From an uncultured Dehalococcoidia bacterium (GTDB lineage Bacteria > Chloroflexota > Dehalococcoidia > Lucifugimonadales > CATOSD01), in NCBI GenBank assembly GCA_951812395.1, contig CATOSD010000002.1, positions 1,106,442-1,170,441 of the forward strand: 64,000 nt of DNA. The letters are read 5' to 3'. This document shows, piece after piece, positions 1-64,000 of the stretch. The notes under the pieces are model-generated. The model was given only the letters and a program-made list of their open reading frames with translations. It made no database searches and had not been told where the DNA came from. A program made the translations under genes and the position numbers. The stretch's first letter is position 1, and every line of letters starts with the position of its first letter.

Positions 1-51
1 TCCACGCTCGTGGAGGTCGGCTACCTGGAGGGCACGCGGCTCTTCGCGTAG
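1..51 (+). CDS. 3' end of an upstream CDS (partial; ...STLVEVGYLEGTRLFA*)
   Basis: Open frame 1 running off the left edge to TAG at 49-51; too short to identify. Confidence 0.5.
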   Translation, partial: STLVEVGYLEGTRLFA

Positions 52-114
52 GCCGCGCCGCCGCGTGTCAGGTGATCCTGCAGCGTCGAATTGGCGCAAT
101 ACAGAGGAAGAAAG

Positions 115-1185
115 ATGAACGACACAGACGCCGACCTTCAGGTTATCGAGTTCGACGACCCCATCGACGCAATCGAGCGCTGCTACGACTTGGGCTGGAC
201 CGACGGGCTTCCCGTCGTGCCGCCCACGAGTGAGCGCGTGGGCGCGTTCCTGGACTACGCCGGCCGGCCTGAGGACGAGGTGCTCGGCGGCGTGCCGGAG
301 CGCAGGCGCGAGGTGACCGTGGGCAAGGCGGCCGCTAACGCGGTGATGGCGGGCTGCCTTCCGGAGCACTTTCCGGTGGTGCTCGCCGCGTGCGAGGCTA
401 TGGTGGACCCGGTGTTCAATCTTGTCGGCCCTTCCTCCAGCCTGGGCGGGGCGGGAATTCTGCTGATTGTGAACGGCCCCGTGGCCCGGCGGCTCGGTAT
501 CAACTCGCGAAACAACCTGTTCGGACCGGGCAACCGGGCGAACGCAACCATCGGCAGATCGATCCGGCTGGTCCTGATGAACGCCTGCGCGGCGGTTCCC
601 GGGCTTTTCGACCGCAGCATACTTGGGCACCCCGGCAAGTACAGCTACTGCATCGCCGAGGCGGAGGATGATACGCACTGGAATCCGCTCCACGTCGAGC
701 GGGGGTTTGCGCGAGAGGACAGCGCGGTGACGGTATTCGCGTGCGAGGCGCCGCGCCAGGTGCGGACGACAGGTGACCCGGCCGCGATCATCGAGTCAGT
801 GGCGGACGTGGCCTCCACGATGGGCACGTCGATGTCGACCGTAGGCTCCACGGGGGACGAGTCGTCGATCGTGCGGCGCGGCGAGGTCGCGGTGGTTGTG
901 TCGGGGGACAGCGAGACCTGGAACGGCTGGAGCAAGGCCGACTTTCGAGAGGCGCTGTACCCCAAGCTGGCGCGCTCGATGTCCGACCTGAGACGGTCCG
1001 GCCACGTGAAGGGAGCGGCGCAGCCCGGCGACGACGAGCGCATGGTGTCGCTGGTTGCATCGCCCGACGATGTGCTCGTCGTGTTCGCCGGCGGCGAGGA
1101 AAACACCATGTGCGGCGTGATGCCGAGCTGGGGTCCCAAGGTGTCGTCCACGGCGGTGACAAGGCGCGTGCGCCCGCCCGCGTAG
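115..1185 (+). CDS. Conserved hypothetical protein (DGLPVVPPT motif)
   Basis: ORF 91..1185; ATG at 115 has a GAGGAAGA Shine-Dalgarno-like sequence upstream; codon usage fits the window. Confidence 0.75.
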   Translation: MNDTDADLQVIEFDDPIDAIERCYDLGWTDGLPVVPPTSERVGAFLDYAGRPEDEVLGGVPERRREVTVGKAAANAVMAGCLPEHFPVVLAACEAMVDPVFNLVGPSSSLGGAGILLIVNGPVARRLGINSRNNLFGPGNRANATIGRSIRLVLMNACAAVPGLFDRSILGHPGKYSYCIAEAEDDTHWNPLHVERGFAREDSAVTVFACEAPRQVRTTGDPAAIIESVADVASTMGTSMSTVGSTGDESSIVRRGEVAVVVSGDSETWNGWSKADFREALYPKLARSMSDLRRSGHVKGAAQPGDDERMVSLVASPDDVLVVFAGGEENTMCGVMPSWGPKVSSTAVTRRVRPPA

Positions 1186-1192
1186 AGCCTGC

Positions 1193-1209
1193 CCCGCAAT
1201 CGATGCGGG
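1193..1209 (+). terminator. Stem-loop CCCGCA-atcga-TGCGGG after the first gene
   Basis: Perfect 6-bp inverted repeat just after the stop at 1185; no clear U tract. Confidence 0.35.
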
Positions 1210-1287
1210 TCTACGCTGCCCGCTTCGGCCAAATCCTCTATAATTGTACTTGACCCCGCACCAACCGACGCAAGGAGACCTCCATAC

Positions 1288-2052
1288 ATGGCCAACCGAA
1301 TAGATTTCAACTGCGACATGGGAGAGAGCTACGGTATGCACAAGATGGGCTACGACGAGGACGTCATCAAGCACATAACGTCCGCGAACGTCGCCTGCGG
1401 CTTCCACGCCGGGGACCCCATGTGGATGCGGCACACGGTGCGGCTGGCGGAGGAGCAGGGAGTCGCGATTGGGGCACACCCAAGCTACCCGGACCTGAAC
1501 GGCTTCGGGCGCAGGGACCTGTCGGTTACACCCGAAGAGGCGAAGAACGACGTCGTCTACCAGATAGGGGCTCTGGCGGCCTTCACGGAGTCGAAGAAGC
1601 TCCAGCACGTCAAGCCCCACGGCGCGATGTACAACAAGGCGGTCAACGACGAGCCGCTGGCGCGCGCCATCTGCGAGGCTGTGCTGGAAGTAGACTCCGA
1701 CATGATAATCCTGGCTCTCGCCGGTTCCAGGTGGATCGACATCGCGCGAGATATGGGGCTCAGGGTGGCGCAGGAGATATTCGCCGACCGCGCGCTCAAC
1801 CCCGACGGTACTCTGGTTTCCCGCTCACAGCCCGGCTCGGTTATCCACGACGTCGAGGACGTTCTGGAGCGCAGCATCAGGATGGTGACCGAGGGCAAGG
1901 CGACAGCCATCACCGGTGAGGTCATCGAGGTCCGCGCCGACAGCCTCTGCCTGCACGGGGACACACCTGGGGCTGTGGACATGGCCCGCGCACTCAGGCA
2001 GGGCCTCACCCAGGCGGGAGTGGAGATTACGCCGGTCGGCCAGATAGTGTGA
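1288..2052 (+). CDS. pxpA: 5-oxoprolinase subunit PxpA (LamB/YcsF family)
   Basis: RIDFNCDMGESYG...NVACGFHAGDP...AIGAHPSYPDLNGFGRR motifs. Confidence 0.95.
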   Translation: MANRIDFNCDMGESYGMHKMGYDEDVIKHITSANVACGFHAGDPMWMRHTVRLAEEQGVAIGAHPSYPDLNGFGRRDLSVTPEEAKNDVVYQIGALAAFTESKKLQHVKPHGAMYNKAVNDEPLARAICEAVLEVDSDMIILALAGSRWIDIARDMGLRVAQEIFADRALNPDGTLVSRSQPGSVIHDVEDVLERSIRMVTEGKATAITGEVIEVRADSLCLHGDTPGAVDMARALRQGLTQAGVEITPVGQIV

Positions 2053-2783
2053 TGCAAGAGTCCCCTGCCCTGCTGCCGTGCGGCGACCAGGCGCTCGTCG
2101 TCGAGTTCGGCGACGCCATCGACTCCGATATCAACAGGCGTGTCCACGACCTGGCGTACGCCATCGAGGCCGCCGGTGTGAGGGGCGTGTACGACCTGGT
2201 GCCTACATACCGCTCGCTGCTGGTGTACTACAACCCCATGAGGACGAGTTGGCCGGAGCTGGAGGACAGCCTTCGCTCCATGCTGGCCGGCACTGGCGAC
2301 CGCGTCACGTCGACACCGCGAGTCGTGTTGCTGCCAACGCTGTACGGCGGCGAGCACGGCCCCGACCTAGAGTTCGTGGCTGTGAACGCCGGATTGACGA
2401 TCGACGAGGTGGTGAAACTCCATTCCGGCACAGATTACCTTGTATACATGATGGGATTCAGTCCCGGCTTTCCCTACCTGGGCGGTCTCGCGGAGCGGCT
2501 TGCCACGCCCCGGCTGGAGTCGCCAAGGCTGGAGATTCCCGCCGGTTCGGTTGGCATTGCCGAGAGCCAGACCGGAGTGTACCCGGTCGCGAGCCCCGGG
2601 GGGTGGCAGCTTATCGGGCGCACACCGTTGCGGCTGTTCGACGAGACGGCAGAGCAGCCGGCGCTTCTGCGGGCGGGAGACTACATCCGGTTCGTGCCAC
2701 TGGAGACTGAGTCCCGCTATCTGGAAATTCTCGGGGAGGTGGAGTCGGGCGAGTTCGAAGCGGAGATGGAGGCGGTAAGCTGA
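2049..2783 (+). CDS. pxpB: 5-oxoprolinase subunit PxpB (KipI-like)
   Basis: GDQALVVEFGD..., YMMGFSPGFPYLGGL, PAGSVGIAESQTGVYPVASPGGW; overlaps the pxpA end. Confidence 0.95.
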   Translation: MMQESPALLPCGDQALVVEFGDAIDSDINRRVHDLAYAIEAAGVRGVYDLVPTYRSLLVYYNPMRTSWPELEDSLRSMLAGTGDRVTSTPRVVLLPTLYGGEHGPDLEFVAVNAGLTIDEVVKLHSGTDYLVYMMGFSPGFPYLGGLAERLATPRLESPRLEIPAGSVGIAESQTGVYPVASPGGWQLIGRTPLRLFDETAEQPALLRAGDYIRFVPLETESRYLEILGEVESGEFEAEMEAVS

Positions 2784-3928
2784 GCGGCGCGGCGATTGAA
2801 ATCCTGGAACCCGGCCTGCTCACGACGGTCCAGGACAGGGGCCGCTACGGCTTTCAGCGATACGGCGTGCCGGTGTCCGGCGCCCTGGATGCCTTCGCGA
2901 TGCGGGCCGCGAACCTGCTCGCGGGCAACGACGACGGCGATGCAGGGCTGGAAATGACCGTGCTGGGCCCGCGCATCCGTTTCGGCGCGAGCACCTGGTT
3001 CGCGACTGCCGGCGCCGATCTCGCGCCCATGCTGGACGGCGACCCCATTCCGAACTGGCAGCGCGTGAAGGCGCCCGCAGGAAGCGTGCTCAGCTTCCAG
3101 GGAGCGCGCGACGGGATGCGGTCGTACCTGGCGGTGGCGGGCGGAATCGACGTCCCCAAGCTGATGGGAAGCCGGTCGACTTACGTCAAGGGCGGGTTCG
3201 GCGGGCTTGGCGGGCGACCACTACGGGCGGGCGACAAGCTGGAGACGCTGGGCTTCCCGCTTAAGGGCGATTTCGACGAGGTGGCGATGCCCGATTCGTT
3301 CGTATATCCGACATACGGCCATGACCACCGCGCCCGTGTGGTGCTCGGGCCGCAGCACGGGGCGTTCACCGATCAGGGCGTCGAGACGCTGCTGGGTTCC
3401 GAGTACAAGGTGTCTGTGCAATCGGACAGGATGGGTTACCGGCTGGACGGGCCCGCCATCGAGCACGTGTCCGGTCCCGACATCGTGTCGGATGGCACCT
3501 CGCTCGGCGCGGTGCAGGTGCCCGGTAACGGCTTTCCGATCATCCTCCTCGCCGACAGGGGCACCACCGGGGGGTACGCGAAGATAGCGACGGTCGTCAG
3601 TGTGGACATAGGCCGCCTGGCCCAGGCAATGCCGGGCGACGCCATACGTTTCGAGTCGGTGAGCGTGGAAGAAGCGCACGAGATGTTCGCCGAGCAGGAA
3701 GCAATGTTGTGGGATCTGGCCGAGGCCACGGGCGTCGTGCCGAGGCAAGGGTTGAGCGTGGTGGTCGACGGCGAGGTGTTCGAGGTCACCAACGAGGTTG
3801 GCGAGTTCGTGTCACTGCCGGATGGCCAGTCCGACGGCCCGGTCTGGAGTCACAGGGCCAGGGCTGTAGGCATCGGCAACGCGTTTGAGTTCGATATCAG
3901 TGTTCGGCAAGCGAGGACAGAGCAATGA
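2780..3928 (+). CDS. pxpC: 5-oxoprolinase subunit PxpC / biotin-dependent carboxyltransferase-like; probable CTG start
   Basis: The ORF track begins at GTG 2867, but the conserved N-terminus (SGAAIEILEPGLLTTVQDRGRYGFQRYG) reads back to CTG 2780, 7 nt after GGAGG and overlapping the pxpB stop. Confidence 0.85.
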   Translation: MSGAAIEILEPGLLTTVQDRGRYGFQRYGVPVSGALDAFAMRAANLLAGNDDGDAGLEMTVLGPRIRFGASTWFATAGADLAPMLDGDPIPNWQRVKAPAGSVLSFQGARDGMRSYLAVAGGIDVPKLMGSRSTYVKGGFGGLGGRPLRAGDKLETLGFPLKGDFDEVAMPDSFVYPTYGHDHRARVVLGPQHGAFTDQGVETLLGSEYKVSVQSDRMGYRLDGPAIEHVSGPDIVSDGTSLGAVQVPGNGFPIILLADRGTTGGYAKIATVVSVDIGRLAQAMPGDAIRFESVSVEEAHEMFAEQEAMLWDLAEATGVVPRQGLSVVVDGEVFEVTNEVGEFVSLPDGQSDGPVWSHRARAVGIGNAFEFDISVRQARTEQ

Positions 3929-4974
3929 ACAAGAGCATAGGCATTCTGGGCGCGGGCGCTGTCGGCAGCTACCTCGGGGCGTTTCTCACGCGCGAGGGGT
4001 ATGACGTAACGCTGATCGATATGTGGGGCGCCCACGTGGACGCCATGAACGAGTCAGGGCTGAACGTGTCGGGCACGCAGGGCGACTTCAACGTCGAGGT
4101 GAACGCCGTCCACATGGCCGACGCCTACCAACTGCACAAGCGGTTCGACTACGCCTTCCTGGCGCTCAAGTCCTACGACACCGAGTGGGGCGCCCACTTC
4201 CTGAAGCGCTTCCTGTCGCCTACCGGGGCGATTGTCAGCTCCCAGAACTGCATGAACGACCGGCTGATCGCGTCCATCGTCGGCTACGAGCGTGAGATAC
4301 CTTGCGTCATGTCCGGCATCACGGTCGCGCTGTGGGAGCCGGGTCACGTGACTCGCGGCGGGCAGCCGGGGCGCGACCGGGGCCACGACGTGTTCCGGAT
4401 CGGCGAACACCACGGGCAGGTCACTCCCCGCGTGGAGGAGCTGGTGGAGATGGTGAGCTGCATTGACGGCGCCAAGACAACCACGAACATCTGGGGCGAG
4501 CGGTGGTCAAAGCTCACCACGAACGCGTCCGGCAACCCGATGCAGGGCATGACCGGCCTCGGATCGGGAGGCCTGTCGGCGATAGCGGGGGCGCGGCGCA
4601 TACAGGTGCAGATATGCAAGGAGTCCGCCCAGGTGGGCCTGGCCCACAACGTGCGCGTAGAGAGCATCAGCGGCGTCGAGGCCGAGGTGTGGGCGCGGGC
4701 TGACGAGGGCGACGTGTTGGAGGAGCTGGACGCCAAGTTCCGCGGCGGGCGGGGCGGCAGCGACTGGAAATCGTCCATGGGTCAGGATGTGGCGAAGGGA
4801 CGCAAGACTGAGGTGGAGTTCATGAACGGCTTCATCTCGAGGATGGGTCGCGAGATTGGCGTGCCCACACCGGTCAACGACGCAGTGGTGAGCGTGGTCA
4901 AGGACATCGACGACGGCAAGGCCGCGGCGGACCCGTCGAACATCGATCGAGTGCTGGAGCTGGCGGGCCTGTAG
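3925..4974 (+). CDS. Ketopantoate reductase family protein (ApbA/PanE)
   Basis: N-terminal GILGAGAVGSYLGAFLTREGYDVTLID Rossmann motif; ATGA overlap with pxpC. Confidence 0.85.
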   Translation: MNKSIGILGAGAVGSYLGAFLTREGYDVTLIDMWGAHVDAMNESGLNVSGTQGDFNVEVNAVHMADAYQLHKRFDYAFLALKSYDTEWGAHFLKRFLSPTGAIVSSQNCMNDRLIASIVGYEREIPCVMSGITVALWEPGHVTRGGQPGRDRGHDVFRIGEHHGQVTPRVEELVEMVSCIDGAKTTTNIWGERWSKLTTNASGNPMQGMTGLGSGGLSAIAGARRIQVQICKESAQVGLAHNVRVESISGVEAEVWARADEGDVLEELDAKFRGGRGGSDWKSSMGQDVAKGRKTEVEFMNGFISRMGREIGVPTPVNDAVVSVVKDIDDGKAAADPSNIDRVLELAGL

Positions 4975-4975
4975 G

Positions 4976-5012
4976 AAGTACGCCGCCCTCCCCGGCCGGG
5001 CGGCGCTTCTTC
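4976..5012 (+). terminator. Intrinsic terminator-like hairpin
   Basis: CGCCGCCC-tccccggcc-GGGCGGCG (4981-5005) followed by CTTCTTCT, right after the stop at 4974. Confidence 0.55.
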
Positions 5013-5027
5013 TGAGAAGCTCGGCCC

Positions 5028-5657
5028 ATGTTGGATTGGCTGCACGCTCTCGCCGACTGGACGCTGGACTTCGCCGACAGCGGCGCGGCCGTCGTGGCGC
5101 TCGTGCTGGTGTCTCTGAGCGAGTCGGTGTTCTTTCCGGTGCCGCCGGACCCGCTGCTCATCGCCATTGGCATCCGGCAACCGGAGGCCGCCATCTGGCT
5201 CGCGGCGCTGTGTACCGTCGCATCGGTCGCGGGGGCTGTCATCGGACGCTGGCTGGGCATTCGCTTCGGGCGTCCGCTGCTGCACAGGTTCGCGTCGCCG
5301 GACAAGGTGGACGCTGCCGAGCGCATGTACCGAAAGTACGGCGCCTGGGCTGTGATCGCGTCCGCCATAACGCCGATACCGTTCAAGGTTTTCACGGTTC
5401 TCTCGGGCGTGATGGGCATGGAACTCAAGGGGTTCGTGCTGGCCGCCCTGGTGGGGCGGGGGCTGCGATTCATGACCGTGGGCGTGCTGATCGCGCTATA
5501 CGGGGAATCGGTCGAGGAGCTGATACGCGAGCGATTCGAGTACGTCACAATCGGCGTGTTGGCCGCGGGAGTCGCACTGGTTGCCGTATTGCTGGCGGCC
5601 AGGCGGTTCCGGCGCAGGCCATCGTTCCCGGACGGCCGACCGAATGGCGACAACTGA
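5028..5657 (+). CDS. YqaA/DedA-family (SNARE-associated-like) membrane protein
   Basis: Hydrophobic segments; SESVFFPVPPDPLLIAIG, KYGAWAVIASAITPIPFKVFTVLSGVMGM. Confidence 0.8.
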   Translation: MLDWLHALADWTLDFADSGAAVVALVLVSLSESVFFPVPPDPLLIAIGIRQPEAAIWLAALCTVASVAGAVIGRWLGIRFGRPLLHRFASPDKVDAAERMYRKYGAWAVIASAITPIPFKVFTVLSGVMGMELKGFVLAALVGRGLRFMTVGVLIALYGESVEELIRERFEYVTIGVLAAGVALVAVLLAARRFRRRPSFPDGRPNGDN

Positions 5658-5694
5658 AATCAGGATCGAGCGAGACTTGAAACGTCGATAAAGC

Positions 5695-5715
5695 GAAGGC
5701 GCGACGCGCGCCTTC
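5695..5715. other. Perfect 9-bp stem-loop GAAGGCGCG-acg-CGCGCCTTC
   Basis: Inverted repeat in the gap between the DedA-like and PQQ-propeller genes. Confidence 0.45.
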
Positions 5716-5724
5716 CGACAAGGG

Positions 5725-7158
5725 ATGGAAATGGTGACAGAGGAAAGGGAGATGCAAGAAGGCGGCGTAATCGTATGCCCCTACTGCGCGCACACGAACG
5801 ATTCGCGGTCTTCGCGGTGCGGACGATGCTGGTCGAGGCTGCGCGGCGCTCCGGTGGTGACCGAGGAGGAGGCCACCAGCATCGTCGGCAGATGGCTCTC
5901 GGTGCGGCGTTGGCGCAAGAGGGTTCGCTACGGAATCGTGGCCGCGGTGGTGTTGGTGTTTGTGGCGTGGATAACGTTCCTGAACGTCGGGACTACGCGA
6001 TTCCAGGGCCCGGCTTCCACAAACGTGAGCGCGGCGTCGACGCCGGGCAACTGGCCGATGTTCCAGCGTGACCACCTGCACTCTGGGATTGTGGCCGACG
6101 ACGATGCCCTGCCCGCGGGCAACCTCAAGTGGCGTTTCGACACCGACGGCCCGCTGTTTTCGGCTCCGGCCGTGGTGGACGGCACGCTGTACCTGACCAC
6201 CGGCGACAGGCGGATCGTCGCCCTGGACGAGGCGAGCGGTGAGCTGATCTGGGAACGCAAGACGACCGGGCCGGTCAACTCCTCGCCCGCCGTCGCGGGC
6301 GGGATCGTGTACTACGGGCTGCGGGATGGCAAGTTCTTCGCGCGGGACCGATACAGCGGCGAAGAGCTGTGGATGTACCAGACGGACAACTACATCTTCT
6401 CGTCCCCCGCGGTGCACAACGGCGTGGTTTACATAGGCTCAGGCGACGGGCTGCTGTACGCCTTCGACGCGCTTACGGGAGACGTGCGCTGGACCTATGA
6501 CGCCAGGGGACCGATACTCACGCCGCCCGCCGTGAACGACGAGGTTGTGACGCTGGTTTCCCAGCGCGGCATGCTCCACATAGTCGACACCAACACCGGC
6601 AATTTGCGCCTGGACTACTCCATGGTGAGCATATCGAACGGGTCGCCAACGATGCTCGGCAACCTGGTCTACTCTGCGGACGAGGCAGGCGGCATAAGGG
6701 CCGTCGACTGGCGCAAACGGGTGCTGCCCTTCGAGAAGTCCGCCAGGTGGCTCAGGACTCAGCTTTTCATCTGGGGGATGATCAACTCCATCCCGCCCCA
6801 GAAGGGGTACGTTTGGGCGGACCGCATTCGCGGAGGCGGGTTCTCCAGCACACCCGTGATTGCCGACGGCGTGCTCTACATCGGCTCTCATGGGAAGGAG
6901 TTGCTCGCGTTCGATGCCGAAACGGGCGAGCCGCTTTGGGAGTACTCCACCAAGTCGCCGATTCTCGCGTCTGCCTCTGTGGCGGGCGATACAGTGTACG
7001 TGGGCGACTCGGACGGCAACCTGTACGCCGTGGACGGCGAGACGGGCAAGCTGGAGTGGAGTTTCCAGACCGGGGAGCGGATCGACGCGGCGCCGGTGGT
7101 GGCGAACGGGGTGCTGTTCGTCACGTCGCGCGACGGCACGTTGTACGCCATCGAGTAG
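5725..7158 (+). CDS. Zinc-ribbon, transmembrane, PQQ-binding-like beta-propeller protein
   Basis: N-terminal CPYCAHTNDSRSSRCGRC zinc ribbon, one TM segment, repeated LYAFDALTGDVRW/LLAFDAETGEPLWEY blades. Confidence 0.85.
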   Translation: MEMVTEEREMQEGGVIVCPYCAHTNDSRSSRCGRCWSRLRGAPVVTEEEATSIVGRWLSVRRWRKRVRYGIVAAVVLVFVAWITFLNVGTTRFQGPASTNVSAASTPGNWPMFQRDHLHSGIVADDDALPAGNLKWRFDTDGPLFSAPAVVDGTLYLTTGDRRIVALDEASGELIWERKTTGPVNSSPAVAGGIVYYGLRDGKFFARDRYSGEELWMYQTDNYIFSSPAVHNGVVYIGSGDGLLYAFDALTGDVRWTYDARGPILTPPAVNDEVVTLVSQRGMLHIVDTNTGNLRLDYSMVSISNGSPTMLGNLVYSADEAGGIRAVDWRKRVLPFEKSARWLRTQLFIWGMINSIPPQKGYVWADRIRGGGFSSTPVIADGVLYIGSHGKELLAFDAETGEPLWEYSTKSPILASASVAGDTVYVGDSDGNLYAVDGETGKLEWSFQTGERIDAAPVVANGVLFVTSRDGTLYAIE

Positions 7159-7230
7159 GGCCGCGTGGATTACGGCGATGCCCGAGTGTCGCGCATCTCC
7201 AGGTCGCCCGTCCCCGAAGATTGACGTCCC

Positions 7231-8412
7231 GTGATTTCCTTGCGCAACCTGACTCGGCGCAAGCTGCGCACGTCGCTGACCGTCATGGGCATCGCGGTGG
7301 GAATATGGGCGCTCGTGGTGATGGCCGCAATGGCGACCAAGCTGAGCGCCCTCGTTGAAGGCGGGTCCACCTACTTTCAGAACAAGGTCGTAGTAACCGA
7401 CGCGTCCAGCACTCCCTTTTCCCAGGTACTGACCCTGGCTCCGCTTCCCATCGACGTCGCCCAGCAGGTCCGGCAGTTGCCCGGTGTGGCGGCGGCGGTG
7501 CCCCGCGCGGTGCTGCTCCTGAATCCAGACGACCCGAGCAACGCGTTTCAACTCCCCACTTACGTGGTCGGATACACGGAGGGCGCCGATCTCGGGTATG
7601 AGTCGTTCCCCCTGCAGATTGCGGAAGGACGAGCCACGACAGCGGAGGACGAGGGGAAGCGCGTGGTGTTCCTGGGCTCGGATCTGGCGCGGGAGTACGA
7701 GAAGGGGCCGGGAGATACCTTCGAGATTCGGGGAACCGAGTTCGAGGTCGTAGGCGTCGGGGAACCGCGGCTGATGTTCTTCGACTCGTCCGCGGTAATC
7801 CCCTTCTCGGAAGCGCAGGCGATGCTGGCTAGAGAAGTTCCCGCCGTGGCCGGACGGGGTCTGGACGCGGGCGGGCTGGCGTCCATGGTGATGGTCTATC
7901 CCGAGGAGGGCCTGGACACCGGCGAGTTGGCGCAGAGAATCGAAGAGAGCGTACCACAGGTGCGCGCCGGCACCGGCGGCGATTACGACGACCAGTTCGG
8001 GTCGACCCTGGCGATCTTCAACACGATCATCCTCAGCGTGGCGCTCATCAGCGTAGTGGTGGGCGGTCTCTCAGTCATCAACACCATGACAATGAGCGTA
8101 GCCGAACGCACCCGCGAGATAGGCATCAAGCGGGCCATCGGCGCCCCGCGAGGCCGGATAATGAGAGAGTTACTGTCCGAAGCGGCATTCATCGGCCTCA
8201 TCGGGGGGCTGATCGGGCTGGCCGCCGGAGCGGTGTTCGTGTCCGGCGCGAACAGGCTCGGTGAAGAATCGGGAACGGTGCTGTTTCTGCTGACGCCCTG
8301 GATCGCCGTGCTGGCGGTGGTCTTCTCCGGGGCCCTCGGCGCCGTAGCCGGCGCCCTACCCGCCTGGAACGCGTCCGGCCTGGACCCAATCGAGGCGCTG
8401 CGGTACGAGTAG
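7231..8412 (+). CDS. ABC transporter permease (MacB/FtsX type)
   Basis: LRNLTRRKLRTSLTVMGIAVGIWALV N-terminus; NTMTMSVAERTREIGIKRAIGAPRGRIMRELLSEA. Confidence 0.9.
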   Translation: MISLRNLTRRKLRTSLTVMGIAVGIWALVVMAAMATKLSALVEGGSTYFQNKVVVTDASSTPFSQVLTLAPLPIDVAQQVRQLPGVAAAVPRAVLLLNPDDPSNAFQLPTYVVGYTEGADLGYESFPLQIAEGRATTAEDEGKRVVFLGSDLAREYEKGPGDTFEIRGTEFEVVGVGEPRLMFFDSSAVIPFSEAQAMLAREVPAVAGRGLDAGGLASMVMVYPEEGLDTGELAQRIEESVPQVRAGTGGDYDDQFGSTLAIFNTIILSVALISVVVGGLSVINTMTMSVAERTREIGIKRAIGAPRGRIMRELLSEAAFIGLIGGLIGLAAGAVFVSGANRLGEESGTVLFLLTPWIAVLAVVFSGALGAVAGALPAWNASGLDPIEALRYE

Positions 8413-8421
8413 GGACGATAG

Positions 8422-9114
8422 ATGGCCTTCCTGACGGCACGCAACCTCAACAAGACCTACCGGCTCAGCCGCCGCAACGTCGTCCACGCGCTGCGAGGTG
8501 TGGACGTGACGATCGAGGCCGGCGAGACGGTGGCGATCGCCGGGCCATCCGGGTCGGGCAAGAGTACCCTGATGCACATCCTCGGCCTCCTGCACCTGCC
8601 TGACAGGGGCTACGACCCGACCCCCATCCTGGTGTTCGACGGCGAGGACGTCACGGCGATGCCCGACAGGGACCGGACCCGGATGCGCGCCGAAAGGATC
8701 GGCTTCGTGTTCCAGGCCTTCAATCTCGTGCCGACTTTGACCGCGCTGGAGAACGTGGCTCTGCCCGCCGAGTACGCCGGCCAGAGTCGAAAAGCGGCGC
8801 GGGCCGCTGCTGAGGACGCGTTGGAGGTGATGGGGATAGCCGACCGGGCCGGCCATCGCCCCGTGGAGCTGTCCGGCGGCCAGCAACAGCGAGTGTCCAT
8901 CGCGCGGGCGCTGGTAAACGAGCCGGCGCTGCTGCTCGCGGACGAGCCCACCGGCAACCTCGACTCGCAGAACACCGCCGAGCTGCTAGAGCTGCTCCGC
9001 CGCTACAACGCCGAGAGAGGCCAGACAATGGTGCTGGTCACCCACGACCCGTTGGTGAGCGCGGCCTGCAGCCGAGTGCTGACTATGCGCGACGGCGTGA
9101 TTCTCGAGGAGTAG
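8422..9114 (+). CDS. ABC transporter ATP-binding protein (LolD/MacB type)
   Basis: Walker A GPSGSGKST; LSGGQQQRVSIARAL; LLADEPTGNLDS. Confidence 0.95.
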   Translation: MAFLTARNLNKTYRLSRRNVVHALRGVDVTIEAGETVAIAGPSGSGKSTLMHILGLLHLPDRGYDPTPILVFDGEDVTAMPDRDRTRMRAERIGFVFQAFNLVPTLTALENVALPAEYAGQSRKAARAAAEDALEVMGIADRAGHRPVELSGGQQQRVSIARALVNEPALLLADEPTGNLDSQNTAELLELLRRYNAERGQTMVLVTHDPLVSAACSRVLTMRDGVILEE

Positions 9115-9131
9115 GCCGACAGCGGCTTGGC

Positions 9132-9232
9132 TACGCGCGGACGTACTTGACGATTCTGCGGCCGGTGCTGCCCTCGCCGGAGGTGGGTTGCACGAAGTAG
9201 ATGCTGCCCTGCGAGTCGCCCGCCGAGCCGTG
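9132..9232 (-). pseudogene. Duplicated 3' tail of the NHL-repeat gene (101 bp)
   Basis: 9132-9232 matches 9698-9798 with 3 mismatches by eye; encodes HGSAGDSQGSIYFVQPTSGEGSTGRRIVKYVRA*. Confidence 0.85.
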
Positions 9233-9282
9233 GCGCCAGTGAGCAATGCGCACCCAGGCGTGGCTGGTTGTCGATTGCCGTC

Positions 9283-9666
9283 CTAAACCGCCGCCATCGC
9301 CTCGGCGTCCTGGATGTACTCGATAGTTTCCCGCACGTCGGCGATTATGTCCTCCGCCGGTTCCAGAATCCCGTCGTAGAAGCAAGCGCCGTGCAGGAAT
9401 GACTGACGGACGGCGTATTCCTTTCGCATGGGTTCTAGTGACGGGTCCTCCCGACGCAATGCCCGCAACATACGCATAGTCTGCCCCGATGTGCGAGGCT
9501 CCCGGCCGGTACGGGCAAGTATCAGCGCGTCGGTGGCCCGCTTGGTGGCGCACCATGCCTTCTCAGCGGCGTTTCGAAGCCGCCCCTGGTCGAGCATTTC
9601 CAGGGCGTCGTCGTACAGTCCCCTCGCGTCAGCGAACAGAACGTCTACTCGTTCAGTTTGAAGCAT
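9283..9666 (-). CDS. HEPN/PaREP1-like domain protein
   Basis: Helical ORF with LRNAAEKAWCATKRATDALILARTG, typical of HEPN/PaREP1 small proteins. Confidence 0.65.
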   Translation of the reverse strand: MLQTERVDVLFADARGLYDDALEMLDQGRLRNAAEKAWCATKRATDALILARTGREPRTSGQTMRMLRALRREDPSLEPMRKEYAVRQSFLHGACFYDGILEPAEDIIADVRETIEYIQDAEAMAAV

Positions 9667-9696
9667 GTGCCTTCGCTCCGCAAGCTCCTGCTGAAC

Positions 9697-10605
9697 CTAC
9701 GCCCGCACGTACTTGACGATTCTGCGGCCGGTGCTGCCCTCGCCGGAGGTGGGCTGCACGAAGTAGATGCTGCCCTGCGAGTCGCCCGCCGAGCCGTGAC
9801 ACGAGCGGTACTGCTCGCCTCCCCAGCGGGCCAGCCTTTCGCCGTCCAGCGTCAGGATGCTGAAGTAGCCGCCGTTGTGCTCGGGCACGAAGGCCGCGCC
9901 GTCCGAGTCTACCCAGATGGTGGCGGGTCCTATCAGCTCGGACTGCCACTCGTCCAAGTACTCGCCGTCCTGGCTGAAAGCCTGCACGCGGTCGTTCTCG
10001 CGGTCGGCCACCAGCACCCTGCCGCGGCTGTCGACGAACACGCCGTGCGGCAGCATGAACTGGCCCGGACCCGTGCCCGGCTCGCCCCACGACAGCGTGT
10101 GCTCGCCTTCCGCGGTGAAGCGATGTACGCGGCAGTTGGCGTAGCCGTCGGCCACGAATATGTCACCGGAAAGAGCTACCCCGACCCCGGCGGGCAGGTT
10201 GAACGGCTCGCCGCCGTGCGTGACCTGCTCGTGGAGCGAGCCGTACTCGCTGTTGTTGGCGCCGGTGTCGGAGCGGTGGCCCTGCTTGCCTATGGTGAGG
10301 AGCAGCTCGCCCTCCGGCGTGAACTTCATGATCTGGCAGTCGTTGCGCTCCACAATCCAGATATTGTCGTGCGGGTCGGCATAGATGGCGTGCGGGAACG
10401 GGAACTGGCCCTCTCCCCACGAGCTAAGGAAGTTGCCGTCGCGGTCGAACACGATGACCCTGTGCTCTCCGCGGTTGAAGCCGTACACCCTGTCCTGCGA
10501 GTCGATTGCCACCGCCGCCATGGGGGCGTCCCAGCCGTCCGGCAGCTTCGCCCAGTCTTCGATCACCTCGTACCTGTAGTCGCCGCTGCCTACGATGTTT
10601 GCCAT
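9697..10605 (-). CDS. NHL-repeat six-bladed beta-propeller protein
   Basis: Repeated FDRDGNFLSSWG, MKFTPEGELLLTIGKQG, HRFTAEGEHTLSWGEPG blades. Confidence 0.9.
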   Translation of the reverse strand: MANIVGSGDYRYEVIEDWAKLPDGWDAPMAAVAIDSQDRVYGFNRGEHRVIVFDRDGNFLSSWGEGQFPFPHAIYADPHDNIWIVERNDCQIMKFTPEGELLLTIGKQGHRSDTGANNSEYGSLHEQVTHGGEPFNLPAGVGVALSGDIFVADGYANCRVHRFTAEGEHTLSWGEPGTGPGQFMLPHGVFVDSRGRVLVADRENDRVQAFSQDGEYLDEWQSELIGPATIWVDSDGAAFVPEHNGGYFSILTLDGERLARWGGEQYRSCHGSAGDSQGSIYFVQPTSGEGSTGRRIVKYVRA

Positions 10606-10668
10606 AGCCGGCTCCTTCCTTCTAGGTGACCTTCTTGTCCGTAGTTGATGAACCCAGCGCCAGGGTCC

Positions 10669-11724
10669 CTACCCCAGCAGCTCGGGTCGGCAGGCGCGTA
10701 TGGCCGCAAGCGTGGAGTCCACGCCGGGGCGGGCGGCTACTACCCTGACCATTGCGATGTCGAGGCCCTCGGCGAGCGCCCGGAAGTGGGCGGCGGCGCC
10801 GGCGGGCTTTCCGAAGTAGCCCACCTTGAGCAGGAGTTCGGCGGGAAACGCGTCCGCAACTTCCTCGCGTGCCGCACCGTTCGAGCGCATCTCGTCCAGC
10901 TCTCGGAGCGCGTCGGTGAAGCCCATGCGCTCGAAGTGCGCGCGGTATCCGAGCTGGCGCTGGCGCTCCGTTGGCACTCGGGCGCCGAGGGCGTAGTTCA
11001 TGGTGGAAAGCGCGAAGGCGCGACGTGCGGCATCCTCGTCGTCATCCACGCACACGCGGATGTACTCTGCCAGCTTGACCTCGGACGGGTCCCTGCCCGC
11101 CTTCCTGGCTCCGTCGTCGACGCGCTCGCGACTCCACGCCACGCGTTCGGAGTCGCACCAGTTGAGGCTGGCGCCGTCCGCCGCCTCGCCGGCAAGCTCC
11201 AGCATCCGCGGTCCCAGCGCGCCGAGGTAGACGGGCGTGTTCGGGGCGGGTCGTATGCCGAGGCGGCCGCCGCGCAGCGTTACCGTCTCTCCCTCATGTG
11301 TCACGCGCTCGCCGGCGACGAGGCCGCGGATGACGGTGAGGTAGTCCCGCATCATCTCCAGGGCCGAGACGCGGGCCATGCCGGTCTGCTGCCTGGCGCG
11401 GGGTTGGTACACGCCGCCCGCGCCGATGCCCATGTAGAACCGCCCGCCGGTTACCTGGCTCATCGTGCCTCCGCTCATCGCGAAAGCCATAGGCGAGCGC
11501 CACATCACGGGAGACACCGAGATGCCGGTGTGCAGGCCCTCCGGCACGACGTCGCGTGACGCCGACCAGCGATAGTTACACACCTGGAAGGAGTCCTGGC
11601 CGGTACCCTCCGGGGTCCAGATGCTGGTGTATCCCAGGCGCGCCGCCTCGCGCGACATCTCCATTTCGTCTTGGACCGACAGCCCCAGTGTGCCGTCGAG
11701 GCCTACGCCAAAATCCATTGTCAT
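10669..11724 (-). CDS. LLM class flavin-dependent oxidoreductase (F420-type)
   Basis: ARLGYTSIWTPEGTG...; GGRFYMGIGAGG; PVYLGALGPRMLELAGEAADG. Confidence 0.9.
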   Translation of the reverse strand: MTMDFGVGLDGTLGLSVQDEMEMSREAARLGYTSIWTPEGTGQDSFQVCNYRWSASRDVVPEGLHTGISVSPVMWRSPMAFAMSGGTMSQVTGGRFYMGIGAGGVYQPRARQQTGMARVSALEMMRDYLTVIRGLVAGERVTHEGETVTLRGGRLGIRPAPNTPVYLGALGPRMLELAGEAADGASLNWCDSERVAWSRERVDDGARKAGRDPSEVKLAEYIRVCVDDDEDAARRAFALSTMNYALGARVPTERQRQLGYRAHFERMGFTDALRELDEMRSNGAAREEVADAFPAELLLKVGYFGKPAGAAAHFRALAEGLDIAMVRVVAARPGVDSTLAAIRACRPELLG

Positions 11725-11742
11725 GCTCCTAGTGGTGACTGA

Positions 11743-12639
11743 CTACTGGCCGCTGATCTTAGTGTTCGCCATGTCCTCGATGAAGTTGGCGATCGCTGAG
11801 TGGTCAAGATCGCCCTTGCCGTCGTTGACCAGCGAGCCGATCATCTGCTGCACCAGGCCGGTTACGGGCAGTGGGACGCCCAGTTCCTGGCCAGTGAGCA
11901 GGGCGTTCCGCAGGTCCTTCTGGTGAAGGTTGATGCGGAAGCCGGGCTGGAAGTCGCCCGCGATCATCATCGGCCCCTTGGCGTTCAGCACGGTGCTGCC
12001 GGCCAGGCCGCCCTTGATGGCGTCGAACACCACATTTGGATCGAGGCCGGCCTTCCTGGCCAATGTGAGCGCCTCGCCCACGGCCTCGATGTTGACGGCG
12101 ACGATGATCTGGTTGGCGAGCTTGGTGGTGTTGCCAGCGCCGTAGTCTCCGCACAGCACGATGCTCGTGCCCATGTGGCCGAGCAACTCGTAATGAGCGT
12201 CGAAGACGTCCTGTTTGCCACCCACCATGATTGCCAGCGTGCCGGCGATTGCGCCCGGCTCGCCGCCGCTTACCGGAGCGTCCAGGAAGCCGACGCCCTG
12301 CGCCTCGCAGGCGGCAGCGATCTTCTGGGAGCTGCCGGGCGCGATGGAGCTCATGTCGATGACCACCGAGCCGGCGGACGCGCCCTCGAGCACGCCGCCC
12401 TCGCCGAGAATGGCGGCCTCGGAGTGCGGCGAGTCCGGCACCATCGTTATGACGACGGGGGCATTCTCGGCGACCTCGCGGGCCGAAGAGGCGGCGGCCG
12501 CGCCCTCGGTGACCATCTCCTCGACTGCGGAGCCGACGATGTCGTACACCGTCAGCGAGTAGCCGGCCTTCAACAGGTTGCGGACCATGGGCCGGCCCAT
12601 GATGCCTAGTCCTACGAAACCAACGTCACCTTGTGGCAT
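11743..12639 (-). CDS. NAD(P)-dependent oxidoreductase, 3-hydroxyisobutyrate dehydrogenase/tartronate semialdehyde reductase family
   Basis: VGFVGLGIMGRPMVRNLLKAGYSLTVYD; DAPVSGGEPGAIAGTLAIMVGG; GAGNTTKLANQ. Confidence 0.9.
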   Translation of the reverse strand: MPQGDVGFVGLGIMGRPMVRNLLKAGYSLTVYDIVGSAVEEMVTEGAAAASSAREVAENAPVVITMVPDSPHSEAAILGEGGVLEGASAGSVVIDMSSIAPGSSQKIAAACEAQGVGFLDAPVSGGEPGAIAGTLAIMVGGKQDVFDAHYELLGHMGTSIVLCGDYGAGNTTKLANQIIVAVNIEAVGEALTLARKAGLDPNVVFDAIKGGLAGSTVLNAKGPMMIAGDFQPGFRINLHQKDLRNALLTGQELGVPLPVTGLVQQMIGSLVNDGKGDLDHSAIANFIEDMANTKISGQ

Positions 12640-12738
12640 GGTAGTGCTTTCCTTTCACTTCTGGATTCGAGTAGCGTTCCGTGCCGCCCATCAGCCAATC
12701 GTGGTTCTTCGAGGGCCGGGTGCTTCCTGAAAGCGCGG

Positions 12739-12993
12739 TTATCTGTACGCTTCCCGCCGATGCCGAAGGAACATCACTCTCACCAGCTGGGCGGGGTCAT
12801 CTACCTCGTAAATCACCCGAAACGTTCCGATTCGGACACGCCAGTCACTGTTGGTACCCGATATCTTGCGGCATCCACGAGGTCGAGGGTTCTCCGCAAG
12901 GCCCCTGATTGTTTCTACAACCCTGCCGTACTGCTCTGGGCTCAATCTCCTCAGAGATCGCCGTGCGGTGCGCTCGAGAAGGACCTCATACAC
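12739..12993 (-). CDS. RelE/ParE family toxin
   Basis: VYEVLLERTARRSLRRLSPEQYGRVVETIRGLAENPRPRGCRKISGTNSDWRVRIGTFRVIYEVDD; GTG start at 12993 overlaps the antitoxin stop (GTGTATGA). Confidence 0.85.
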   Translation of the reverse strand: MYEVLLERTARRSLRRLSPEQYGRVVETIRGLAENPRPRGCRKISGTNSDWRVRIGTFRVIYEVDDPAQLVRVMFLRHRREAYR

Positions 12994-13195
12994 CCGGGAC
13001 GTCTTCTTGCAAGAAGTGCTCGAGGCTTTGGAACTCCAGCGGCTTGCTCCGCATTTCACGTAGTGTCTGGAGGTCCTCGAAGTCCTCTAGTCTCTCCAGT
13101 ATCTCCATGTACTCCTGCAGGTCCAGGATCACTGCCGAAGGCTGTCCGTCCTGAAACACCACTTGTATTGGTCTTCGTCCCACTCTTCCCTCCAC
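12986..13195 (-). CDS. Phd/YefM-type antitoxin
   Basis: RRPIQVVFQDGQPSAVILDLQEYMEILERLEDFEDL; directly upstream of and overlapping the ParE-like toxin. Confidence 0.75.
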   Translation of the reverse strand: MEGRVGRRPIQVVFQDGQPSAVILDLQEYMEILERLEDFEDLQTLREMRSKPLEFQSLEHFLQEDVPGV

Positions 13196-13233
13196 ATCCG
13201 CGCTTAGTCTTTAGCGAGACGCAACAGCAAACC

Positions 13234-14166
13234 CTACCCCGCCGCGGCCATCACCTCAATGAGCTCGCGCACGGCGTCGGCGGAGTGCTGGAGTGCGGAG
13301 GCCTCGGCTGGCGTGAGCTGGAACTCGATGACCTGCTCCACACCGCCGGCGCCGAGCTTGACCGGAACGCCGACGTAGATTCCGTCTATGCCGTACTCTC
13401 CCTCCAGGTACGCGGTGCACGGCAGTATCTGCTTCTTGTCGAACAGGATGGACTCGACCATCTGAACGATAGCGGCGGACGGGGCGTAGTAGGCGCTGCC
13501 GCTCTTGAGCAGGTTCACAATCTCCGCGCCGCCGTCCTGGGTGCGCTTCACCAACGCGTCCACGCGCTCCGGCGGCAGCAGCTCGGACAGCGGCGTGCCC
13601 CCGACGGTGGTGCTGGCGGCGATGGGCACCATGGTGTCGCCGTGGCCGCCCAGCACAAACGTGGCCACCGCCTCGACCGAGACGCCAAGCTCCTGGGCGA
13701 TGAAGGTGCGGAATCGCGCGGTGTCCAGAATGCCGGCCATGCCGAACACGCGCTCCTTGGGCAGGCCGCTCACCTGGTAGGCGCGCTGCACCATGGCGTC
13801 GAGCGGGTTAGTCACGACGAGCAGCATGGCGTTCGGGGAATGCTCCACAACCTGCGTGACGACGCTGGTGATGATGTTCATGTTGGTCAGCAGCAGGTCG
13901 TCGCGGCTCATGCCGGGCCTGCGCGCCACGCCGGAGGTGATGACCACGATGTCCGATCCGGCGGTATCGACGTAGTCGTTTGTGCCGAGGATGGAGGCGT
14001 CCGTACCGAGGATGGGGCCGGCCTCCAGCATGTCGAGGGCCTTCCCCTGGGGAAGCCCCTCGACTATGTCGACCAGCACCACGTCGGCGTAGCCCTTGTC
14101 GTATATGCGTTGTGCGGCGGTCGCGCCGACGTTGCCGGCGCCTACCACTGTTACCTTGCTGCGCAT
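13234..14166 (-). CDS. mdh: Malate dehydrogenase
   Basis: [71 protein letters not shown]; start trimmed from 14292. Confidence 0.95.
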
Positions 14167-14245
14167 GTCCGTTGCGTACTCCGATCTTTCAAGATTGGCG
14201 TCGTTAGCGTAGGGGCGGTCCGCGACCCGCCCGCCGAACGGCCGA

Positions 14246-14542
14246 TCAGGCCTCCAGGAAGTCGTCCAGTCCCTCTTCCAGCTTCTCCGCAACGAGCCCC
14301 TCGAAGGGCCGAAGCGCGAGCGGTATCGAGAGGTCGATCTCGTAGTCGGCGTCAGTTACTTCCAGGGTGCCCTTGAAGTTGAGGCCGCGGGCCCTGAACT
14401 CAAACTCCATCGTGTCGCCCGACCAAGTGCGGGTTACCCCGGATACCGTGTCATCGAAGCCCGACACGAACTCGTCGAAGCTTGACACGATCCTTTCGGC
14501 GGCCGCGTCCCGGGTCATGTTGTGTGCCCTGACTACCTTCAA
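14246..14542 (-). CDS. Polyhydroxyalkanoic acid system-like family protein
   Basis: About 98 aa; [52 protein letters not shown]. Confidence 0.65.
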
Positions 14543-14578
14543 TGTCGAGCGCGTCCTCCCTCCTGGCTTGCTCCAGGC

Positions 14579-15787
14579 TTAGCCAACGGTTTCGACGTAC
14601 TCCTGCCACCTGTCCTCGACGGTCGGGTCTTCGACGGTGGACATGATGTACTGGCCGTATTCCTGGCTGGTCGCGCCAGTGTTGCGGCCGGTGGTGATGA
14701 CCTTGCGTTCGTACTGTCCGCAGATGTCCAGCGCCTTATGCAGCTTGCCGCCCAGGCCCTCGAAGCCGATGTGCTCCAGCATCATCGCGCCGGCGCGGAG
14801 CAGCGAGCTGGGGTCCGCGTACTGGGCCCTGCCCTCCTGCACCATGCGGGGCGCGCTGCCGTGGATAGCCTCGAACATCGCGTAGCGCTTGCCTACGTTG
14901 GCGCTTCCCGCGGTGCCGACGCCGCCCTGGATCTGGGCCGCCTCGTCGGTAAGGATGTCGCCGTAGAGGTTCGGCAGAGCCAGAACCTGGAAGTCCTTTT
15001 GGCGAGCGGGGTTAATGAGAGCGGCGGTCATGATGTCGATGTACCAGCCGTCCCAATCAATTCCGGGGTAGCGCTCGGACACCTTACGGGCGATGTCCAG
15101 GAACTTGCCGTCGGTGGTCTTGACGACGTTGGCCTTGGTGACGATGGTCACTTTGTCCCTGCCCGTGCGCTGTGCGTGCGCAAATGCCGCGTCGATGATG
15201 CGCTCGGAGCCCTGGCTGGTGATGACGCGGAAGTCGATGGCCAGATCGTCGGTGGCGTTCAGGCCCTGGCTGCCCACCGCGTACATGTCCTCGGTGTTCT
15301 CGCGGAAGAACGTCCAGTCCACGCCCTGGCTTGGTATGCGCACCGGGCGAACGTTAGCGAACAGGTCCAGCTCCTTGCGCATGGAAACGTTGGCGCTCTC
15401 GATGTTGGGCCAGCCGTCGCCCTGCTCCGGCGTGTGGGTAGGACCCTTCAGCGTGACGTGGCATTCCTTGATCTCGGCGAGGACGTCGTCCGGGATGGAC
15501 TGCAACTTCTCTGCCCGGTTCTCGATGGTCAGGCCGTCGATGACGCGGAACTCCACCTTGCCGGATGCTACTTCGTCTCGCAGCAGGTATGCCAACACGG
15601 CCTGTGTCTCCGCGCTGATGGAGGGTCCGATGCCGTCTCCGCCCAACATGCCGATGATGATGGGGCTGATGGAAGAGTAGTCGGTCCAGTCGCCCTCTTC
15701 CTTGAGCATTTCTACGCGCTCCAACTGTTGCTGGAGCACGGTGCCGAAATGCTCTTTGGCGGACTCGATAACCTGTTCGTATGCCAT
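14579..15787 (-). CDS. icd: Isocitrate dehydrogenase (isocitrate/isopropylmalate dehydrogenase family)
   Basis: IIGMLGGDGIGPSI; VRPVRIPSQGVDWTFFRENTEDMY; VTIVTKANVVKTTDGKFLD; start at MAYEQ. Confidence 0.9.
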   Translation of the reverse strand: MAYEQVIESAKEHFGTVLQQQLERVEMLKEEGDWTDYSSISPIIIGMLGGDGIGPSISAETQAVLAYLLRDEVASGKVEFRVIDGLTIENRAEKLQSIPDDVLAEIKECHVTLKGPTHTPEQGDGWPNIESANVSMRKELDLFANVRPVRIPSQGVDWTFFRENTEDMYAVGSQGLNATDDLAIDFRVITSQGSERIIDAAFAHAQRTGRDKVTIVTKANVVKTTDGKFLDIARKVSERYPGIDWDGWYIDIMTAALINPARQKDFQVLALPNLYGDILTDEAAQIQGGVGTAGSANVGKRYAMFEAIHGSAPRMVQEGRAQYADPSSLLRAGAMMLEHIGFEGLGGKLHKALDICGQYERKVITTGRNTGATSQEYGQYIMSTVEDPTVEDRWQEYVETVG

Positions 15788-15877
15788 TGAGACTCCTTTC
15801 ACGTTTCTGGTCAGTCTACGCGATTCATGCTGGTCGGTCCGGCCTTGCGCTGCAGCCGCCCTCTTAGGGCCGAGTCG

Positions 15878-17725
15878 TCAAGGCGCTATGACCGCCAGAA
15901 CGTCATCTTTCGAAACGGTTACGCCCGCATCGAACGAAAGCGACTTCACCAAGCCGCTGATCGGCGAAGGAAGCGTATTCTCCATCTTCATAGCCTCGAG
16001 CACGAGCACGGGGTCGCCGGCGGCCACGCTCTGGCCGACCTCGACGACGTACCGCAGCACGATACCCGGCATTGGCGCCGTGATGGCCGCCTCGCCCTCG
16101 GCGGCGAGAGTAGGCGCGGAGGCGGCGGCAGCGGCGGCCGGCGCAGGGGCGGCGGTCGGACGCTGCGGCTGGGCCGCGATTGCTGATGGCGTGGATTGCA
16201 GTGGGTCCACCTCGACCGAGTAGACGGACCCCTCGACGAAGACGTTGAAGGCGCGCGCTCGCGAGCTCTTCTCCGGCAGCGTCTCGGGCTGCTCTGGGGA
16301 CTGCGCGGCGGGCGCCGAACTGCCGGGCCGCGGGTCCATGCCGTACTTGACGCGCAGGAATCTCATGCCGGTGGACGGAAACAGCGCGTATGTGAGCACG
16401 TCCTCGAGGTCGTCGGAGAGCGGCCTGACCTGCTCGGCGGCGCGCTCCAATTCGGGCGCAAGCAGGGCCGACGGCTTGCCCGTAATGGGCCGGCCGTCTC
16501 GCGCGTCTCCTCGGAGCGCGATGCTACGAACCTCGGGGTCGAGCAGGGCCGGCGGGCGTCCGTACATGCCGGAGGCGTACTCCCGCACCTGGTCAGATAC
16601 CATAGCGTACCTGCCGAACAACACGTTGCTCACGGACTGAGAGCCGATCATCTGGCTCATGGGCGTGACCAGAGGCGGGTTGCCCAGGTCTCGTCTCGTC
16701 CTTGGCAATTCGGCCAGCACCTCTTCGAGCCTGTCGAGAGCGTTCGCCTCGCGTAGCTGCGAGATGAGGTTGCTCGCCATGCCGCCGGGTATCTGGTGGT
16801 CCAGTACACGAACGTCGATGACGGCGGACTTCGAGTCCTGCATCAGGTGGCGGTACTTGGGCAGGACGGATTCCAGGTAATCTCCCACCTCCAGGATTGC
16901 CGCGAGGTCGAGGCCGCAATCGCGCTCGGTGCCTCGCAGCGCCACCTCCAGCGGTTCGATGGCGGGCTGCGCCGTGCGCATCGCCAGCGGCGCGAGGCAC
17001 GTGTCTACGACGTCCACGCCGGCCTCGATTGCCTTCAGCACCGTCATCGACGCCATCCCGCTCGTGTAGTGCGTGTGGAGCTGCAATGGCACGTTCAGCA
17101 CGGGCTTGAGCGCGGTCACCAGGTCGAAGGCATCGTACGGCGCCAGCAGACCTCCCATGTCCTTGATGCAGATGCTGTCGGCGCCCATGTCCTGGAAGCG
17201 CCTGGCCCTATCGACGTAGTAGTCGAGGGAATATATGGGGCCACCCAGCCGCCCGCCTTCCGTGATGGAGTAGCAGATCGCCATCTGTAGGTGCTTGCCG
17301 CTGGCCTTGACGGCGCGGGCCGCCTGTTCGAGGTTCCATTCGTCGTTGAGGGCGTCGAACACGCGGAAGATGTCTATGCCCACCTGGGCCGCGCGGTCGA
17401 TGAAGGTGTCCACTACGTCGTCGGCGTATGCGCGGTATCCTACGAGGCTCTGGCCTCTGAGCAGCATCATTAGCGGAGTGTTGGGCATGAGTCGCTTGAA
17501 CGTGCGCAGCCGCTCCCACGGGTCCTCGTTCAAGAACCGGGTGGCGGCATCGAAGGTAGCACCGCCCCACACCTCCATCGAATGGAAACCTATCTCGTCC
17601 ATGGCGGCAGCGACAGGTTCCATGTCCGCCATCTCGAGCCGCGTGGCGAGTAGGCTCTGGTGGGCGTCTCTGAAGGTGGTGTCGGTTATCTTGATAGGGT
17701 TGGCGGCCAATTCTGCAAATCTCAC
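15878..17725 (-). CDS. Carboxyltransferase subunit (PycB/OadA/5S-like) fused to a biotin carrier domain
   Basis: GTG start VRFAELAANPIKITDTTFRDAHQSLLATRLEM; C-terminal VLEAMKMENTL biotinylation motif. Confidence 0.9.
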   Translation of the reverse strand: MRFAELAANPIKITDTTFRDAHQSLLATRLEMADMEPVAAAMDEIGFHSMEVWGGATFDAATRFLNEDPWERLRTFKRLMPNTPLMMLLRGQSLVGYRAYADDVVDTFIDRAAQVGIDIFRVFDALNDEWNLEQAARAVKASGKHLQMAICYSITEGGRLGGPIYSLDYYVDRARRFQDMGADSICIKDMGGLLAPYDAFDLVTALKPVLNVPLQLHTHYTSGMASMTVLKAIEAGVDVVDTCLAPLAMRTAQPAIEPLEVALRGTERDCGLDLAAILEVGDYLESVLPKYRHLMQDSKSAVIDVRVLDHQIPGGMASNLISQLREANALDRLEEVLAELPRTRRDLGNPPLVTPMSQMIGSQSVSNVLFGRYAMVSDQVREYASGMYGRPPALLDPEVRSIALRGDARDGRPITGKPSALLAPELERAAEQVRPLSDDLEDVLTYALFPSTGMRFLRVKYGMDPRPGSSAPAAQSPEQPETLPEKSSRARAFNVFVEGSVYSVEVDPLQSTPSAIAAQPQRPTAAPAPAAAAAASAPTLAAEGEAAITAPMPGIVLRYVVEVGQSVAAGDPVLVLEAMKMENTLPSPISGLVKSLSFDAGVTVSKDDVLAVIAP

Positions 17726-17748
17726 TCGGTGGCTGTTCGGGGCGCGGG

Positions 17749-17955
17749 CTAGCGGCCTCTCCAGGAGAGAGCCCGCACGGTCGGGGATTCGAAGGACGGG
17801 TTGCGGGCGGCGAGCTTCCAGGCGCGCCCCACGCGTGTGCACTGAGCAGTGGGCAGTTGCGCCGCCTCCTGATTCAGGAACGCCTGCACCGCCGCGGTTA
17901 TGGCGGCAACCAGCCTCTGGTCTGGAGCCGGGCGACCGCCCGCGGGCGATATCAA
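17749..17955 (-). CDS. Small carboxylase-associated subunit (OadG/gamma-like), TTG start
   Basis: (M)ISPAGGRPAPDQRLVAAITAAVQAFLNQEAAQLPTAQCTRVGRAWKLAARNPSFESPTVRALSWRGR; TTGA overlap with the upstream stop; not listed separately in the ORF track. Confidence 0.7.
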   Translation of the reverse strand: MISPAGGRPAPDQRLVAAITAAVQAFLNQEAAQLPTAQCTRVGRAWKLAARNPSFESPTVRALSWRGR

Positions 17956-19514
17956 AGCGGGATGCTCCCATGCTTCTTGAATGGCATCGCGTCCCGCTTG
18001 TTGGCGAGCATGTCCAGCGCGTGGGAGATACGCCGCCGGGTCTCGGCGGGATCGATCACGTCGTCTATCATGCCGCGGTTGGCGGCGATGTACGGGTTCA
18101 TCAACCGTTCGTCGTAGTCGCGTATCAGGTCCGCCCGAAGCTCCTCGGGACGGTCGGAGTCTCTCAGCTCCCCGCGATACACGATGTTGACTGCCCCGTC
18201 GGCCCCCATCACGGCGATCTCGCCGGTGGGCCAGGCGTAATTGATGTCCCCCTCCAGGTTCTTGCTGCTCATCACGATGTAGGCGCCGCCGTATGCCTTG
18301 CGGGTAATGACGCTGACCTTGGGCACGGTGGCCTCGGCGTAGGCGAAAATGAGCTTCGCGCCGTGGCGGATGATTCCGCTGTGTTCCTGGGTTGTGCCGG
18401 GCATAAAGCCGGGCACGTCGATGAATGTCACCAAAGGGAAGTCGAAAGCGTCGCAGAATCTGACGAATCTGGCGGCCTTGACCGACGAGTCGATGTCCAG
18501 CACGCCCGCCAGGAAGAAGGGCTGGTTGGCAACGATGCCGACGGGCCGGCCATTGATCCTGGCGAATCCCACCACGACGTTGCCGGCGAACCGCTCGTGC
18601 ACCTGCATGAACTCGCCGTCGTCGACTACGCGGCCAATCACCTCGAGCATGTCGTACGGCTGGTTCGGGTTGTCCGGGATGAGCTCCGCGAGCGCCTCGT
18701 CCCAAAACTCGGCGTCATCGCGAGGAGGTTGGCGCGGCGGCTCCTCCATGTTGTTCTGCGGAAGGAACGACAGCAGCCGGGCAATCTGGGCGAAGCACTC
18801 CTGTTCGCTCGCAAAGGCGAAGTGGGCCACGCCGCTCTTGGCCGCGTGGCTCGACGCGCCGCCTAGCTCCTCGTGGCTCACGTCCTCGCCGGTCACGGAG
18901 CGAATGACGTCGGGGCCTGTGATGTACATCTGCCCGACGCCCTCGACCATGAAGACGAAGTCGGTCAGAGCGGGCGAGTAGGTCGCGCCGCCAGCCGCAG
19001 GGCCCAAGATTACCGATATCTGTGGTATCACGCCCGACGCGCGAACGTTGCGATGAAAAATCGAGCTGTAGCCCGCAAGGCTGTCCACGCCCTCCTGTAT
19101 GCGGGCGCCGCCTGAGTCGATGAGGCCCAAGATAGGAGCGCCGGTGGAGGCGGCGAGGTCCATGACCTTGCACACCTTCTGGGACACAGCCTCTGAGAGC
19201 GACCCGCCCAGTATGGTGAAGTCCTGGGAGTAGACAAAGACCAGCCGACCGTTCACCTTGCCATATCCGGTAACGACCGCGTCGCCAAGGAACTTCTGGT
19301 TTTCGAGGCCGAACTCGGTGGCTCGATGTAGTACGAAGGCGTCGATCTCCTCGAACGAGCCCTCGTCGAGGAGCATGGCTATCCGCTCTCGCGCGGTGAG
19401 TTTGCCGCGTCGGTGCTGCCCCTCGATGCGGCGGGCGCCGCCGCCAAGCAGCGCCTCTTCCCGCTTCTCTCGAAGCTCTTCTCGTTTTTGGTCGACTGCG
19501 CGGCGCACAACCAT
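17952..19514 (-). CDS. Acyl-CoA carboxylase carboxyltransferase (PccB/MmdA/12S-like)
   Basis: GKLTARERIAMLLDEGSFEEIDAFVLHR; SGGARIQEGVDSLAGY; GPAAGGATYSPALTDF; FIDVPGFMPGTTQEHSGIIRHGAKL. Confidence 0.95.
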   Translation of the reverse strand: MVVRRAVDQKREELREKREEALLGGGARRIEGQHRRGKLTARERIAMLLDEGSFEEIDAFVLHRATEFGLENQKFLGDAVVTGYGKVNGRLVFVYSQDFTILGGSLSEAVSQKVCKVMDLAASTGAPILGLIDSGGARIQEGVDSLAGYSSIFHRNVRASGVIPQISVILGPAAGGATYSPALTDFVFMVEGVGQMYITGPDVIRSVTGEDVSHEELGGASSHAAKSGVAHFAFASEQECFAQIARLLSFLPQNNMEEPPRQPPRDDAEFWDEALAELIPDNPNQPYDMLEVIGRVVDDGEFMQVHERFAGNVVVGFARINGRPVGIVANQPFFLAGVLDIDSSVKAARFVRFCDAFDFPLVTFIDVPGFMPGTTQEHSGIIRHGAKLIFAYAEATVPKVSVITRKAYGGAYIVMSSKNLEGDINYAWPTGEIAVMGADGAVNIVYRGELRDSDRPEELRADLIRDYDERLMNPYIAANRGMIDDVIDPAETRRRISHALDMLANKRDAMPFKKHGSIPL

Positions 19515-19674
19515 GTTGGAATCAGGTCACCATCAGTAGGAATATCAGGCATTGACACTATCAGATAACGCATATCGCCGCAAGTTTCAGCTACGGGCGG
19601 AAACCGATCTAGCACGGTCAGACGCTGCCGAAGTGCGACCTGCCTACAGAGCCGGCAACAAAGGGCTAACCTCA

Positions 19675-19703
19675 TTGACCTGCAAGCACATCCGTGCTAT
19701 TAT
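19675..19703 (+). promoter_or_regulatory. Sigma70-like promoter TTGACC-N17-TATTAT (element copy A)
   Basis: TTGACC tgcaagcacatccgtgc TATTAT with an extended -10 TGC. Confidence 0.65.
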
Positions 19704-19905
19704 CTCCATGACGAACCGACACCCCCGTTCGGCAACCACCACCGGCCCGGCAGTGACATCCCGCCGGCTGTCCCACAATTGTCGGAGTTTTCGTTCTTTC
19801 AGTCCAAAGGCCGCTGTAGTGTCCACCGTAGGCGGTCCCGGCGGCAAGTGCTCCCAGCTACGGGACGGAACAAAACGGAACAGTTTGGAACACATTTCGG
19901 TGAAT
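19675..19905 (+). repeat. Dispersed intergenic element, copy A
   Basis: Shares a promoter block, CCGACACCC..TTCGGCA.CCAC and GTTTG.AACACATTTCG..G blocks with copy B; partial blocks with copy C. Confidence 0.6.
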
Positions 19906-19956
19906 TCCCCCCAATCGGCGGCTCGCAGCCTCTCCCCCGCCGTCAATTCGCGCCGT

Positions 19957-19985
19957 TTGACGCACGTGCCGAGCGGTGCTATCGT
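19957..19985 (+). promoter_or_regulatory. Promoter TTGACG-N17-TATCGT upstream of the methyltransferase
   Basis: 17-bp spacer ending in TGC; about 80 nt before ATG 20065. Confidence 0.5.
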
Positions 19986-20064
19986 TTGGCGTGCTTTGCG
20001 GGCAGCGGTTTCTGGCACGCCCGTGAGACTGACGACAGACCAGAAAAGGGATGAGTTCACAACG

Positions 20065-20850
20065 ATGGAAGACACCTCGGCCGCGCCGCGCCAACTCGCC
20101 TCTATAGACTATTTCGGCAAGCGCGCCGGACGCTACAGGGAGAGCCACGGTAACCTGGAGGCACTCGAGCAATTGGTGCGTATGGCAGCGCCGCGAGGCG
20201 ACGAGGTCGTGCTGGACGTGGGAACCGGCCCGGGCCACTTGGCCTGCGCGTTTGCTCCGCACGTGGGCCGCGTGGTCGCGAGCGACGTGACCATGCTGAT
20301 GCTTAGGGAGATTCCGGTCGTGATGCGCGACAGGGACGTCGCCAACGTGTGGCGCGTGGCCGCCGACGCGCAGGCCCTGCCGTTCGTGGACGAACAGTTC
20401 GACATCGTGACCTCGCGGCTGGCGGCTGCTCACTTTCCGGACCATCCGGGTGCGGTGCGGGAGATGGCCCGTGTGTGCCGGACTGGCGGCATCGTACTCG
20501 TTGCCGACAGTATGGGTCCCGAGGACCCGGAGGCGAGGGCATACGTCGATGATCTGGAGTGGTTGCGGGATTCCAGCCACGGCAGCAATCACAGCTTCAA
20601 CGAGTGGAACGACGCCTATCGAGCGGCGGGACTCGAGGTCAGCGAGGTCTACGTCACCAGCGGGCGCCTGAGCTCGATGGAGAACTGGATGGACCGCGCA
20701 GACACTCCGCCCGAAAACCGCGAGCGCATCTACGACCTGATAGAGAACGCCCCGGAAACGCTAAAGCGGCACGTGGACATAGGACGCGATGGCGATGGCA
20801 GGCTGTTCTTCACCACGTCGCAGATCCGCATTCTGGGCCGCAAACGCTAG
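20065..20850 (+). CDS. SAM-dependent class I methyltransferase
   Basis: VLDVGTGPGHLACAFAPHVGRVVASDVT; MARVCRTGGIVLVADS; start trimmed from 19552. Confidence 0.9.
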   Translation: MEDTSAAPRQLASIDYFGKRAGRYRESHGNLEALEQLVRMAAPRGDEVVLDVGTGPGHLACAFAPHVGRVVASDVTMLMLREIPVVMRDRDVANVWRVAADAQALPFVDEQFDIVTSRLAAAHFPDHPGAVREMARVCRTGGIVLVADSMGPEDPEARAYVDDLEWLRDSSHGSNHSFNEWNDAYRAAGLEVSEVYVTSGRLSSMENWMDRADTPPENRERIYDLIENAPETLKRHVDIGRDGDGRLFFTTSQIRILGRKR

Positions 20851-20880
20851 GCCTAAGCTACGGCGAGTCTCAGGAGGTAC

Positions 20881-21069
20881 GTGGCGTTGAAAGATGAGCT
20901 GATGGACATACTAGTCTGCCCGCTGTGCAGGGGCGAACTGGGCCTCACCGTCGACCGGCGCCAGGGCGACGAGATTGTGGAAGGAAGCCTGCGCTGCTCC
21001 GAATGCGGCGAAGTCTTCCCAATCGAGGACACCATCCCCAACCTGCTTCCTCCCGAACTCCGCGTCTGA
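20881..21069 (+). CDS. Trm112-family small zinc protein
   Basis: LKDELMDILVCPLCRGELGL...LRCSECGEVFPIEDTIPNLLP. Confidence 0.9.
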   Translation: MALKDELMDILVCPLCRGELGLTVDRRQGDEIVEGSLRCSECGEVFPIEDTIPNLLPPELRV

Positions 21070-21085
21070 TCAGTCGCGTGGCGCG

Positions 21086-21583
21086 CTAGCTAGAAATTGC
21101 AATCTCGTACAGCGCCGCGAGCAGATCTGCCAGCAGAAAAACGAGCACACCCAGAATCGCCACGAGGTTGTAGCCCGACAGGGCGCGTGAGACCCGCGCG
21201 AGACGTCCGGTCGCTGGCTCCGGTTCTTCTAGTGGCATTGGCGAACGCCGGGGCCTGCGCCTGCGCCACGCGATGGCGAACATGACCACAGCGAGCGCAA
21301 CCTTTGCCGCGAGCACCGAGACGTAGGCGGCGCCGACGGAGGCTGATTCGAGCCGGTGAAACGTGAGCACGCCGCCTGTGACGATCAACACGATGACGCA
21401 GGTGTCGACGAGCGCGCGGAACTCGTTCGCGGTGGCATCCCCCAGGAGAGTGGTCGCGCCCGGCGAACGCCGCGAAGCGGGGCGCAGCACCAACAGGTAG
21501 AAGATGCTGCCGCCCACCCAGGCCACCGCGGATATCACGTGCAGCCATCGGACCACGAGCATGAAAACGTCGGTGACGCTCAT
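21086..21583 (-). CDS. CopD-like membrane protein
   Basis: VVRWLHVISAVAWVGGSIFYLLVL; multiple TM segments. Confidence 0.7.
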   Translation of the reverse strand: MSVTDVFMLVVRWLHVISAVAWVGGSIFYLLVLRPASRRSPGATTLLGDATANEFRALVDTCVIVLIVTGGVLTFHRLESASVGAAYVSVLAAKVALAVVMFAIAWRRRRPRRSPMPLEEPEPATGRLARVSRALSGYNLVAILGVLVFLLADLLAALYEIAISS

Positions 21584-21669
21584 CTCAGGTGTAGCATCTA
21601 ACTGGCCGCCCTCCAGAACTCGCGCATCACGCAGGATCCTTCTACCCGGAATGCCAGCGGCGCGCAACA

Positions 21670-22257
21670 CTAAGGGAGTATCTCGTCGACCAGCTCCTCG
21701 AGCTTCTCCCGGTTTAGCGGGCCGCTCCACTTGCGCACAATTCCGTGATTGGCGTCCAGGAAGAATGTGGTGGGAAAGCCCTGCACCTCGTACTTCTGGA
21801 AAGCGATATCGCCCTCACGGTCAGGGCCGAGAGCGTAGGTCACGCCAAGCCTGTCGACGAACTCCTGCCCGTTCTGCTCGCTGTCCACGCCGACAAGTTG
21901 CACGCCGATAAAGGCGAGGCCGGCGTCCTTGTGCTCCTGGAATGAGGCTTCGAGGTCGGGCATTTCAGCTACGCACGGCGGGCACGACGGGAACCAGAAG
22001 TTCAGCACGACGGGCCGGCCTTCCAACTCGGACAGGGTGAGGGTGTCGCCGGCGGTGTAGTTGGCGTTGCCGAACAGCGGCAGCTCGAAGTCCGGCGCGG
22101 GGTCTGCCGGCGCGGCGTCTGCGGTCGCGGCCGGCTCAGAGTCGTCGGCTTCGGCGGAACCACCCCCGCAGCCGGCTAGCAGTGCTAGACAGAGGGCCGC
22201 CAACAGCACGACTGCCAGCAGCGAGGGGGCATTCGAACGCGAGTTAAGATTGTCCAA
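21670..22257 (-). CDS. TlpA/ResA-like thioredoxin-fold lipoprotein
   Basis: Lipobox LLAGC; VVLNFWFPSCPPCVAEMPDLEASFQEHKD. Confidence 0.9.
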   Translation of the reverse strand: MDNLNSRSNAPSLLAVVLLAALCLALLAGCGGGSAEADDSEPAATADAAPADPAPDFELPLFGNANYTAGDTLTLSELEGRPVVLNFWFPSCPPCVAEMPDLEASFQEHKDAGLAFIGVQLVGVDSEQNGQEFVDRLGVTYALGPDREGDIAFQKYEVQGFPTTFFLDANHGIVRKWSGPLNREKLEELVDEILP

Positions 22258-22260
22258 CAG

Positions 22261-23520
22261 TCAGACTTCCTCCACAATCAGCTCTTCCGCCCTGCCAATC
22301 AGGATAGCCGCCCTATCCTCTGCCACGTTCTTGCTGTCTAGGTACAGACGCAGCAACTCCTGTGGTGTGGCGCCCTTGGAGTAGGCCGCGCCAAGTCTGC
22401 TCTTGGGCTGCTCGATGGGCGTCTTGGAGACGGAGGCGACGTAGAATGCGCCGTTGAGGGCCTGCCGGATGTCGGCGTCTCTCAGGTGTCCCTGCAGCTC
22501 GACGGGAAACTCGATGCCGAGCTTGACTATCGCTCCTTCGACGCGCTGCCGATTGATCTCTTCCAACACCGTGGCGGTTGGATCCAGGTCTCCGGACCGC
22601 AGCCTGACGTCGATGGTGATGAACCTTCGCGCGTTCACCTCCTGGAATCTGAATGACTTCAAGCGTGACCCAGCTGGAAGCGAAGAGTCCAGCTCGACAA
22701 CGCAAAAGCCCTTGTCGTCGCCCTCCTCGCCAAAGTCCACACGCTCGAGGCTGCCGGCGTAGGCCATCATGGGCCGCTCGCTGACAACCTGGTGCTTGTG
22801 AATGTGACCCAGAGCCACGTAGTCGAACTGCGGACGCGCCAGGCTGCTGCGGAGCAGCACGTGGTCCCGGCCCAGCATCATGCTGCGTTCGGAGCCGTGA
22901 CGCACGCCGTCGCGAGTGGAGCCGCCGACCACTGCGGAGCTTACGGTCACGTGGGCGGCCAGCACGGCGGGCATGGACGGGTCGAGGCTTTCTGCGAGAG
23001 TCTTCACGCCTTCGGTCAGGCGGTCCTGGATTAGGGCGTTAATCGCGTCGATGTTCAGCCCGCTCCGCTCATCTGACGCCAGGAAGTGGCTGCGCCTGAT
23101 CCAGGGAACGGAGACGATCTGGAGCGATCCGGCAGGCGTATCGACGACGCGGGCGGCCAGGCGCTCGCCTACGTGCACCATGCGGACGCCCAGCGTGTCG
23201 AAAATCTCGAGCGCAGTCGCGGGGCCGGCGGTGAGTGGCATGTCGTGGTTGCCGACCACAAGGAACACCGGAATGCCGGCGTTGGTGAGCCGGGCGATAC
23301 GGGCGGCGAACTCGCGCTGGTGCGTCTGGCTCGGGTTGCGGCTCTTGTAGGCGTCGCCCGTGAACAGCGCGAGATCGGCTCGTTCGCCGATCGCGTATTC
23401 GACCACCTCGTCGAAAGTAGATAGAAAGTCGGCCAGCCGCGCTGATAGCCCTGTGTCGGGGTCGATCCGGCCGTAGTTTTCGACACCTATGTGTACGTCG
23501 CTGAAGTGTACTATCTTCAT
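22261..23520 (-). CDS. DNA repair metallophosphoesterase (SbcD/Mre11-like)
   Basis: MKIVHFSDVHIGVENYG; DLALFTGDAYKSRNPSQTHQREF; VVGNHDMP; VALGHIHKHQ. Confidence 0.9.
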   Translation of the reverse strand: MKIVHFSDVHIGVENYGRIDPDTGLSARLADFLSTFDEVVEYAIGERADLALFTGDAYKSRNPSQTHQREFAARIARLTNAGIPVFLVVGNHDMPLTAGPATALEIFDTLGVRMVHVGERLAARVVDTPAGSLQIVSVPWIRRSHFLASDERSGLNIDAINALIQDRLTEGVKTLAESLDPSMPAVLAAHVTVSSAVVGGSTRDGVRHGSERSMMLGRDHVLLRSSLARPQFDYVALGHIHKHQVVSERPMMAYAGSLERVDFGEEGDDKGFCVVELDSSLPAGSRLKSFRFQEVNARRFITIDVRLRSGDLDPTATVLEEINRQRVEGAIVKLGIEFPVELQGHLRDADIRQALNGAFYVASVSKTPIEQPKSRLGAAYSKGATPQELLRLYLDSKNVAEDRAAILIGRAEELIVEEV

Positions 23521-23536
23521 GCGCGTGCTTGCCGGT

Positions 23537-23809
23537 CTACCAGCTGAAGTAGAGCGCCACAAAATCGCTGGGGTCGAATGGCAGGCCCTCGATCCATCGC
23601 CGTATCTGGTCGCGCTCCTCCGGCGAAGCCGGATTCGATTCGCAGTACCGTCTCGCCTCGCTTACGAGGTCGTCCCTGGAATAGAACCCGAAGGCGATGC
23701 CGGGTCCCCAAGCGTCCGATCCCTCCACAAGGCTGTTCGCGAAGCTGTGGACCGTCCCGGTGGGTGCTTCGAGCCAGTTCATGGTGATTTCGGCGACCTC
23801 GAGGCCCAT
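23537..23809 (-). CDS. Conserved small hypothetical protein
   Basis: 90-aa ORF with consistent codon usage in the repair-nuclease/glyS gap. Confidence 0.55.
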   Translation of the reverse strand: MGLEVAEITMNWLEAPTGTVHSFANSLVEGSDAWGPGIAFGFYSRDDLVSEARRYCESNPASPEERDQIRRWIEGLPFDPSDFVALYFSW

Positions 23810-23875
23810 GTCGACGCACTTTCCCTCTCGAGTTCTTTTGGCGTGCCTGACTAACGGGGCCGGGTCATCCGCCAG

Positions 23876-25216
23876 TCAGCCCGCCAGGCGACCCGCCAGC
23901 TCGCCCGGCAGCGCGTCGATGGCTACGCGGGTCTGCGCCATCGAGTCGCGCTCGCGTATGGTGACGGCGTTGTCGTCGAGCGAGTCGAAGTCCACCGTGA
24001 CGCATATGGGCGTGCCTATCTCGTCCTGCCGGCGGTAACGCCGCCCGATGCTCTGGGCCGAGTCGTATTGCACGACGCCGTTCCTGCCCGACGAGCGCCT
24101 GACGCTTTCGAAGACGCTCCGGGCCAGTGGCTCCAGCCTCTGGTTTCGGCTGAGCGGCAGCACCGCGACCTTCACCGGCGCGAGTGACGGATGAAGACGT
24201 AGGAGGACGCGCCGCTCCGTACGACCCGACGTTGTGGGAGCCTCCTCTTCGGCGTAGGCGTCCACCAGAAACGTCATCAAGGCGCGGTCGACGCCGGCGG
24301 ACGGCTCGACTACGAACGGCACCACCCGCTGGCCGGCGTCGTCGTCGAACCAGGACAGCGACTCACCACTCGCTGACCCGTGGGCGGACAGATCGTAGTC
24401 CGTCCGGTTGGCGATGCCCTGTATCTCTCCCCAGCCCCAGGGAAAGCGGTACTCAATATCGTGCGTGGCCTTGGAGTAGTGGGCCAGCTCGCTGCCCTCG
24501 TGCGCCCGGACCCGCAGCCGTTCGGGACTGATGCCCAGTTCGCGGTACCAGTCCAGGCACTCCTCCACCCACACGCGGTGGCACTCGTCGTCGTCACCCG
24601 GTTTCACGAAATACTCGATCTCCATGATCTCGAACTCGCGGGTGCGGAAGATGAAGTTGCCGGTTGTGATTTCATTGCGGAAGGCCTTTCCGATCTGCGC
24701 CACGCCGAAAGGCAGCTTGCGCCGGGTGGTATTGAGGACGTTGTTGAAGTTGACAAATATGCCCTGGGCCGTTTCGGGCCTGAGGTAGACGGTCGACGCT
24801 TCCTCCTCGACCGGCCCCATGTAGGTCCGGAACATCAGGTTGAAGTTGCGGGAGTCGGTCAGAAGGCCGCCACAGTCTGGGCAGCGCGGCTCGTCTAGCT
24901 GATCCTCGCGCCAGCGCTTGCGGCAATCGCGACAGTCCACGAGCGGGTCGGTGAAACTGTCCAAATGGCCGCTGGCACGCCAGACATCCGGATGCATGAT
25001 GATGGCCGAGTCCAGGCCCACCATGTCGTCCCGGCCCCAAACGAACTTGCGCCACCAGGCATCCTTGACGTTGCGCTTTAGCTCGACGCCAAGCGGCCCG
25101 TAGTCATACGTGCTTGACAGGCCTCCGTAGACCTCGCTGCTTTGGAATATGAAGCCCCGCCGCTTGCACAGCGACACTATCTTCTCCAGGTCGATTGGTG
25201 TTGCGTCGTCGGTCAC
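23876..25216 (-). CDS. glyS: Glycyl-tRNA synthetase
   Basis: CKRRGFIFQSSEVYGGLSSTYDYGPLGVELKRNVK; FNLMFRTYMGPVEEEASTVYLRPETAQGIFVNF; IGKAFRNEI. Confidence 0.97.
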   Translation of the reverse strand: MTDDATPIDLEKIVSLCKRRGFIFQSSEVYGGLSSTYDYGPLGVELKRNVKDAWWRKFVWGRDDMVGLDSAIIMHPDVWRASGHLDSFTDPLVDCRDCRKRWREDQLDEPRCPDCGGLLTDSRNFNLMFRTYMGPVEEEASTVYLRPETAQGIFVNFNNVLNTTRRKLPFGVAQIGKAFRNEITTGNFIFRTREFEIMEIEYFVKPGDDDECHRVWVEECLDWYRELGISPERLRVRAHEGSELAHYSKATHDIEYRFPWGWGEIQGIANRTDYDLSAHGSASGESLSWFDDDAGQRVVPFVVEPSAGVDRALMTFLVDAYAEEEAPTTSGRTERRVLLRLHPSLAPVKVAVLPLSRNQRLEPLARSVFESVRRSSGRNGVVQYDSAQSIGRRYRRQDEIGTPICVTVDFDSLDDNAVTIRERDSMAQTRVAIDALPGELAGRLAG

Positions 25217-25259
25217 AGGTGGTCCTTAAGGCGTGTGTTTCTCCACAGATGCATAGCAA

Positions 25260-25268
25260 ATTATAGCA
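25260..25268 (-). promoter_or_regulatory. Extended -10 promoter TGCTATAAT for glyS
   Basis: Minus-strand TGCTATAAT about 45-50 nt before the glyS start; no convincing -35. Confidence 0.5.
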
Positions 25269-25295
25269 CGCAGGAACTGTACCGCGCGGCATTGC

Positions 25296-25327
25296 GGCCT
25301 CGCGGCGCCATTGTGGCCCGCGAGGCC
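25296..25327. terminator. 10-bp perfect inverted repeat after the response regulator gene
   Basis: GGCCTCGCGG...CCGCGAGGCC between the 25380 gene end and the glyS promoter; no U tract. Confidence 0.45.
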
Positions 25328-25379
25328 CGGAGCGCCGGCGGCAAGCCGTCCCGGAGCAAGGCGTCAGACGGCTCCTCGG

Positions 25380-26252
25380 TTAGCCGCCGAACGGCCACCA
25401 CCAGCGCTTACGAGGAGCGGCCGGCTCACTCTCCTGTCTCGGCGCCCGCGCCGGTTGAGGTCGTGCGCCGAAGAGTCTGGGGTCGATTGCCATCAGCCTG
25501 CCGCGGTCCTCTTCCGAGAAGTCCTCGCTCAGGCGCTGAGAAATCGCTACGTGAAGCATGGCCTGTTCGGACGACAAGAGTTGTACACCCGTGCTGTACG
25601 TATTGGCGATGGTCTTCGCGGCTTCCTCGTCCATCTGGAGCAGGACGCGCAGCCTGGTTGCCATAATCCCGCGTATCCCGTCCGCCTGCATGTCGTGCTC
25701 GGCGCGGAGCAGGGTTGCCACACGATCCGAACGCTCTCGGTCGTCGAGCGCGGCGATCTCGGAAAACTTCTCCAGAATCGCCGGCTCTCTCTCCTGGTCG
25801 GGCTGAGTGCTGAGGGCGGACCAGGCGACGTACTCCTCCGACCTCAGCCACCCCAGGATGTCATTGAACCGAGTGATAGGCAGGGGCTTGGTGCAATACC
25901 GGCCTGGGCTGACATTGGAGAACTGCAGCCGGTCTCTCTCGGCCTGCGTCGAGGTCAGAATCAGGATCGGAATGCGATCCAGGTCCTGGCTCTGGCTCAT
26001 CTCCTGCAACACTTCGTATCCGTTCATCCTGGGCATGTTCAGGTCCAACAGTACGAGGTCGGGCGTAGGCGTGTCGGAGTGTTCTCCAACCTTGCGCAGC
26101 ATCGCCATCGCCACTTCCCCGTCCTCGGCAACGGTGATGCGCAGGGGGTGATCGGAGTCTCTCAGTATTCGCTCCGTCAACTCCACGTCCGCGGGGTTGT
26201 CTTCTACCAACAGTACGTCGACGGGTCTGATGTCCGAATCTTCAACTACCAT
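25380..26252 (-). CDS. Response regulator with C-terminal extension
   Basis: REC domain: VDVLLVEDNPADVELTERIL; LVLLDLNMPRMNGYEVLQEM; ILILTSTQ. Confidence 0.9.
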   Translation of the reverse strand: MVVEDSDIRPVDVLLVEDNPADVELTERILRDSDHPLRITVAEDGEVAMAMLRKVGEHSDTPTPDLVLLDLNMPRMNGYEVLQEMSQSQDLDRIPILILTSTQAERDRLQFSNVSPGRYCTKPLPITRFNDILGWLRSEEYVAWSALSTQPDQEREPAILEKFSEIAALDDRERSDRVATLLRAEHDMQADGIRGIMATRLRVLLQMDEEAAKTIANTYSTGVQLLSSEQAMLHVAISQRLSEDFSEEDRGRLMAIDPRLFGARPQPARAPRQESEPAAPRKRWWWPFGG

Positions 26253-27390
26253 GGTCAGCCTCCTCTTCTAGTGACGTCGAGATTGTGAAATGGAAGGTAG
26301 ACCCCTTGCCCGGTTCGGACTCTACCCAGATTCTTCCTCCGTGCCTTTCAACGATTTTCTGGCATACCGCCAGCCCGATTCCCGATCCGGGATACTCGCT
26401 TCGATGGTGCAGCCGCTGGAACATCTGAAAGATGCGCTCCGAGTGACGGGGCTCGATACCAATTCCGTTGTCGCGGACCGAGAAGGCCCACGCATCACGC
26501 CGTCTCTCGGCGCAGACGTGCACTCGCGGGGCAACGTCTCGCCTGTACTTTAGCGAGTTGCTCAGAAGGTTTTGCAGCAGCTGCGTCAGTTGGGTGTCAT
26601 CGCCCGTCAATATCGGCAGTTCCGAATACGTTACCCTGCCGCCACATTCATCCAGGGCGCGGGCCTGGTCCATCAGCACGCGCTCCACTATAAAGTTGCA
26701 ATCGGCGGGACCGAATGGCTTCCCCTGCGTTCCAACGCGCGAGTAAGTAAGAAGGTCGTTGATGAGGCCCTTCATTCGTGTCGCGCCATCTAACACGTAG
26801 CCGATGAACCTGTCGGCGTCGACGTCCAGCCGGCCGGAGTAGTCCTCCGCGAGGATTTCGACGTAGCTGGAGACCATGCGCAGTGGCTCTTGCAAGTCGT
26901 GGGATGCCACGTATGCGAACTGCTCCAGTTCGGCATTAGAGCGTCTCAAGTCTTCGTTGACACGTGCGAGCTCGTCGGACTGCCTCACCATCTCGGCCAA
27001 CAGATTCTGCCTTTCGATCGCGTAACGCAGGGAACGGACGAGCAATTGGCCTTCCATCCGGCTCTTCGAGAGGTAGTCCTGCGCTCCTAGTTGCACCGCC
27101 TGCACAGCCAGCTCTTCGTCGTCCAATCCGGTCAGGAGGATTATGGGAGTCTCGGGAGCATGCGAGTGCGCCGTGGCAAAGGTGTCCAGGCCGTGGCTAT
27201 CGGGAAGGGACAAGTCGAGCAGCACCACGTCGGCACTGCCCACAGACAACTCTTCCAGCCCCTCCGACAGCCTCTCGGCGTGGATCCATTCGAACGATCC
27301 GCCGTCAGCGTCGGCAAGCATCTCCCGGATCAGCAGCGCGTCGTCCGGATTGTCTTCTACAAGCAGTATGGTTGTTCGCCCTTCAGCCAC
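26242..27390 (-). CDS. REC domain-histidine kinase hybrid
   Basis: TTILLVEDNPDDALLIREML; FAYVASHDLQEPLRMVSSY H-box; FSVRDNGIGIEPRH; YPGSGIGLAVCQKIVERHGGRIWVES. Confidence 0.95.
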   Translation of the reverse strand: MAEGRTTILLVEDNPDDALLIREMLADADGGSFEWIHAERLSEGLEELSVGSADVVLLDLSLPDSHGLDTFATAHSHAPETPIILLTGLDDEELAVQAVQLGAQDYLSKSRMEGQLLVRSLRYAIERQNLLAEMVRQSDELARVNEDLRRSNAELEQFAYVASHDLQEPLRMVSSYVEILAEDYSGRLDVDADRFIGYVLDGATRMKGLINDLLTYSRVGTQGKPFGPADCNFIVERVLMDQARALDECGGRVTYSELPILTGDDTQLTQLLQNLLSNSLKYRRDVAPRVHVCAERRRDAWAFSVRDNGIGIEPRHSERIFQMFQRLHHRSEYPGSGIGLAVCQKIVERHGGRIWVESEPGKGSTFHFTISTSLEEEADHGS

Positions 27391-27448
27391 GGCCCATCCC
27401 TCGCCTGTGCTACCTGGCGCAACTTCGCGCAGATCGCCGGCGTTTATA

Positions 27449-27922
27449 TCAGGCCCCGCCGCATGGCAACTGCGCCTGGTGCAGCCAGAAGTCTTCGATT
27501 GAATTGATCGCCGCGAAAAACTGGTCCAGTTCCACCGGCTTCGTAATGTAGCAGTTCGCGTGGAGTTGGTAGCTCTTCAGGATATCCTCTTCGGCCTGGG
27601 AGGTGGTCAGCACTACTACTGGAATGTGCTTCAGTGCCTCGTCGGTCTTGATCTCCTCCAGCACCTGGCGTCCGTCCATCTTCGGCAAGTTCAAGTCGAG
27701 CAGGATGATGTCGGGGTCGGGCGCGCCGGCGTATTCCCGCTGCTTGCGTAGGAACGCAAGAGCCTCCACGCCATCGGGCAAGGCAGTCAGGTTGTACGGC
27801 AGGCTGCTGTCCTTCAGGCCCTCAAGCGTCAGCTCAACGTCGTCAGGAGAGTCCTCGACGTGAAGTATCTCGATTGTCCGCGTCAACTTTCTCGCTTGCA
27901 TTCGCTTCTCCAAGCCTTTCAA
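27449..27922 (-). CDS. Response regulator (Rcp1-like)
   Basis: IEILHVEDSPDDVELTLEGL; DIILLDLNLPKMDGRQVLEEIK; VVVLTTSQAEEDI. Confidence 0.93.
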   Translation of the reverse strand: MKGLEKRMQARKLTRTIEILHVEDSPDDVELTLEGLKDSSLPYNLTALPDGVEALAFLRKQREYAGAPDPDIILLDLNLPKMDGRQVLEEIKTDEALKHIPVVVLTTSQAEEDILKSYQLHANCYITKPVELDQFFAAINSIEDFWLHQAQLPCGGA

Positions 27923-27940
27923 ACTGGGCTGAGAAACCGG

Positions 27941-29755
27941 CTAAAGGGATTCCTCCATCGCGCGCCTCGCGGTGTCGCCCACCGACCCCCGGCCCAACTG
28001 AGCGGGCACGGTGAAACAGAAGGTGGAGCCCTGTCCTAACCGGGACTCCACCCATATTCGCCCGCCCAGGCGTTCCACGGCCTTCTTACTGATCGACAGG
28101 CCGATGCCGGTGCCGGGGTACTTCTCGCGTGGGTGAAGGCGTTGGAAGATCGTGAAGATTCGGTCTGCGAACTGGGGGTCGATGCCTATGCCGTTGTCTC
28201 GCACGACGAACTTCCACTCATCGCCCAAGTTCTCGGCCGAGACGTGGACTTCAGGCGGGTTTTCGCCGCGATACTTGATGGCATTACCTACGAGATTGCG
28301 AAACACGTGCCCCAAGAGAGTGGAGTCGGTCTTAATGGTGGGCAACGCTCCGCGGGTTATACGCGCCCCGCTATCTTCGATAGACGCATGGAGCGAGTCC
28401 AGTTCGTGATCGAGCAGTACGCGGACGTCCACGCTCTCGAAGTCGTCCATGTTTCGGCCAACACGGCTGTAGGACAAAAGGTCGTTTATCAGGCCCTGCA
28501 TCCTGGAAGCGGCGGCCGCCGCTCTCCCGATGAACCTGTCCGCGTCTTCGTCCATGCTACCGCTGTAGCGCCGCGACAGCAGGCTCGTGAAGCCTACAAC
28601 CGACCGGAGCGGCTCCTGGAGGTCGTGCGAGGCGACGTAAGCGAACTGTTCCAGGTCGGCGTTCGACCTGGCCAGCTCCGCCGCCCGCTGTTCCAATGTC
28701 TCCTGCAGCCGCGCGTTTTCCAGCAGCGCCCCGACTCCCCCGGCGATGGTGGTGAGGAACCTGACCCGGTCGGCAGTGAAGTGGTCGGGAAGGCTCGATA
28801 GGATGTTGATCACACCGATTGTTCGCCCCGTAACCTTGACCGGCAAAGAGGCCATAGACCCGATCCCCCTGGCCAGGAGGGGTGGAATGGCCATGTCGCT
28901 GTTGCGATAGTCGTTCACGATGACCGGTTCACCCAGCGTGAAGGCCCTGCCGGTCACACTCTGGGAATAAGGGAGCAAGTACTGCCTGTCCCCGCCGACT
29001 GCCGGCCCGACCACGGCCAGCACAACCAACCCTTTGCCACTCTGGTCGGGCACCCTCAAGCCCACTTGGTCGGCGTGGGTCAGATCGACCAGGGCCTCGA
29101 GGAGACTGGTTACGCGCTCGGTGTAGCTTCCCGGCTGAGCCAGCGTTTGGGCCATGATGTAGAGTGCTGCCGTCTCCTCGGAACGGCGCCGATTCTCTTC
29201 CTCTGCTCTTCTGCGTTCGGTCACGTCTCGCAGAACGGCAAAGGTCGCCCGACGGCCCAGAAAGGCCGTGGCCACTGCCGTGGCTTCAACCGTGCGCGCC
29301 TCGCCGTCCGAGCGATTGATTCTGTACTCGAAGACCCCCGGTACGGGTTCGCCGCGTTCCCTGGCCGCCATGTAGTCGCCGACTATCGGGCGGTCTTCGG
29401 GAACGACGAAGTGGTCAAGCGGAAGACCCGACACCTCAGACTCGTCAGTGAGGCCGTGCAGTGTCAAGAACGCACGGTTCATCAGCACACGCCGGCTCCC
29501 GACGTTGATCACGATCGCGTCGGCCACGTTGTCGAATGCAGCCTTGTAGTGGGCCGCGTCGCTTCCAACGGCCTCCCACAAGGTCGGTCTTCTTTCTAAG
29601 GAGGCCTCCAACTCGCCGACTCGCTTGCGCAAAGCGGCCAGTTCGGCTTGGGCATCCTGCGTTGCCGTCACGTGTTCAGTCACTTCCAACTCGTCGTTTA
29701 CCGCGTATCGTGTAATCTGTGCCCGAAGGTTAAAGAGAAGGCGCATCCTTGTCAA
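27941..29755 (-). CDS. PAS-GAF sensor histidine kinase (start uncertain)
   Basis: PAS and GAF segments, FAYVASHDLQEPLRSVVGF H-box, FVVRDNGIGID, KYPGTGIGLSISKKAVERLGGRIWVES. Confidence 0.93.
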   Translation of the reverse strand: MTRMRLLFNLRAQITRYAVNDELEVTEHVTATQDAQAELAALRKRVGELEASLERRPTLWEAVGSDAAHYKAAFDNVADAIVINVGSRRVLMNRAFLTLHGLTDESEVSGLPLDHFVVPEDRPIVGDYMAARERGEPVPGVFEYRINRSDGEARTVEATAVATAFLGRRATFAVLRDVTERRRAEEENRRRSEETAALYIMAQTLAQPGSYTERVTSLLEALVDLTHADQVGLRVPDQSGKGLVVLAVVGPAVGGDRQYLLPYSQSVTGRAFTLGEPVIVNDYRNSDMAIPPLLARGIGSMASLPVKVTGRTIGVINILSSLPDHFTADRVRFLTTIAGGVGALLENARLQETLEQRAAELARSNADLEQFAYVASHDLQEPLRSVVGFTSLLSRRYSGSMDEDADRFIGRAAAAASRMQGLINDLLSYSRVGRNMDDFESVDVRVLLDHELDSLHASIEDSGARITRGALPTIKTDSTLLGHVFRNLVGNAIKYRGENPPEVHVSAENLGDEWKFVVRDNGIGIDPQFADRIFTIFQRLHPREKYPGTGIGLSISKKAVERLGGRIWVESRLGQGSTFCFTVPAQLGRGSVGDTARRAMEESL

Positions 29756-29818
29756 CTTTGCAAGGAACTATCCCCCGCCGGCCGTTACGTTTCGAACGTG
29801 TGGAGGGACAGGTCTTGC

Positions 29819-29847
29819 TTACAGTTGAGCGCTCGCGCTGCTATACT
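29819..29847 (+). promoter_or_regulatory. Promoter TTACAG-N17-TATACT for the amidohydrolase
   Basis: 17-bp spacer ending in TGC; 53 nt before ATG 29900. Confidence 0.55.
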
Positions 29848-29899
29848 GCGCTTGGCCGCCGGCAGGGGCCAAGCCGAGCGCCGTTTCACGAGGTGGTCG

Positions 29900-31033
29900 A
29901 TGGGGAAGCACGGGTACAGAATCCTGGACAGCGACATCCACGTGATGGAGCCGCCGGACATGTTCGACCGCTATCTCGACCCCAGAATGAGGGTGCACAC
30001 CGGATCGGGGCAATACTTCGACATGGTAACCGAGCCTCCCGACGCTGGAAGTCCGGAGTTCGAGGCCAACCGGCAGAAGATGCTCAGGGCTCAGGCTATA
30101 CTGGGCGCGCGGGTGCAGGACCGCTACGTCGAGGAGCAGATGCGCGGCTACACCGCGGAATTGCTGCTGGAGGCCATGGACAAAGAGGGCGTGGAAGTGG
30201 CGGTGCTGTTCCGCTCCCGCAGCCACATGTACGTGGACCGCGACGACCTGGACGCCGAGTACGCGACCGCTATCTGCCGGGCGTACAACGACTGGCTCGC
30301 GGAGTTCGCCACCCCGGAGCCAACGAGGCTGTTGCCGTCGGCCATCGTCACGCTGCACGACCCGAGTCTGGCGGCGCAAGAGGCCCGGCGGGCCGTCGAC
30401 GAACTGGGGATGAAGGCGGTAACCCTTCTGCCGCATCCGGTGAGGGGCCGATACCTGCACGATCCGGACGTGGACGTGCTTTGGTCCGCGCTCCAGGAGC
30501 TTGACGTTCCCGCGACGTTTCACAGCCAGTCCGGGGGATATGCGATCGAGAGCCCTGGCAACTGGTTCCGGGACCATCCCAATCCCACCGTGCTATCCCA
30601 CGCCTTCACCGCTCCTCTCAACATCATGTGGGCCATCGGCTCTGTCGTCCTGGGCGGCGTTCTGGAGCGGTTTCCAAGTCTGCGTATGGGGTTCCTTGAG
30701 GGCAACTGCGCATGGCTGCCGTGGCTGTTGTGGCGTCTCGACGAGCAGTGGGAGTTATTCGAGGAGACAGAGGAGATACCGCTCAGTCTGAAGCCATCCG
30801 AGTACTTTCTGCGGCAGTGCTACATCGCCGTCGATCCGGCGGAGGCGCTCGTTTCTCAGGTGATAGATGACATAGGCGACGATAACATTGTAATATCTAC
30901 GGACTACCCGCACCTGGACTCGCTTTATCCGGAGGCGATGAAGACGTTCATCGACCTTCCCAACGTAAGCGAGCGGTCCAAGCGCAAGATACTTTGGGAC
31001 AACTGCGCGAGGCTTTACAACGTCAGCGGCTAG
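29900..31033 (+). CDS. Amidohydrolase family protein (ACMSD-like)
   Basis: GYRILDSDIHVMEPPDMFDRYL; FLEGNCAWLPWLLWRLDEQWE; ISTDYPHLDS. Confidence 0.9.
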   Translation: MGKHGYRILDSDIHVMEPPDMFDRYLDPRMRVHTGSGQYFDMVTEPPDAGSPEFEANRQKMLRAQAILGARVQDRYVEEQMRGYTAELLLEAMDKEGVEVAVLFRSRSHMYVDRDDLDAEYATAICRAYNDWLAEFATPEPTRLLPSAIVTLHDPSLAAQEARRAVDELGMKAVTLLPHPVRGRYLHDPDVDVLWSALQELDVPATFHSQSGGYAIESPGNWFRDHPNPTVLSHAFTAPLNIMWAIGSVVLGGVLERFPSLRMGFLEGNCAWLPWLLWRLDEQWELFEETEEIPLSLKPSEYFLRQCYIAVDPAEALVSQVIDDIGDDNIVISTDYPHLDSLYPEAMKTFIDLPNVSERSKRKILWDNCARLYNVSG

Positions 31034-31106
31034 TTTAGCGCCGCGGCAACTTACGCCGCGCCGTCCCGCCGGCACAGCACCCGTAAATCAGCAGGAGGTT
31101 CAGCAC

Positions 31107-32096
31107 ATGCCGCCCACCAACCCGGAGATGACAAGGAAGCTGAGGGAGATATTCTACCGCCCCGGTCTGACCATCGTGCCGGGCGGCTCCACGCCCTATC
31201 ACGCCATGCTGACCGAGCGGGCCGGATACGAGGCGTTCTACATGTCCGGCTCTATGACCTCCGGCTGGACCATAGGCTGGCCCGACGTAGGCGTCATCTC
31301 GATGAAGGAAATGGCCGACAATGCCGGTAGAATCGCGAGGACGGTCAACATTCCCGTCTTCGCCGATATCGACACCGGCTACGGCAACGCGTTGAATGTC
31401 TATCGCTCCATCAAGGAGTACATCAGCCAAGGCGTCGCGGGCGTACACCTGGAAGACCAGGACTTCCCCAAGAAGTCGGGCAGCATGGCGGGCCGCCGGC
31501 TCATCAGCACTGATGAGGCCGTCGGCAAGTACAAGGCCGCCATCGACGCCCGCAACGAGCTCGACCCCAACTTCGTGATTGTGGCGCGCAGCGACGCCCG
31601 CGGCGCGGAGGGTGGCGGATTCGACGAAGTGCTGGCTCGCGGCAAGGCGTACGAAGAGGCCGGCGTGGACGTCATCTTCTTCGAGTCGCTCCAGTCGTGG
31701 GAGGAGTGCAAGATAGCGATGGCGTCAGTGGACCTGCCGTCCTTCTGCCTGCTCCACGACGTGATCTACCGCGACGACGAGGGCAACTACATTCCCGGCC
31801 CGACGCTGGAAGAGCAGGAGGCCGACGGGCAGAAGATCGCGCTCTATGTCGGGCTCTCAGGTGGGCCCATGGGCCAGGCAGGCTGGGAGGCGCTGCTAGA
31901 CTTCAAGGAGCGCGGCGTGCAATCGCTGTACGAGTGGCGCAAAGAGGTCGATGCCAAGCCGCCCGAGCGCCAGCTTCCCGCAGATCTGCTGTCGATCGCA
32001 CGGGTGCGCGAACTCGAAGAGACCTACCTGCCGAAGGAACTCCAGCGCGACTACGACTCGACTATCGGCAGGAGGGCAGGCGACCCCGGAACGTAG
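31107..32096 (+). CDS. Isocitrate lyase/PEP mutase superfamily lyase
   Basis: PVFADIDTGYGNALNVYRSIKEYISQGVAGVHLEDQDFPKKSG; IVARSDARG. Confidence 0.92.
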   Translation: MPPTNPEMTRKLREIFYRPGLTIVPGGSTPYHAMLTERAGYEAFYMSGSMTSGWTIGWPDVGVISMKEMADNAGRIARTVNIPVFADIDTGYGNALNVYRSIKEYISQGVAGVHLEDQDFPKKSGSMAGRRLISTDEAVGKYKAAIDARNELDPNFVIVARSDARGAEGGGFDEVLARGKAYEEAGVDVIFFESLQSWEECKIAMASVDLPSFCLLHDVIYRDDEGNYIPGPTLEEQEADGQKIALYVGLSGGPMGQAGWEALLDFKERGVQSLYEWRKEVDAKPPERQLPADLLSIARVRELEETYLPKELQRDYDSTIGRRAGDPGT

Positions 32097-32127
32097 GCAA
32101 CCGCCGGAGCGGCCCAGGAGGGGCGAA

Positions 32128-34554
32128 TTGCGACAGGTTCTCGAGGGCATCCGCGTCCTGGACTTTACTAAGGGCATGGCAGGCTCAGTCGCCACAATGG
32201 TTCTCTCCGACTTCGGGGCCGAAGTAATCAAGGTCGAGCCTCCTGGTGGAGACTCGTTCAGGGCTTTCCCCGCCTCGGTGCTCTGGCACCGGGGCAAAAA
32301 GAGCGTGTGCCTCGACATGACGTCACCCGAAGGCCACCGCGACGCTCTCGGCCTGGCTCGCCGGTCGGATGTCGCGGTGGTCGGTTACCGCCCCGCCACG
32401 GTAAAGAGACTCGGCATCGGCTACGACACGCTCAAGGGGCAGCGTCCCGACCTGGTCTACGCCTCGATAACCGGATTCGGGCCGAAGGGCCCCTACGCAA
32501 ACTATCGGGGCTATGAGGGCCTCGTGCAGGCCAAGACCGGCAGGCTCATGAACTTCGCCGGCCAGACCCCCCGGCAGGGACCTCACCACGCCGCCGTGAA
32601 GGTGGCGAACCACGCCGCCGCCATGGCGACAGTGCGGGGAGTAGTCGGCGCGCTCGTAGTGCGGGACAGGACGGGCGTGGGCCAGCTAGTAGAGACCAGC
32701 CTGATGCAAGCCGTTACCTACTACGACATGCTCCAGTGGCTAATCTGGCAGATGATGATCAAGGACCCCGACAGCTTCCCGGAGGATCAGACGGTCAATC
32801 TGAGGCGGTCGGGGCCTATCCAGTATCTCCCCTCGCGCACGAAAGATGGCAAGTGGATGCAGCTCGCGAACCTCATGGTCAGGCTGTTCCACGCCGAAAT
32901 TCGCGCGTTGGAGCTCGATTACATCTACGAGGACCCGCGCTTCAAGAACGCCCCCACTCTGCTGGATGAGGAGCGAGACGCGCTACGCGAGATCATTCTG
33001 GAGAGGGTCGGCCAGAAGACGCTCGACGAGTGGATGTCGCTGTTCGTCAGCGAAACGAGCGACGTTGCCGCGGAGCCGTTCTTGACTTCCGGAGAGGCCT
33101 TGGACCACGTTCAAATGGTGCATAACGGCCACGTCCAGCGCCTGTTCGACCCGGCCGTGGGTCTTACCAGGCAGCTCGGGCCCCTATGCGCGATGAACGC
33201 CACGCCGCCCAGAATCCAGGGGCCGGCTCCCAGGCCGGGACAGCACACGGCAGAGGTTCTCGCCGGGCTGAACGAGGCCGAACAGACGGACCGAGACTGC
33301 TCGACGAGCGACGAGCTGCCCAGCCATCCCTTCGAGGGCGTGACGGTACTGGACCTGTCCACCGTCATTGCCGGTCCCCTGGGTGGTTCGCTGGTCGCCG
33401 AGTTGGGGGCGCGGGTCATACGCATCGAGACTCTCGATGGCGACTGGATGCGCCGGATGAACAACGGCATCGCGGCGAACCGGACGATGGCCGGCACACA
33501 AGGGCTGTCCATCGACCTGAAGACGCCGGAAGGACAGGCGATTCTCTTCTCGCTGGTGGAAAAGGCCGACGTGCTCATGCACAACATGCGGCCCGGCGCG
33601 CCCGAGCGGCTCGGCGTCGGCCTGGAGCAGGCCAGAAAGCTGAATCCGAACATCGTCTACGTGTACGTGGGCGGCTACGGCTCCACCGGGCCGTACCACC
33701 GCCGGCCGGCCATGCATCCCATCGGCGGCGCCGTATCCGGCGGCGCGATGGCGCAGGCCGGGAGGGACGCGCTTCCGGCCCCGGACGCGGCCATGACCAT
33801 GGACGAGATCGTGGAAGTGTCGCGGATGCTGGGCCGCGCCCAGGACGTGAACCCCGACCCGAACACCTCCATGGTGGCGTCGACAGCGGTCGCGCTGGGG
33901 CTCTACGCCCGCGACCGGTTCGGTGAGGGCCAGTACATCGAGACGACGATGATCGGCGCGAATGCGTACGCCAACGCGGACGACTTCTTCGACTACGAGG
34001 GCAAGCCTCCGAGGGAGGTGTCCGACGCAGCTGGATACGGCCCAAACGCGCTGTACCGGCTCTACGAGGCCGACCGCGGCTGGGTATACCTCGCCTGTCC
34101 TCTCGCCAGGGAGTGGAGGCCTCTCTGCGACGCTGTCGGGCGGCCGGAGCTTGCTTACGACCCCCGATTCGCCACTGCCGACGCGCGGCGCGCCAACGAC
34201 GCGGAGCTTGCCGGCGAACTTGGCGCTGCATTCGCCACCGCGTCCGCCGACCACTGGGAGCGTGCGCTTACAGCCGCCGACCTTGGTTGCGTGGAGGTCG
34301 AGGAACGCGGCATGTACCACTTCTTCAATGACGACGAACACGTCGCCGAGAATGGCTTCATTACGGAGGTCGAGAGCGAGAGCCTGGGCAGCTTCTGGAG
34401 ATACAGTCCGGTGCTTAAGTTCTCCCGAACGCCGAGCAAGGCGGGTCCCGGCATCACCAGGGGCCAGCACACGTTCGAGATACTGGGCGAACTGGGCTAC
34501 TCCAGGGAAGAGGTGCTGGGGCTGCGCGAGCGCCGCGTTCTCGACTGGGAGTAG
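32128..34554 (+). CDS. CaiB/BaiF class III CoA-transferase, two tandem domains fused
   Basis: Two CaiB domains (LEGIRVLDFTKGMAGSVATMVLSDFGAEVIKVEPP and FEGVTVLDLSTVIAGPLGGSLVAELGARVIRIE); TTG start after AGGAGG. Confidence 0.9.
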   Translation: MRQVLEGIRVLDFTKGMAGSVATMVLSDFGAEVIKVEPPGGDSFRAFPASVLWHRGKKSVCLDMTSPEGHRDALGLARRSDVAVVGYRPATVKRLGIGYDTLKGQRPDLVYASITGFGPKGPYANYRGYEGLVQAKTGRLMNFAGQTPRQGPHHAAVKVANHAAAMATVRGVVGALVVRDRTGVGQLVETSLMQAVTYYDMLQWLIWQMMIKDPDSFPEDQTVNLRRSGPIQYLPSRTKDGKWMQLANLMVRLFHAEIRALELDYIYEDPRFKNAPTLLDEERDALREIILERVGQKTLDEWMSLFVSETSDVAAEPFLTSGEALDHVQMVHNGHVQRLFDPAVGLTRQLGPLCAMNATPPRIQGPAPRPGQHTAEVLAGLNEAEQTDRDCSTSDELPSHPFEGVTVLDLSTVIAGPLGGSLVAELGARVIRIETLDGDWMRRMNNGIAANRTMAGTQGLSIDLKTPEGQAILFSLVEKADVLMHNMRPGAPERLGVGLEQARKLNPNIVYVYVGGYGSTGPYHRRPAMHPIGGAVSGGAMAQAGRDALPAPDAAMTMDEIVEVSRMLGRAQDVNPDPNTSMVASTAVALGLYARDRFGEGQYIETTMIGANAYANADDFFDYEGKPPREVSDAAGYGPNALYRLYEADRGWVYLACPLAREWRPLCDAVGRPELAYDPRFATADARRANDAELAGELGAAFATASADHWERALTAADLGCVEVEERGMYHFFNDDEHVAENGFITEVESESLGSFWRYSPVLKFSRTPSKAGPGITRGQHTFEILGELGYSREEVLGLRERRVLDWE

Positions 34555-34617
34555 ACCGCTGGCCCGTTGCGGCCATTCCGGTCGTCTCGCGCGTTCGAAC
34601 CCGCTTCTGAATCCCCG

Positions 34618-34650
34618 ACCCTGGTTCCGGCTTGGGGGCCGAAAAGACGA
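34618..34650. repeat. REP-like degenerate palindrome
   Basis: GGTTCCGGCTTGGGGGCCGAAAAGACGAC resembles 59863-59889 GGATTCCCGCTTGCGCGGGAAAGACGA. Confidence 0.35.
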
Positions 34651-34665
34651 CTGAGCTACGGTCTC

Positions 34666-35112
34666 CTAGACTGGCGGTGGGAACCGCTCCCTGACAGGAC
34701 CGAACAAGTCTCGGCTCATACGCCTCCCTTGAACCAGCCAGAAGAACGCGGCCTGCAACAGGCCCCTGTAGCCGCCCATCTTGGTGCGCCACCGGATGTG
34801 CCAGCGTGTGCCTCCGTTCTCGGCGGCAAATGTATCCTCGCGGTCAGCCCACGACGAGTCCACCGCGACCATCTGTCTTCGCGCCGGGAAATCGAAAAAG
34901 CACTGCCAGCGCACTATGTCGGGCGGGTCGTCCGGGAATCGCGCAACATCCTCGTCGATTTCCAGCGAGCCGCCGTCCCTCTCCACGATTGTGCCGTAGT
35001 GCGATGCGAAACGCGCCTCGTCGGTGGGCCCGTCGCCGTCCCAGAGCGTGACGTGTCGGAACACCTCCTCCGGAGGAGCGTCGATATGGGTGTTGATTCG
35101 CAGTATTGGCAT
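34666..35112 (-). CDS. SRPBCC (START-fold) family protein
   Basis: MPILRINTHIDAPPEEVFRHVTLWDGDG; start trimmed from 35178. Confidence 0.7.
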   Translation of the reverse strand: MPILRINTHIDAPPEEVFRHVTLWDGDGPTDEARFASHYGTIVERDGGSLEIDEDVARFPDDPPDIVRWQCFFDFPARRQMVAVDSSWADREDTFAAENGGTRWHIRWRTKMGGYRGLLQAAFFWLVQGRRMSRDLFGPVRERFPPPV

Positions 35113-35318
35113 TTTCGCACCGTGGTCGGATGTCGGCCTGTGTGGGTCTGACCGCGCGCCAATGGTATACGCCACCACCGTGGTTGTTCAACTCCGGCGC
35201 GGCGGAACCCGCGGCCACAGACTGACGCGCCGGGCCCGATGGCGTACAATGGGGCCGCCGCTAAGCGGCGCGGGACGACCGTGCGGTCGATGATCATTGG
35301 TTAGACTGGAGGCGAAAA

Positions 35319-36275
35319 ATGGGCGAGAAGCGCATCGGCGTGGCCGCTATGGGCGGCGACAGCAAGGACGTTCTGGCGCGAATCGAGGACCTGGAGAGGC
35401 GCAGCATCGGTGCCGCGTGGCTCACCACTGGAGGCGCCGGAATCGACGGTATCACGTTGTTCGCGGCGGCGGCGGCGCGCACCGAGAACATCCTGCTCGG
35501 CACCTGCATCACGCCGACCTATCCGAGGCACCCGATAACCACCGTTCAGCAGGTGCAGGTTGTGGCACAGCTCGCACCGGGCCGCTTCCGGCTCGGACTC
35601 GGCCCCAGCCACAAAATCAGCATCGAGCCAACTTACGGAATCGAGCACACGGCGCCGCTGACCAACCTGAAGGAGTACATCCAGGTGTGCAAGTCACTGT
35701 TGTGGGACGGCGAGGTTGACTACGATGGCACGCAGTACCACGCCCACGCGCGGCTGGCGAACGACCCCATACCCGACGTACCCGTGATGGCGTCGGCGCT
35801 TCGGAGGCGGTCGTTCGAGGCGTGTGGAGAGGTGGCGGACGGCGCGATAAGCTGGGTCTGCCCGGGCAACTACCTGCGCGACGTCGCCCTGCCCGCCATG
35901 CGGCGCGGCGCGGAGCGCGCCGGACGCCCGACGCCGCCGCTCGTCGCGCACGCGCCAGTGTGCGTCCACGACAACGCCGACGAGGCGCGCGCCGCTTCCA
36001 GAGAGCAGCTTTCCAACTACCCACGCTCGCCGTTTTACCAGCAGATGTTCGCCGCCTCAGGCCACCCGGAGGCGTCTTCCGGCGAGTGGACCGACGGCAT
36101 GATCGACGACGTTGTGTTCATGGGCGGCGAGGAAGCGGTTGCGGACCGGCTAAGGGAACTCTTCGCTATGGGCGCGACTGAGGTCATAGCCCATCCGGTG
36201 CTGGCGGGCGCTGATCGTGAAGCAACGGCGAATCGCTCCCTCGAAGTCATAGCCGCCGTCGGGCGCACGTTGTAA
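35319..36275 (+). CDS. LLM class F420-dependent oxidoreductase
   Basis: AAARTENILLGTCITPTYPRHPITTVQQVQVVAQLAPGRFRLGLGPSHK. Confidence 0.92.
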   Translation: MGEKRIGVAAMGGDSKDVLARIEDLERRSIGAAWLTTGGAGIDGITLFAAAAARTENILLGTCITPTYPRHPITTVQQVQVVAQLAPGRFRLGLGPSHKISIEPTYGIEHTAPLTNLKEYIQVCKSLLWDGEVDYDGTQYHAHARLANDPIPDVPVMASALRRRSFEACGEVADGAISWVCPGNYLRDVALPAMRRGAERAGRPTPPLVAHAPVCVHDNADEARAASREQLSNYPRSPFYQQMFAASGHPEASSGEWTDGMIDDVVFMGGEEAVADRLRELFAMGATEVIAHPVLAGADREATANRSLEVIAAVGRTL

Positions 36276-36297
36276 CGACGGCCTACCGGCAGCGAGC

Positions 36298-37530
36298 TTG
36301 TTCAACCGGATTCTGATCGCGAACCGCGTCGAAGTGTCTTGCCGCGCAGTTGCCACCTGTCGCCGCCTGGGCGTCGAGACCGTTGCCGTGTTCGCCGAGT
36401 CGGAGCGCGGCGCGACGGAGCGGCGCGGAGGCCGTGCATCCGGGCTACGGCTTCCTCTCAGAGAACGCGGACTTCGCCCGCGCGTGCGAGAGAGCGGGGC
36501 TCGCTTTTTGTCGGGCCGCCGCTCTCCGCAACGGAGGCGATGGCCGACAAGTGGCAGGCGCGACAGTTTGTGGCGCGGTTCGGCGTGCCCGTGCTGCCCG
36601 CGGCATTCGTGGTGGACCAGGCCGCGCTCGGCGACACGGGGAACGACGTGGGCTTCCCGCTGATGGTCAAGGCCAGCGCGGGCGGCGGCGGCATTGGCCT
36701 GGAGGTGGCCGACTCTCCGACCCGGCTCATGCGTGCCGCCAACAGGGCGCGGTCCTCCGCGAGCAGGGCATCTGGCAGCGGTGAACTGTACCTGGAAAAG
36801 TCCATTCTAGGGGCGCGCCACGTGGAGGCACAAGTGCTGCCCGACGGCGAGCGCAACTGCTCGGTGCAGCGCAGGCACCAGAAGGTAATCGAAGAGACGC
36901 CCTCCCCCCGCCCTGTCAGCAGCGCAACGTGTCGACCTGTTGGAAAACGCGTTGGTCGCGGCGAGGGGGATCGGCTACCTGAACGCCGGCACGTTCGAGT
37001 TTCTGCGGGCGCCCGACGGCGCCTGCTACTTCTTGGAGGCCAACACGCGCCTCCAGGTGGAGCACGGCATAACCGAGCTCACGACGGGAGTCGACCTGGT
37101 GGAGCTTCAGCTCAGGATCGCCCCGGGGGAGCCGCTCGCGCTCCGGCAGGATGACATCGCTCCGCGTGGCCACGCTCTGGAATGCCGCGTGTACGCCGAG
37201 CAGCCCGACACGTTGCTGCCATCGCCCGGTACGCTCTCCACGTGGCGTCCGCCGTCGAGCGTCGGCGTGCGCGTCGATACCGGCGTGCGGCAGGGCGACG
37301 AGGTCACTCCCTACTTCGACCCGTTGATTGCCAAGTTGATGGTGCACAGGGATTCCAGGGACGCTGCAATCGACGCCATGGCGGACGCCCTGGGTGATTT
37401 CGCAGTCGAGGGAGTGGCCACCAACATCCCATTCCTGTTGCGGGCGCTGGCCTCGCCGCAGTTTCGCTCAGGCGACTACGACACCGGCCTTGTGGGGGAG
37501 CTGTTGGGCCGGCCCTCCGGCCGTCAGTAG
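36298..37530 (+). pseudogene. Biotin carboxylase (AccC-like), decayed
   Basis: [10 protein letters not shown] (frame 1), [29 protein letters not shown] (frame 2), [19 protein letters not shown]...RRHQKVIEETPSP (frame 3), LLENALVAARGIGYLNAGTFEFL...VEHGITELTTGVDLV (frame 1); about 33 aa missing after AESERGAT. Confidence 0.88.
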
Positions 37531-37617
37531 GAGTTCGGCCAGCAGCGTTTTCCCCGCATGTCCAGGCCTTTCGTGGATCGCTCACTCCAGGTTACGTCTC
37601 CCACATGTACAGCCAGG

Positions 37618-37720
37618 GGAATTAGCCCACACACCCCGCTTCACAACGCTCTGGCTAATTCCACTAGTAAGTGTTGTAACATCAATTTAGTTAGTATATG
37701 CTAACCACTGCAATTAGCAT
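37618..37720. promoter_or_regulatory. Cluster of TTAGC/GCTAA inverted half-sites upstream of the iron ABC operon
   Basis: GGAATTAGCC(37618-37627)/GGCTAATTCC(37653-37662); TTAGTATATGCTAA(37691-37704); ATGCTAA(37698-37704)/TTAGCAT(37714-37720). Confidence 0.6.
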
Positions 37721-37767
37721 GGGCTGTTACGCAGGGCGTGCCCGTACTTAGTTGTTAGGAAGACGAA

Positions 37768-38793
37768 ATGACGCAACTCAAACTAGTCCCGTTCTTGCTG
37801 CTGGCAATCGCGCTCGTCTCCGTTGTAATGACTTCCTGTGGAGGGACTTCGGACGATGGGAACTCTGAAGGCAGCCTCGTCATCTATTCGGGGCGGAGCG
37901 AGTCCCTGGTCAAGCCAATCATCGACCAGTTCGCCGAGGCCACCGGGATAGACGTCTCAGTTAAGTACGGTAGCACAGCCGAGATCGCGGCGACGTTGCT
38001 GGAAGAGGGCGACAACGCACGGGCGGACGTCTTCTTCGCTCAGGACCCGGGCGGTCTCGGCTCGGTGGCCGCGATGCTCGGCCAGATACCGGACGAGGTG
38101 CTGAATCTCGCGCCGGACTGGGCCCGCTCACCGCAGGGCAAGTGGGTTGGCGCGTCCGGGCGGGCCAGGGTCGTCACCTACAACACCTCGAGGCTCGTCG
38201 AGGATGACCTGCCTGACACGCTGTGGGGGTTCACCGAGCCACAGTGGAAGGGCCGCATAGGCTGGCCGCCAACCAACGCCTCGTTCCAGACTATGGTCAC
38301 CGCAATGCGTTTGACCTGGGGCGAAGACCGAACGCGCGAGTGGCTGAGAGGAATCCTCGCCAACAAACCGGCGGCCTATCCCAAGAACACGCCCGCTGTG
38401 GCGGCGACCGCGTCCGGTGAGGTAGACGTGGCATTCGTCAACCACTACTATCTGCACCGGTTTCTCGCCGAAGAGGGCGAGGACTTTGCAGCCCGCAACT
38501 ACCACCTTCCGGGCGGCGGTCCCGGCAGCATCGTGATGGTAGCGGGCGTGGGGATTCTTGACGGAGCGGAGAACCGGGAAAACGCCGAGCGATTCGTGAA
38601 CTTCCTGCTCTCGACGGTGGCGCAGCAGTACTTCGCCAGCCAGACCTACGAGTACCCGCTGGTGGATGGTGTGAAAACTGACCGGCTGCTCACACCACTG
38701 GACGAAATCAACAATCACGTGGTCGACATGGCCTCACTGCACGACTTGTCCGGCACGCAGACGTTGCTCAGGGAGCTGGGGATTGTGCAGTAA
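37768..38793 (+). CDS. Iron(III) ABC transporter substrate-binding lipoprotein (FbpA-like)
   Basis: Lipobox VMTSC; LVIYSGRSESLVKPIIDQFAEATGIDVSVKYGSTAEIAATL. Confidence 0.9.
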   Translation: MTQLKLVPFLLLAIALVSVVMTSCGGTSDDGNSEGSLVIYSGRSESLVKPIIDQFAEATGIDVSVKYGSTAEIAATLLEEGDNARADVFFAQDPGGLGSVAAMLGQIPDEVLNLAPDWARSPQGKWVGASGRARVVTYNTSRLVEDDLPDTLWGFTEPQWKGRIGWPPTNASFQTMVTAMRLTWGEDRTREWLRGILANKPAAYPKNTPAVAATASGEVDVAFVNHYYLHRFLAEEGEDFAARNYHLPGGGPGSIVMVAGVGILDGAENRENAERFVNFLLSTVAQQYFASQTYEYPLVDGVKTDRLLTPLDEINNHVVDMASLHDLSGTQTLLRELGIVQ

Positions 38794-38822
38794 CGCGACC
38801 GGACTGAGGGAAGACTAGGCGC

Positions 38823-40469
38823 TTGGCCACCACCGGGCACAGCATGTACGGACTCGCTTCCTACGCCGCGGCGGGCGGCATGTGGCGACGCATGTCACGG
38901 TCGCTGCCGCCAGCCGCGTTCCTTGTGCCGGCGCTCCTTGTCGGCGCGGCGATGCTGCTGCCGCTCGTCTACCTCGTCCTCCGTGGCTCCGGTGCGACGG
39001 CTGAGGCCTGGGGCCTGCTGTTCCGCGCCCAGACACTCTACACGCTCGGCCGCACCCTGTTGCTGATGGCGAGCGTGACTCTGATTTCGGGCGCCATCGC
39101 GGTGCCTCTGGCCTGGCTCACGGTTAGAACCGACCTGCCGTTCCGCAGGGTCTGGGGCGTTGTGAGCGTGCTCCCATTGGTAATCCCCAGCTTCGTTGGA
39201 GCGTTCCTGTACATCTCCGTGCTTGGGCCGAGAGGGCTGCTTCAGGGGGTGCTGCAAGATGTGTTCGGCCTGGAGAGGCTGCCGGAGATATACGGTCTGC
39301 CGGGAGCAACGCTTACATTGGCCCTGCTCAGCTTCCCGTACATGCTGCTCACCATAAGAGCGTCGCTGTCCAACCTCGACCCTGTAACGGAAGAGTCTGC
39401 CCGTGGCCTGGGCTGCGGGCCGCTCGCGACGCTTTGGCGCGTCACGCTGCCCCAGCTTCGACCTTCGATAGCATCGGGCGGACTCCTCGTCGCGCTGTAC
39501 ACGCTCAGCGACTTCGGCGCCGTATCGCTGATGCGCTACCAAACATTCACCTGGGTCATTTATCAGCAGTACGAATCGGCCTACGACCGCTCCGTGGCCG
39601 CCGTGTTGTCGCTGGGGCTGGTCGCCATGGCCGCCGTAGTGCTGGTGCTGGTGCACGTGACCCAGGGCCGCGAGCGGTACTACCAGTCCAACGCCGCCGC
39701 CGCGCGGGTGCCCCGGCGTCTCCGCCTGGGCCGGTGGAAGTGGCCGGCGCTGACGTTCTGCGGCGGTGTGGCTCTGTTTTCGCTCGGGTTGCCGATGGCG
39801 ATGCTCGCCTACTGGCTGGTGCGCGGCCTTGGACTCGGCGAGCCGCTTCAGCCGCTCTGGGAAGCGACCCGCAACTCCGTGGTGGCTTCCGGCTTGGCGG
39901 CGTTCGCCACCGCCGCGTTTGCGATTCCGATCGCCGTCATTATCGTGCGCCACAGGAGCAGGCTTAGCCGCGCTCTCGAGACGGCGAGCTTTACGGGCTA
40001 CGCCCTGCCCGGCGTGGTCATTGCGCTAGCGCTCGTGTACTTCGGCGCGAACTATGCCCGTCCCCTCTACCAGACGCTCTGGCTGTTGGTCTTCGCCTAC
40101 GTTGTGCTGTTCTTTCCCGTCGCGCTAGGGGCGGTCAGCTCGAGGCTACAGCAGATCAGCCCACGGCTCGAGGACGCCGCTCGGGGGTTGGGGAGGCGTC
40201 CCTGGCAGGTGCTCGGGTCCATCACGATGCCGCTACTCAGTCCGGGCATCCTCATGGGAGCGGCTCTCGCCTTTCTCATAACCATAAAGGAGCTTCCGGC
40301 GACTCTGATACTTGGGCCGCTGGGGTTCGGCACGCTTGCCACGGCGGTGTGGTCCGCATCGTCCGAGGCATTCTTCGCGCGCGCAGCGGCTCCGGCCATG
40401 ATGCTCGTGCTCATCTCTTCCATACCGATGGCCTTCGTGCTGGCCGCGTCCGGGAGGACCAGGGATTGA
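38823..40469 (+). CDS. Iron(III) ABC transporter permease (FbpB-like, fused)
   Basis: Two permease halves: LPLVIPSFVGAFLYI...; GYALPGVVIALALVYFG...; EDAARGLGRRPWQVLGSITMPLL. Confidence 0.9.
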   Translation: MATTGHSMYGLASYAAAGGMWRRMSRSLPPAAFLVPALLVGAAMLLPLVYLVLRGSGATAEAWGLLFRAQTLYTLGRTLLLMASVTLISGAIAVPLAWLTVRTDLPFRRVWGVVSVLPLVIPSFVGAFLYISVLGPRGLLQGVLQDVFGLERLPEIYGLPGATLTLALLSFPYMLLTIRASLSNLDPVTEESARGLGCGPLATLWRVTLPQLRPSIASGGLLVALYTLSDFGAVSLMRYQTFTWVIYQQYESAYDRSVAAVLSLGLVAMAAVVLVLVHVTQGRERYYQSNAAAARVPRRLRLGRWKWPALTFCGGVALFSLGLPMAMLAYWLVRGLGLGEPLQPLWEATRNSVVASGLAAFATAAFAIPIAVIIVRHRSRLSRALETASFTGYALPGVVIALALVYFGANYARPLYQTLWLLVFAYVVLFFPVALGAVSSRLQQISPRLEDAARGLGRRPWQVLGSITMPLLSPGILMGAALAFLITIKELPATLILGPLGFGTLATAVWSASSEAFFARAAAPAMMLVLISSIPMAFVLAASGRTRD

Positions 40470-41518
40470 CCTCGCCCGTCCTGTCGTGCCGAGAGGTGAG
40501 CAAGGCATTCGGCGCGGTGCAGGCCGTCAGGCGAGCCACTCTCCACCTTGAGCAGGGCGAGATTCTTGCCATTCTCGGTGACAGCGGTTGCGGAAAGACG
40601 ACACTGCTACGCCTTATAGCGGGGTTCGAGTATCTCGACTCCGGGGTGATCGAGATCCTGGGTCAGCGGGTGTCGCAGTCCACGGACCACATGGCGCCTG
40701 AGCGCCGCAACGTGGGCATGGTGTTCCAGGAGTACGCGCTCTTCCCACACCTCACGGTCGGCCAGAACGTCGAGTTCGGGCTGCGAAAGCTGCGCGGGGA
40801 ACTGCGCCAGGAGCGGCTGCGGCAGGTTCTCGACTTGGTGCAGCTCGCACGGCTTGAGCACAGCTATCCCCACGAGCTATCGGGCGGACAGCAGCAGCGG
40901 GTTGCCCTTGCCAGGACGCTGGCGCCGCGTCCCGTAACGATGCTCTTGGACGAGCCTTTCAGCAACCTGGACGCGCAGATGGCGACGCGAATGCGCCAGC
41001 AGGTCGAGGAGATTCTGCGGGCCGGCGAGATCGCGACCGTCCTGGTCACGCACAACCGCCAGGAGGCGTTCGCGATGGCCGACCGCATTGCCGTGATGAA
41101 CGCAGGGCACATCGATCAGATCGACACCCCGGCCAGGATCTACAGCATGCCCGCGACGGCGTTCGTTGCTAGGATGACCCGCACTTGCGACCTGCTGCCG
41201 GGCAGGCACTCTTGCGGCGTCGCATACGGCGACGCGGGAGCGCTGCCCGTGACCTGTCCGGGCAGTCCGTTGGAGGAGGATACCGCCGTAGACGTGCTCG
41301 TGCATCTGGACGACTTCCGGGCCGTGCCCGACCAGGACGGCTCTTGCGTCGTGCGCTCTTCAGAGTACCTTGGCGACAGGGTAGTCCTGTACGTGCAAAC
41401 GCCTTCCGGGTTCACCGTCAGGTGCAGCCACCCGCTCGACGAACAAATCGAACCGGCGACACGCGTAACTCTGCATTCTCGGCGAAATGGCCCGTTCATA
41501 GCCTTTCAGCGGGAGTAA
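40466..41518 (+). CDS. Iron(III) ABC transporter ATP-binding protein (FbpC-like), TTG start
   Basis: GDSGCGKTTLLRLIAGFE; ELSGGQQQRVALARTLAPRPVTMLLDEPFSNLDAQM; TTGA overlap with the permease stop. Confidence 0.9.
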   Translation: MTSPVLSCREVSKAFGAVQAVRRATLHLEQGEILAILGDSGCGKTTLLRLIAGFEYLDSGVIEILGQRVSQSTDHMAPERRNVGMVFQEYALFPHLTVGQNVEFGLRKLRGELRQERLRQVLDLVQLARLEHSYPHELSGGQQQRVALARTLAPRPVTMLLDEPFSNLDAQMATRMRQQVEEILRAGEIATVLVTHNRQEAFAMADRIAVMNAGHIDQIDTPARIYSMPATAFVARMTRTCDLLPGRHSCGVAYGDAGALPVTCPGSPLEEDTAVDVLVHLDDFRAVPDQDGSCVVRSSEYLGDRVVLYVQTPSGFTVRCSHPLDEQIEPATRVTLHSRRNGPFIAFQRE

Positions 41519-41639
41519 GCCGCTCGCGGTCAGCGAATCCGCAGCTCAAGTTGCAACCCACGCTGCGGGCAATTTCCCAAGCAGTTCCCCTTTGAAGTAT
41601 CATGTCCGCAGTCAAACGCTACACGGAGGCTCTCGCTCG

Positions 41640-42752
41640 ATGACCAATTCAATAACTCGCGTCAGGGACCTCGGCCAGTCGATCTGGTACGACAACATCA
41701 GCCGTGCGCACCTGCGGTCGGGCGAGTTGCAGCGCCTGATCAACCTCGGCGTCAGCGGACTGACATCGAATCCGACCATCTTCGAAAAGGCGATCTCGGA
41801 GAGTTCTGACTACGACGCCGACCTCGACGCGCTGATAGGCGCGGGTAAGGGGCCGTCGGCGGTGTTCGAAGCGCTTGCCCGCGACGACATCCGGGCTGCG
41901 GCTGACATGCTGCGCCCGGTCCACGACGCCGCAGTCGGCGCAGACGGCTTCGCCTCCTTCGAGGTCAGCCCTCACCTGGCCCATGACACGGAGGGCACGG
42001 TACGCGCCGCCACGCGACTGTTCGCGGAACTGGACAGGCCCAACGTGATGATTAAGGTGCCCGGTACGCCTGCGGGCATCCCAGCCATTCGCCGGCTCAT
42101 CGGAAGCGGCGTCAACGTAAACGTTACTCTCATCTTCTCACTGGAGGCGTACGCCAGCGTCAGAGAGGCATACATCAGCGGCCTGGAAGACCTCGCCGCC
42201 GCCGGGGAGGATGTGTCGCGCGTGGCGTCGGTGGCGTCGTTCTTTGTCAGCCGGGTGGATACGTCCGTGAACGCGAGGTTGGCCGAGCTGGGTAGAGACG
42301 CGGAATCTCGGCTGGCGAGCAGGGCCGCCATCGCGAATGCCAAACTGGCATACCGTGACTTCAAGACGACGTTCGGCACGCCAAGGTTCTCGGAGCTCGC
42401 CGCTAAGGGCGCGAAGGCACAACGTCCACTCTGGGCGAGCACCAGCACCAAGAATCCGGCTCTGAGCGATGTGCTGTACGTCGAGAGCCTGATCGGTCCG
42501 GACACCGTGAACACGATGCCAGACGCGACGCTCGGGGCGTTTCTCGACCACGGAAAGGTTGCGCCGACGCTGGAGAAAGAGGTGGAGGCGGCGGAAGTGC
42601 ACGTGACGGCCCTGGAGGCTGCGGGCGTCAGCATGGCGAGCACGACGGCGGACCTGCTCGACTCGGGCGTGAAGGCATTCGCGGATTCGTACGACGCGCT
42701 GCTGGCGAACATCGAGGCGAAGGCGAAGAGGCTGGCGGCAGCGGGCGCGTGA
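41640..42752 (+). CDS. tal: Transaldolase
   Basis: GQSIWYDNISRAHLRSGELQRLINLGVSGLTSNPTIFEKAI; VMIKVPGTPAGIPAIRRLI; PLWASTSTKNP. Confidence 0.95.
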   Translation: MTNSITRVRDLGQSIWYDNISRAHLRSGELQRLINLGVSGLTSNPTIFEKAISESSDYDADLDALIGAGKGPSAVFEALARDDIRAAADMLRPVHDAAVGADGFASFEVSPHLAHDTEGTVRAATRLFAELDRPNVMIKVPGTPAGIPAIRRLIGSGVNVNVTLIFSLEAYASVREAYISGLEDLAAAGEDVSRVASVASFFVSRVDTSVNARLAELGRDAESRLASRAAIANAKLAYRDFKTTFGTPRFSELAAKGAKAQRPLWASTSTKNPALSDVLYVESLIGPDTVNTMPDATLGAFLDHGKVAPTLEKEVEAAEVHVTALEAAGVSMASTTADLLDSGVKAFADSYDALLANIEAKAKRLAAAGA

Positions 42753-44392
42753 TGGTGGAGGGGCCGGCAGATCACGAGCTGTTGACCGAGCTCACCTGCG
42801 AGGAAATCGACCGGCGGGACATCATCGGCAGGATATGGCGGCGCGACCACACCGTCTGGAAGCCCAACCCAGACGAGATTGCGAACAGGCTGGGTTGGCT
42901 GGACGTTTCGGTCGCTATGCGAACGGAACTGCCCTCGCTGCGGAGTTTCGCGGACGAGGTTCGTGCCGACGGCTTTGATAGCGTGCTGCTGCTCGGCATG
43001 GGCGGCAGCAGCTTGGGGCCGGAGGCGCTGGCCCGAACCTTCGGTAGCGCGGACGAGTACCCAGGCTTGCGCGTGTTGGACTCGGTGTTGCCTTCGGAAG
43101 TCCACGCCGCCACGGAGGCCATCAAACCCAGGCGTACGCTGTTCCTCGTCTCTTCCAAGTCCGGCACGACCATTGAGACGAACGCACTCTACCGCCACTT
43201 CAGGCGCGTGTTGGACTCGAGCGTTGGCGCAGACGCCGCGGGCCGCCACTTCGTGGCCATCACCGACCCAGGTACACCGCTGGCCGCGCTCGGAGAGCGG
43301 GAAAGCTTCCGGCGCGTGTTCGTCAACCCTCCCGACATTGGCGGTCGCTACTCGGTGCAATCGCTGTTCGGCCTCGTGCCTGCGGCCCTGATGGGCCACG
43401 ACCTGTACGCCGCTCTCGACGAGGTCGACGCAATGTCCAGGCGCTGCTCGCAATACCGGCCGGCTCGCGACAACCCCGGCGCTGGGCTCGGGGCGGCCAT
43501 CGCCGCCCATGCGGTGCGGGAACACTGCAGGCTGACGCTGCTCATGTCGCCGTCGGTTGCGTCCTTTGCGCCGTGGGCGGAGCAGCTTGTGGCTGAGAGC
43601 CTGGGCAAGGAGGGCAAGGGGATAGTGCCGGTCGTCGACGAGCCGAACGCGGCATCGGCACATCTCAGCGGCGACCGGCTGCTTGTCTATGTGCGGCTGC
43701 ATGGGGATGACAACGCTGCGACGGACGCGGTGGCCGATGCTGCCGCGCGAGACCGCCGGCCGCTCATAACCCTGAATCTTGGCGAGAGGAATGAGCTATG
43801 GGGGGAGTTCTTTCGCTGGGAGTTCGCAACGGCTGTCGCGGGCGCACTGCTCGGCGTGAATCCATTCGACCAGCCGGACGTCGAGGTGTCCAAGCGTATG
43901 GCGACGAGCGCCCTCGACAGAGCGGCCGGCGCGGACGACTCTGCAAATGGCGTATCGCCGGGCACGCTTCTGGCCGATGCGCAGCCGGGGTGCTACCTTG
44001 CCATTCTTGCGTTCGTTCGCCGCTCCGCCGAGCTAGACTCAGCGCTGGCAGAACTGCGCCGCACAGTTGGCGAGACATACCGTGTCCCAACGACTACGGG
44101 CTACGGGCCCCGTTACCTGCACTCCACCGGCCAACTCCACAAGGGAGGTCCGGCCAACGGGCGCTTTCTTCAGCTACTGGAGAAGCCGCTCGCCGATTGC
44201 GCCGGTGAAGTGGACGTCCCGGGCACAGACTACGCTTTCGGCCGGCTGGCGAGGGCGCAGGCCGACGGCGACCTCGGCGCACTGGCGTCGGTGGGCCGGC
44301 CCGTATCGAGGGTGTGCGTCGAGGGCACGGGCGCGGAGGATGTACTGGCTATGGCGGCTTCGCTGCGCCGCCGGGCGGGAGGAACCGCCTAG
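42749..44392 (+). CDS. pgi: Glucose-6-phosphate isomerase
   Basis: LLGMGGSSLGPEALARTFG; FLVSSKSGTTIETNALYRHF; GGRYSVQSLFGLVPAALMG; TTGYGPRYLHSTGQLHKGG. Confidence 0.93.
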   Translation: MMVEGPADHELLTELTCEEIDRRDIIGRIWRRDHTVWKPNPDEIANRLGWLDVSVAMRTELPSLRSFADEVRADGFDSVLLLGMGGSSLGPEALARTFGSADEYPGLRVLDSVLPSEVHAATEAIKPRRTLFLVSSKSGTTIETNALYRHFRRVLDSSVGADAAGRHFVAITDPGTPLAALGERESFRRVFVNPPDIGGRYSVQSLFGLVPAALMGHDLYAALDEVDAMSRRCSQYRPARDNPGAGLGAAIAAHAVREHCRLTLLMSPSVASFAPWAEQLVAESLGKEGKGIVPVVDEPNAASAHLSGDRLLVYVRLHGDDNAATDAVADAAARDRRPLITLNLGERNELWGEFFRWEFATAVAGALLGVNPFDQPDVEVSKRMATSALDRAAGADDSANGVSPGTLLADAQPGCYLAILAFVRRSAELDSALAELRRTVGETYRVPTTTGYGPRYLHSTGQLHKGGPANGRFLQLLEKPLADCAGEVDVPGTDYAFGRLARAQADGDLGALASVGRPVSRVCVEGTGAEDVLAMAASLRRRAGGTA

Positions 44393-44829
44393 TCCAGCGA
44401 GGCCTCCACGCTCAGTTCGACGTTGCCGGACAGGGCCTGCGAGATTGGGCAGCCGTCCTTGGCACCTTCGGCTGCCTGCCGGAAGGCGTCCTCGTCGATG
44501 CCGTCGACCTTCCCCTGAACTGTCAGGGCGCTCGACACGACCTTGAAACCGCCGTCCACGTTGTCGAACGTAACCGTCGCGCTCACTCGCAATTGCTGTG
44601 GCGGCGTGCCCGCCCTGCCGAGCCCGGCCGAGAGCGCCATCGAGAAGCAACTCGCGTGGGCGGCTGCGATCAGCTCTTCCGGGCTGGTGCGCCCGTCCGG
44701 CTGCTCGGTCCGTGCGGGCCAGCTCACGCCGAGGTCGGCGAACGCCTGGCTTGTGGTCGCTGTCACTACACCGCTGCCGGAGGGAAGGTCGCCGGTCCAG
44801 GTGGCGTCGGCTCTTCTTACTGCTGCCAT
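44389..44829 (-). CDS. OsmC family peroxiredoxin
   Basis: RADATWTGDLPSGSGVV...SPEELIAAAHASCFSMALSAGL. Confidence 0.92.
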   Translation of the reverse strand: MAAVRRADATWTGDLPSGSGVVTATTSQAFADLGVSWPARTEQPDGRTSPEELIAAAHASCFSMALSAGLGRAGTPPQQLRVSATVTFDNVDGGFKVVSSALTVQGKVDGIDEDAFRQAAEGAKDGCPISQALSGNVELSVEASLD

Positions 44830-44880
44830 GAAAGTCTCCCGTGCTGTGAAGGTTGTGGTTCCGCGGGCATTGTATCACCA

Positions 44881-45134
44881 ACCGGGGGAACCTCGCGGAA
44901 AGTGTCTCATTTTGTTTCGTACATATCTGGAGGCCGTATCGTCGGGTGTGTCTTGTGTCAGGCAATCGTCGCAGTTTCCGGCTTGCGAGAACCAGAACCG
45001 GGACGCCGGGAGTCGGAATGGGATGGAGTGTCGCACCGGGCCGAGCGCGGCGACTGCCAGGGCTGACTCTGGGGACGGAAAGTTGGTTGTGGTTGGCATG
45101 TAAGCAGAGTAGCACGGATGTGCGAGCGAGTCAA
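44881..45134 (-). repeat. Dispersed intergenic element, copy C (minus orientation)
   Basis: Promoter block TTGACT..GCACATCCGTGCTACTCT and distal block AACAAAATGAGACACTTTCCGCGAGGTTCCCCC match copies A and B; the middle is diverged. Confidence 0.5.
45106..45134 (-). promoter_or_regulatory. Promoter TTGACT-N17-TACTCT in element copy C
   Basis: Minus strand TTGACT cgctcgcacatccgtgc TACTCT. Confidence 0.55.
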
Positions 45135-45151
45135 CAGGGGAATGAGGCGCG

Positions 45152-45180
45152 TTGACACTGTCTGGGCGAGCGCTTACCAT
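45152..45180 (+). promoter_or_regulatory. Promoter TTGACA-N17-TACCAT for the gcv operon
   Basis: Consensus -35, 17-bp spacer, about 90 nt before gcvT. Confidence 0.6.
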
Positions 45181-45192
45181 TGTTCCGGTTTG

Positions 45193-45235
45193 CGCGCCTG
45201 CCCGAAATTGCGATCGGGTGGTATTGGCGGGCGCG
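45193..45235 (+). promoter_or_regulatory. Stem-loop in the gcvT 5' leader
   Basis: CGCGCCTGCC (45193-45202) pairs with GGCGGGCGCG (45226-45235) with one U-G wobble; alternative inner CCCGA/TCGGG. Confidence 0.5.
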
Positions 45236-45271
45236 AAACACTAACCGAATTCTGGTGGACGACAGGCGAGT

Positions 45272-46375
45272 ATGACCGAGGCCTTAAGGCGAACGCCGCT
45301 TTACGATACGCACGTAGAGCTTGGCGGCAGGATGGTGCCATTCTCCGGTTGGGAGATGCCCATCCAGTATGACAGCATTCTTCTCGAAACGAGGCTGGTG
45401 CGCTTCGGTGTCGGCCTGTTCGATGTCTCTCACATGGGGCGAGTCGAGATCAGCGGGCCGGGGGCGGGTCCCCTTCTCAGCAGCGTGCTCAGCGTGAGCG
45501 CCATGGGTCTGCGCGTGGGCACGGCCCGCTACAACGTCATCTGCGACGAACAGGGCGGCATCATCGACGACGGCATCGTGTACCGGAAAGGCGATGAGCA
45601 GTTCCTGGTGATTCCGAACGCGGGCAACCGGGCCGCCGTGCTCGACTGGATCGTGAGCTGGAACAACGGGCCCGAACCGGCGGATATCGTGGACGTGTCC
45701 GACGACTACGCGATGATAGCCTGCCAGGGGCCGGCGGCCGAGTTCATCCTTGAACCCGTGGCTTCGGTTGACCTGTCCAAAATCCGGCCGTTCCGCTACG
45801 CGGACGCACAGCTCGACGGTGTGGACACGATGTTCGCGCGGACCGGCTACACGGGCGAGGACGGTTTCGAGCTTATCCTTCCCAGCGAAAGCGCTGAGCG
45901 CATCTGGTCGCTGCTGATGGACAAGGGAGCCATCGCGGCAGGACTCGGAGCGAGAGACGTGCTGCGCATGGAGGCCGGGCTGCTACTGCACGGGAGCGAC
46001 ATGAGTACGTCGGTGAATCCATACGAGGCAGCGTTGGAGAGATTCGTCCGGCCCAATCGCAGGCGGTACATCGCTGGGGAAGCGCTTCGACGCATACGTG
46101 ACGAGGGCGTCAGCAGGCGTATGGTCGGCTTCAATATGGTGGAGCGAGGCATACCCCGGCACGGTTACGCCATACTGGGCGAGTCGGGACAGATAGGTGA
46201 GGTCACAAGCGGGGGCTATTCGCCAACTCTTGACAGAAGTATCGGCATGGGCTACGTTCAGACCGAGTATTCGAACGAAGGCTCGCGCTTCACAATCGAC
46301 ATCAGAGGGAGGAGCGTAGAGGCCGAGGTGACGGGCCTGCCGTTTTACACTCGGAGGCGGAGAAGCAACTCATGA
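45272..46375 (+). CDS. gcvT: Glycine cleavage system aminomethyltransferase
   Basis: RRTPLYDTHVELGGRMVPFSGWEMPIQYDSI; GLFDVSHMGRVEISG; FARTGYTGEDGFEL. Confidence 0.96.
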   Translation: MTEALRRTPLYDTHVELGGRMVPFSGWEMPIQYDSILLETRLVRFGVGLFDVSHMGRVEISGPGAGPLLSSVLSVSAMGLRVGTARYNVICDEQGGIIDDGIVYRKGDEQFLVIPNAGNRAAVLDWIVSWNNGPEPADIVDVSDDYAMIACQGPAAEFILEPVASVDLSKIRPFRYADAQLDGVDTMFARTGYTGEDGFELILPSESAERIWSLLMDKGAIAAGLGARDVLRMEAGLLLHGSDMSTSVNPYEAALERFVRPNRRRYIAGEALRRIRDEGVSRRMVGFNMVERGIPRHGYAILGESGQIGEVTSGGYSPTLDRSIGMGYVQTEYSNEGSRFTIDIRGRSVEAEVTGLPFYTRRRRSNS

Positions 46376-46761
46376 ACCCTGCCGACCTGAGGTATTCGAA
46401 GGAGCACGAATGGCTGCGAATGGAGTCTGACGACATCGGAGTTGTGGGTATCACCGAGTTTGCCGCGGACAGCCTGGGCGACGTGGTCTTCGTGGAGTTG
46501 CCGGAAGTCGGGGCGACGCTGGCTCAGTTCGAGAAGATGGGCGAGATTGAGTCGGTCAAGGCCGTCTCGGACCTGTTCACGCCGATCAGCGGAGAGGTGC
46601 TCGAGGTTAACGAGGGGCTTGTGGACGGCCCACAGCTCGTGAACGAATCCCCATTCCACTTCGGGTGGATGCTGCGGGTCCAACTCAGTGAAAAGACCGA
46701 TGTTGACAACCTGTTGAGCGCGGAGGAGTACGACGCCTTGATCTCCGCGGAGGAGGCTTAA
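46372..46761 (+). CDS. gcvH: Glycine cleavage system H protein
   Basis: LRYSKEHEWLRME; GDVVFVELPEVGATL; MGEIESVKAVSDLFTPISGEVLEVNEGL (lipoyl Lys). Confidence 0.97.
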   Translation: MNPADLRYSKEHEWLRMESDDIGVVGITEFAADSLGDVVFVELPEVGATLAQFEKMGEIESVKAVSDLFTPISGEVLEVNEGLVDGPQLVNESPFHFGWMLRVQLSEKTDVDNLLSAEEYDALISAEEA

Positions 46762-46769
46762 CCGCCCAT

Positions 46770-48101
46770 ATGGAGAATGGCAACTTCGTTTCTCCCTACG
46801 TACCAAGCACAGAGAGCGACCGCAGGTACATGCTCGACGCCATAGGCGTCGATTCGGTCGAAGAGCTGTTCCAGGACATACCCGAACAGCATCGCAATCC
46901 CACGCTGGACCTTCCCCCTCCCAAGTCAGAGTTCGAGTTGATGCGACACGTCGCGGCCCTTTCCGCGATGAACAAGGTGCCGGGCGACTACGCCTGCTTC
47001 CTGGGCGCCGGCTCATACCGTCACCACGTACCCGCCATAGTGCGGCAGATAACCAGCCGCAGCGAGTACGTGACCTCGTACACGCCCTATCAACCCGAGG
47101 TGTCGCAGGGCACGCTTCAGACCGAGTTCGAGTTCCAGACCCTGTGTGCCCAGCTAACGGGCATGGAGGTTGCCAACGCCGGGATGTACGACGGCTCCAC
47201 GTCACTCGCCGAGGGCGTCCTGATGGCCGCGCGGGTGACCAGGCGCGACCGCGTCGCGGTCCTGTCCAGCGTCTCGCCGATGTACACGGAGGTGCTGGAC
47301 ACCTACACGCAGGCGCCGGGCATCGAACTGTATTCCGTGCCGAGCGACGCCTCTGAACTGCGGGAGGGCACGGCCTGCTTGGTGGTGCAGCAGCCTAACT
47401 TCTTCGGCTATATGGAGGAGATGGAGCGGCTGTCGGAGCTGGCGCACTCCAGCGGCGCGCTGCTTGTCTGCTACGTGGACCCGCTGTCTCTGGGCATGTT
47501 CGTGCCGCCGGGCGAGTACGACGCCGACATAGTGGCGGCAGAGGGCCAGGCTCTGGGAGTCGCGCCGACCTACGGGGGGCCATACGTGGGCATATTCGCC
47601 TGTAAGGAGCGATACATGCGCCAGATGCCCGGACGCATAGTCGGGCGCACCGTCGACACACGGGGCCGCACCGCCTACGTGCTGACGCTCCAGACCAGAG
47701 AGCAGCACATCCGCCGGGAGCGCGCCACGTCCAACATCTGCACCAGCGTTGCGCTGATCGCGTTGATGACCACCGTGTACATGACGGCCAACGGAAGGCG
47801 GGGCCTTCGGCACATCGCCGAGCTGACTTACCACAAGTCTCACTATGCGGCCTCGCTGATCGAGGAGATTCCTGTCTACTCCCTTCCCATGAATGGACCG
47901 TTCTTCCAGGAGTTCGTGGTCAGTTGCCCGCTGCCTCCCGCGGAATTGAACGAGCGGTTGCTCGAGCACAAGATCATCGGTGGATTGGACGTGAGTGACC
48001 AGGTGCCGAACGGCATGCTGCTGTGCGTCACAGAGGTCAACAGCAGGGATGAGATCGAGCGGCTCGCGACGGCCCTCGAGGAGATAGGCGCGAAGGCATG
48101 A
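46770..48101 (+). CDS. gcvPA: Glycine dehydrogenase (decarboxylating) subunit 1
   Basis: FLGAGSYRHHVPAIVRQITSRSEYVTSYTPYQPEVSQGTLQTEFEFQTLCAQLTGMEVANAGMYDG. Confidence 0.97.
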   Translation: MENGNFVSPYVPSTESDRRYMLDAIGVDSVEELFQDIPEQHRNPTLDLPPPKSEFELMRHVAALSAMNKVPGDYACFLGAGSYRHHVPAIVRQITSRSEYVTSYTPYQPEVSQGTLQTEFEFQTLCAQLTGMEVANAGMYDGSTSLAEGVLMAARVTRRDRVAVLSSVSPMYTEVLDTYTQAPGIELYSVPSDASELREGTACLVVQQPNFFGYMEEMERLSELAHSSGALLVCYVDPLSLGMFVPPGEYDADIVAAEGQALGVAPTYGGPYVGIFACKERYMRQMPGRIVGRTVDTRGRTAYVLTLQTREQHIRRERATSNICTSVALIALMTTVYMTANGRRGLRHIAELTYHKSHYAASLIEEIPVYSLPMNGPFFQEFVVSCPLPPAELNERLLEHKIIGGLDVSDQVPNGMLLCVTEVNSRDEIERLATALEEIGAKA

Positions 48102-49585
48102 ACCCACTGCTTGATAGATACGAGCGCGACCGCCGGCGCCTCCTGATGGAGCGCAGCGTGAGCGGCCGGCTCGGCACTACCCTGCAGCCCCTGGACGTGC
48201 CGGAACAGCCGTTGCCCCCGTCCGATATGCTGCGCGGGGATTTGCCTATGCCGGAAGTGAGCGAAGGGGAGATAGTCCGCTACTTTTCGCAGCTCAGCCA
48301 GTTCAACTTCTCGATCGACCACAACTTCTACCCGCTTGGCAGTTGTACTATGAAATACAACCCCAAGCTGAACGACGAAATCTCGTCCACACCGGGCATG
48401 GCCCAGCTCCACCCATACCAGCCGGAGTCCACGGTGCAGGGCGCTCTGAAGCTAATGTACGAGCTGCAGGGCTACCTGAACGAGATTACCGGCATGTCCG
48501 CAAACTCGCTCGCCCCGATGGCGGGCGCGGACGGCGAGTTGGCAGGGATGCTGATGACGCGGGCCTACCACCTCGCCAACGGCGACGCGCAGCGCAAGTA
48601 CGTGCTGATCCCGGACAGCGCCCACGGAACCAATCCGGCGTCGGCCGCGATGGCGGGGTTCGAGGTCGTCACGCTGCCGTCGGACGCGAGGGGTGATACC
48701 GACCTCGACGCGCTGCGAAGCTCGGTCAGCGACGAGCTCGCCGGACTGATGATCACCCTGCCGAGCACGCTTGGGCTGTTCGACGGGCACATCCTGGAGG
48801 TGTGTCGCGTCGTCAGCGAGGCGGGCGGCATCGTCTACGGAGACGGCGCGAACCTCAACGCGCTACTGGGCCGTGTGAAGCTGGGCGACCTGGGATTCGA
48901 CGTCGTCCACTCCAACCTGCACAAGACCTTCACCCAGCCGCACGGCGGAGGCGGGCCGGGCGCCGGTCCGGTGATTGCCGGACCGAAGCTGGAGCCATAC
49001 CTGCCGACACCGATCGTCACCCGCCACGTGGAGGAAGACGGCTCGGAGCGCTACTCGCTGTCCGCTCCTGAGAACAGCATTGGCCGCATGGGCGCGTTCC
49101 ACGGCAACTTCGGTGCGCTTCTCCGCGCCTACGCCTACATCGCCACCCTCGGAGCACCGGGCATCGCCGGCATCAGCGAGGACGCGGTCATCAACGCGAA
49201 TTACATACTGAGCCGGCTCAAGGACGACTTCGATCTGCCCTACGACCGAGTCTGTATGCACGAGGTGGTGTTATCCGCCCGAAGTATGAAGCGGGCGCAC
49301 GGCGTGAACGCGCTCGACGTCGCCAAACGACTGATCGACTACGGCATACACCCTCCCACGATGTACTTCCCTCTCATCGTGGAGGAGGCGCTGATGATCG
49401 AGCCGACCGAAACCGAGTCCAGGGAGACGCTGGACTACTTCATCGAAGTGATGAAGACCATCGCGCAAGAGGCCGCCGACGAGCCGGACCTGCTCCACGA
49501 CGCGCCGCACGACACGCCCAACACGCGGCTGGACGAGGCGCTGGCCGCCCGCCGGCCATATCTGCGCTGGCGCCCCGAACCCTAA
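48098..49585 (+). CDS. gcvPB: Glycine dehydrogenase (decarboxylating) subunit 2
   Basis: DHNFYPLGSCTMKYNPKLNDEISSTPGMAQLHPYQPE; PDSAHGTNPASAAMAGFEVVTLPSD; HSNLHKTFTQPHGGGGPGAGPV. Confidence 0.97.
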   Translation: MNPLLDRYERDRRRLLMERSVSGRLGTTLQPLDVPEQPLPPSDMLRGDLPMPEVSEGEIVRYFSQLSQFNFSIDHNFYPLGSCTMKYNPKLNDEISSTPGMAQLHPYQPESTVQGALKLMYELQGYLNEITGMSANSLAPMAGADGELAGMLMTRAYHLANGDAQRKYVLIPDSAHGTNPASAAMAGFEVVTLPSDARGDTDLDALRSSVSDELAGLMITLPSTLGLFDGHILEVCRVVSEAGGIVYGDGANLNALLGRVKLGDLGFDVVHSNLHKTFTQPHGGGGPGAGPVIAGPKLEPYLPTPIVTRHVEEDGSERYSLSAPENSIGRMGAFHGNFGALLRAYAYIATLGAPGIAGISEDAVINANYILSRLKDDFDLPYDRVCMHEVVLSARSMKRAHGVNALDVAKRLIDYGIHPPTMYFPLIVEEALMIEPTETESRETLDYFIEVMKTIAQEAADEPDLLHDAPHDTPNTRLDEALAARRPYLRWRPEP

Positions 49586-49634
49586 CCGGCCATCCAGAAG
49601 CAGCTCAACACCAATTCAGAGCCAGGAGAAGCAA

Positions 49635-50093
49635 ATGATAGAGGTAGGCCAAGCCGCGCCCGACTTTACCCTACGGGCCCATAATGGCGAGAGTGTTACT
49701 CTCAGCCAGTACAAAGGCGACAAGAACGTAGTCCTGTCGTTCCACCTGTTCTCCTTCACAGGCGGTTGAACGCATCAGGTCTCCTCTTTCCGAATGGCCA
49801 ACGCGGCCTTCGAGAGGAAGGATACCCAGGTTCTGGGTATTAGCACCGATGCTGCCCCCACACAAACTGCCTTCGCGTCGTCCATAGGCGGATTGCCGTA
49901 TCCTCTGCTGGGCGACTTCCACCCGAAGGGAAGCGTCGCTCAACTCTTCGGCATCTACAACGACGACCGAGGCACGTCCAACCGCGCAATCATAATTGTC
50001 GACAAGGATGGCGTGGTGCGGTATGTGCGCACCTACGAGAGCATGGCCGGGCTCAGCCCGGAGGCCATTCTGGAAGAGGTGGACAAGCTTTAG
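49635..50093 (+). CDS. Peroxiredoxin-like selenoprotein: in-frame TGA (49767-49769) at the peroxidatic position
   Basis: MIEVGQAAPDFTLRAHNGESVTLSQYKGDKNVVLSFHLFSFTGG-U-THQVSSFRMANAAFERKDTQVLGISTDAAPTQTAFASSIGGLPYPLLGDFHPKG...; 49635, 49767 and 49794 are in the same frame; the ORF track gives only the 3' part (49794..50093). Confidence 0.88.
49783..49817 (+). promoter_or_regulatory. Candidate bacterial SECIS hairpin
   Basis: CCUCU/AGAGG, left bulge UUC, CGAA/UUCG, bulged U, GGCC/GGCC, loop AACGC; starts 13 nt after the UGA. Confidence 0.7.
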
Positions 50094-50157
50094 CGCCGGT
50101 GCGGCGGACGGGGCCGGGGCGAACCGGCGCCGGCGCCCTGCCGCGCTTGGAGCGCCG

Positions 50158-50982
50158 ATGCACGCGAACGCCACACGAGCGCCCGAATTCAGGGAGGGCG
50201 ACTCGGCACTGCTGATAGACCGCAAGGGCCGGCGCTACATGGTGCGTCTCGAGCGGTCCGCGGAGTTCCACACCCACATCGGTCACTTCAGCCACGACGA
50301 GCTGCTGGGCCAGGATGAGGGCGCGTGGCTCCTAACGTCCAAGGGCCACTACCTCCTCGCGGTCAAGCCGACGATGGCCGACTTCACGCTGGAGATGCCT
50401 CGCATCGCCACCGTCGTCTATCCCAAGGACCTCGGCGCAATACTGGTGTACGGCGACATCTTCCCTGGGGCCAGGGTGCTCGAAGCGGGCGCCGGGTCGG
50501 GCGCGCTCACGGCGACGCTGCTGAGGGCCGTCGGGCCAACGGGGTTCGTGGCCTCCTACGACGTGAGGTCGGACATGCTCGAGCGGGCGCGGTCTAACGT
50601 GGACTCGCTGTTTCCGGACTCGAACAATCTCAGCCTGAAACTCGGCGACGTGGGCGAGGGCTTCTCCGAGGAGGGCCTCGACCGCATCGTGCTCGACCTG
50701 CCGGAGCCCTGGCACGTGGCCCCGCACGCCGAAGAGCGGTTGCTGCCCGGCGGCATATTTCTGAGCTTTCTGCCGACCATCCTGCAGGTGCACCAGCTCA
50801 CGGAGACGCTCCGTGAGCTTCGCACTTTCGACCTGATCGAGACGTTCGAGGTAATGCAGCGCGGCTGGACCGTGGGCCGGCGCAACGTGCGCCCGGACCA
50901 CCGCATGGTGGCGCATACCGGTTTCGTCACCACGGCCCGCAGGTGCTCGCCGCGCCCTCAGGCCGACGGCGGCGGCGCATAG
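50158..50982 (+). CDS. tRNA (adenine-N1)-methyltransferase TrmI family
   Basis: FSHDELLGQDEGAWLLTSKGHYLLAVKPTMADFTLEMPRIATVVYPKDLGAIL; GARVLEAGAGSGALTATLLRAVGPTG. Confidence 0.93.
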   Translation: MHANATRAPEFREGDSALLIDRKGRRYMVRLERSAEFHTHIGHFSHDELLGQDEGAWLLTSKGHYLLAVKPTMADFTLEMPRIATVVYPKDLGAILVYGDIFPGARVLEAGAGSGALTATLLRAVGPTGFVASYDVRSDMLERARSNVDSLFPDSNNLSLKLGDVGEGFSEEGLDRIVLDLPEPWHVAPHAEERLLPGGIFLSFLPTILQVHQLTETLRELRTFDLIETFEVMQRGWTVGRRNVRPDHRMVAHTGFVTTARRCSPRPQADGGGA

Positions 50983-51058
50983 CGGGCGCGGCCAGCCCAC
51001 GGCACAAGGCGGGCGGGATTCTCCCGCCCAGGAGAATTGCCGGTAGCGGAGGTGATTC

Positions 51059-51616
51059 ATGGACAGCATAACGGCAAAAGAGGTTGTGGAAGAGTACGCC
51101 AAGAGCGATAGCCTGCGCAAACACCTGCGCGCCGTCGAGACATGCATGAGGGCCTACGCCCGCAAATACGGCGAGGACGAGGAGTTGTGGGGTATCGCGG
51201 GCCTGGTCCACGACTTCGATTGGGAGGTCTGCCCTACCCCGGAGTCCCATCCCACCTACGGCGCTGAGATTCTGCGCTCCCGCGGCTTTCCCGAGGAAAT
51301 CGTCCGCGCGGTGCTCTCGCACGGCAACCACACCGGCATAGCCCGCGAGACCCAACTTGAGAAGGCCCTCTTCGCCTGCGACGAGCTGTCGGGTTTCGTG
51401 ACTGCGGTCGCGCTCGTCCGGCCCACGAAAAGCCTGTCCGACACCAAGGTCAGGTCGGTCAAGCGGAAGTTCAAGGACAAGCGCTTCGCTGCCTCGGTGA
51501 GCAGAGAGGACATCTTCCAGGGCGCCGAGGAGCTGGAAGTGGACCTGGACGAGCACATCGCGTTCATCATCGAGTCTCTCAAGCCGGTTGCGGCGGAGCT
51601 GGGCCTCAACGAGTAG
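51059..51616 (+). CDS. HD domain phosphohydrolase
   Basis: GLVHDFDWEVCPTPESHPTYGAEILRSRGFPEEIVRAVLSHGNH. Confidence 0.9.
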   Translation: MDSITAKEVVEEYAKSDSLRKHLRAVETCMRAYARKYGEDEELWGIAGLVHDFDWEVCPTPESHPTYGAEILRSRGFPEEIVRAVLSHGNHTGIARETQLEKALFACDELSGFVTAVALVRPTKSLSDTKVRSVKRKFKDKRFAASVSREDIFQGAEELEVDLDEHIAFIIESLKPVAAELGLNE

Positions 51617-51623
51617 GGCGCTT

Positions 51624-52868
51624 CTAGTTTCGGCCGGGATCTTGCCCGAACGGCCATAGCCGCCCGAGGTCCGGCGGTATGCCCTCCGCGGCGTGCGGAT
51701 AGCGTCCGGCGATCAGCCTCGCGTGTTCGTCGCTGAGCAGCGGCGGCTCCAGCGACTCCGGCGGCGCGATGGCTGGTTCCTCGAGTTGGCTCTCGTTTCC
51801 GACGCGGCGCTGTAACAGCACCCGAAAATCCCCCAGGCCCCCCGGTCTGACCAAGTCGAGCATCCCCATCCGGTTCGCGTTTCGCTCAGCGTCACTCAGC
51901 GCCACAGTTCGGAGTCGCTGGAGCATGTCGCCGAATCCTAGGTGACGCAGGAACTGCGCCTGCGGACCAAAGGCCACAGGCTCGAGTCCTGCCTCTCGCC
52001 CCTCCGACATGACTGTCGTGAAGTCCACGTGGGCGGTTATGTCCTGCTGTCCTATCCTGGCGAATGGGTCACTGCCGCTGGTGTGCCTGTAGTGCGTCTG
52101 AAGTGTGCCGGCCATGCGTTCCGGGGCGTACAGCTCGCCAGCGGGGAAGCCGTAGTCGATCGTGAGCAGGTAGCCGACGTCCAACGCCGCCGCGACGTTT
52201 CTCAGCCAGGGCCGCAGCTCAAGGCAGACTTCGCCCCGAAAGCCCTCCGGCAGGGACAGTCCCAGGCTCTCCAGTCGTTCTGCCAGCAGAGGTGAGGACG
52301 GTTCGCCCACCTCCTCCGCCAACCCTCCCTCGCTGTCCGGCACGATATACATTTCACGAATTGCGCCTTCCTCTATGCGGAATCGGTGGAATGGCAGGGC
52401 GTCCAGCAGTTCGTTAGCGATGACGCACCCGGTCACGCCGCTAAGCGGCAGGCGGTCGCTGATTATTGGCTGCACCTGATCGCGTGCCGGCGACGCGCCG
52501 CTCGCCCTGCGGACGTCGACCGCAACGTAGGCCAGCGCCGCCGAGAACTCCGGCGATAGCCGGTCGGCATAGGAGCAGATGTCGCGGGCCAGCAGCCCGT
52601 CTCCGGCGCCAAGCTCGACCGTGGTAAATCGCGAAGGGCGCCCCAGCCACTGCCACATCCGCCAGATCTGCACGCATAACAGAGCGCCAAAAGCGGGATG
52701 CGCCGTGGGGCTGGTGTAGAAGTCGCCGCCCTTCCCTATGCGGCCGACCTGGGTGTAGTAGCCGCCCGCGGGGTGGTACAGCGCCATCGCCATGAACTCC
52801 GCGAACGTCAGCCTGCCCCTGGCTTCCGCCTCTGCCCTGACAATGGCGCCGAGCGAGCTAGCGGACAC
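51624..52868 (-). CDS. MidA/NDUFAF7-like SAM-dependent methyltransferase
   Basis: GRLTFAEFMAMALYHPAGGYYTQVGRIGKGGDFYTSPTAHPAFGALL; VELGAGDGLLARDI. Confidence 0.93.
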   Translation of the reverse strand: MSASSLGAIVRAEAEARGRLTFAEFMAMALYHPAGGYYTQVGRIGKGGDFYTSPTAHPAFGALLCVQIWRMWQWLGRPSRFTTVELGAGDGLLARDICSYADRLSPEFSAALAYVAVDVRRASGASPARDQVQPIISDRLPLSGVTGCVIANELLDALPFHRFRIEEGAIREMYIVPDSEGGLAEEVGEPSSPLLAERLESLGLSLPEGFRGEVCLELRPWLRNVAAALDVGYLLTIDYGFPAGELYAPERMAGTLQTHYRHTSGSDPFARIGQQDITAHVDFTTVMSEGREAGLEPVAFGPQAQFLRHLGFGDMLQRLRTVALSDAERNANRMGMLDLVRPGGLGDFRVLLQRRVGNESQLEEPAIAPPESLEPPLLSDEHARLIAGRYPHAAEGIPPDLGRLWPFGQDPGRN

Positions 52869-53043
52869 GGAACGAACGAAGGGCGTCGCTCACGGCCGCG
52901 GTGAGGCGATGCTTGACAGTGTCGGTTGACGCTACGCGGCTGCCGGCTGTCGCGGCGAATAGGAGGTGGGGGCTGTGTTCGGAATTGGGAGGGGGCATAG
53001 TGAAGCGGGCGAAGGCGGGGAGTGGAAGGGCCGGTGTCGTCAA

Positions 53044-53070
53044 AACGGCAGGGCGTGTATCCCTGCCGTT
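53044..53070 (-). terminator. Intrinsic terminator (10-bp stem, 7-nt loop, TTTT)
   Basis: Minus strand AACGGCAGGG-atacacg-CCCTGCCGTT then TTTT; downstream of the 53183..53386 gene. Confidence 0.65.
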
Positions 53071-53182
53071 GGGTTCATGTGGCGGTTCGGTTCTCTGGGG
53101 CGGACCTTCGCCTCTCCTTCGAGGGTGCCGAGTGCTCGCCAGGATATGGCAAGCAAGCCGTTCCGGGCCTTCAGGTGCGCGC

Positions 53183-53386
53183 TTAGCCGCCGCGCGCCTG
53201 GCGGGCCCTTCTGCTCTGCGCGCTCTCCCTGTCCCAGCCGGAGCCGGGTATGGAGTTGCGAAACTCAGCCTGCGCGCCACACAGCTTGCACTCGCCCATA
53301 CTGGTTGGCCCATTTGGGCTGGCAATCTTCCAGTGGTGTTGGCAGTCTGACTCTTCCGCTTCGTCCTGAGTCTCTTCATCCACCAA
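53183..53386 (-). CDS. Small zinc-ribbon-like protein
   Basis: CQHHWKIASPNGPTSMGECKLCGAQAEFRNSIPGSGWD, a pattern typical of short conserved zinc-binding proteins. Confidence 0.7.
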   Translation of the reverse strand: MVDEETQDEAEESDCQHHWKIASPNGPTSMGECKLCGAQAEFRNSIPGSGWDRESAQSRRARQARGG

Positions 53387-53431
53387 AATCTTTTCCTCTG
53401 CGAACTAACGGATCGGAGGTACTTGCGCCGC

Positions 53432-54571
53432 CTACTCTCTTTCGTCGATGGACGTGTACTCGAGGTCCATCGGTCCCGTGTACTGGAGTCTCGGCCTCAG
53501 CAGAATGTTGTTCTCGAACTGTTCGACCACCTGGGAGGTCCAACCGGGTATGCGGCCCATGGTGAAGATGGATATGAACAGGTCGTCGGGGATGTCGAGT
53601 AGGTAGTAGATAGATCCGGACCAGAAATCGACGTTTTCGCAGATACCCCTGCGGGCGTAGGGCTCCATTACCTCCGAGACGGTCTGCAGGATGGAGAACC
53701 ACTTGGGTTGGCCTTTTCGCTCGCCGAGCGCCTTCGCGTCGGGGCGCAAGTGGTTGGCGCGGGGGTCCACGGCCTTGTAGACGCGGTGTCCAAAGCCCAT
53801 CACCCTTTCGCGCCTGCTGAGCATGTCTCGGACGTAGCTCTCTGCATTCTCTTCATTGCCAATGTCCAGGGCCATCTTCATGACTTCTTCGGCCGCGCCG
53901 CCGTGCGAAGGCCCCTTGAGGACTGACACGCCTGTCGCGACGGCGCAATGAAGGTCGGCTTGAGTGGAGGCGGCGACCCTGGCGCCGAATGAGGAAGCAT
54001 TGACGCCGTGCTCCGCGTGAAGCACAAAGTCCTTGTCGATGAGGCGAACGTCCTCAGGCTCCGGTAACTCGCCGGAGAGCATGTAGAGGAAATTGCCCGC
54101 GTGGCTCAGAGACTCGTTGGGAGTAACCGGGTCCTTGCCCTCTCGTATGCGGGCGTGAGAGGCAACAATGGTTGGGGCCTGGGCCGTCAGGCGTACGCCC
54201 TTGCGCAGCGTCGCCTCTTTCGAGTTGTCGTCCACTTCCGGGTCGAACGTTGCGAGGGCTGAAATGGCCGTTCGCAGCACGTCCATGGGGTGGGCGTTCT
54301 TGGTCAGCTTGATGATGTCGATTATTTCGCCCGGCAGCCGGCGGTTAGCTTTCAACACCGCGTCGAACTCATCGAGCTCCGCTCTGTTCGGCAGCTTGCC
54401 GTAAAGTAGCAGGTAGATTGTCTCCTCGAAGGAGGCGTTCTCTGCCAGATCGTCTATGTTGTAGCCTCTATAGAGGAGCTTACCGATATTTCCATCGATG
54501 AAGCTCGAAGTCGTCCTGTCTATGTATACGTCGCGGAGGCCACGATGTAGCTCGACCTTCTCTTCGGTCAT
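53432..54571 (-). CDS. gltA: Citrate synthase family protein
   Basis: GNIGKLLYRGYNIDDLAENASFEETIYLLLYGKLPN; HAEHGVNASSFGARVAAST; LKGPSHGGAAEEVMKM; GFGHRVYKAVDPRA. Confidence 0.95.
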   Translation of the reverse strand: MTEEKVELHRGLRDVYIDRTTSSFIDGNIGKLLYRGYNIDDLAENASFEETIYLLLYGKLPNRAELDEFDAVLKANRRLPGEIIDIIKLTKNAHPMDVLRTAISALATFDPEVDDNSKEATLRKGVRLTAQAPTIVASHARIREGKDPVTPNESLSHAGNFLYMLSGELPEPEDVRLIDKDFVLHAEHGVNASSFGARVAASTQADLHCAVATGVSVLKGPSHGGAAEEVMKMALDIGNEENAESYVRDMLSRRERVMGFGHRVYKAVDPRANHLRPDAKALGERKGQPKWFSILQTVSEVMEPYARRGICENVDFWSGSIYYLLDIPDDLFISIFTMGRIPGWTSQVVEQFENNILLRPRLQYTGPMDLEYTSIDERE

Positions 54572-54681
54572 ATGACAACCCTCCCAGGCCTCGATTGCAG
54601 TTTCACCATGCGCGTGCGCTCACAAAATCGAACGCGTTGGTCGCCCGGGGTGAGGCATCTTCACACCCTCGAAGCAGGCTG

Positions 54682-54710
54682 ATTCTAGCACCCCCTAATT
54701 TGGGTGTCAA
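54682..54710 (-). promoter_or_regulatory. Promoter TTGACA-N17-TAGAAT for citrate synthase
   Basis: Minus strand TTGACA cccaaattagggggtgc TAGAAT, extended -10 TGC. Confidence 0.65.
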
Positions 54711-54759
54711 CAAAACTGCCCGGCCCATGGAGTCGACCTGCACAAAGCAACCCAGGACT

Positions 54760-54788
54760 TTGAAAAGCGCGCCCGCGTCCTATAAAAT
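54760..54788 (+). promoter_or_regulatory. Promoter TTGAAA-N17-TAAAAT for the Lrp-family regulator
   Basis: AT-rich -10 region about 120 nt before ATG 54909. Confidence 0.5.
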
Positions 54789-54908
54789 ATACCTAGAAAT
54801 TCAGCGTAAAGAGAGCATTTCCCGCCGGAGTCAAGACCCGTTCACGGCGAACGCGGATGCCACGCAAGCTGAACCGCTACCTAGCAAGACGAGGTTGAAT
54901 CCAATAAC

Positions 54909-55388
54909 ATGACCTACCAGTTGGATGCCCTTGACGTTGCCATAGTTTCGCACCTCCAGAAGAACGGATCGCTCACGAACGCAGGGATAGCCGAGCACGT
55001 TCCCGTTAGTGAAGAGACGGTCCGGCGCCGCATAAAGCGGTTGGTCAAAGAGGGCCTGATAAGGATTGTCGCGGTCCCGAACCCTAACAAACTTGGCTAC
55101 GAATCCGAGGTCCTCATCGGCGTACAGGTGGAGGCCGATAAGGTGGGCGACGTAGCGGACGCGCTCACCGGCATACCCGACATCACCTGGGTTACCGTGA
55201 GCACAGGTGCGTACGACGTGTTCGCCTGGGCGACGCTCAAGACTGCCGCCGAACTGAGTAACCTGCTGCTGACCAAGGTCGGTGTCATTCCTGGCGTGCG
55301 AAAGACCGAGACCTTCATCAACCTCGACATCCGCAAGCGCCTCTATGGCCTCGATATCAGCACCTACGACCTCGAAAACGGGAAGTAG
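54909..55388 (+). CDS. Lrp/AsnC family transcriptional regulator
   Basis: LDALDVAIVSHLQKNGSLTNAGIAEHVPVSEETVRRRIKRLVKEGLIRIVAVPNP. Confidence 0.93.
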   Translation: MTYQLDALDVAIVSHLQKNGSLTNAGIAEHVPVSEETVRRRIKRLVKEGLIRIVAVPNPNKLGYESEVLIGVQVEADKVGDVADALTGIPDITWVTVSTGAYDVFAWATLKTAAELSNLLLTKVGVIPGVRKTETFINLDIRKRLYGLDISTYDLENGK

Positions 55389-55393
55389 GCGGG

Positions 55394-56257
55394 CTATCTC
55401 TGCCCTACGCCGATGCTGCCTCGCAGCCTGGGGTCAAGTATGTCCCGCAGTGCGTCCCCGATGATGTTCATCGCCAGAACCGAAATCATTATCGCCACAC
55501 CGGGGAAGGTTGCGTACCAACTCGCCCTGCCCATGTACGTCCGCGCGGACGACAGCATCGCTCCCCACTCCGGCGATGGTGGCCGGGCGCCAAGCCCCAG
55601 AAAACTCAGACCGGCTATGGCCAGTATCGACGTCGCCATCCCGAGCGTGCCGAGCACGATTATGGGTGCCGCCACATTCGGCAGAATGTGCCGCCATATG
55701 ATGCGCAGCGTGCCCGCCCCAACCGCCTGCGACGACTCCACGTACTGCGTCTGCTTCACCTGCAGCGTGGAGCCGCGTACCGTGCGCGCGTACCACGGGA
55801 CGGCGCTTATGCCGACGGCTATCATAAGGTTGACGAGGCTCGGTCCGAGCACTGCCATTATGAGAATTGCCAATATGATGCTGGGAAACGCCATCAGGCC
55901 GTCGATGAAGCGCATTATGGCCGTGTCTATGAGCCCGCCTACGTAGCCCGACAGCAGGCCAAGCGTGCTGCCCACCAACACCGCAATGGCTACAGCAATG
56001 ATGCCCACGGAGAGCGAGATTCTGCCTCCGTAGACGATTCGGCTGAACAGGTCCCGCCCAAACTCGTCGGTCCCCATCCAGTGCGAGGCGGACGGCGGCT
56101 GAAGTAGATCGGCGCTCTGTTTCAGTGGCTCGTGCGTAGCGACCAGTGGCGCGAACAGCGCGATAAGCCAGATTGCAGCCAGAATCACTATCCACAGCGA
56201 GGCGACTTTGTTGTGCCTGAGATAAGTGGCTGTGTTGGCCACCCACGCCTTGCTCAA
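55394..56257 (-). CDS. Peptide-type ABC transporter permease (DppC-like)
   Basis: HWMGTDEFGRDLFSRIVYGGRISLSVGIIA; WRHILPNVAAPIIVLGTLGMA. Confidence 0.95.
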   Translation of the reverse strand: MSKAWVANTATYLRHNKVASLWIVILAAIWLIALFAPLVATHEPLKQSADLLQPPSASHWMGTDEFGRDLFSRIVYGGRISLSVGIIAVAIAVLVGSTLGLLSGYVGGLIDTAIMRFIDGLMAFPSIILAILIMAVLGPSLVNLMIAVGISAVPWYARTVRGSTLQVKQTQYVESSQAVGAGTLRIIWRHILPNVAAPIIVLGTLGMATSILAIAGLSFLGLGARPPSPEWGAMLSSARTYMGRASWYATFPGVAIMISVLAMNIIGDALRDILDPRLRGSIGVGQR

Positions 56258-56314
56258 TTCTCCTCTCCAATTCCTGGTACACTACCGGGCAGCATTTCAG
56301 TTCCCATGTCTCGA

Positions 56315-57238
56315 CTACTCGTACCGGATGCGTGGATCGAGAAAGCCGTAGCTGATGTCCACCAGCAGATTGGTTATGACGTAGATCACCGCGAAGAACA
56401 TCACCACCCCGAGTACCAATGGAATGTCCCGCTGTTGTATGGCGTCGATGGCCACCCTACCCACTCCTGCCCGAGCGAACACCGACTCTATGATTACAGT
56501 GCCGCCAAGCAGGTTTCCGAACTGGATTCCACTCACTGTAACAATCGGGATCAGGGCGTTGCGCAGCGCGTGCCTATATATGACTACCTGCTCGCGCAAG
56601 CCCTTCGACCGGGCGGTCCTGATGTAATCCTGCCTTACCACCTCGAGCATACTCGAACGCGTGAGCCTGGCAAGCACTGCCCCCGACGACACGCCGAGCG
56701 TTATGGCGGGCAGCACGAGCGACCGTATGCCGGACCCGCCGAGGACCGGGAACCACCCAAGCTGGACACCGAAGAACAGTATGAGCATCAGCCCCAGCCA
56801 GAAGTTGGGCATGGATATGCCGAACAGAGCGCCCACCATGATGGAAAATCCGGCGCCGGGCACCCGTGTGACCGCGGCGAGTATCCCGAGAACCAGCCCG
56901 ATTACCAACGCGACGCCCATGCCGGCAAAGGCGAGCTGCACCGTACTCGGGAACCTGAGCAGAATTTCGTCCAGTACGGGCGCCCGGGTAGTGATAGAGC
57001 GTCCCAGGTCTCCACGGGTGACGCCCCATAGGTAGCGGAAGTACTGCACGTGCAGCGGCTTGTCCAGGCCGTACTGCTCCCTTAGCATCCGCTCGACTTC
57101 GGGGCCGGGCTGGATTTCCTCGATCATCTCCGTTATCGGGTCGCCCGGCGTGGCGTTCAGAGCGAGGAAGGTGATGGTGACAATAGCCCATAACAATGGG
57201 ATGAGTATGACCAGTCGTCGAAGGATGTAACGGTACAT
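56315..57238 (-). CDS. Peptide-type ABC transporter permease (DppB-like)
   Basis: MYRYILRRLVILIPLLWAIVTITFLALNATPGDPI; RDIPLVLGVVMFFAVIYVITNLLVDISYGFLDPRIRYE. Confidence 0.95.
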   Translation of the reverse strand: MYRYILRRLVILIPLLWAIVTITFLALNATPGDPITEMIEEIQPGPEVERMLREQYGLDKPLHVQYFRYLWGVTRGDLGRSITTRAPVLDEILLRFPSTVQLAFAGMGVALVIGLVLGILAAVTRVPGAGFSIMVGALFGISMPNFWLGLMLILFFGVQLGWFPVLGGSGIRSLVLPAITLGVSSGAVLARLTRSSMLEVVRQDYIRTARSKGLREQVVIYRHALRNALIPIVTVSGIQFGNLLGGTVIIESVFARAGVGRVAIDAIQQRDIPLVLGVVMFFAVIYVITNLLVDISYGFLDPRIRYE

Positions 57239-57422
57239 ATGCCATGCCCGAGCGGGGAGTCCCAAGGGTGTCGATGGGCGCCCTCTCCGCGTTCATGATG
57301 TGGGCCGCCCTGGTTATCCCGCGCGTGCCGATTGACTTTCGGCTCGCGCGGGCAGGTTAACCTGGAGGCTGCCGCGCCGCCGCGCCGCCGTTTGGCCTCC
57401 GGCGACGTCGGCGGCGCTGGTC

Positions 57423-59120
57423 CTACTGCTTAATCCAGGCGTCGTTGATTTTCCAATCCATCGAGTTACGGTGCGCGATGAACCCCTGCACACGGCTGTT
57501 GACCAGAGTGTTTGAATTCGGGTTTATCAGAGGGATCACCATGGCCTGGTCGCGGAAATACTTCTGCACTTCGTGGTTGGCCGCGGCCCTGGCGTCGCCC
57601 AGGTTGTGCCGCGCCGCGTCCAGTAGTTCCGCGAAAGTCTGGTCCGTTATGCGGTCCAGATTGGAACTCTGGGTCGGGTGCCAGAAGAAGGACAAGATGT
57701 CCGCCGTCAGCGTCGCGTAGCCGGAATGACGCAAATCGAATTCGCCTTCCTTTCGCCTCGCGTTGTGAGTTGCGGACTCCAGGGTCTCAAGCTTGACGGC
57801 AATGCCTAACTCTTCGAGTTGGGCCTGGAGCAGGCTTCCCATTCTGACGTTTCGCTCCGATCCGGTCTGTATGAAGGTGAACTCCAGTAGACCGCCGTTC
57901 TTACTCAGCTTGCCGTCGCTGTCTTTGATCCAACCGGCCTGGCCCAGCAGATCGAGCGCGCGGTCCGGGTCGTAGGCGTTCATCACCGCGGACTCGTCCT
58001 CGAATGTCTGGTCATAGAATGGCAGAGCGCGCACTACCTGGCCGTACTGCGGGAAGCCCTCGCCCTGCTCCATAACTTGGATTATCCTGTCGCGGTCCAC
58101 GGCCACCATCAGCGCCTGCCGGACTTTCACGTCGTCCAGCGGCTCGGCCTCGTGGTTCATCGACAGCGCGCTCAGCCGGCCCGAACGCCTAGTGTGAAAC
58201 TCGAAGCGATCGTCGTCGCGGAGATCCGCGGCGAACTGGTTGGGCACGTAGACGACGTCGATCTCTTCCGCCTGCACCGCCGCGTTGAGAACTGCTTCTT
58301 CCTCGATGAACTTGATGTAAATGCCGTCGACGTACGGAGCGCTGCGGTTCTTGTAGAAAGCGGGGCCCCAATCGTAGTCGGCGTTTCGCGACAACGAGGC
58401 GTTGTCTCCGCGAACCCACTCGTCGAAGCGGAACGCGCCCGTGCCTATGGGTTGCGTGCCGTAGTCTTCTTCACCGACAAGGGCGCGGTGGTGTTCGGCG
58501 GTCACGATGAACCATGCGGGCCAGGAAATATGGTCCAGCATGGGACCATAAATCTTGGGGGACTTTATCACAAACGTCGTGGCGTCCTGAGCGAATATGT
58601 CGGCCTCGGGCGGGAGGTAGATCTTAGGCACCCACCCGACGTCGGCTCCGTGCCTATAGGAGGCAGCCATGGCCTCGGCGTCGAAAGGCGTGTCGTCGTG
58701 GAACGTGATGCCTTGCTTGAGGTTGAACGTCCAAGTGAGCATGTCTTCGGACACATCCCATGAGTTTGCCAGTCCGCCCGCAAGAAACTCGTAAGTCTCC
58801 GGGTGGCGCGAAACAAGCACGTCACCGTACATGCCGGCGATGTTGCCGGCGACGACCGACCAGGTCGCCTGCGGGTCGAAGCTGTTGGGCTCAGGGATCC
58901 CGAGCCTGAGAGTGCCGCCCGTCTGCGGCGCGTCGTCCGCGGGAGCGGTTTCCGGCGCCGGTGCGGTGGTCGGTTGCGCCTGCGTGGTCACCGGGGCCGA
59001 AGTAGGAGCCGCCGGTTGCTCCGCCTCTTCTTCCGCGCCCGTACACGCTGCCAAAACCATCAATGCCGCCACCAGGAAAACAAGCGCGGCGCCGCCTGCC
59101 CCTACGATTCTCAAACTCAT
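57423..59120 (-). CDS. Peptide-type ABC transporter substrate-binding lipoprotein
   Basis: Lipobox LAAC; LANSWDVSEDMLTWTFNLKQGITFHDDTPFDAEAMAAS. Confidence 0.95.
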   Translation of the reverse strand: MSLRIVGAGGAALVFLVAALMVLAACTGAEEEAEQPAAPTSAPVTTQAQPTTAPAPETAPADDAPQTGGTLRLGIPEPNSFDPQATWSVVAGNIAGMYGDVLVSRHPETYEFLAGGLANSWDVSEDMLTWTFNLKQGITFHDDTPFDAEAMAASYRHGADVGWVPKIYLPPEADIFAQDATTFVIKSPKIYGPMLDHISWPAWFIVTAEHHRALVGEEDYGTQPIGTGAFRFDEWVRGDNASLSRNADYDWGPAFYKNRSAPYVDGIYIKFIEEEAVLNAAVQAEEIDVVYVPNQFAADLRDDDRFEFHTRRSGRLSALSMNHEAEPLDDVKVRQALMVAVDRDRIIQVMEQGEGFPQYGQVVRALPFYDQTFEDESAVMNAYDPDRALDLLGQAGWIKDSDGKLSKNGGLLEFTFIQTGSERNVRMGSLLQAQLEELGIAVKLETLESATHNARRKEGEFDLRHSGYATLTADILSFFWHPTQSSNLDRITDQTFAELLDAARHNLGDARAAANHEVQKYFRDQAMVIPLINPNSNTLVNSRVQGFIAHRNSMDWKINDAWIKQ

Positions 59121-59467
59121 TGGGCCCTCCTCGATAATCGTAATGGTGGCGCGGTCCCGGCCTGATGACTGAGGTCAGCGTCTGGAGTGTCTCGCACAAC
59201 CCGCCCATCCGGACCACTCCCGGCCGCCGCCCGAATCATACTGACCTGTTAATGCACTGTCAACAAGGCCGCGAGCGGCGAGCCACGCGGCATAAATCGA
59301 CGCGAGGATGCTTCTCATAGCCGCGAAGCCTCAGTGTTGCGCATGTCTCAATATGGCCGGCGCCGAGCCTATCTCAGATTGCCAGGTGCGCCCAACACCG
59401 TCACTTCCGCGAACGCGGGAACCTCACGAGGACGGCCCCTGCCCTATCCCAACCCTGTCAACCCCTC

Positions 59468-59497
59468 TTGAACTTAACCGCACAGCCGTGCTATTCT
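59468..59497 (+). promoter_or_regulatory. Promoter TTGAAC-N18-TATTCT in element copy B
   Basis: TTGAAC ttaaccgcacagccgtgc TATTCT. Confidence 0.5.
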
Positions 59498-59750
59498 CTC
59501 TCCATTCCAGACCGACACCCTCATTCGGCAGCCACGAAAACCCCTTCTGCAGGTGGCCTGTCGACCTATCCGCCACTCCTGAAAACTCAAGCCGCCCGTG
59601 CGCCCAGCTATGAGATGTCTGAGAATGTTCCACTTATCACGGCCTTCCTTGCGAAACCCGGCCTCGAACAGCCTCCCGAACGGCGCCGGCCCGCAGAGCT
59701 CCCTGCAACCAAATGCATCAGTTTGCAACACATTTCGCGGTTTCCCCGCC
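59468..59750 (+). repeat. Dispersed intergenic element, copy B
   Basis: Shares blocks with copy A (19675-19905) at both ends. Confidence 0.6.
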
Positions 59751-59862
59751 TACAGACCACCTATGCAGCGTCCTTTACGCCCGCCAGATCGCCACGGAAA
59801 CGGATGTTGAGCGCGAATCTGTCTCAGATCTCCAGGCGGAAAACACGGAGGCCTTGGCCCTT

Positions 59863-59889
59863 GGATTCCCGCTTGCGCGGGAAAGACGA
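59863..59889. repeat. REP-like palindrome TTCCCGC-ttgc-GCGGGAA
   Basis: GGATTCCCGCTTGCGCGGGAAAGACGA; stem at 59866-59883. Confidence 0.55.
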
Positions 59890-60002
59890 TCTCTCGCGCA
59901 CCTACTAATTTGAGACAGGCTCCGGGCGCCCGAAAGTTTGACACGCAGCTTCATACTTCATTAACATGAAGCTAACGGACTTATGGCGAAGGAGGCCGAT
60001 CC

Positions 60003-60881
60003 ATGGAATCCAAAGAGACCAACGAGTCCATAACTATCCTACAGGCTGCGGGCAAGTACGCCGAGCATGTGGCTGCGCGCAACGCCAGGCGGGCTAGCGC
60101 CAAGTCTCGCGCCGCCAAGAGCGAGACTGATACGGTCCCTGCCCCCCGAAACAATACGGAGCTGGACAAGTTTATAAGGTGGTGCAAGCCAGACACGCCC
60201 TTCGCCAAGGTGAAACCCGCGGATATTGGCGCCTACGCTGAAAGGATGGCCGGCAACGGCACCACTCCGCAAGCCGCCGAGCGGCTCCAGATAGTGCGAG
60301 AGTTCCTCACCTACTCTCACAAGAGCGGGTTTACCGACCAGAAGCTCGCTCTGCACCTCCGAATCCGCCGGCCCCGCAACAGCGCGGTGAAGACCGGCAA
60401 CGCGGACAAGCAGGCGCCCAACGAGATCACTCGCGAAGGGTACGAGCAGCTGGCGGAGGAACTGGGTAAGCTGAAGTCCGAACGTACCAAGACGGCTGCC
60501 CAGATACAACGGGCCGCCGCGGACAAGGACGTCCGCGAGAACGCTCCCCTGGAGGCCGCCAGGGAACAGATGGGCCTGGTCGAGTCCCGAATCCGTTCGA
60601 TAGAATCGACCCTCGAGTCCTCGGTTGTAATCGAGGCCAGGACCGGCGGAATTGTCACCACGGTGAGACTTGGAATGCGCGTCCAGGTGCGAGAGTCCAA
60701 GACTAAGCGGGAACAGACCTACATGCTGGTCAGCCGAAGCGAAGCGAACTCGCTCGAGAGAAAGATCTCCGACGTATCTCCGCTCGGCAAGGCGCTCATC
60801 GGCCAGAAGAAGGGCCAAACGGTCGAGGTGCAGACGCCCCGAGGCAAGTCTCACTATTCGATCATCAACATAACGGCCTAG
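60003..60881 (+). CDS. Tyrosine-recombinase core-binding (SAM-like) domain fused to GreA/GreB-like transcription elongation factor
   Basis: N-term ELDKFIRWCKPDTPFAKVKPADIGAYAERMAGN...REFLTYSHKSGF; C-term ITREGYEQLAEELGKLKSERTKTAAQIQRAAADKDVRENAPLEAAREQMGLVESRIRSIESTL...LGKALIGQKKGQTVEVQTPRGKSHYSIINI. Confidence 0.85.
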   Translation: MESKETNESITILQAAGKYAEHVAARNARRASAKSRAAKSETDTVPAPRNNTELDKFIRWCKPDTPFAKVKPADIGAYAERMAGNGTTPQAAERLQIVREFLTYSHKSGFTDQKLALHLRIRRPRNSAVKTGNADKQAPNEITREGYEQLAEELGKLKSERTKTAAQIQRAAADKDVRENAPLEAAREQMGLVESRIRSIESTLESSVVIEARTGGIVTTVRLGMRVQVRESKTKREQTYMLVSRSEANSLERKISDVSPLGKALIGQKKGQTVEVQTPRGKSHYSIINITA

Positions 60882-60946
60882 CAGACACTCGCACCTTACG
60901 CCCCCACTCACCCAGTCGCAGGCTAGCCCCAGGAGGTTGAGCGCCC

Positions 60947-61867
60947 ATGCGCGTTCTCTATGAAAAAAAGGGCCATGTCGCGCACATCACTCTCAACAAC
61001 CCTGAGAAGGCGAACATTCTCGACCGTCCAACGGCCGAAGAGTTGAGCGAGGTCTGGAAAGAGACGTGGGAGGACATGGACGTGCGGGTGGCGATCCTGA
61101 CCGCAGTCGGGCAACGCCACTTCTGCGCGGGCCACAATCTGGCGGTGCGGCCGGACATAACGGCCGAGGAGCGAGAGCGTGCGCGCACCGAGGCCATTTT
61201 CTGGCCGCTCGCGGGCAGCGTCAACGGCGCTGCCAGGTTCGGCGCGGACGGCCGCCTGGGCGACCACTATCCCCAGATCTGGAAGCCGGTCATCGGCGCT
61301 ATCAATGGCTGGGCGGCCGGAGCAGGCTTCTACCTGATGTTGACTTCGACCGATATACGCATCGCATGCGAAGAGCACGCCCGCTTCAAGTACGCGCTGC
61401 TCAGCCAGGGCTGGGTGGGAAACGGCCCTGGCGCGACCTACCTGCCGCGCCAAGTGTCCTACGTCGACGCGATGCGCATTCTTCTGACCGACGAACCATT
61501 CGACGCGAAGGAGGCCCTGCGCATCAACCTCATCAACGAGGTCACGCCACACGAGAACCTCATGTCGCGTGCAGAGGAGCTAGCGGACTCAATCGCTAAG
61601 ATGCCGCCGCTGGCCGTGCGTATGATGAAGGAGTTCGTAATCAGGTTCAGCGACATTCCGGTCACGGAGGCCTGGCGCGTCCAGACGCTGATGAATACGC
61701 TCGTAACGCAGATGAGCACCGACGGCGACGAAGGCCGCAAGGCGTTCTTCGAGAAGCGGCCACCTGAGTTCCGCGGCACGCTCAGAATGCCCGGCGAACC
61801 CTATCCCGAAGTCGATCCGGACGACAGGGAACGCCGGGAAGAAGTGCGCCGCGAGCTGTTCAGCTAG
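60947..61867 (+). CDS. Enoyl-CoA hydratase/isomerase family protein
   Basis: HITLNNPEKANILDRPTAEELSEVWKE; RHFCAGHNLAV; PVIGAINGWAAGAGFYLML. Confidence 0.92.
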   Translation: MRVLYEKKGHVAHITLNNPEKANILDRPTAEELSEVWKETWEDMDVRVAILTAVGQRHFCAGHNLAVRPDITAEERERARTEAIFWPLAGSVNGAARFGADGRLGDHYPQIWKPVIGAINGWAAGAGFYLMLTSTDIRIACEEHARFKYALLSQGWVGNGPGATYLPRQVSYVDAMRILLTDEPFDAKEALRINLINEVTPHENLMSRAEELADSIAKMPPLAVRMMKEFVIRFSDIPVTEAWRVQTLMNTLVTQMSTDGDEGRKAFFEKRPPEFRGTLRMPGEPYPEVDPDDRERREEVRRELFS

Positions 61868-61924
61868 CGCGGTTTAGTCCCGGTGGAGTGCTTTGATAGC
61901 CTGCTTGACAAGGCCGCAGGTCCG

Positions 61925-62806
61925 ATGCCAGCATTGATGTACTTGAACGGCCGGTTCGTTACCCAGGACGAGGGTCTCCTGGAAATGCAGCAGATGGGAC
62001 AGTCCATCGGCGGCTACTACGACACCGAGCGGACGTTCGACGGCGAACCGTTCCGGTTGCGGGCCCACCTCGATCGGCTCTACAACGGGATCATCTACTC
62101 GGGCATCGATGCCGGGCTCTCTATCGACGAGATGGAGGCACTCACCCTGAAGGTGCTCGATGCCAACCGGCCATTACCTGAGGGCAGCGAGCTTACTATC
62201 ACCCAATTGGTCGCGCTGAGCCAACCCGAGACTCCCGATGACCCTCCGCGTGTAACGGTAGCCATCTACTGCCAGCCGCTCGACGTTGGCGCGTTCGGCA
62301 GCAGTTACATACGGGGCGTAAAGGTGGTGACGCCCGTAACGTATGGTACACCCAGCACCGGCGGTTCGGACGCGAAGGCCGGTAGTCCGAGGCAGCTCTT
62401 GCTCATGACCGGATCGAGCGGTCACATCACGGAGTGCCAGGGCGCGAATTTCATGTTCGTTTGCGATGGTCGCGTAAAGCTACCCAACCGCCGCAACGTG
62501 CTGCCGGGTGTGAGCATGCGCACCGCGCTGGAGTTGTGCGACTCCCTCGGCATAGAGGTCGACGAAGCCGAGTACGCCATCGGCGACCTCTATCACGCCA
62601 GCGAGGCGTTCGTGTCCAGCACGCGGTTTTGCCTACTTCCGGTAGCGACTGTCAACGGCTATCGCCTGGGCGGCCAGACGCCTGGACCTGTTACGATGAG
62701 GCTTCTTGCCGCCTGGCGAAACCTGGTGGGTGTCAACTTTATCCGGCAAGCCATCGAACAGATGCCCAGAGAGTCCGGCCCGACCGGATCAGAGGGCCAG
62801 TCATAG
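61925..62806 (+). CDS. Class IV aminotransferase (branched-chain/D-amino acid aminotransferase-like)
   Basis: MYLNGRFVTQDEGLLEM; RLRAHLDRLYNGIIYSG; ITECQGANFMFVCDGRVKLPNRRNVLPGVSMRTALELCDSLG; ATG 61925 preferred over GTG 61883. Confidence 0.88.
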   Translation: MPALMYLNGRFVTQDEGLLEMQQMGQSIGGYYDTERTFDGEPFRLRAHLDRLYNGIIYSGIDAGLSIDEMEALTLKVLDANRPLPEGSELTITQLVALSQPETPDDPPRVTVAIYCQPLDVGAFGSSYIRGVKVVTPVTYGTPSTGGSDAKAGSPRQLLLMTGSSGHITECQGANFMFVCDGRVKLPNRRNVLPGVSMRTALELCDSLGIEVDEAEYAIGDLYHASEAFVSSTRFCLLPVATVNGYRLGGQTPGPVTMRLLAAWRNLVGVNFIRQAIEQMPRESGPTGSEGQS

Positions 62807-62912
62807 GCGGCTCAAACCGCGGCCGGCCGGTTCCCGCTGGAGCGCCAAGCCCGGAATGAAGACTGCAAACATGCTTGCCATGTCCCGCTTGCCCAAATCG
62901 CGCAATCGTCGA

Positions 62913-62942
62913 TTGACAAGCTCGTACCGGCCCGCCTATACT
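62913..62942 (+). promoter_or_regulatory. Promoter TTGACA-N18-TATACT for pyrG
   Basis: TTGACA agctcgtaccggcccgcc TATACT about 200 nt before the TTG start of pyrG. Confidence 0.65.
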
Positions 62943-63093
62943 TTGCCGAGCGCAAGGACAGGCGGCCCAGTTCCACGCCATGGACGTTCCCAAACCGGCA
63001 CGCGGCCTCCCGGATCCGGCGGCGGCCAAACGCCAAAGCGCCAAATCCGTCCTCTTGAAATGCCACCCCCGAGCAGACCTGTTGTCGCGTCCG

Positions 63094-63126
63094 GCGCATT
63101 GCGATGCGCTGTGCCGCGCGGCACAG
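63094..63126 (+). promoter_or_regulatory. Tandem hairpins in the pyrG leader
   Basis: GCGCAT-tgcg-ATGCGC (63094-63109) abutting the 18-bp perfect palindrome CTGTGCCGCGCGGCACAG (63109-63126). Confidence 0.45.
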
Positions 63127-63143
63127 GATAGGAGCGCCAACGA

Positions 63144-64000
63144 TTGGGCGTCTGCGCTGAACCAACCAAGTTCGTGTTCGTTACCGGCGGGGTCGTAAGC
63201 TCCGTTGGTAAGGGAGTGACGGTCGGCTCGATTGGCCGCATCCTCAAGAGCATGGGCATCACGGTCTCTCTCCTGAAGCTCGACCCCTACCTCAACGTCG
63301 ACCCGGGAACGATGTCCCCCTATCAGCACGGTGAGGTTTTCGTCACCAGCGACGGAAGTGAGACAGACCTGGACCTCGGCCATTACGAGCGATTCATCGA
63401 CGCTCACCTGACCAGCTCCTGCAACGTGACTGCCGGGCAGGTGTACAGCGACGTCATCTCCCGCGAGCGCAAAGGCGAGTTCCTGGGCGGCACCATACAG
63501 ACCGTGCCTCACGTAACCGACGCGATCAAGCAGCGCATTCTCGGCTTGGCCGCGGAGAGCGAGGCTCAGGTCATCGTCGTCGAGGTCGGGGGCACCGTAG
63601 GCGACATCGAGGGCCTCCCATTTCTCGAAGCGATCCGGCAGATGCGCAACGAGGTTGGTCGGGACAACGTCCTCTACATGCACGTGACCTTTCTACCCTA
63701 CATCACGTCGACCGGCGAGCTCAAGACAAAGCCGACGCAGCACAGCGTCAGGGAGCTTCGGAGCATCGGCATCCACCCCGACGCCATTGTGTGCCGCAGT
63801 GACCAGGAGGTCACCGACGAGATACGCCACAAGATTACCGTACACTGCGACGTGCCAGGCGACGCCGTCTTCAAACTTCCTACAGTCTCCACCATTTACG
63901 AAGTCCCGCTCATCTTGGATGAGCAGGGACTGGGTGAACTCATCGTCGAGAGCCTGGACCTCCCGGCGGAACAGCGTGACCTTGTCGATTGGCAAGAGAT
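63144..64000 (+). CDS. pyrG: CTP synthase (5' partial, runs off right edge; TTG start)
   Basis: KFVFVTGGVVSSVGKGVTVGSIGRILKSMGITVSLLKLDPYLNVDPGTMSPYQHGEVFVTSDGSETDLDLGHYERF; absent from the ORF track because it is open at the window edge. Confidence 0.95.
   Translation, partial: MGVCAEPTKFVFVTGGVVSSVGKGVTVGSIGRILKSMGITVSLLKLDPYLNVDPGTMSPYQHGEVFVTSDGSETDLDLGHYERFIDAHLTSSCNVTAGQVYSDVISRERKGEFLGGTIQTVPHVTDAIKQRILGLAAESEAQVIVVEVGGTVGDIEGLPFLEAIRQMRNEVGRDNVLYMHVTFLPYITSTGELKTKPTQHSVRELRSIGIHPDAIVCRSDQEVTDEIRHKITVHCDVPGDAVFKLPTVSTIYEVPLILDEQGLGELIVESLDLPAEQRDLVDWQE

Follow-up and report, generated by a model that had tools for sequence, protein, structure and literature searches.

Dispersed elements with a LexA-type promoter and the pac-like start of a small-terminase-like gene in an uncultured Dehalococcoidia genome

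The window, which is the whole 64-kb stretch of DNA analyzed (G000:C2:1106442-1170441), belongs to a genome of 3.69 Mb in 2 contigs and contains three homologous elements, A, B, and C (loci L022, L024, and L023). A sequence-only reading had placed their 5' blocks at 19675-19703 (+), 59468-59497 (+), and 45134-45106 (-), each in a divergent intergenic region, and both the positions and the divergent settings are confirmed. That reading had also given each copy one 3' block, which is indeed present in A, B, and C, except that B has two, at 59604 and 59704. It missed a LexA-type palindrome within the promoter and the fact that the 3' block begins a TerS-like gene and holds a pac-like array. The parts and neighbors of the three copies are as follows.

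19675..19680, plus strand: A, -35 hexamer TTGACC (TTGA conserved over 63 aligned copies)
19686..19697, plus strand: A, LexA-type palindrome GCACATCCGTGC in the promoter spacer, of the box class found before relatives' lexA
19698..19703, plus strand: A, -10 hexamer TATTAT
19704..19853, plus strand: A, leader of ~150 nt, roughly 65-85% similar to other copies
19854..19899, plus strand: A, relic TerS-gene start CCAGCTACGG, with ACG replacing ATG
19866, 19876, 19886, plus strand: A, 10-bp-phased repeat units
20023..20850, plus strand: methyltransferase (Methyltransf_11) gene downstream of A, ATG at ~20065
59365..59390, plus strand: B, left terminal inverted repeat remnant GAGCCTATCTCAGATTGCCAGGTGCG
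59468..59473, plus strand: B, -35 hexamer TTGAAC
59480..59491, plus strand: B, LexA-type palindrome GCACAGCCGTGC
59492..59497, plus strand: B, -10 hexamer TATTCT
59604..59640, plus strand: B, first 3' block CCAGCTATGAGATG...AGAATGTTCCAC
59704..59738, plus strand: B, second 3' block, with phased TGCAAC/TGCATC/TGCAAC at 59704, 59714, and 59724
59815..59922, no strand assigned: small MITE of ~107 bp adjoining B, with terminal repeats as in the 680-bp class
60003..60881, plus strand: gene of 293 codons downstream of B, labeled a recombinase/GreA fusion in the sequence-only reading
45129..45134, minus strand: C, -35 hexamer TTGACT
45112..45123, minus strand: C, LexA-type palindrome GCACATCCGTGC
45106..45111, minus strand: C, -10 hexamer TACTCT
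44896..44930, minus strand: C, 3' block CCAGATATGTACGAAACAAAATGAGACACTTTCC, with two units 10 bp apart (44919/44909)
44389..44829, minus strand: OsmC-like protein gene downstream of C
45272..46375, plus strand: gcvT-like gene, divergent from C

Evidence that these elements belong to a large dispersed family is apparent at several levels. The 5' block pattern matches three times in the window and not once in 100 dinucleotide shuffles of it, and an 18-base core, GCACANCCGTGCTANTNT, allowing at most one mismatch, occurs 71 times genome-wide against once for its reversed control. Sixty-three aligned copies gave a 49-position sequence model of the 5' block, which finds 136 matches in the genome at E<=0.1 and ~130 at E<=1e-3, in keeping with the earlier prediction of many copies. 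These counts, together with the homology of leaders among copies, refute chance resemblance of intergenic promoters as an explanation. A recognizable 3' block of the general form CCAGCTACGA, followed by (GAACAGAATG)n-like repeats, is present in nearly all of the more than 100 copies read, at a fairly constant distance from the 5' block, ~150 nt in the commonest class. Copies fall into three classes by leader, with A, B, and C in class I. The distance from the -10 hexamer to the 3' block is 149-155 nt in many copies of classes I and III and longer in class II; the class I unit runs from about -25 to +285, counted from the box, and the units of classes II and III are ~600 bp. The shared unit is ~300 bp in older copies and ~680 bp in the class with terminal repeats. 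Outside this genome, the exact 5' core was found in only three genomes among 98 of the order (97 relatives and this one, which is among the three); one of the two relatives' loci, L076, is a true relative with a GGAACA array of its own, and the other, L077, probably is not. Copy A had zero matches among 50,697 phage records, the exact core was not found in IMG/VR, and searches of phage and viral contigs gave one weak TerS relative.

The 5' block is a sigma-70-type promoter, in agreement with the original description of the copies as promoter bearing. Its consensus is CTTGA-N7/8-GCACATCCGTGCTAYTCT, with -35 and -10 hexamers 17-18 bp apart and between them a palindrome that fits the LexA-type box G-N-AC-N4-GT-N-C. 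Comparison to the lexA genes of relatives is informative, as GNACNNNNGTNC lies within 200 bp upstream of lexA in 18 of 23 loci (shuffled mean, 0.95), in boxes such as GAACATACGTTC, GAACATGCGTTC, GTACATATGTAC, GCACACATGTGC, and similar sequences. The lexA promoter of G007, CTTGACACTTCCCGCACACATGTGCTACTTCT, has the layout of the element and the GCAC-N4-GTGC form, and the same form precedes a DinB/IMS-family gene of G006 (GCACATGCGTGC); a dinB-like gene of G077 has a GAACGCATGGGC / AGAACGCATGGGC promoter followed by a repeat array. Spacing of the half sites and overlap with the promoter are as in the Gram-positive LexA box, GAAC-N4-GTTC, to which the GAACATACGTTC-like boxes of relatives' lexA also conform in type (PMC3323433); the boxes of this genome differ in their half sites, GCAC and GTGC, and in residing on a mobile element. 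Predicted control of the element promoters by LexA is well supported by these sequence comparisons. It is not universal for the TerS-like family, as a box precedes 1 of 10 TerS-like genes in f19 and 1 of 7 in f4/f41. Some 0.45 kb upstream of lexA in this genome lies a complete element with GCACATACGTGC. This copy is a MITE flanked by a perfect 9-bp duplication, GTCAATTCA, and may have inserted there by chance; a clean box was not found in the proximal promoter of this lexA. The possibility that the element is an N-terminal coding part starting at CATGAC after the -10 hexamer was rejected, with ATG present in ~20 of 70 copies and reading frames unconserved.

The nature of the 3' block became clear from coding copies. 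Four genes of one HTH family occur in this genome, all four begin inside an element, and the 3' block CCAGCTATGAGGTGGAACAGAATGGAACAAAACGGAACACATTTCGCC corresponds to the beginning of MRWNRMEQNGTHFAEDLTQRQLAALPHLL in these TerS-like genes; most copies are without a terS open reading frame (ORF), and the start codon ATG of the TerS genes is replaced in most by ACG. A scan of 20 homologues assigned every one to PHROG 2538 (terminase small subunit), and Pfam HTH_Tnp_1_2 scores 24.8 bits on the TerS-like protein, below its cutoff of 27.9. The predicted structure (pLDDT 87.6) consists of an HTH and two long helices. Its closest solved fold is phBC6A51 (2ao9), with a probability of 1.00 but an E value of 0.02; the small terminases of NV1, PaP3, and Sf6 come next. 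A PDB sequence search with the TerS alignment gave no credible match. Of 147 genomes of the order, 18 have TerS-like genes, 1-8 in each, mostly with a second small gene, ORF2, behind them. This ORF2, of ~90-125 codons, is conserved (L361:5923-6189, L363:2613-2915, L371:6628-6936, and L368:5551-5847) and had zero matches in Pfam, PHROG, and NCBIfam. Gene order in G022 is a TerS-ORF2-TerL operon; in this genome each of the four TerS genes, like TerL, has a site of its own, and one copy, L059, heads TerL (PHROG_2, E 4e-35) and portal (PHROG_2662, E 1e-80) genes. A tandem duplication at L359:5072-12666 takes in an IMP-dehydrogenase-like gene as well as the 3' portion of the portal gene that adjoins TerL.

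Within the start of the TerS gene, the array consists of TG-NNN-CA direct repeats every 10 bp. Pairs of units with equal triplets, counted over own and foreign loci, number 45 at offset 10, and no other offset between 7 and 15 has more than 7, in counts that are not independent, as related genomes are counted separately. Units of one array share their core triplet, which varies from array to array (GAA, CAA, TTA, TCC, AGC, GCA, and others). Direct repeats that cover the promoter and the first part of terS reproduce the layout of the pac site of SPP1, whose repeats likewise run across the promoters into terS, and TerS rings place neighboring HTH motifs about one turn of B-DNA apart (PMC4737164). 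Differences from SPP1 are the LexA-type box in the promoter, the variable core triplet of units set exactly 10 bp apart, and the dispersal of ~130 copies, mostly without terS, in a host chromosome. Anatomically, the element would be a pac-plus-terS control region, with an array to which TerS may bind. Conservation of the array is not clearly above that of the rest of the MITE, and it is fairly even along the MITE class, as expected if copies are mostly neutral. A related observation comes from L105 (G022), where a long, very regular, pac-like tandem array of GTGTCGCATAA-like units with an 11-bp period lies in the leader, ~200 bp upstream of a TerS-like gene. Inverse units of the array motif were found in leaders only at G022 and f19 loci and in 0 of 11 copies of this genome, on which count an RNA switch formed by pairing of leader and array was rejected. 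A CsrA-type small-RNA sponge with GGA motifs was dropped once the array was recognized as the start of the TerS gene.

Dissemination of the element is clearest in class II, with ~18 near-identical copies (L327-L344) of 660-680 bp that end in 25-bp terminal inverted repeats, GAGCCTGTTTCAGATTACCAGGCGC and its inverse. Target duplications of 9 bp, matching at 8-9 of 9 bases, flank 13 of 23 two-ended units (shuffled mean, 0.7; maximum, 4), a sample in which L336 and L337 may be one locus at two contig starts. These two, at the starts of contigs C1 and C2, are 99.5% identical over the 2.2 kb compared, probably because contig ends overlap in the assembly or an end was duplicated. The same ends, with a perfect 9-bp duplication, bound L347, a 2-kb unit with a decayed PF13701 (IS1380-type) transposase, of which no intact copy was identified. 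On the strength of its terminal repeats, its target duplications, and the ends common to L347, class II is a MITE. It resembles IS1380-type MITEs in being short and ORF-less, with 25-bp repeats and 9-bp duplications, and differs from them in its interior, a control region of phage type whose promoter is LexA-type. Terminal repeats are absent from the older copies A and C; B has the left remnant only and a target duplication of 7/9. The proposal of a MITE-like mobile promoter therefore holds for class II and not, by these marks, for A and C, which are older copies without terminal repeats, and a mobile promoter is plausible as the history of A to C. The TerS operons themselves are another matter, as MITE ends bounding them were looked for at the four loci of this genome and not found, and the idea that they are MITE bounded was rejected. 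A second, smaller MITE of 107-140 bp with the terminal repeats of the 680-bp class is common in the genome (window 59815-59922; L356). Separately, a PF13701 (IS1380-type) insertion sequence, in two variants of 97-98% identity, is present ~14 bp upstream of the -35 hexamer in at least nine copies (L006, L009, L027, L029, L037, L042, L048, L049, and L056, with ends in L316 and L324), and this site is a repeated insertion target.

Where copies lie relative to genes was assessed with a simple codon-usage gene caller. The next gene is targeted by 86 of 100 copies, where intergenic length in the window predicts ~55% (binomial P ~2e-11), an orientation that is due mainly to the strong presence of copies in divergent gaps. 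Tandem gaps give 16:10 toward the gene, which is not significant, and convergent gaps hold one copy. Gene starts are typically 50-150 bp past the element, with a median distance from box to start of 408-448 bp. Most of the downstream genes tested are ordinary, encoding trigger factor, an ArgC-like semialdehyde dehydrogenase, signal peptidase, and OMP decarboxylase; a few are related to DNA, encoding a RecQ-like helicase (DEAD domain), a UDG-family protein, and a ComM-like protein.

Among relatives, genomes of f38 contain ORF-less promoter-plus-array copies with GAACGCATGTCC-type boxes. The promoter that heads TerS-like genes in f19, GTGACATCYGCCCGTTGYGCGG, is distinct from the LexA box type and also heads a lone portal gene, a protease-capsid operon, and a ComM-like gene. 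This lone portal has a conserved chromosomal context, with a separate protease-capsid operon (L364:7263-8435, L366:5712-6884, and L365:9577-12006); it is syntenic, with 85.5% identity between G105 and G095, and the operon is far away. Together they look like a scattered, domesticated phage gene set. Flanking genes also connect the families. Copy C and a TerS-like operon of G022 are alike in position, the latter divergent from gcvT-gcvH-gcvP as C is from gcvT, and the gcvT link between L371 and L023 amounts to 58% identity over 222 amino acids (E 1.5e-176). The comM gene of G117 is preceded by a promoter of a related class and is shared with L044 of this genome; L060 and the TerS gene of G137 adjoin a common aminotransferase-like gene; and L062 and G105 have a common FtsY-like gene near the element or the capsid operon. 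Three copies of this genome have neighbors matching TerS-bearing loci elsewhere (L023-L371 at C and gcvT, L060-L100, and L059-L105). Overall, flank comparison gave 41 matches, 9 of them TerS itself and 8 from one transporter family, against 6 and 7 in controls, an excess between families that is suggestive rather than strict.

We favor, at a probability of about 0.6, the reading that A, B, and C are old copies of a TerS control region, a LexA-type promoter with a pac-like start of terS, that has been multiplied and mostly stripped of its gene. The original module would have consisted of a sigma-70 promoter with a LexA-type operator, a leader of ~150-250 nt, and the first codons of terS with their array. 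It would then have multiplied to ~130 copies in this genome, mostly without the terS ORF, the largest class spreading as the 680-bp MITE. LexA bound to the box would block the promoter until DNA damage, and a derepressed copy would transcribe into whatever lies ~100 bp past its end, be it terS, terL, comM, or an ordinary gene. TerS subunits may bind the 10-bp-phased units, for autoregulation, initiation of packaging, or both, in functional copies. Copies without the ORF are for the most part probably relics, or promoters that hitch-hike with no or modest effect.

How much the copies matter today can be read in opposite ways. Old copies could be decayed leaders of an expanded TerS-like family and younger ones MITEs that contain such a leader, with most regulating nothing at present, a possibility we hold tentatively. 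The fairly even conservation along the MITE class, ACG in place of the TerS start codon in most copies, and the three copies with neighbors like those of TerS-bearing loci are all consistent with neutral decay. Against this, -35, box, and -10 are intact in old copies despite leaders diverged to ~65%, a contrast biased by selection in that copies were detected via the 5' block, and the near absence of convergent placements and the 86 of 100 copies facing a gene also argue for more than decay. Selection of copies for placing downstream genes under LexA, an exapted SOS regulon, would fit the short distance from element to gene, the RecQ-like, UDG-family, and ComM-like genes, which suit DNA metabolism, and the related promoter class before comM in G117. 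Such a regulon is rather unlikely, given that the downstream genes tested are mostly ordinary and that the orientation bias in tandem gaps is not significant.

Another proposal of the sequence-only reading, that the two conserved blocks mark a family of regulatory or small RNAs, has in its favor a promoter, a leader of near-constant length in many copies, and a conserved 3' block. It is very improbable and finds no support in these elements, as the 3' block is the beginning of TerS reading frames, Rfam has no match in the window at gathering cutoffs, complementarity of leader and array is absent from this genome's copies (0 of 11), and leaders differ among classes in length and sequence. A bolder possibility is that the ~130 pac-like arrays, in MITEs and older copies together, are mobile packaging start sites for a scattered, SOS-induced system resembling gene transfer agents (GTAs). 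SOS-induced TerS, TerL, portal, and capsid would then start packaging of host DNA at many points of the chromosome, with competence-type genes such as comM on the same switch. We regard this as distinctly unlikely, a hypothesis with partial genomic support.

The likeness to GTAs lies in packaging genes residing in a host chromosome and, in f19, in portal and protease-capsid genes that stand apart under one promoter type. A precedent for a LexA-like regulator is the Caulobacter GTA under the LexA-like repressor RogA (PMC9632790), from which f19 differs in that its promoter is not of the LexA box type. In contrast to GTAs and their particles that move host DNA, the candidate system here is a set of genes, of which TerS, TerL, and portal were found in this genome, the last at a locus disturbed by duplication. 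Wiring of mobile DNA to LexA also has parallels in the ISCR transposase and integron integrases, both under SOS control (PMC13393415). In those cases it is the mobility gene that LexA controls; the element differs in carrying its LexA-type promoter outward.

Spread of a regulator's operator by transposable elements is well known in eukaryotes. In bacteria, a MITE with a LexA-type promoter at ~130 places, one of them upstream of lexA, would clearly exemplify a regulon that transposition has seeded. How small terminases recognize DNA is poorly understood, and the 10-bp arrays, with core triplets uniform inside each array and variable from one to another, offer a direct handle on this recognition. 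The chromosomes of Dehalococcoidia keep genes for TerS, TerL, portal, and capsid, and the link of the element to these points to a packaging system of the Chloroflexota not yet described. Our comparisons suggest that one mobile switch serves both the damage response and a domesticated phage packaging system.
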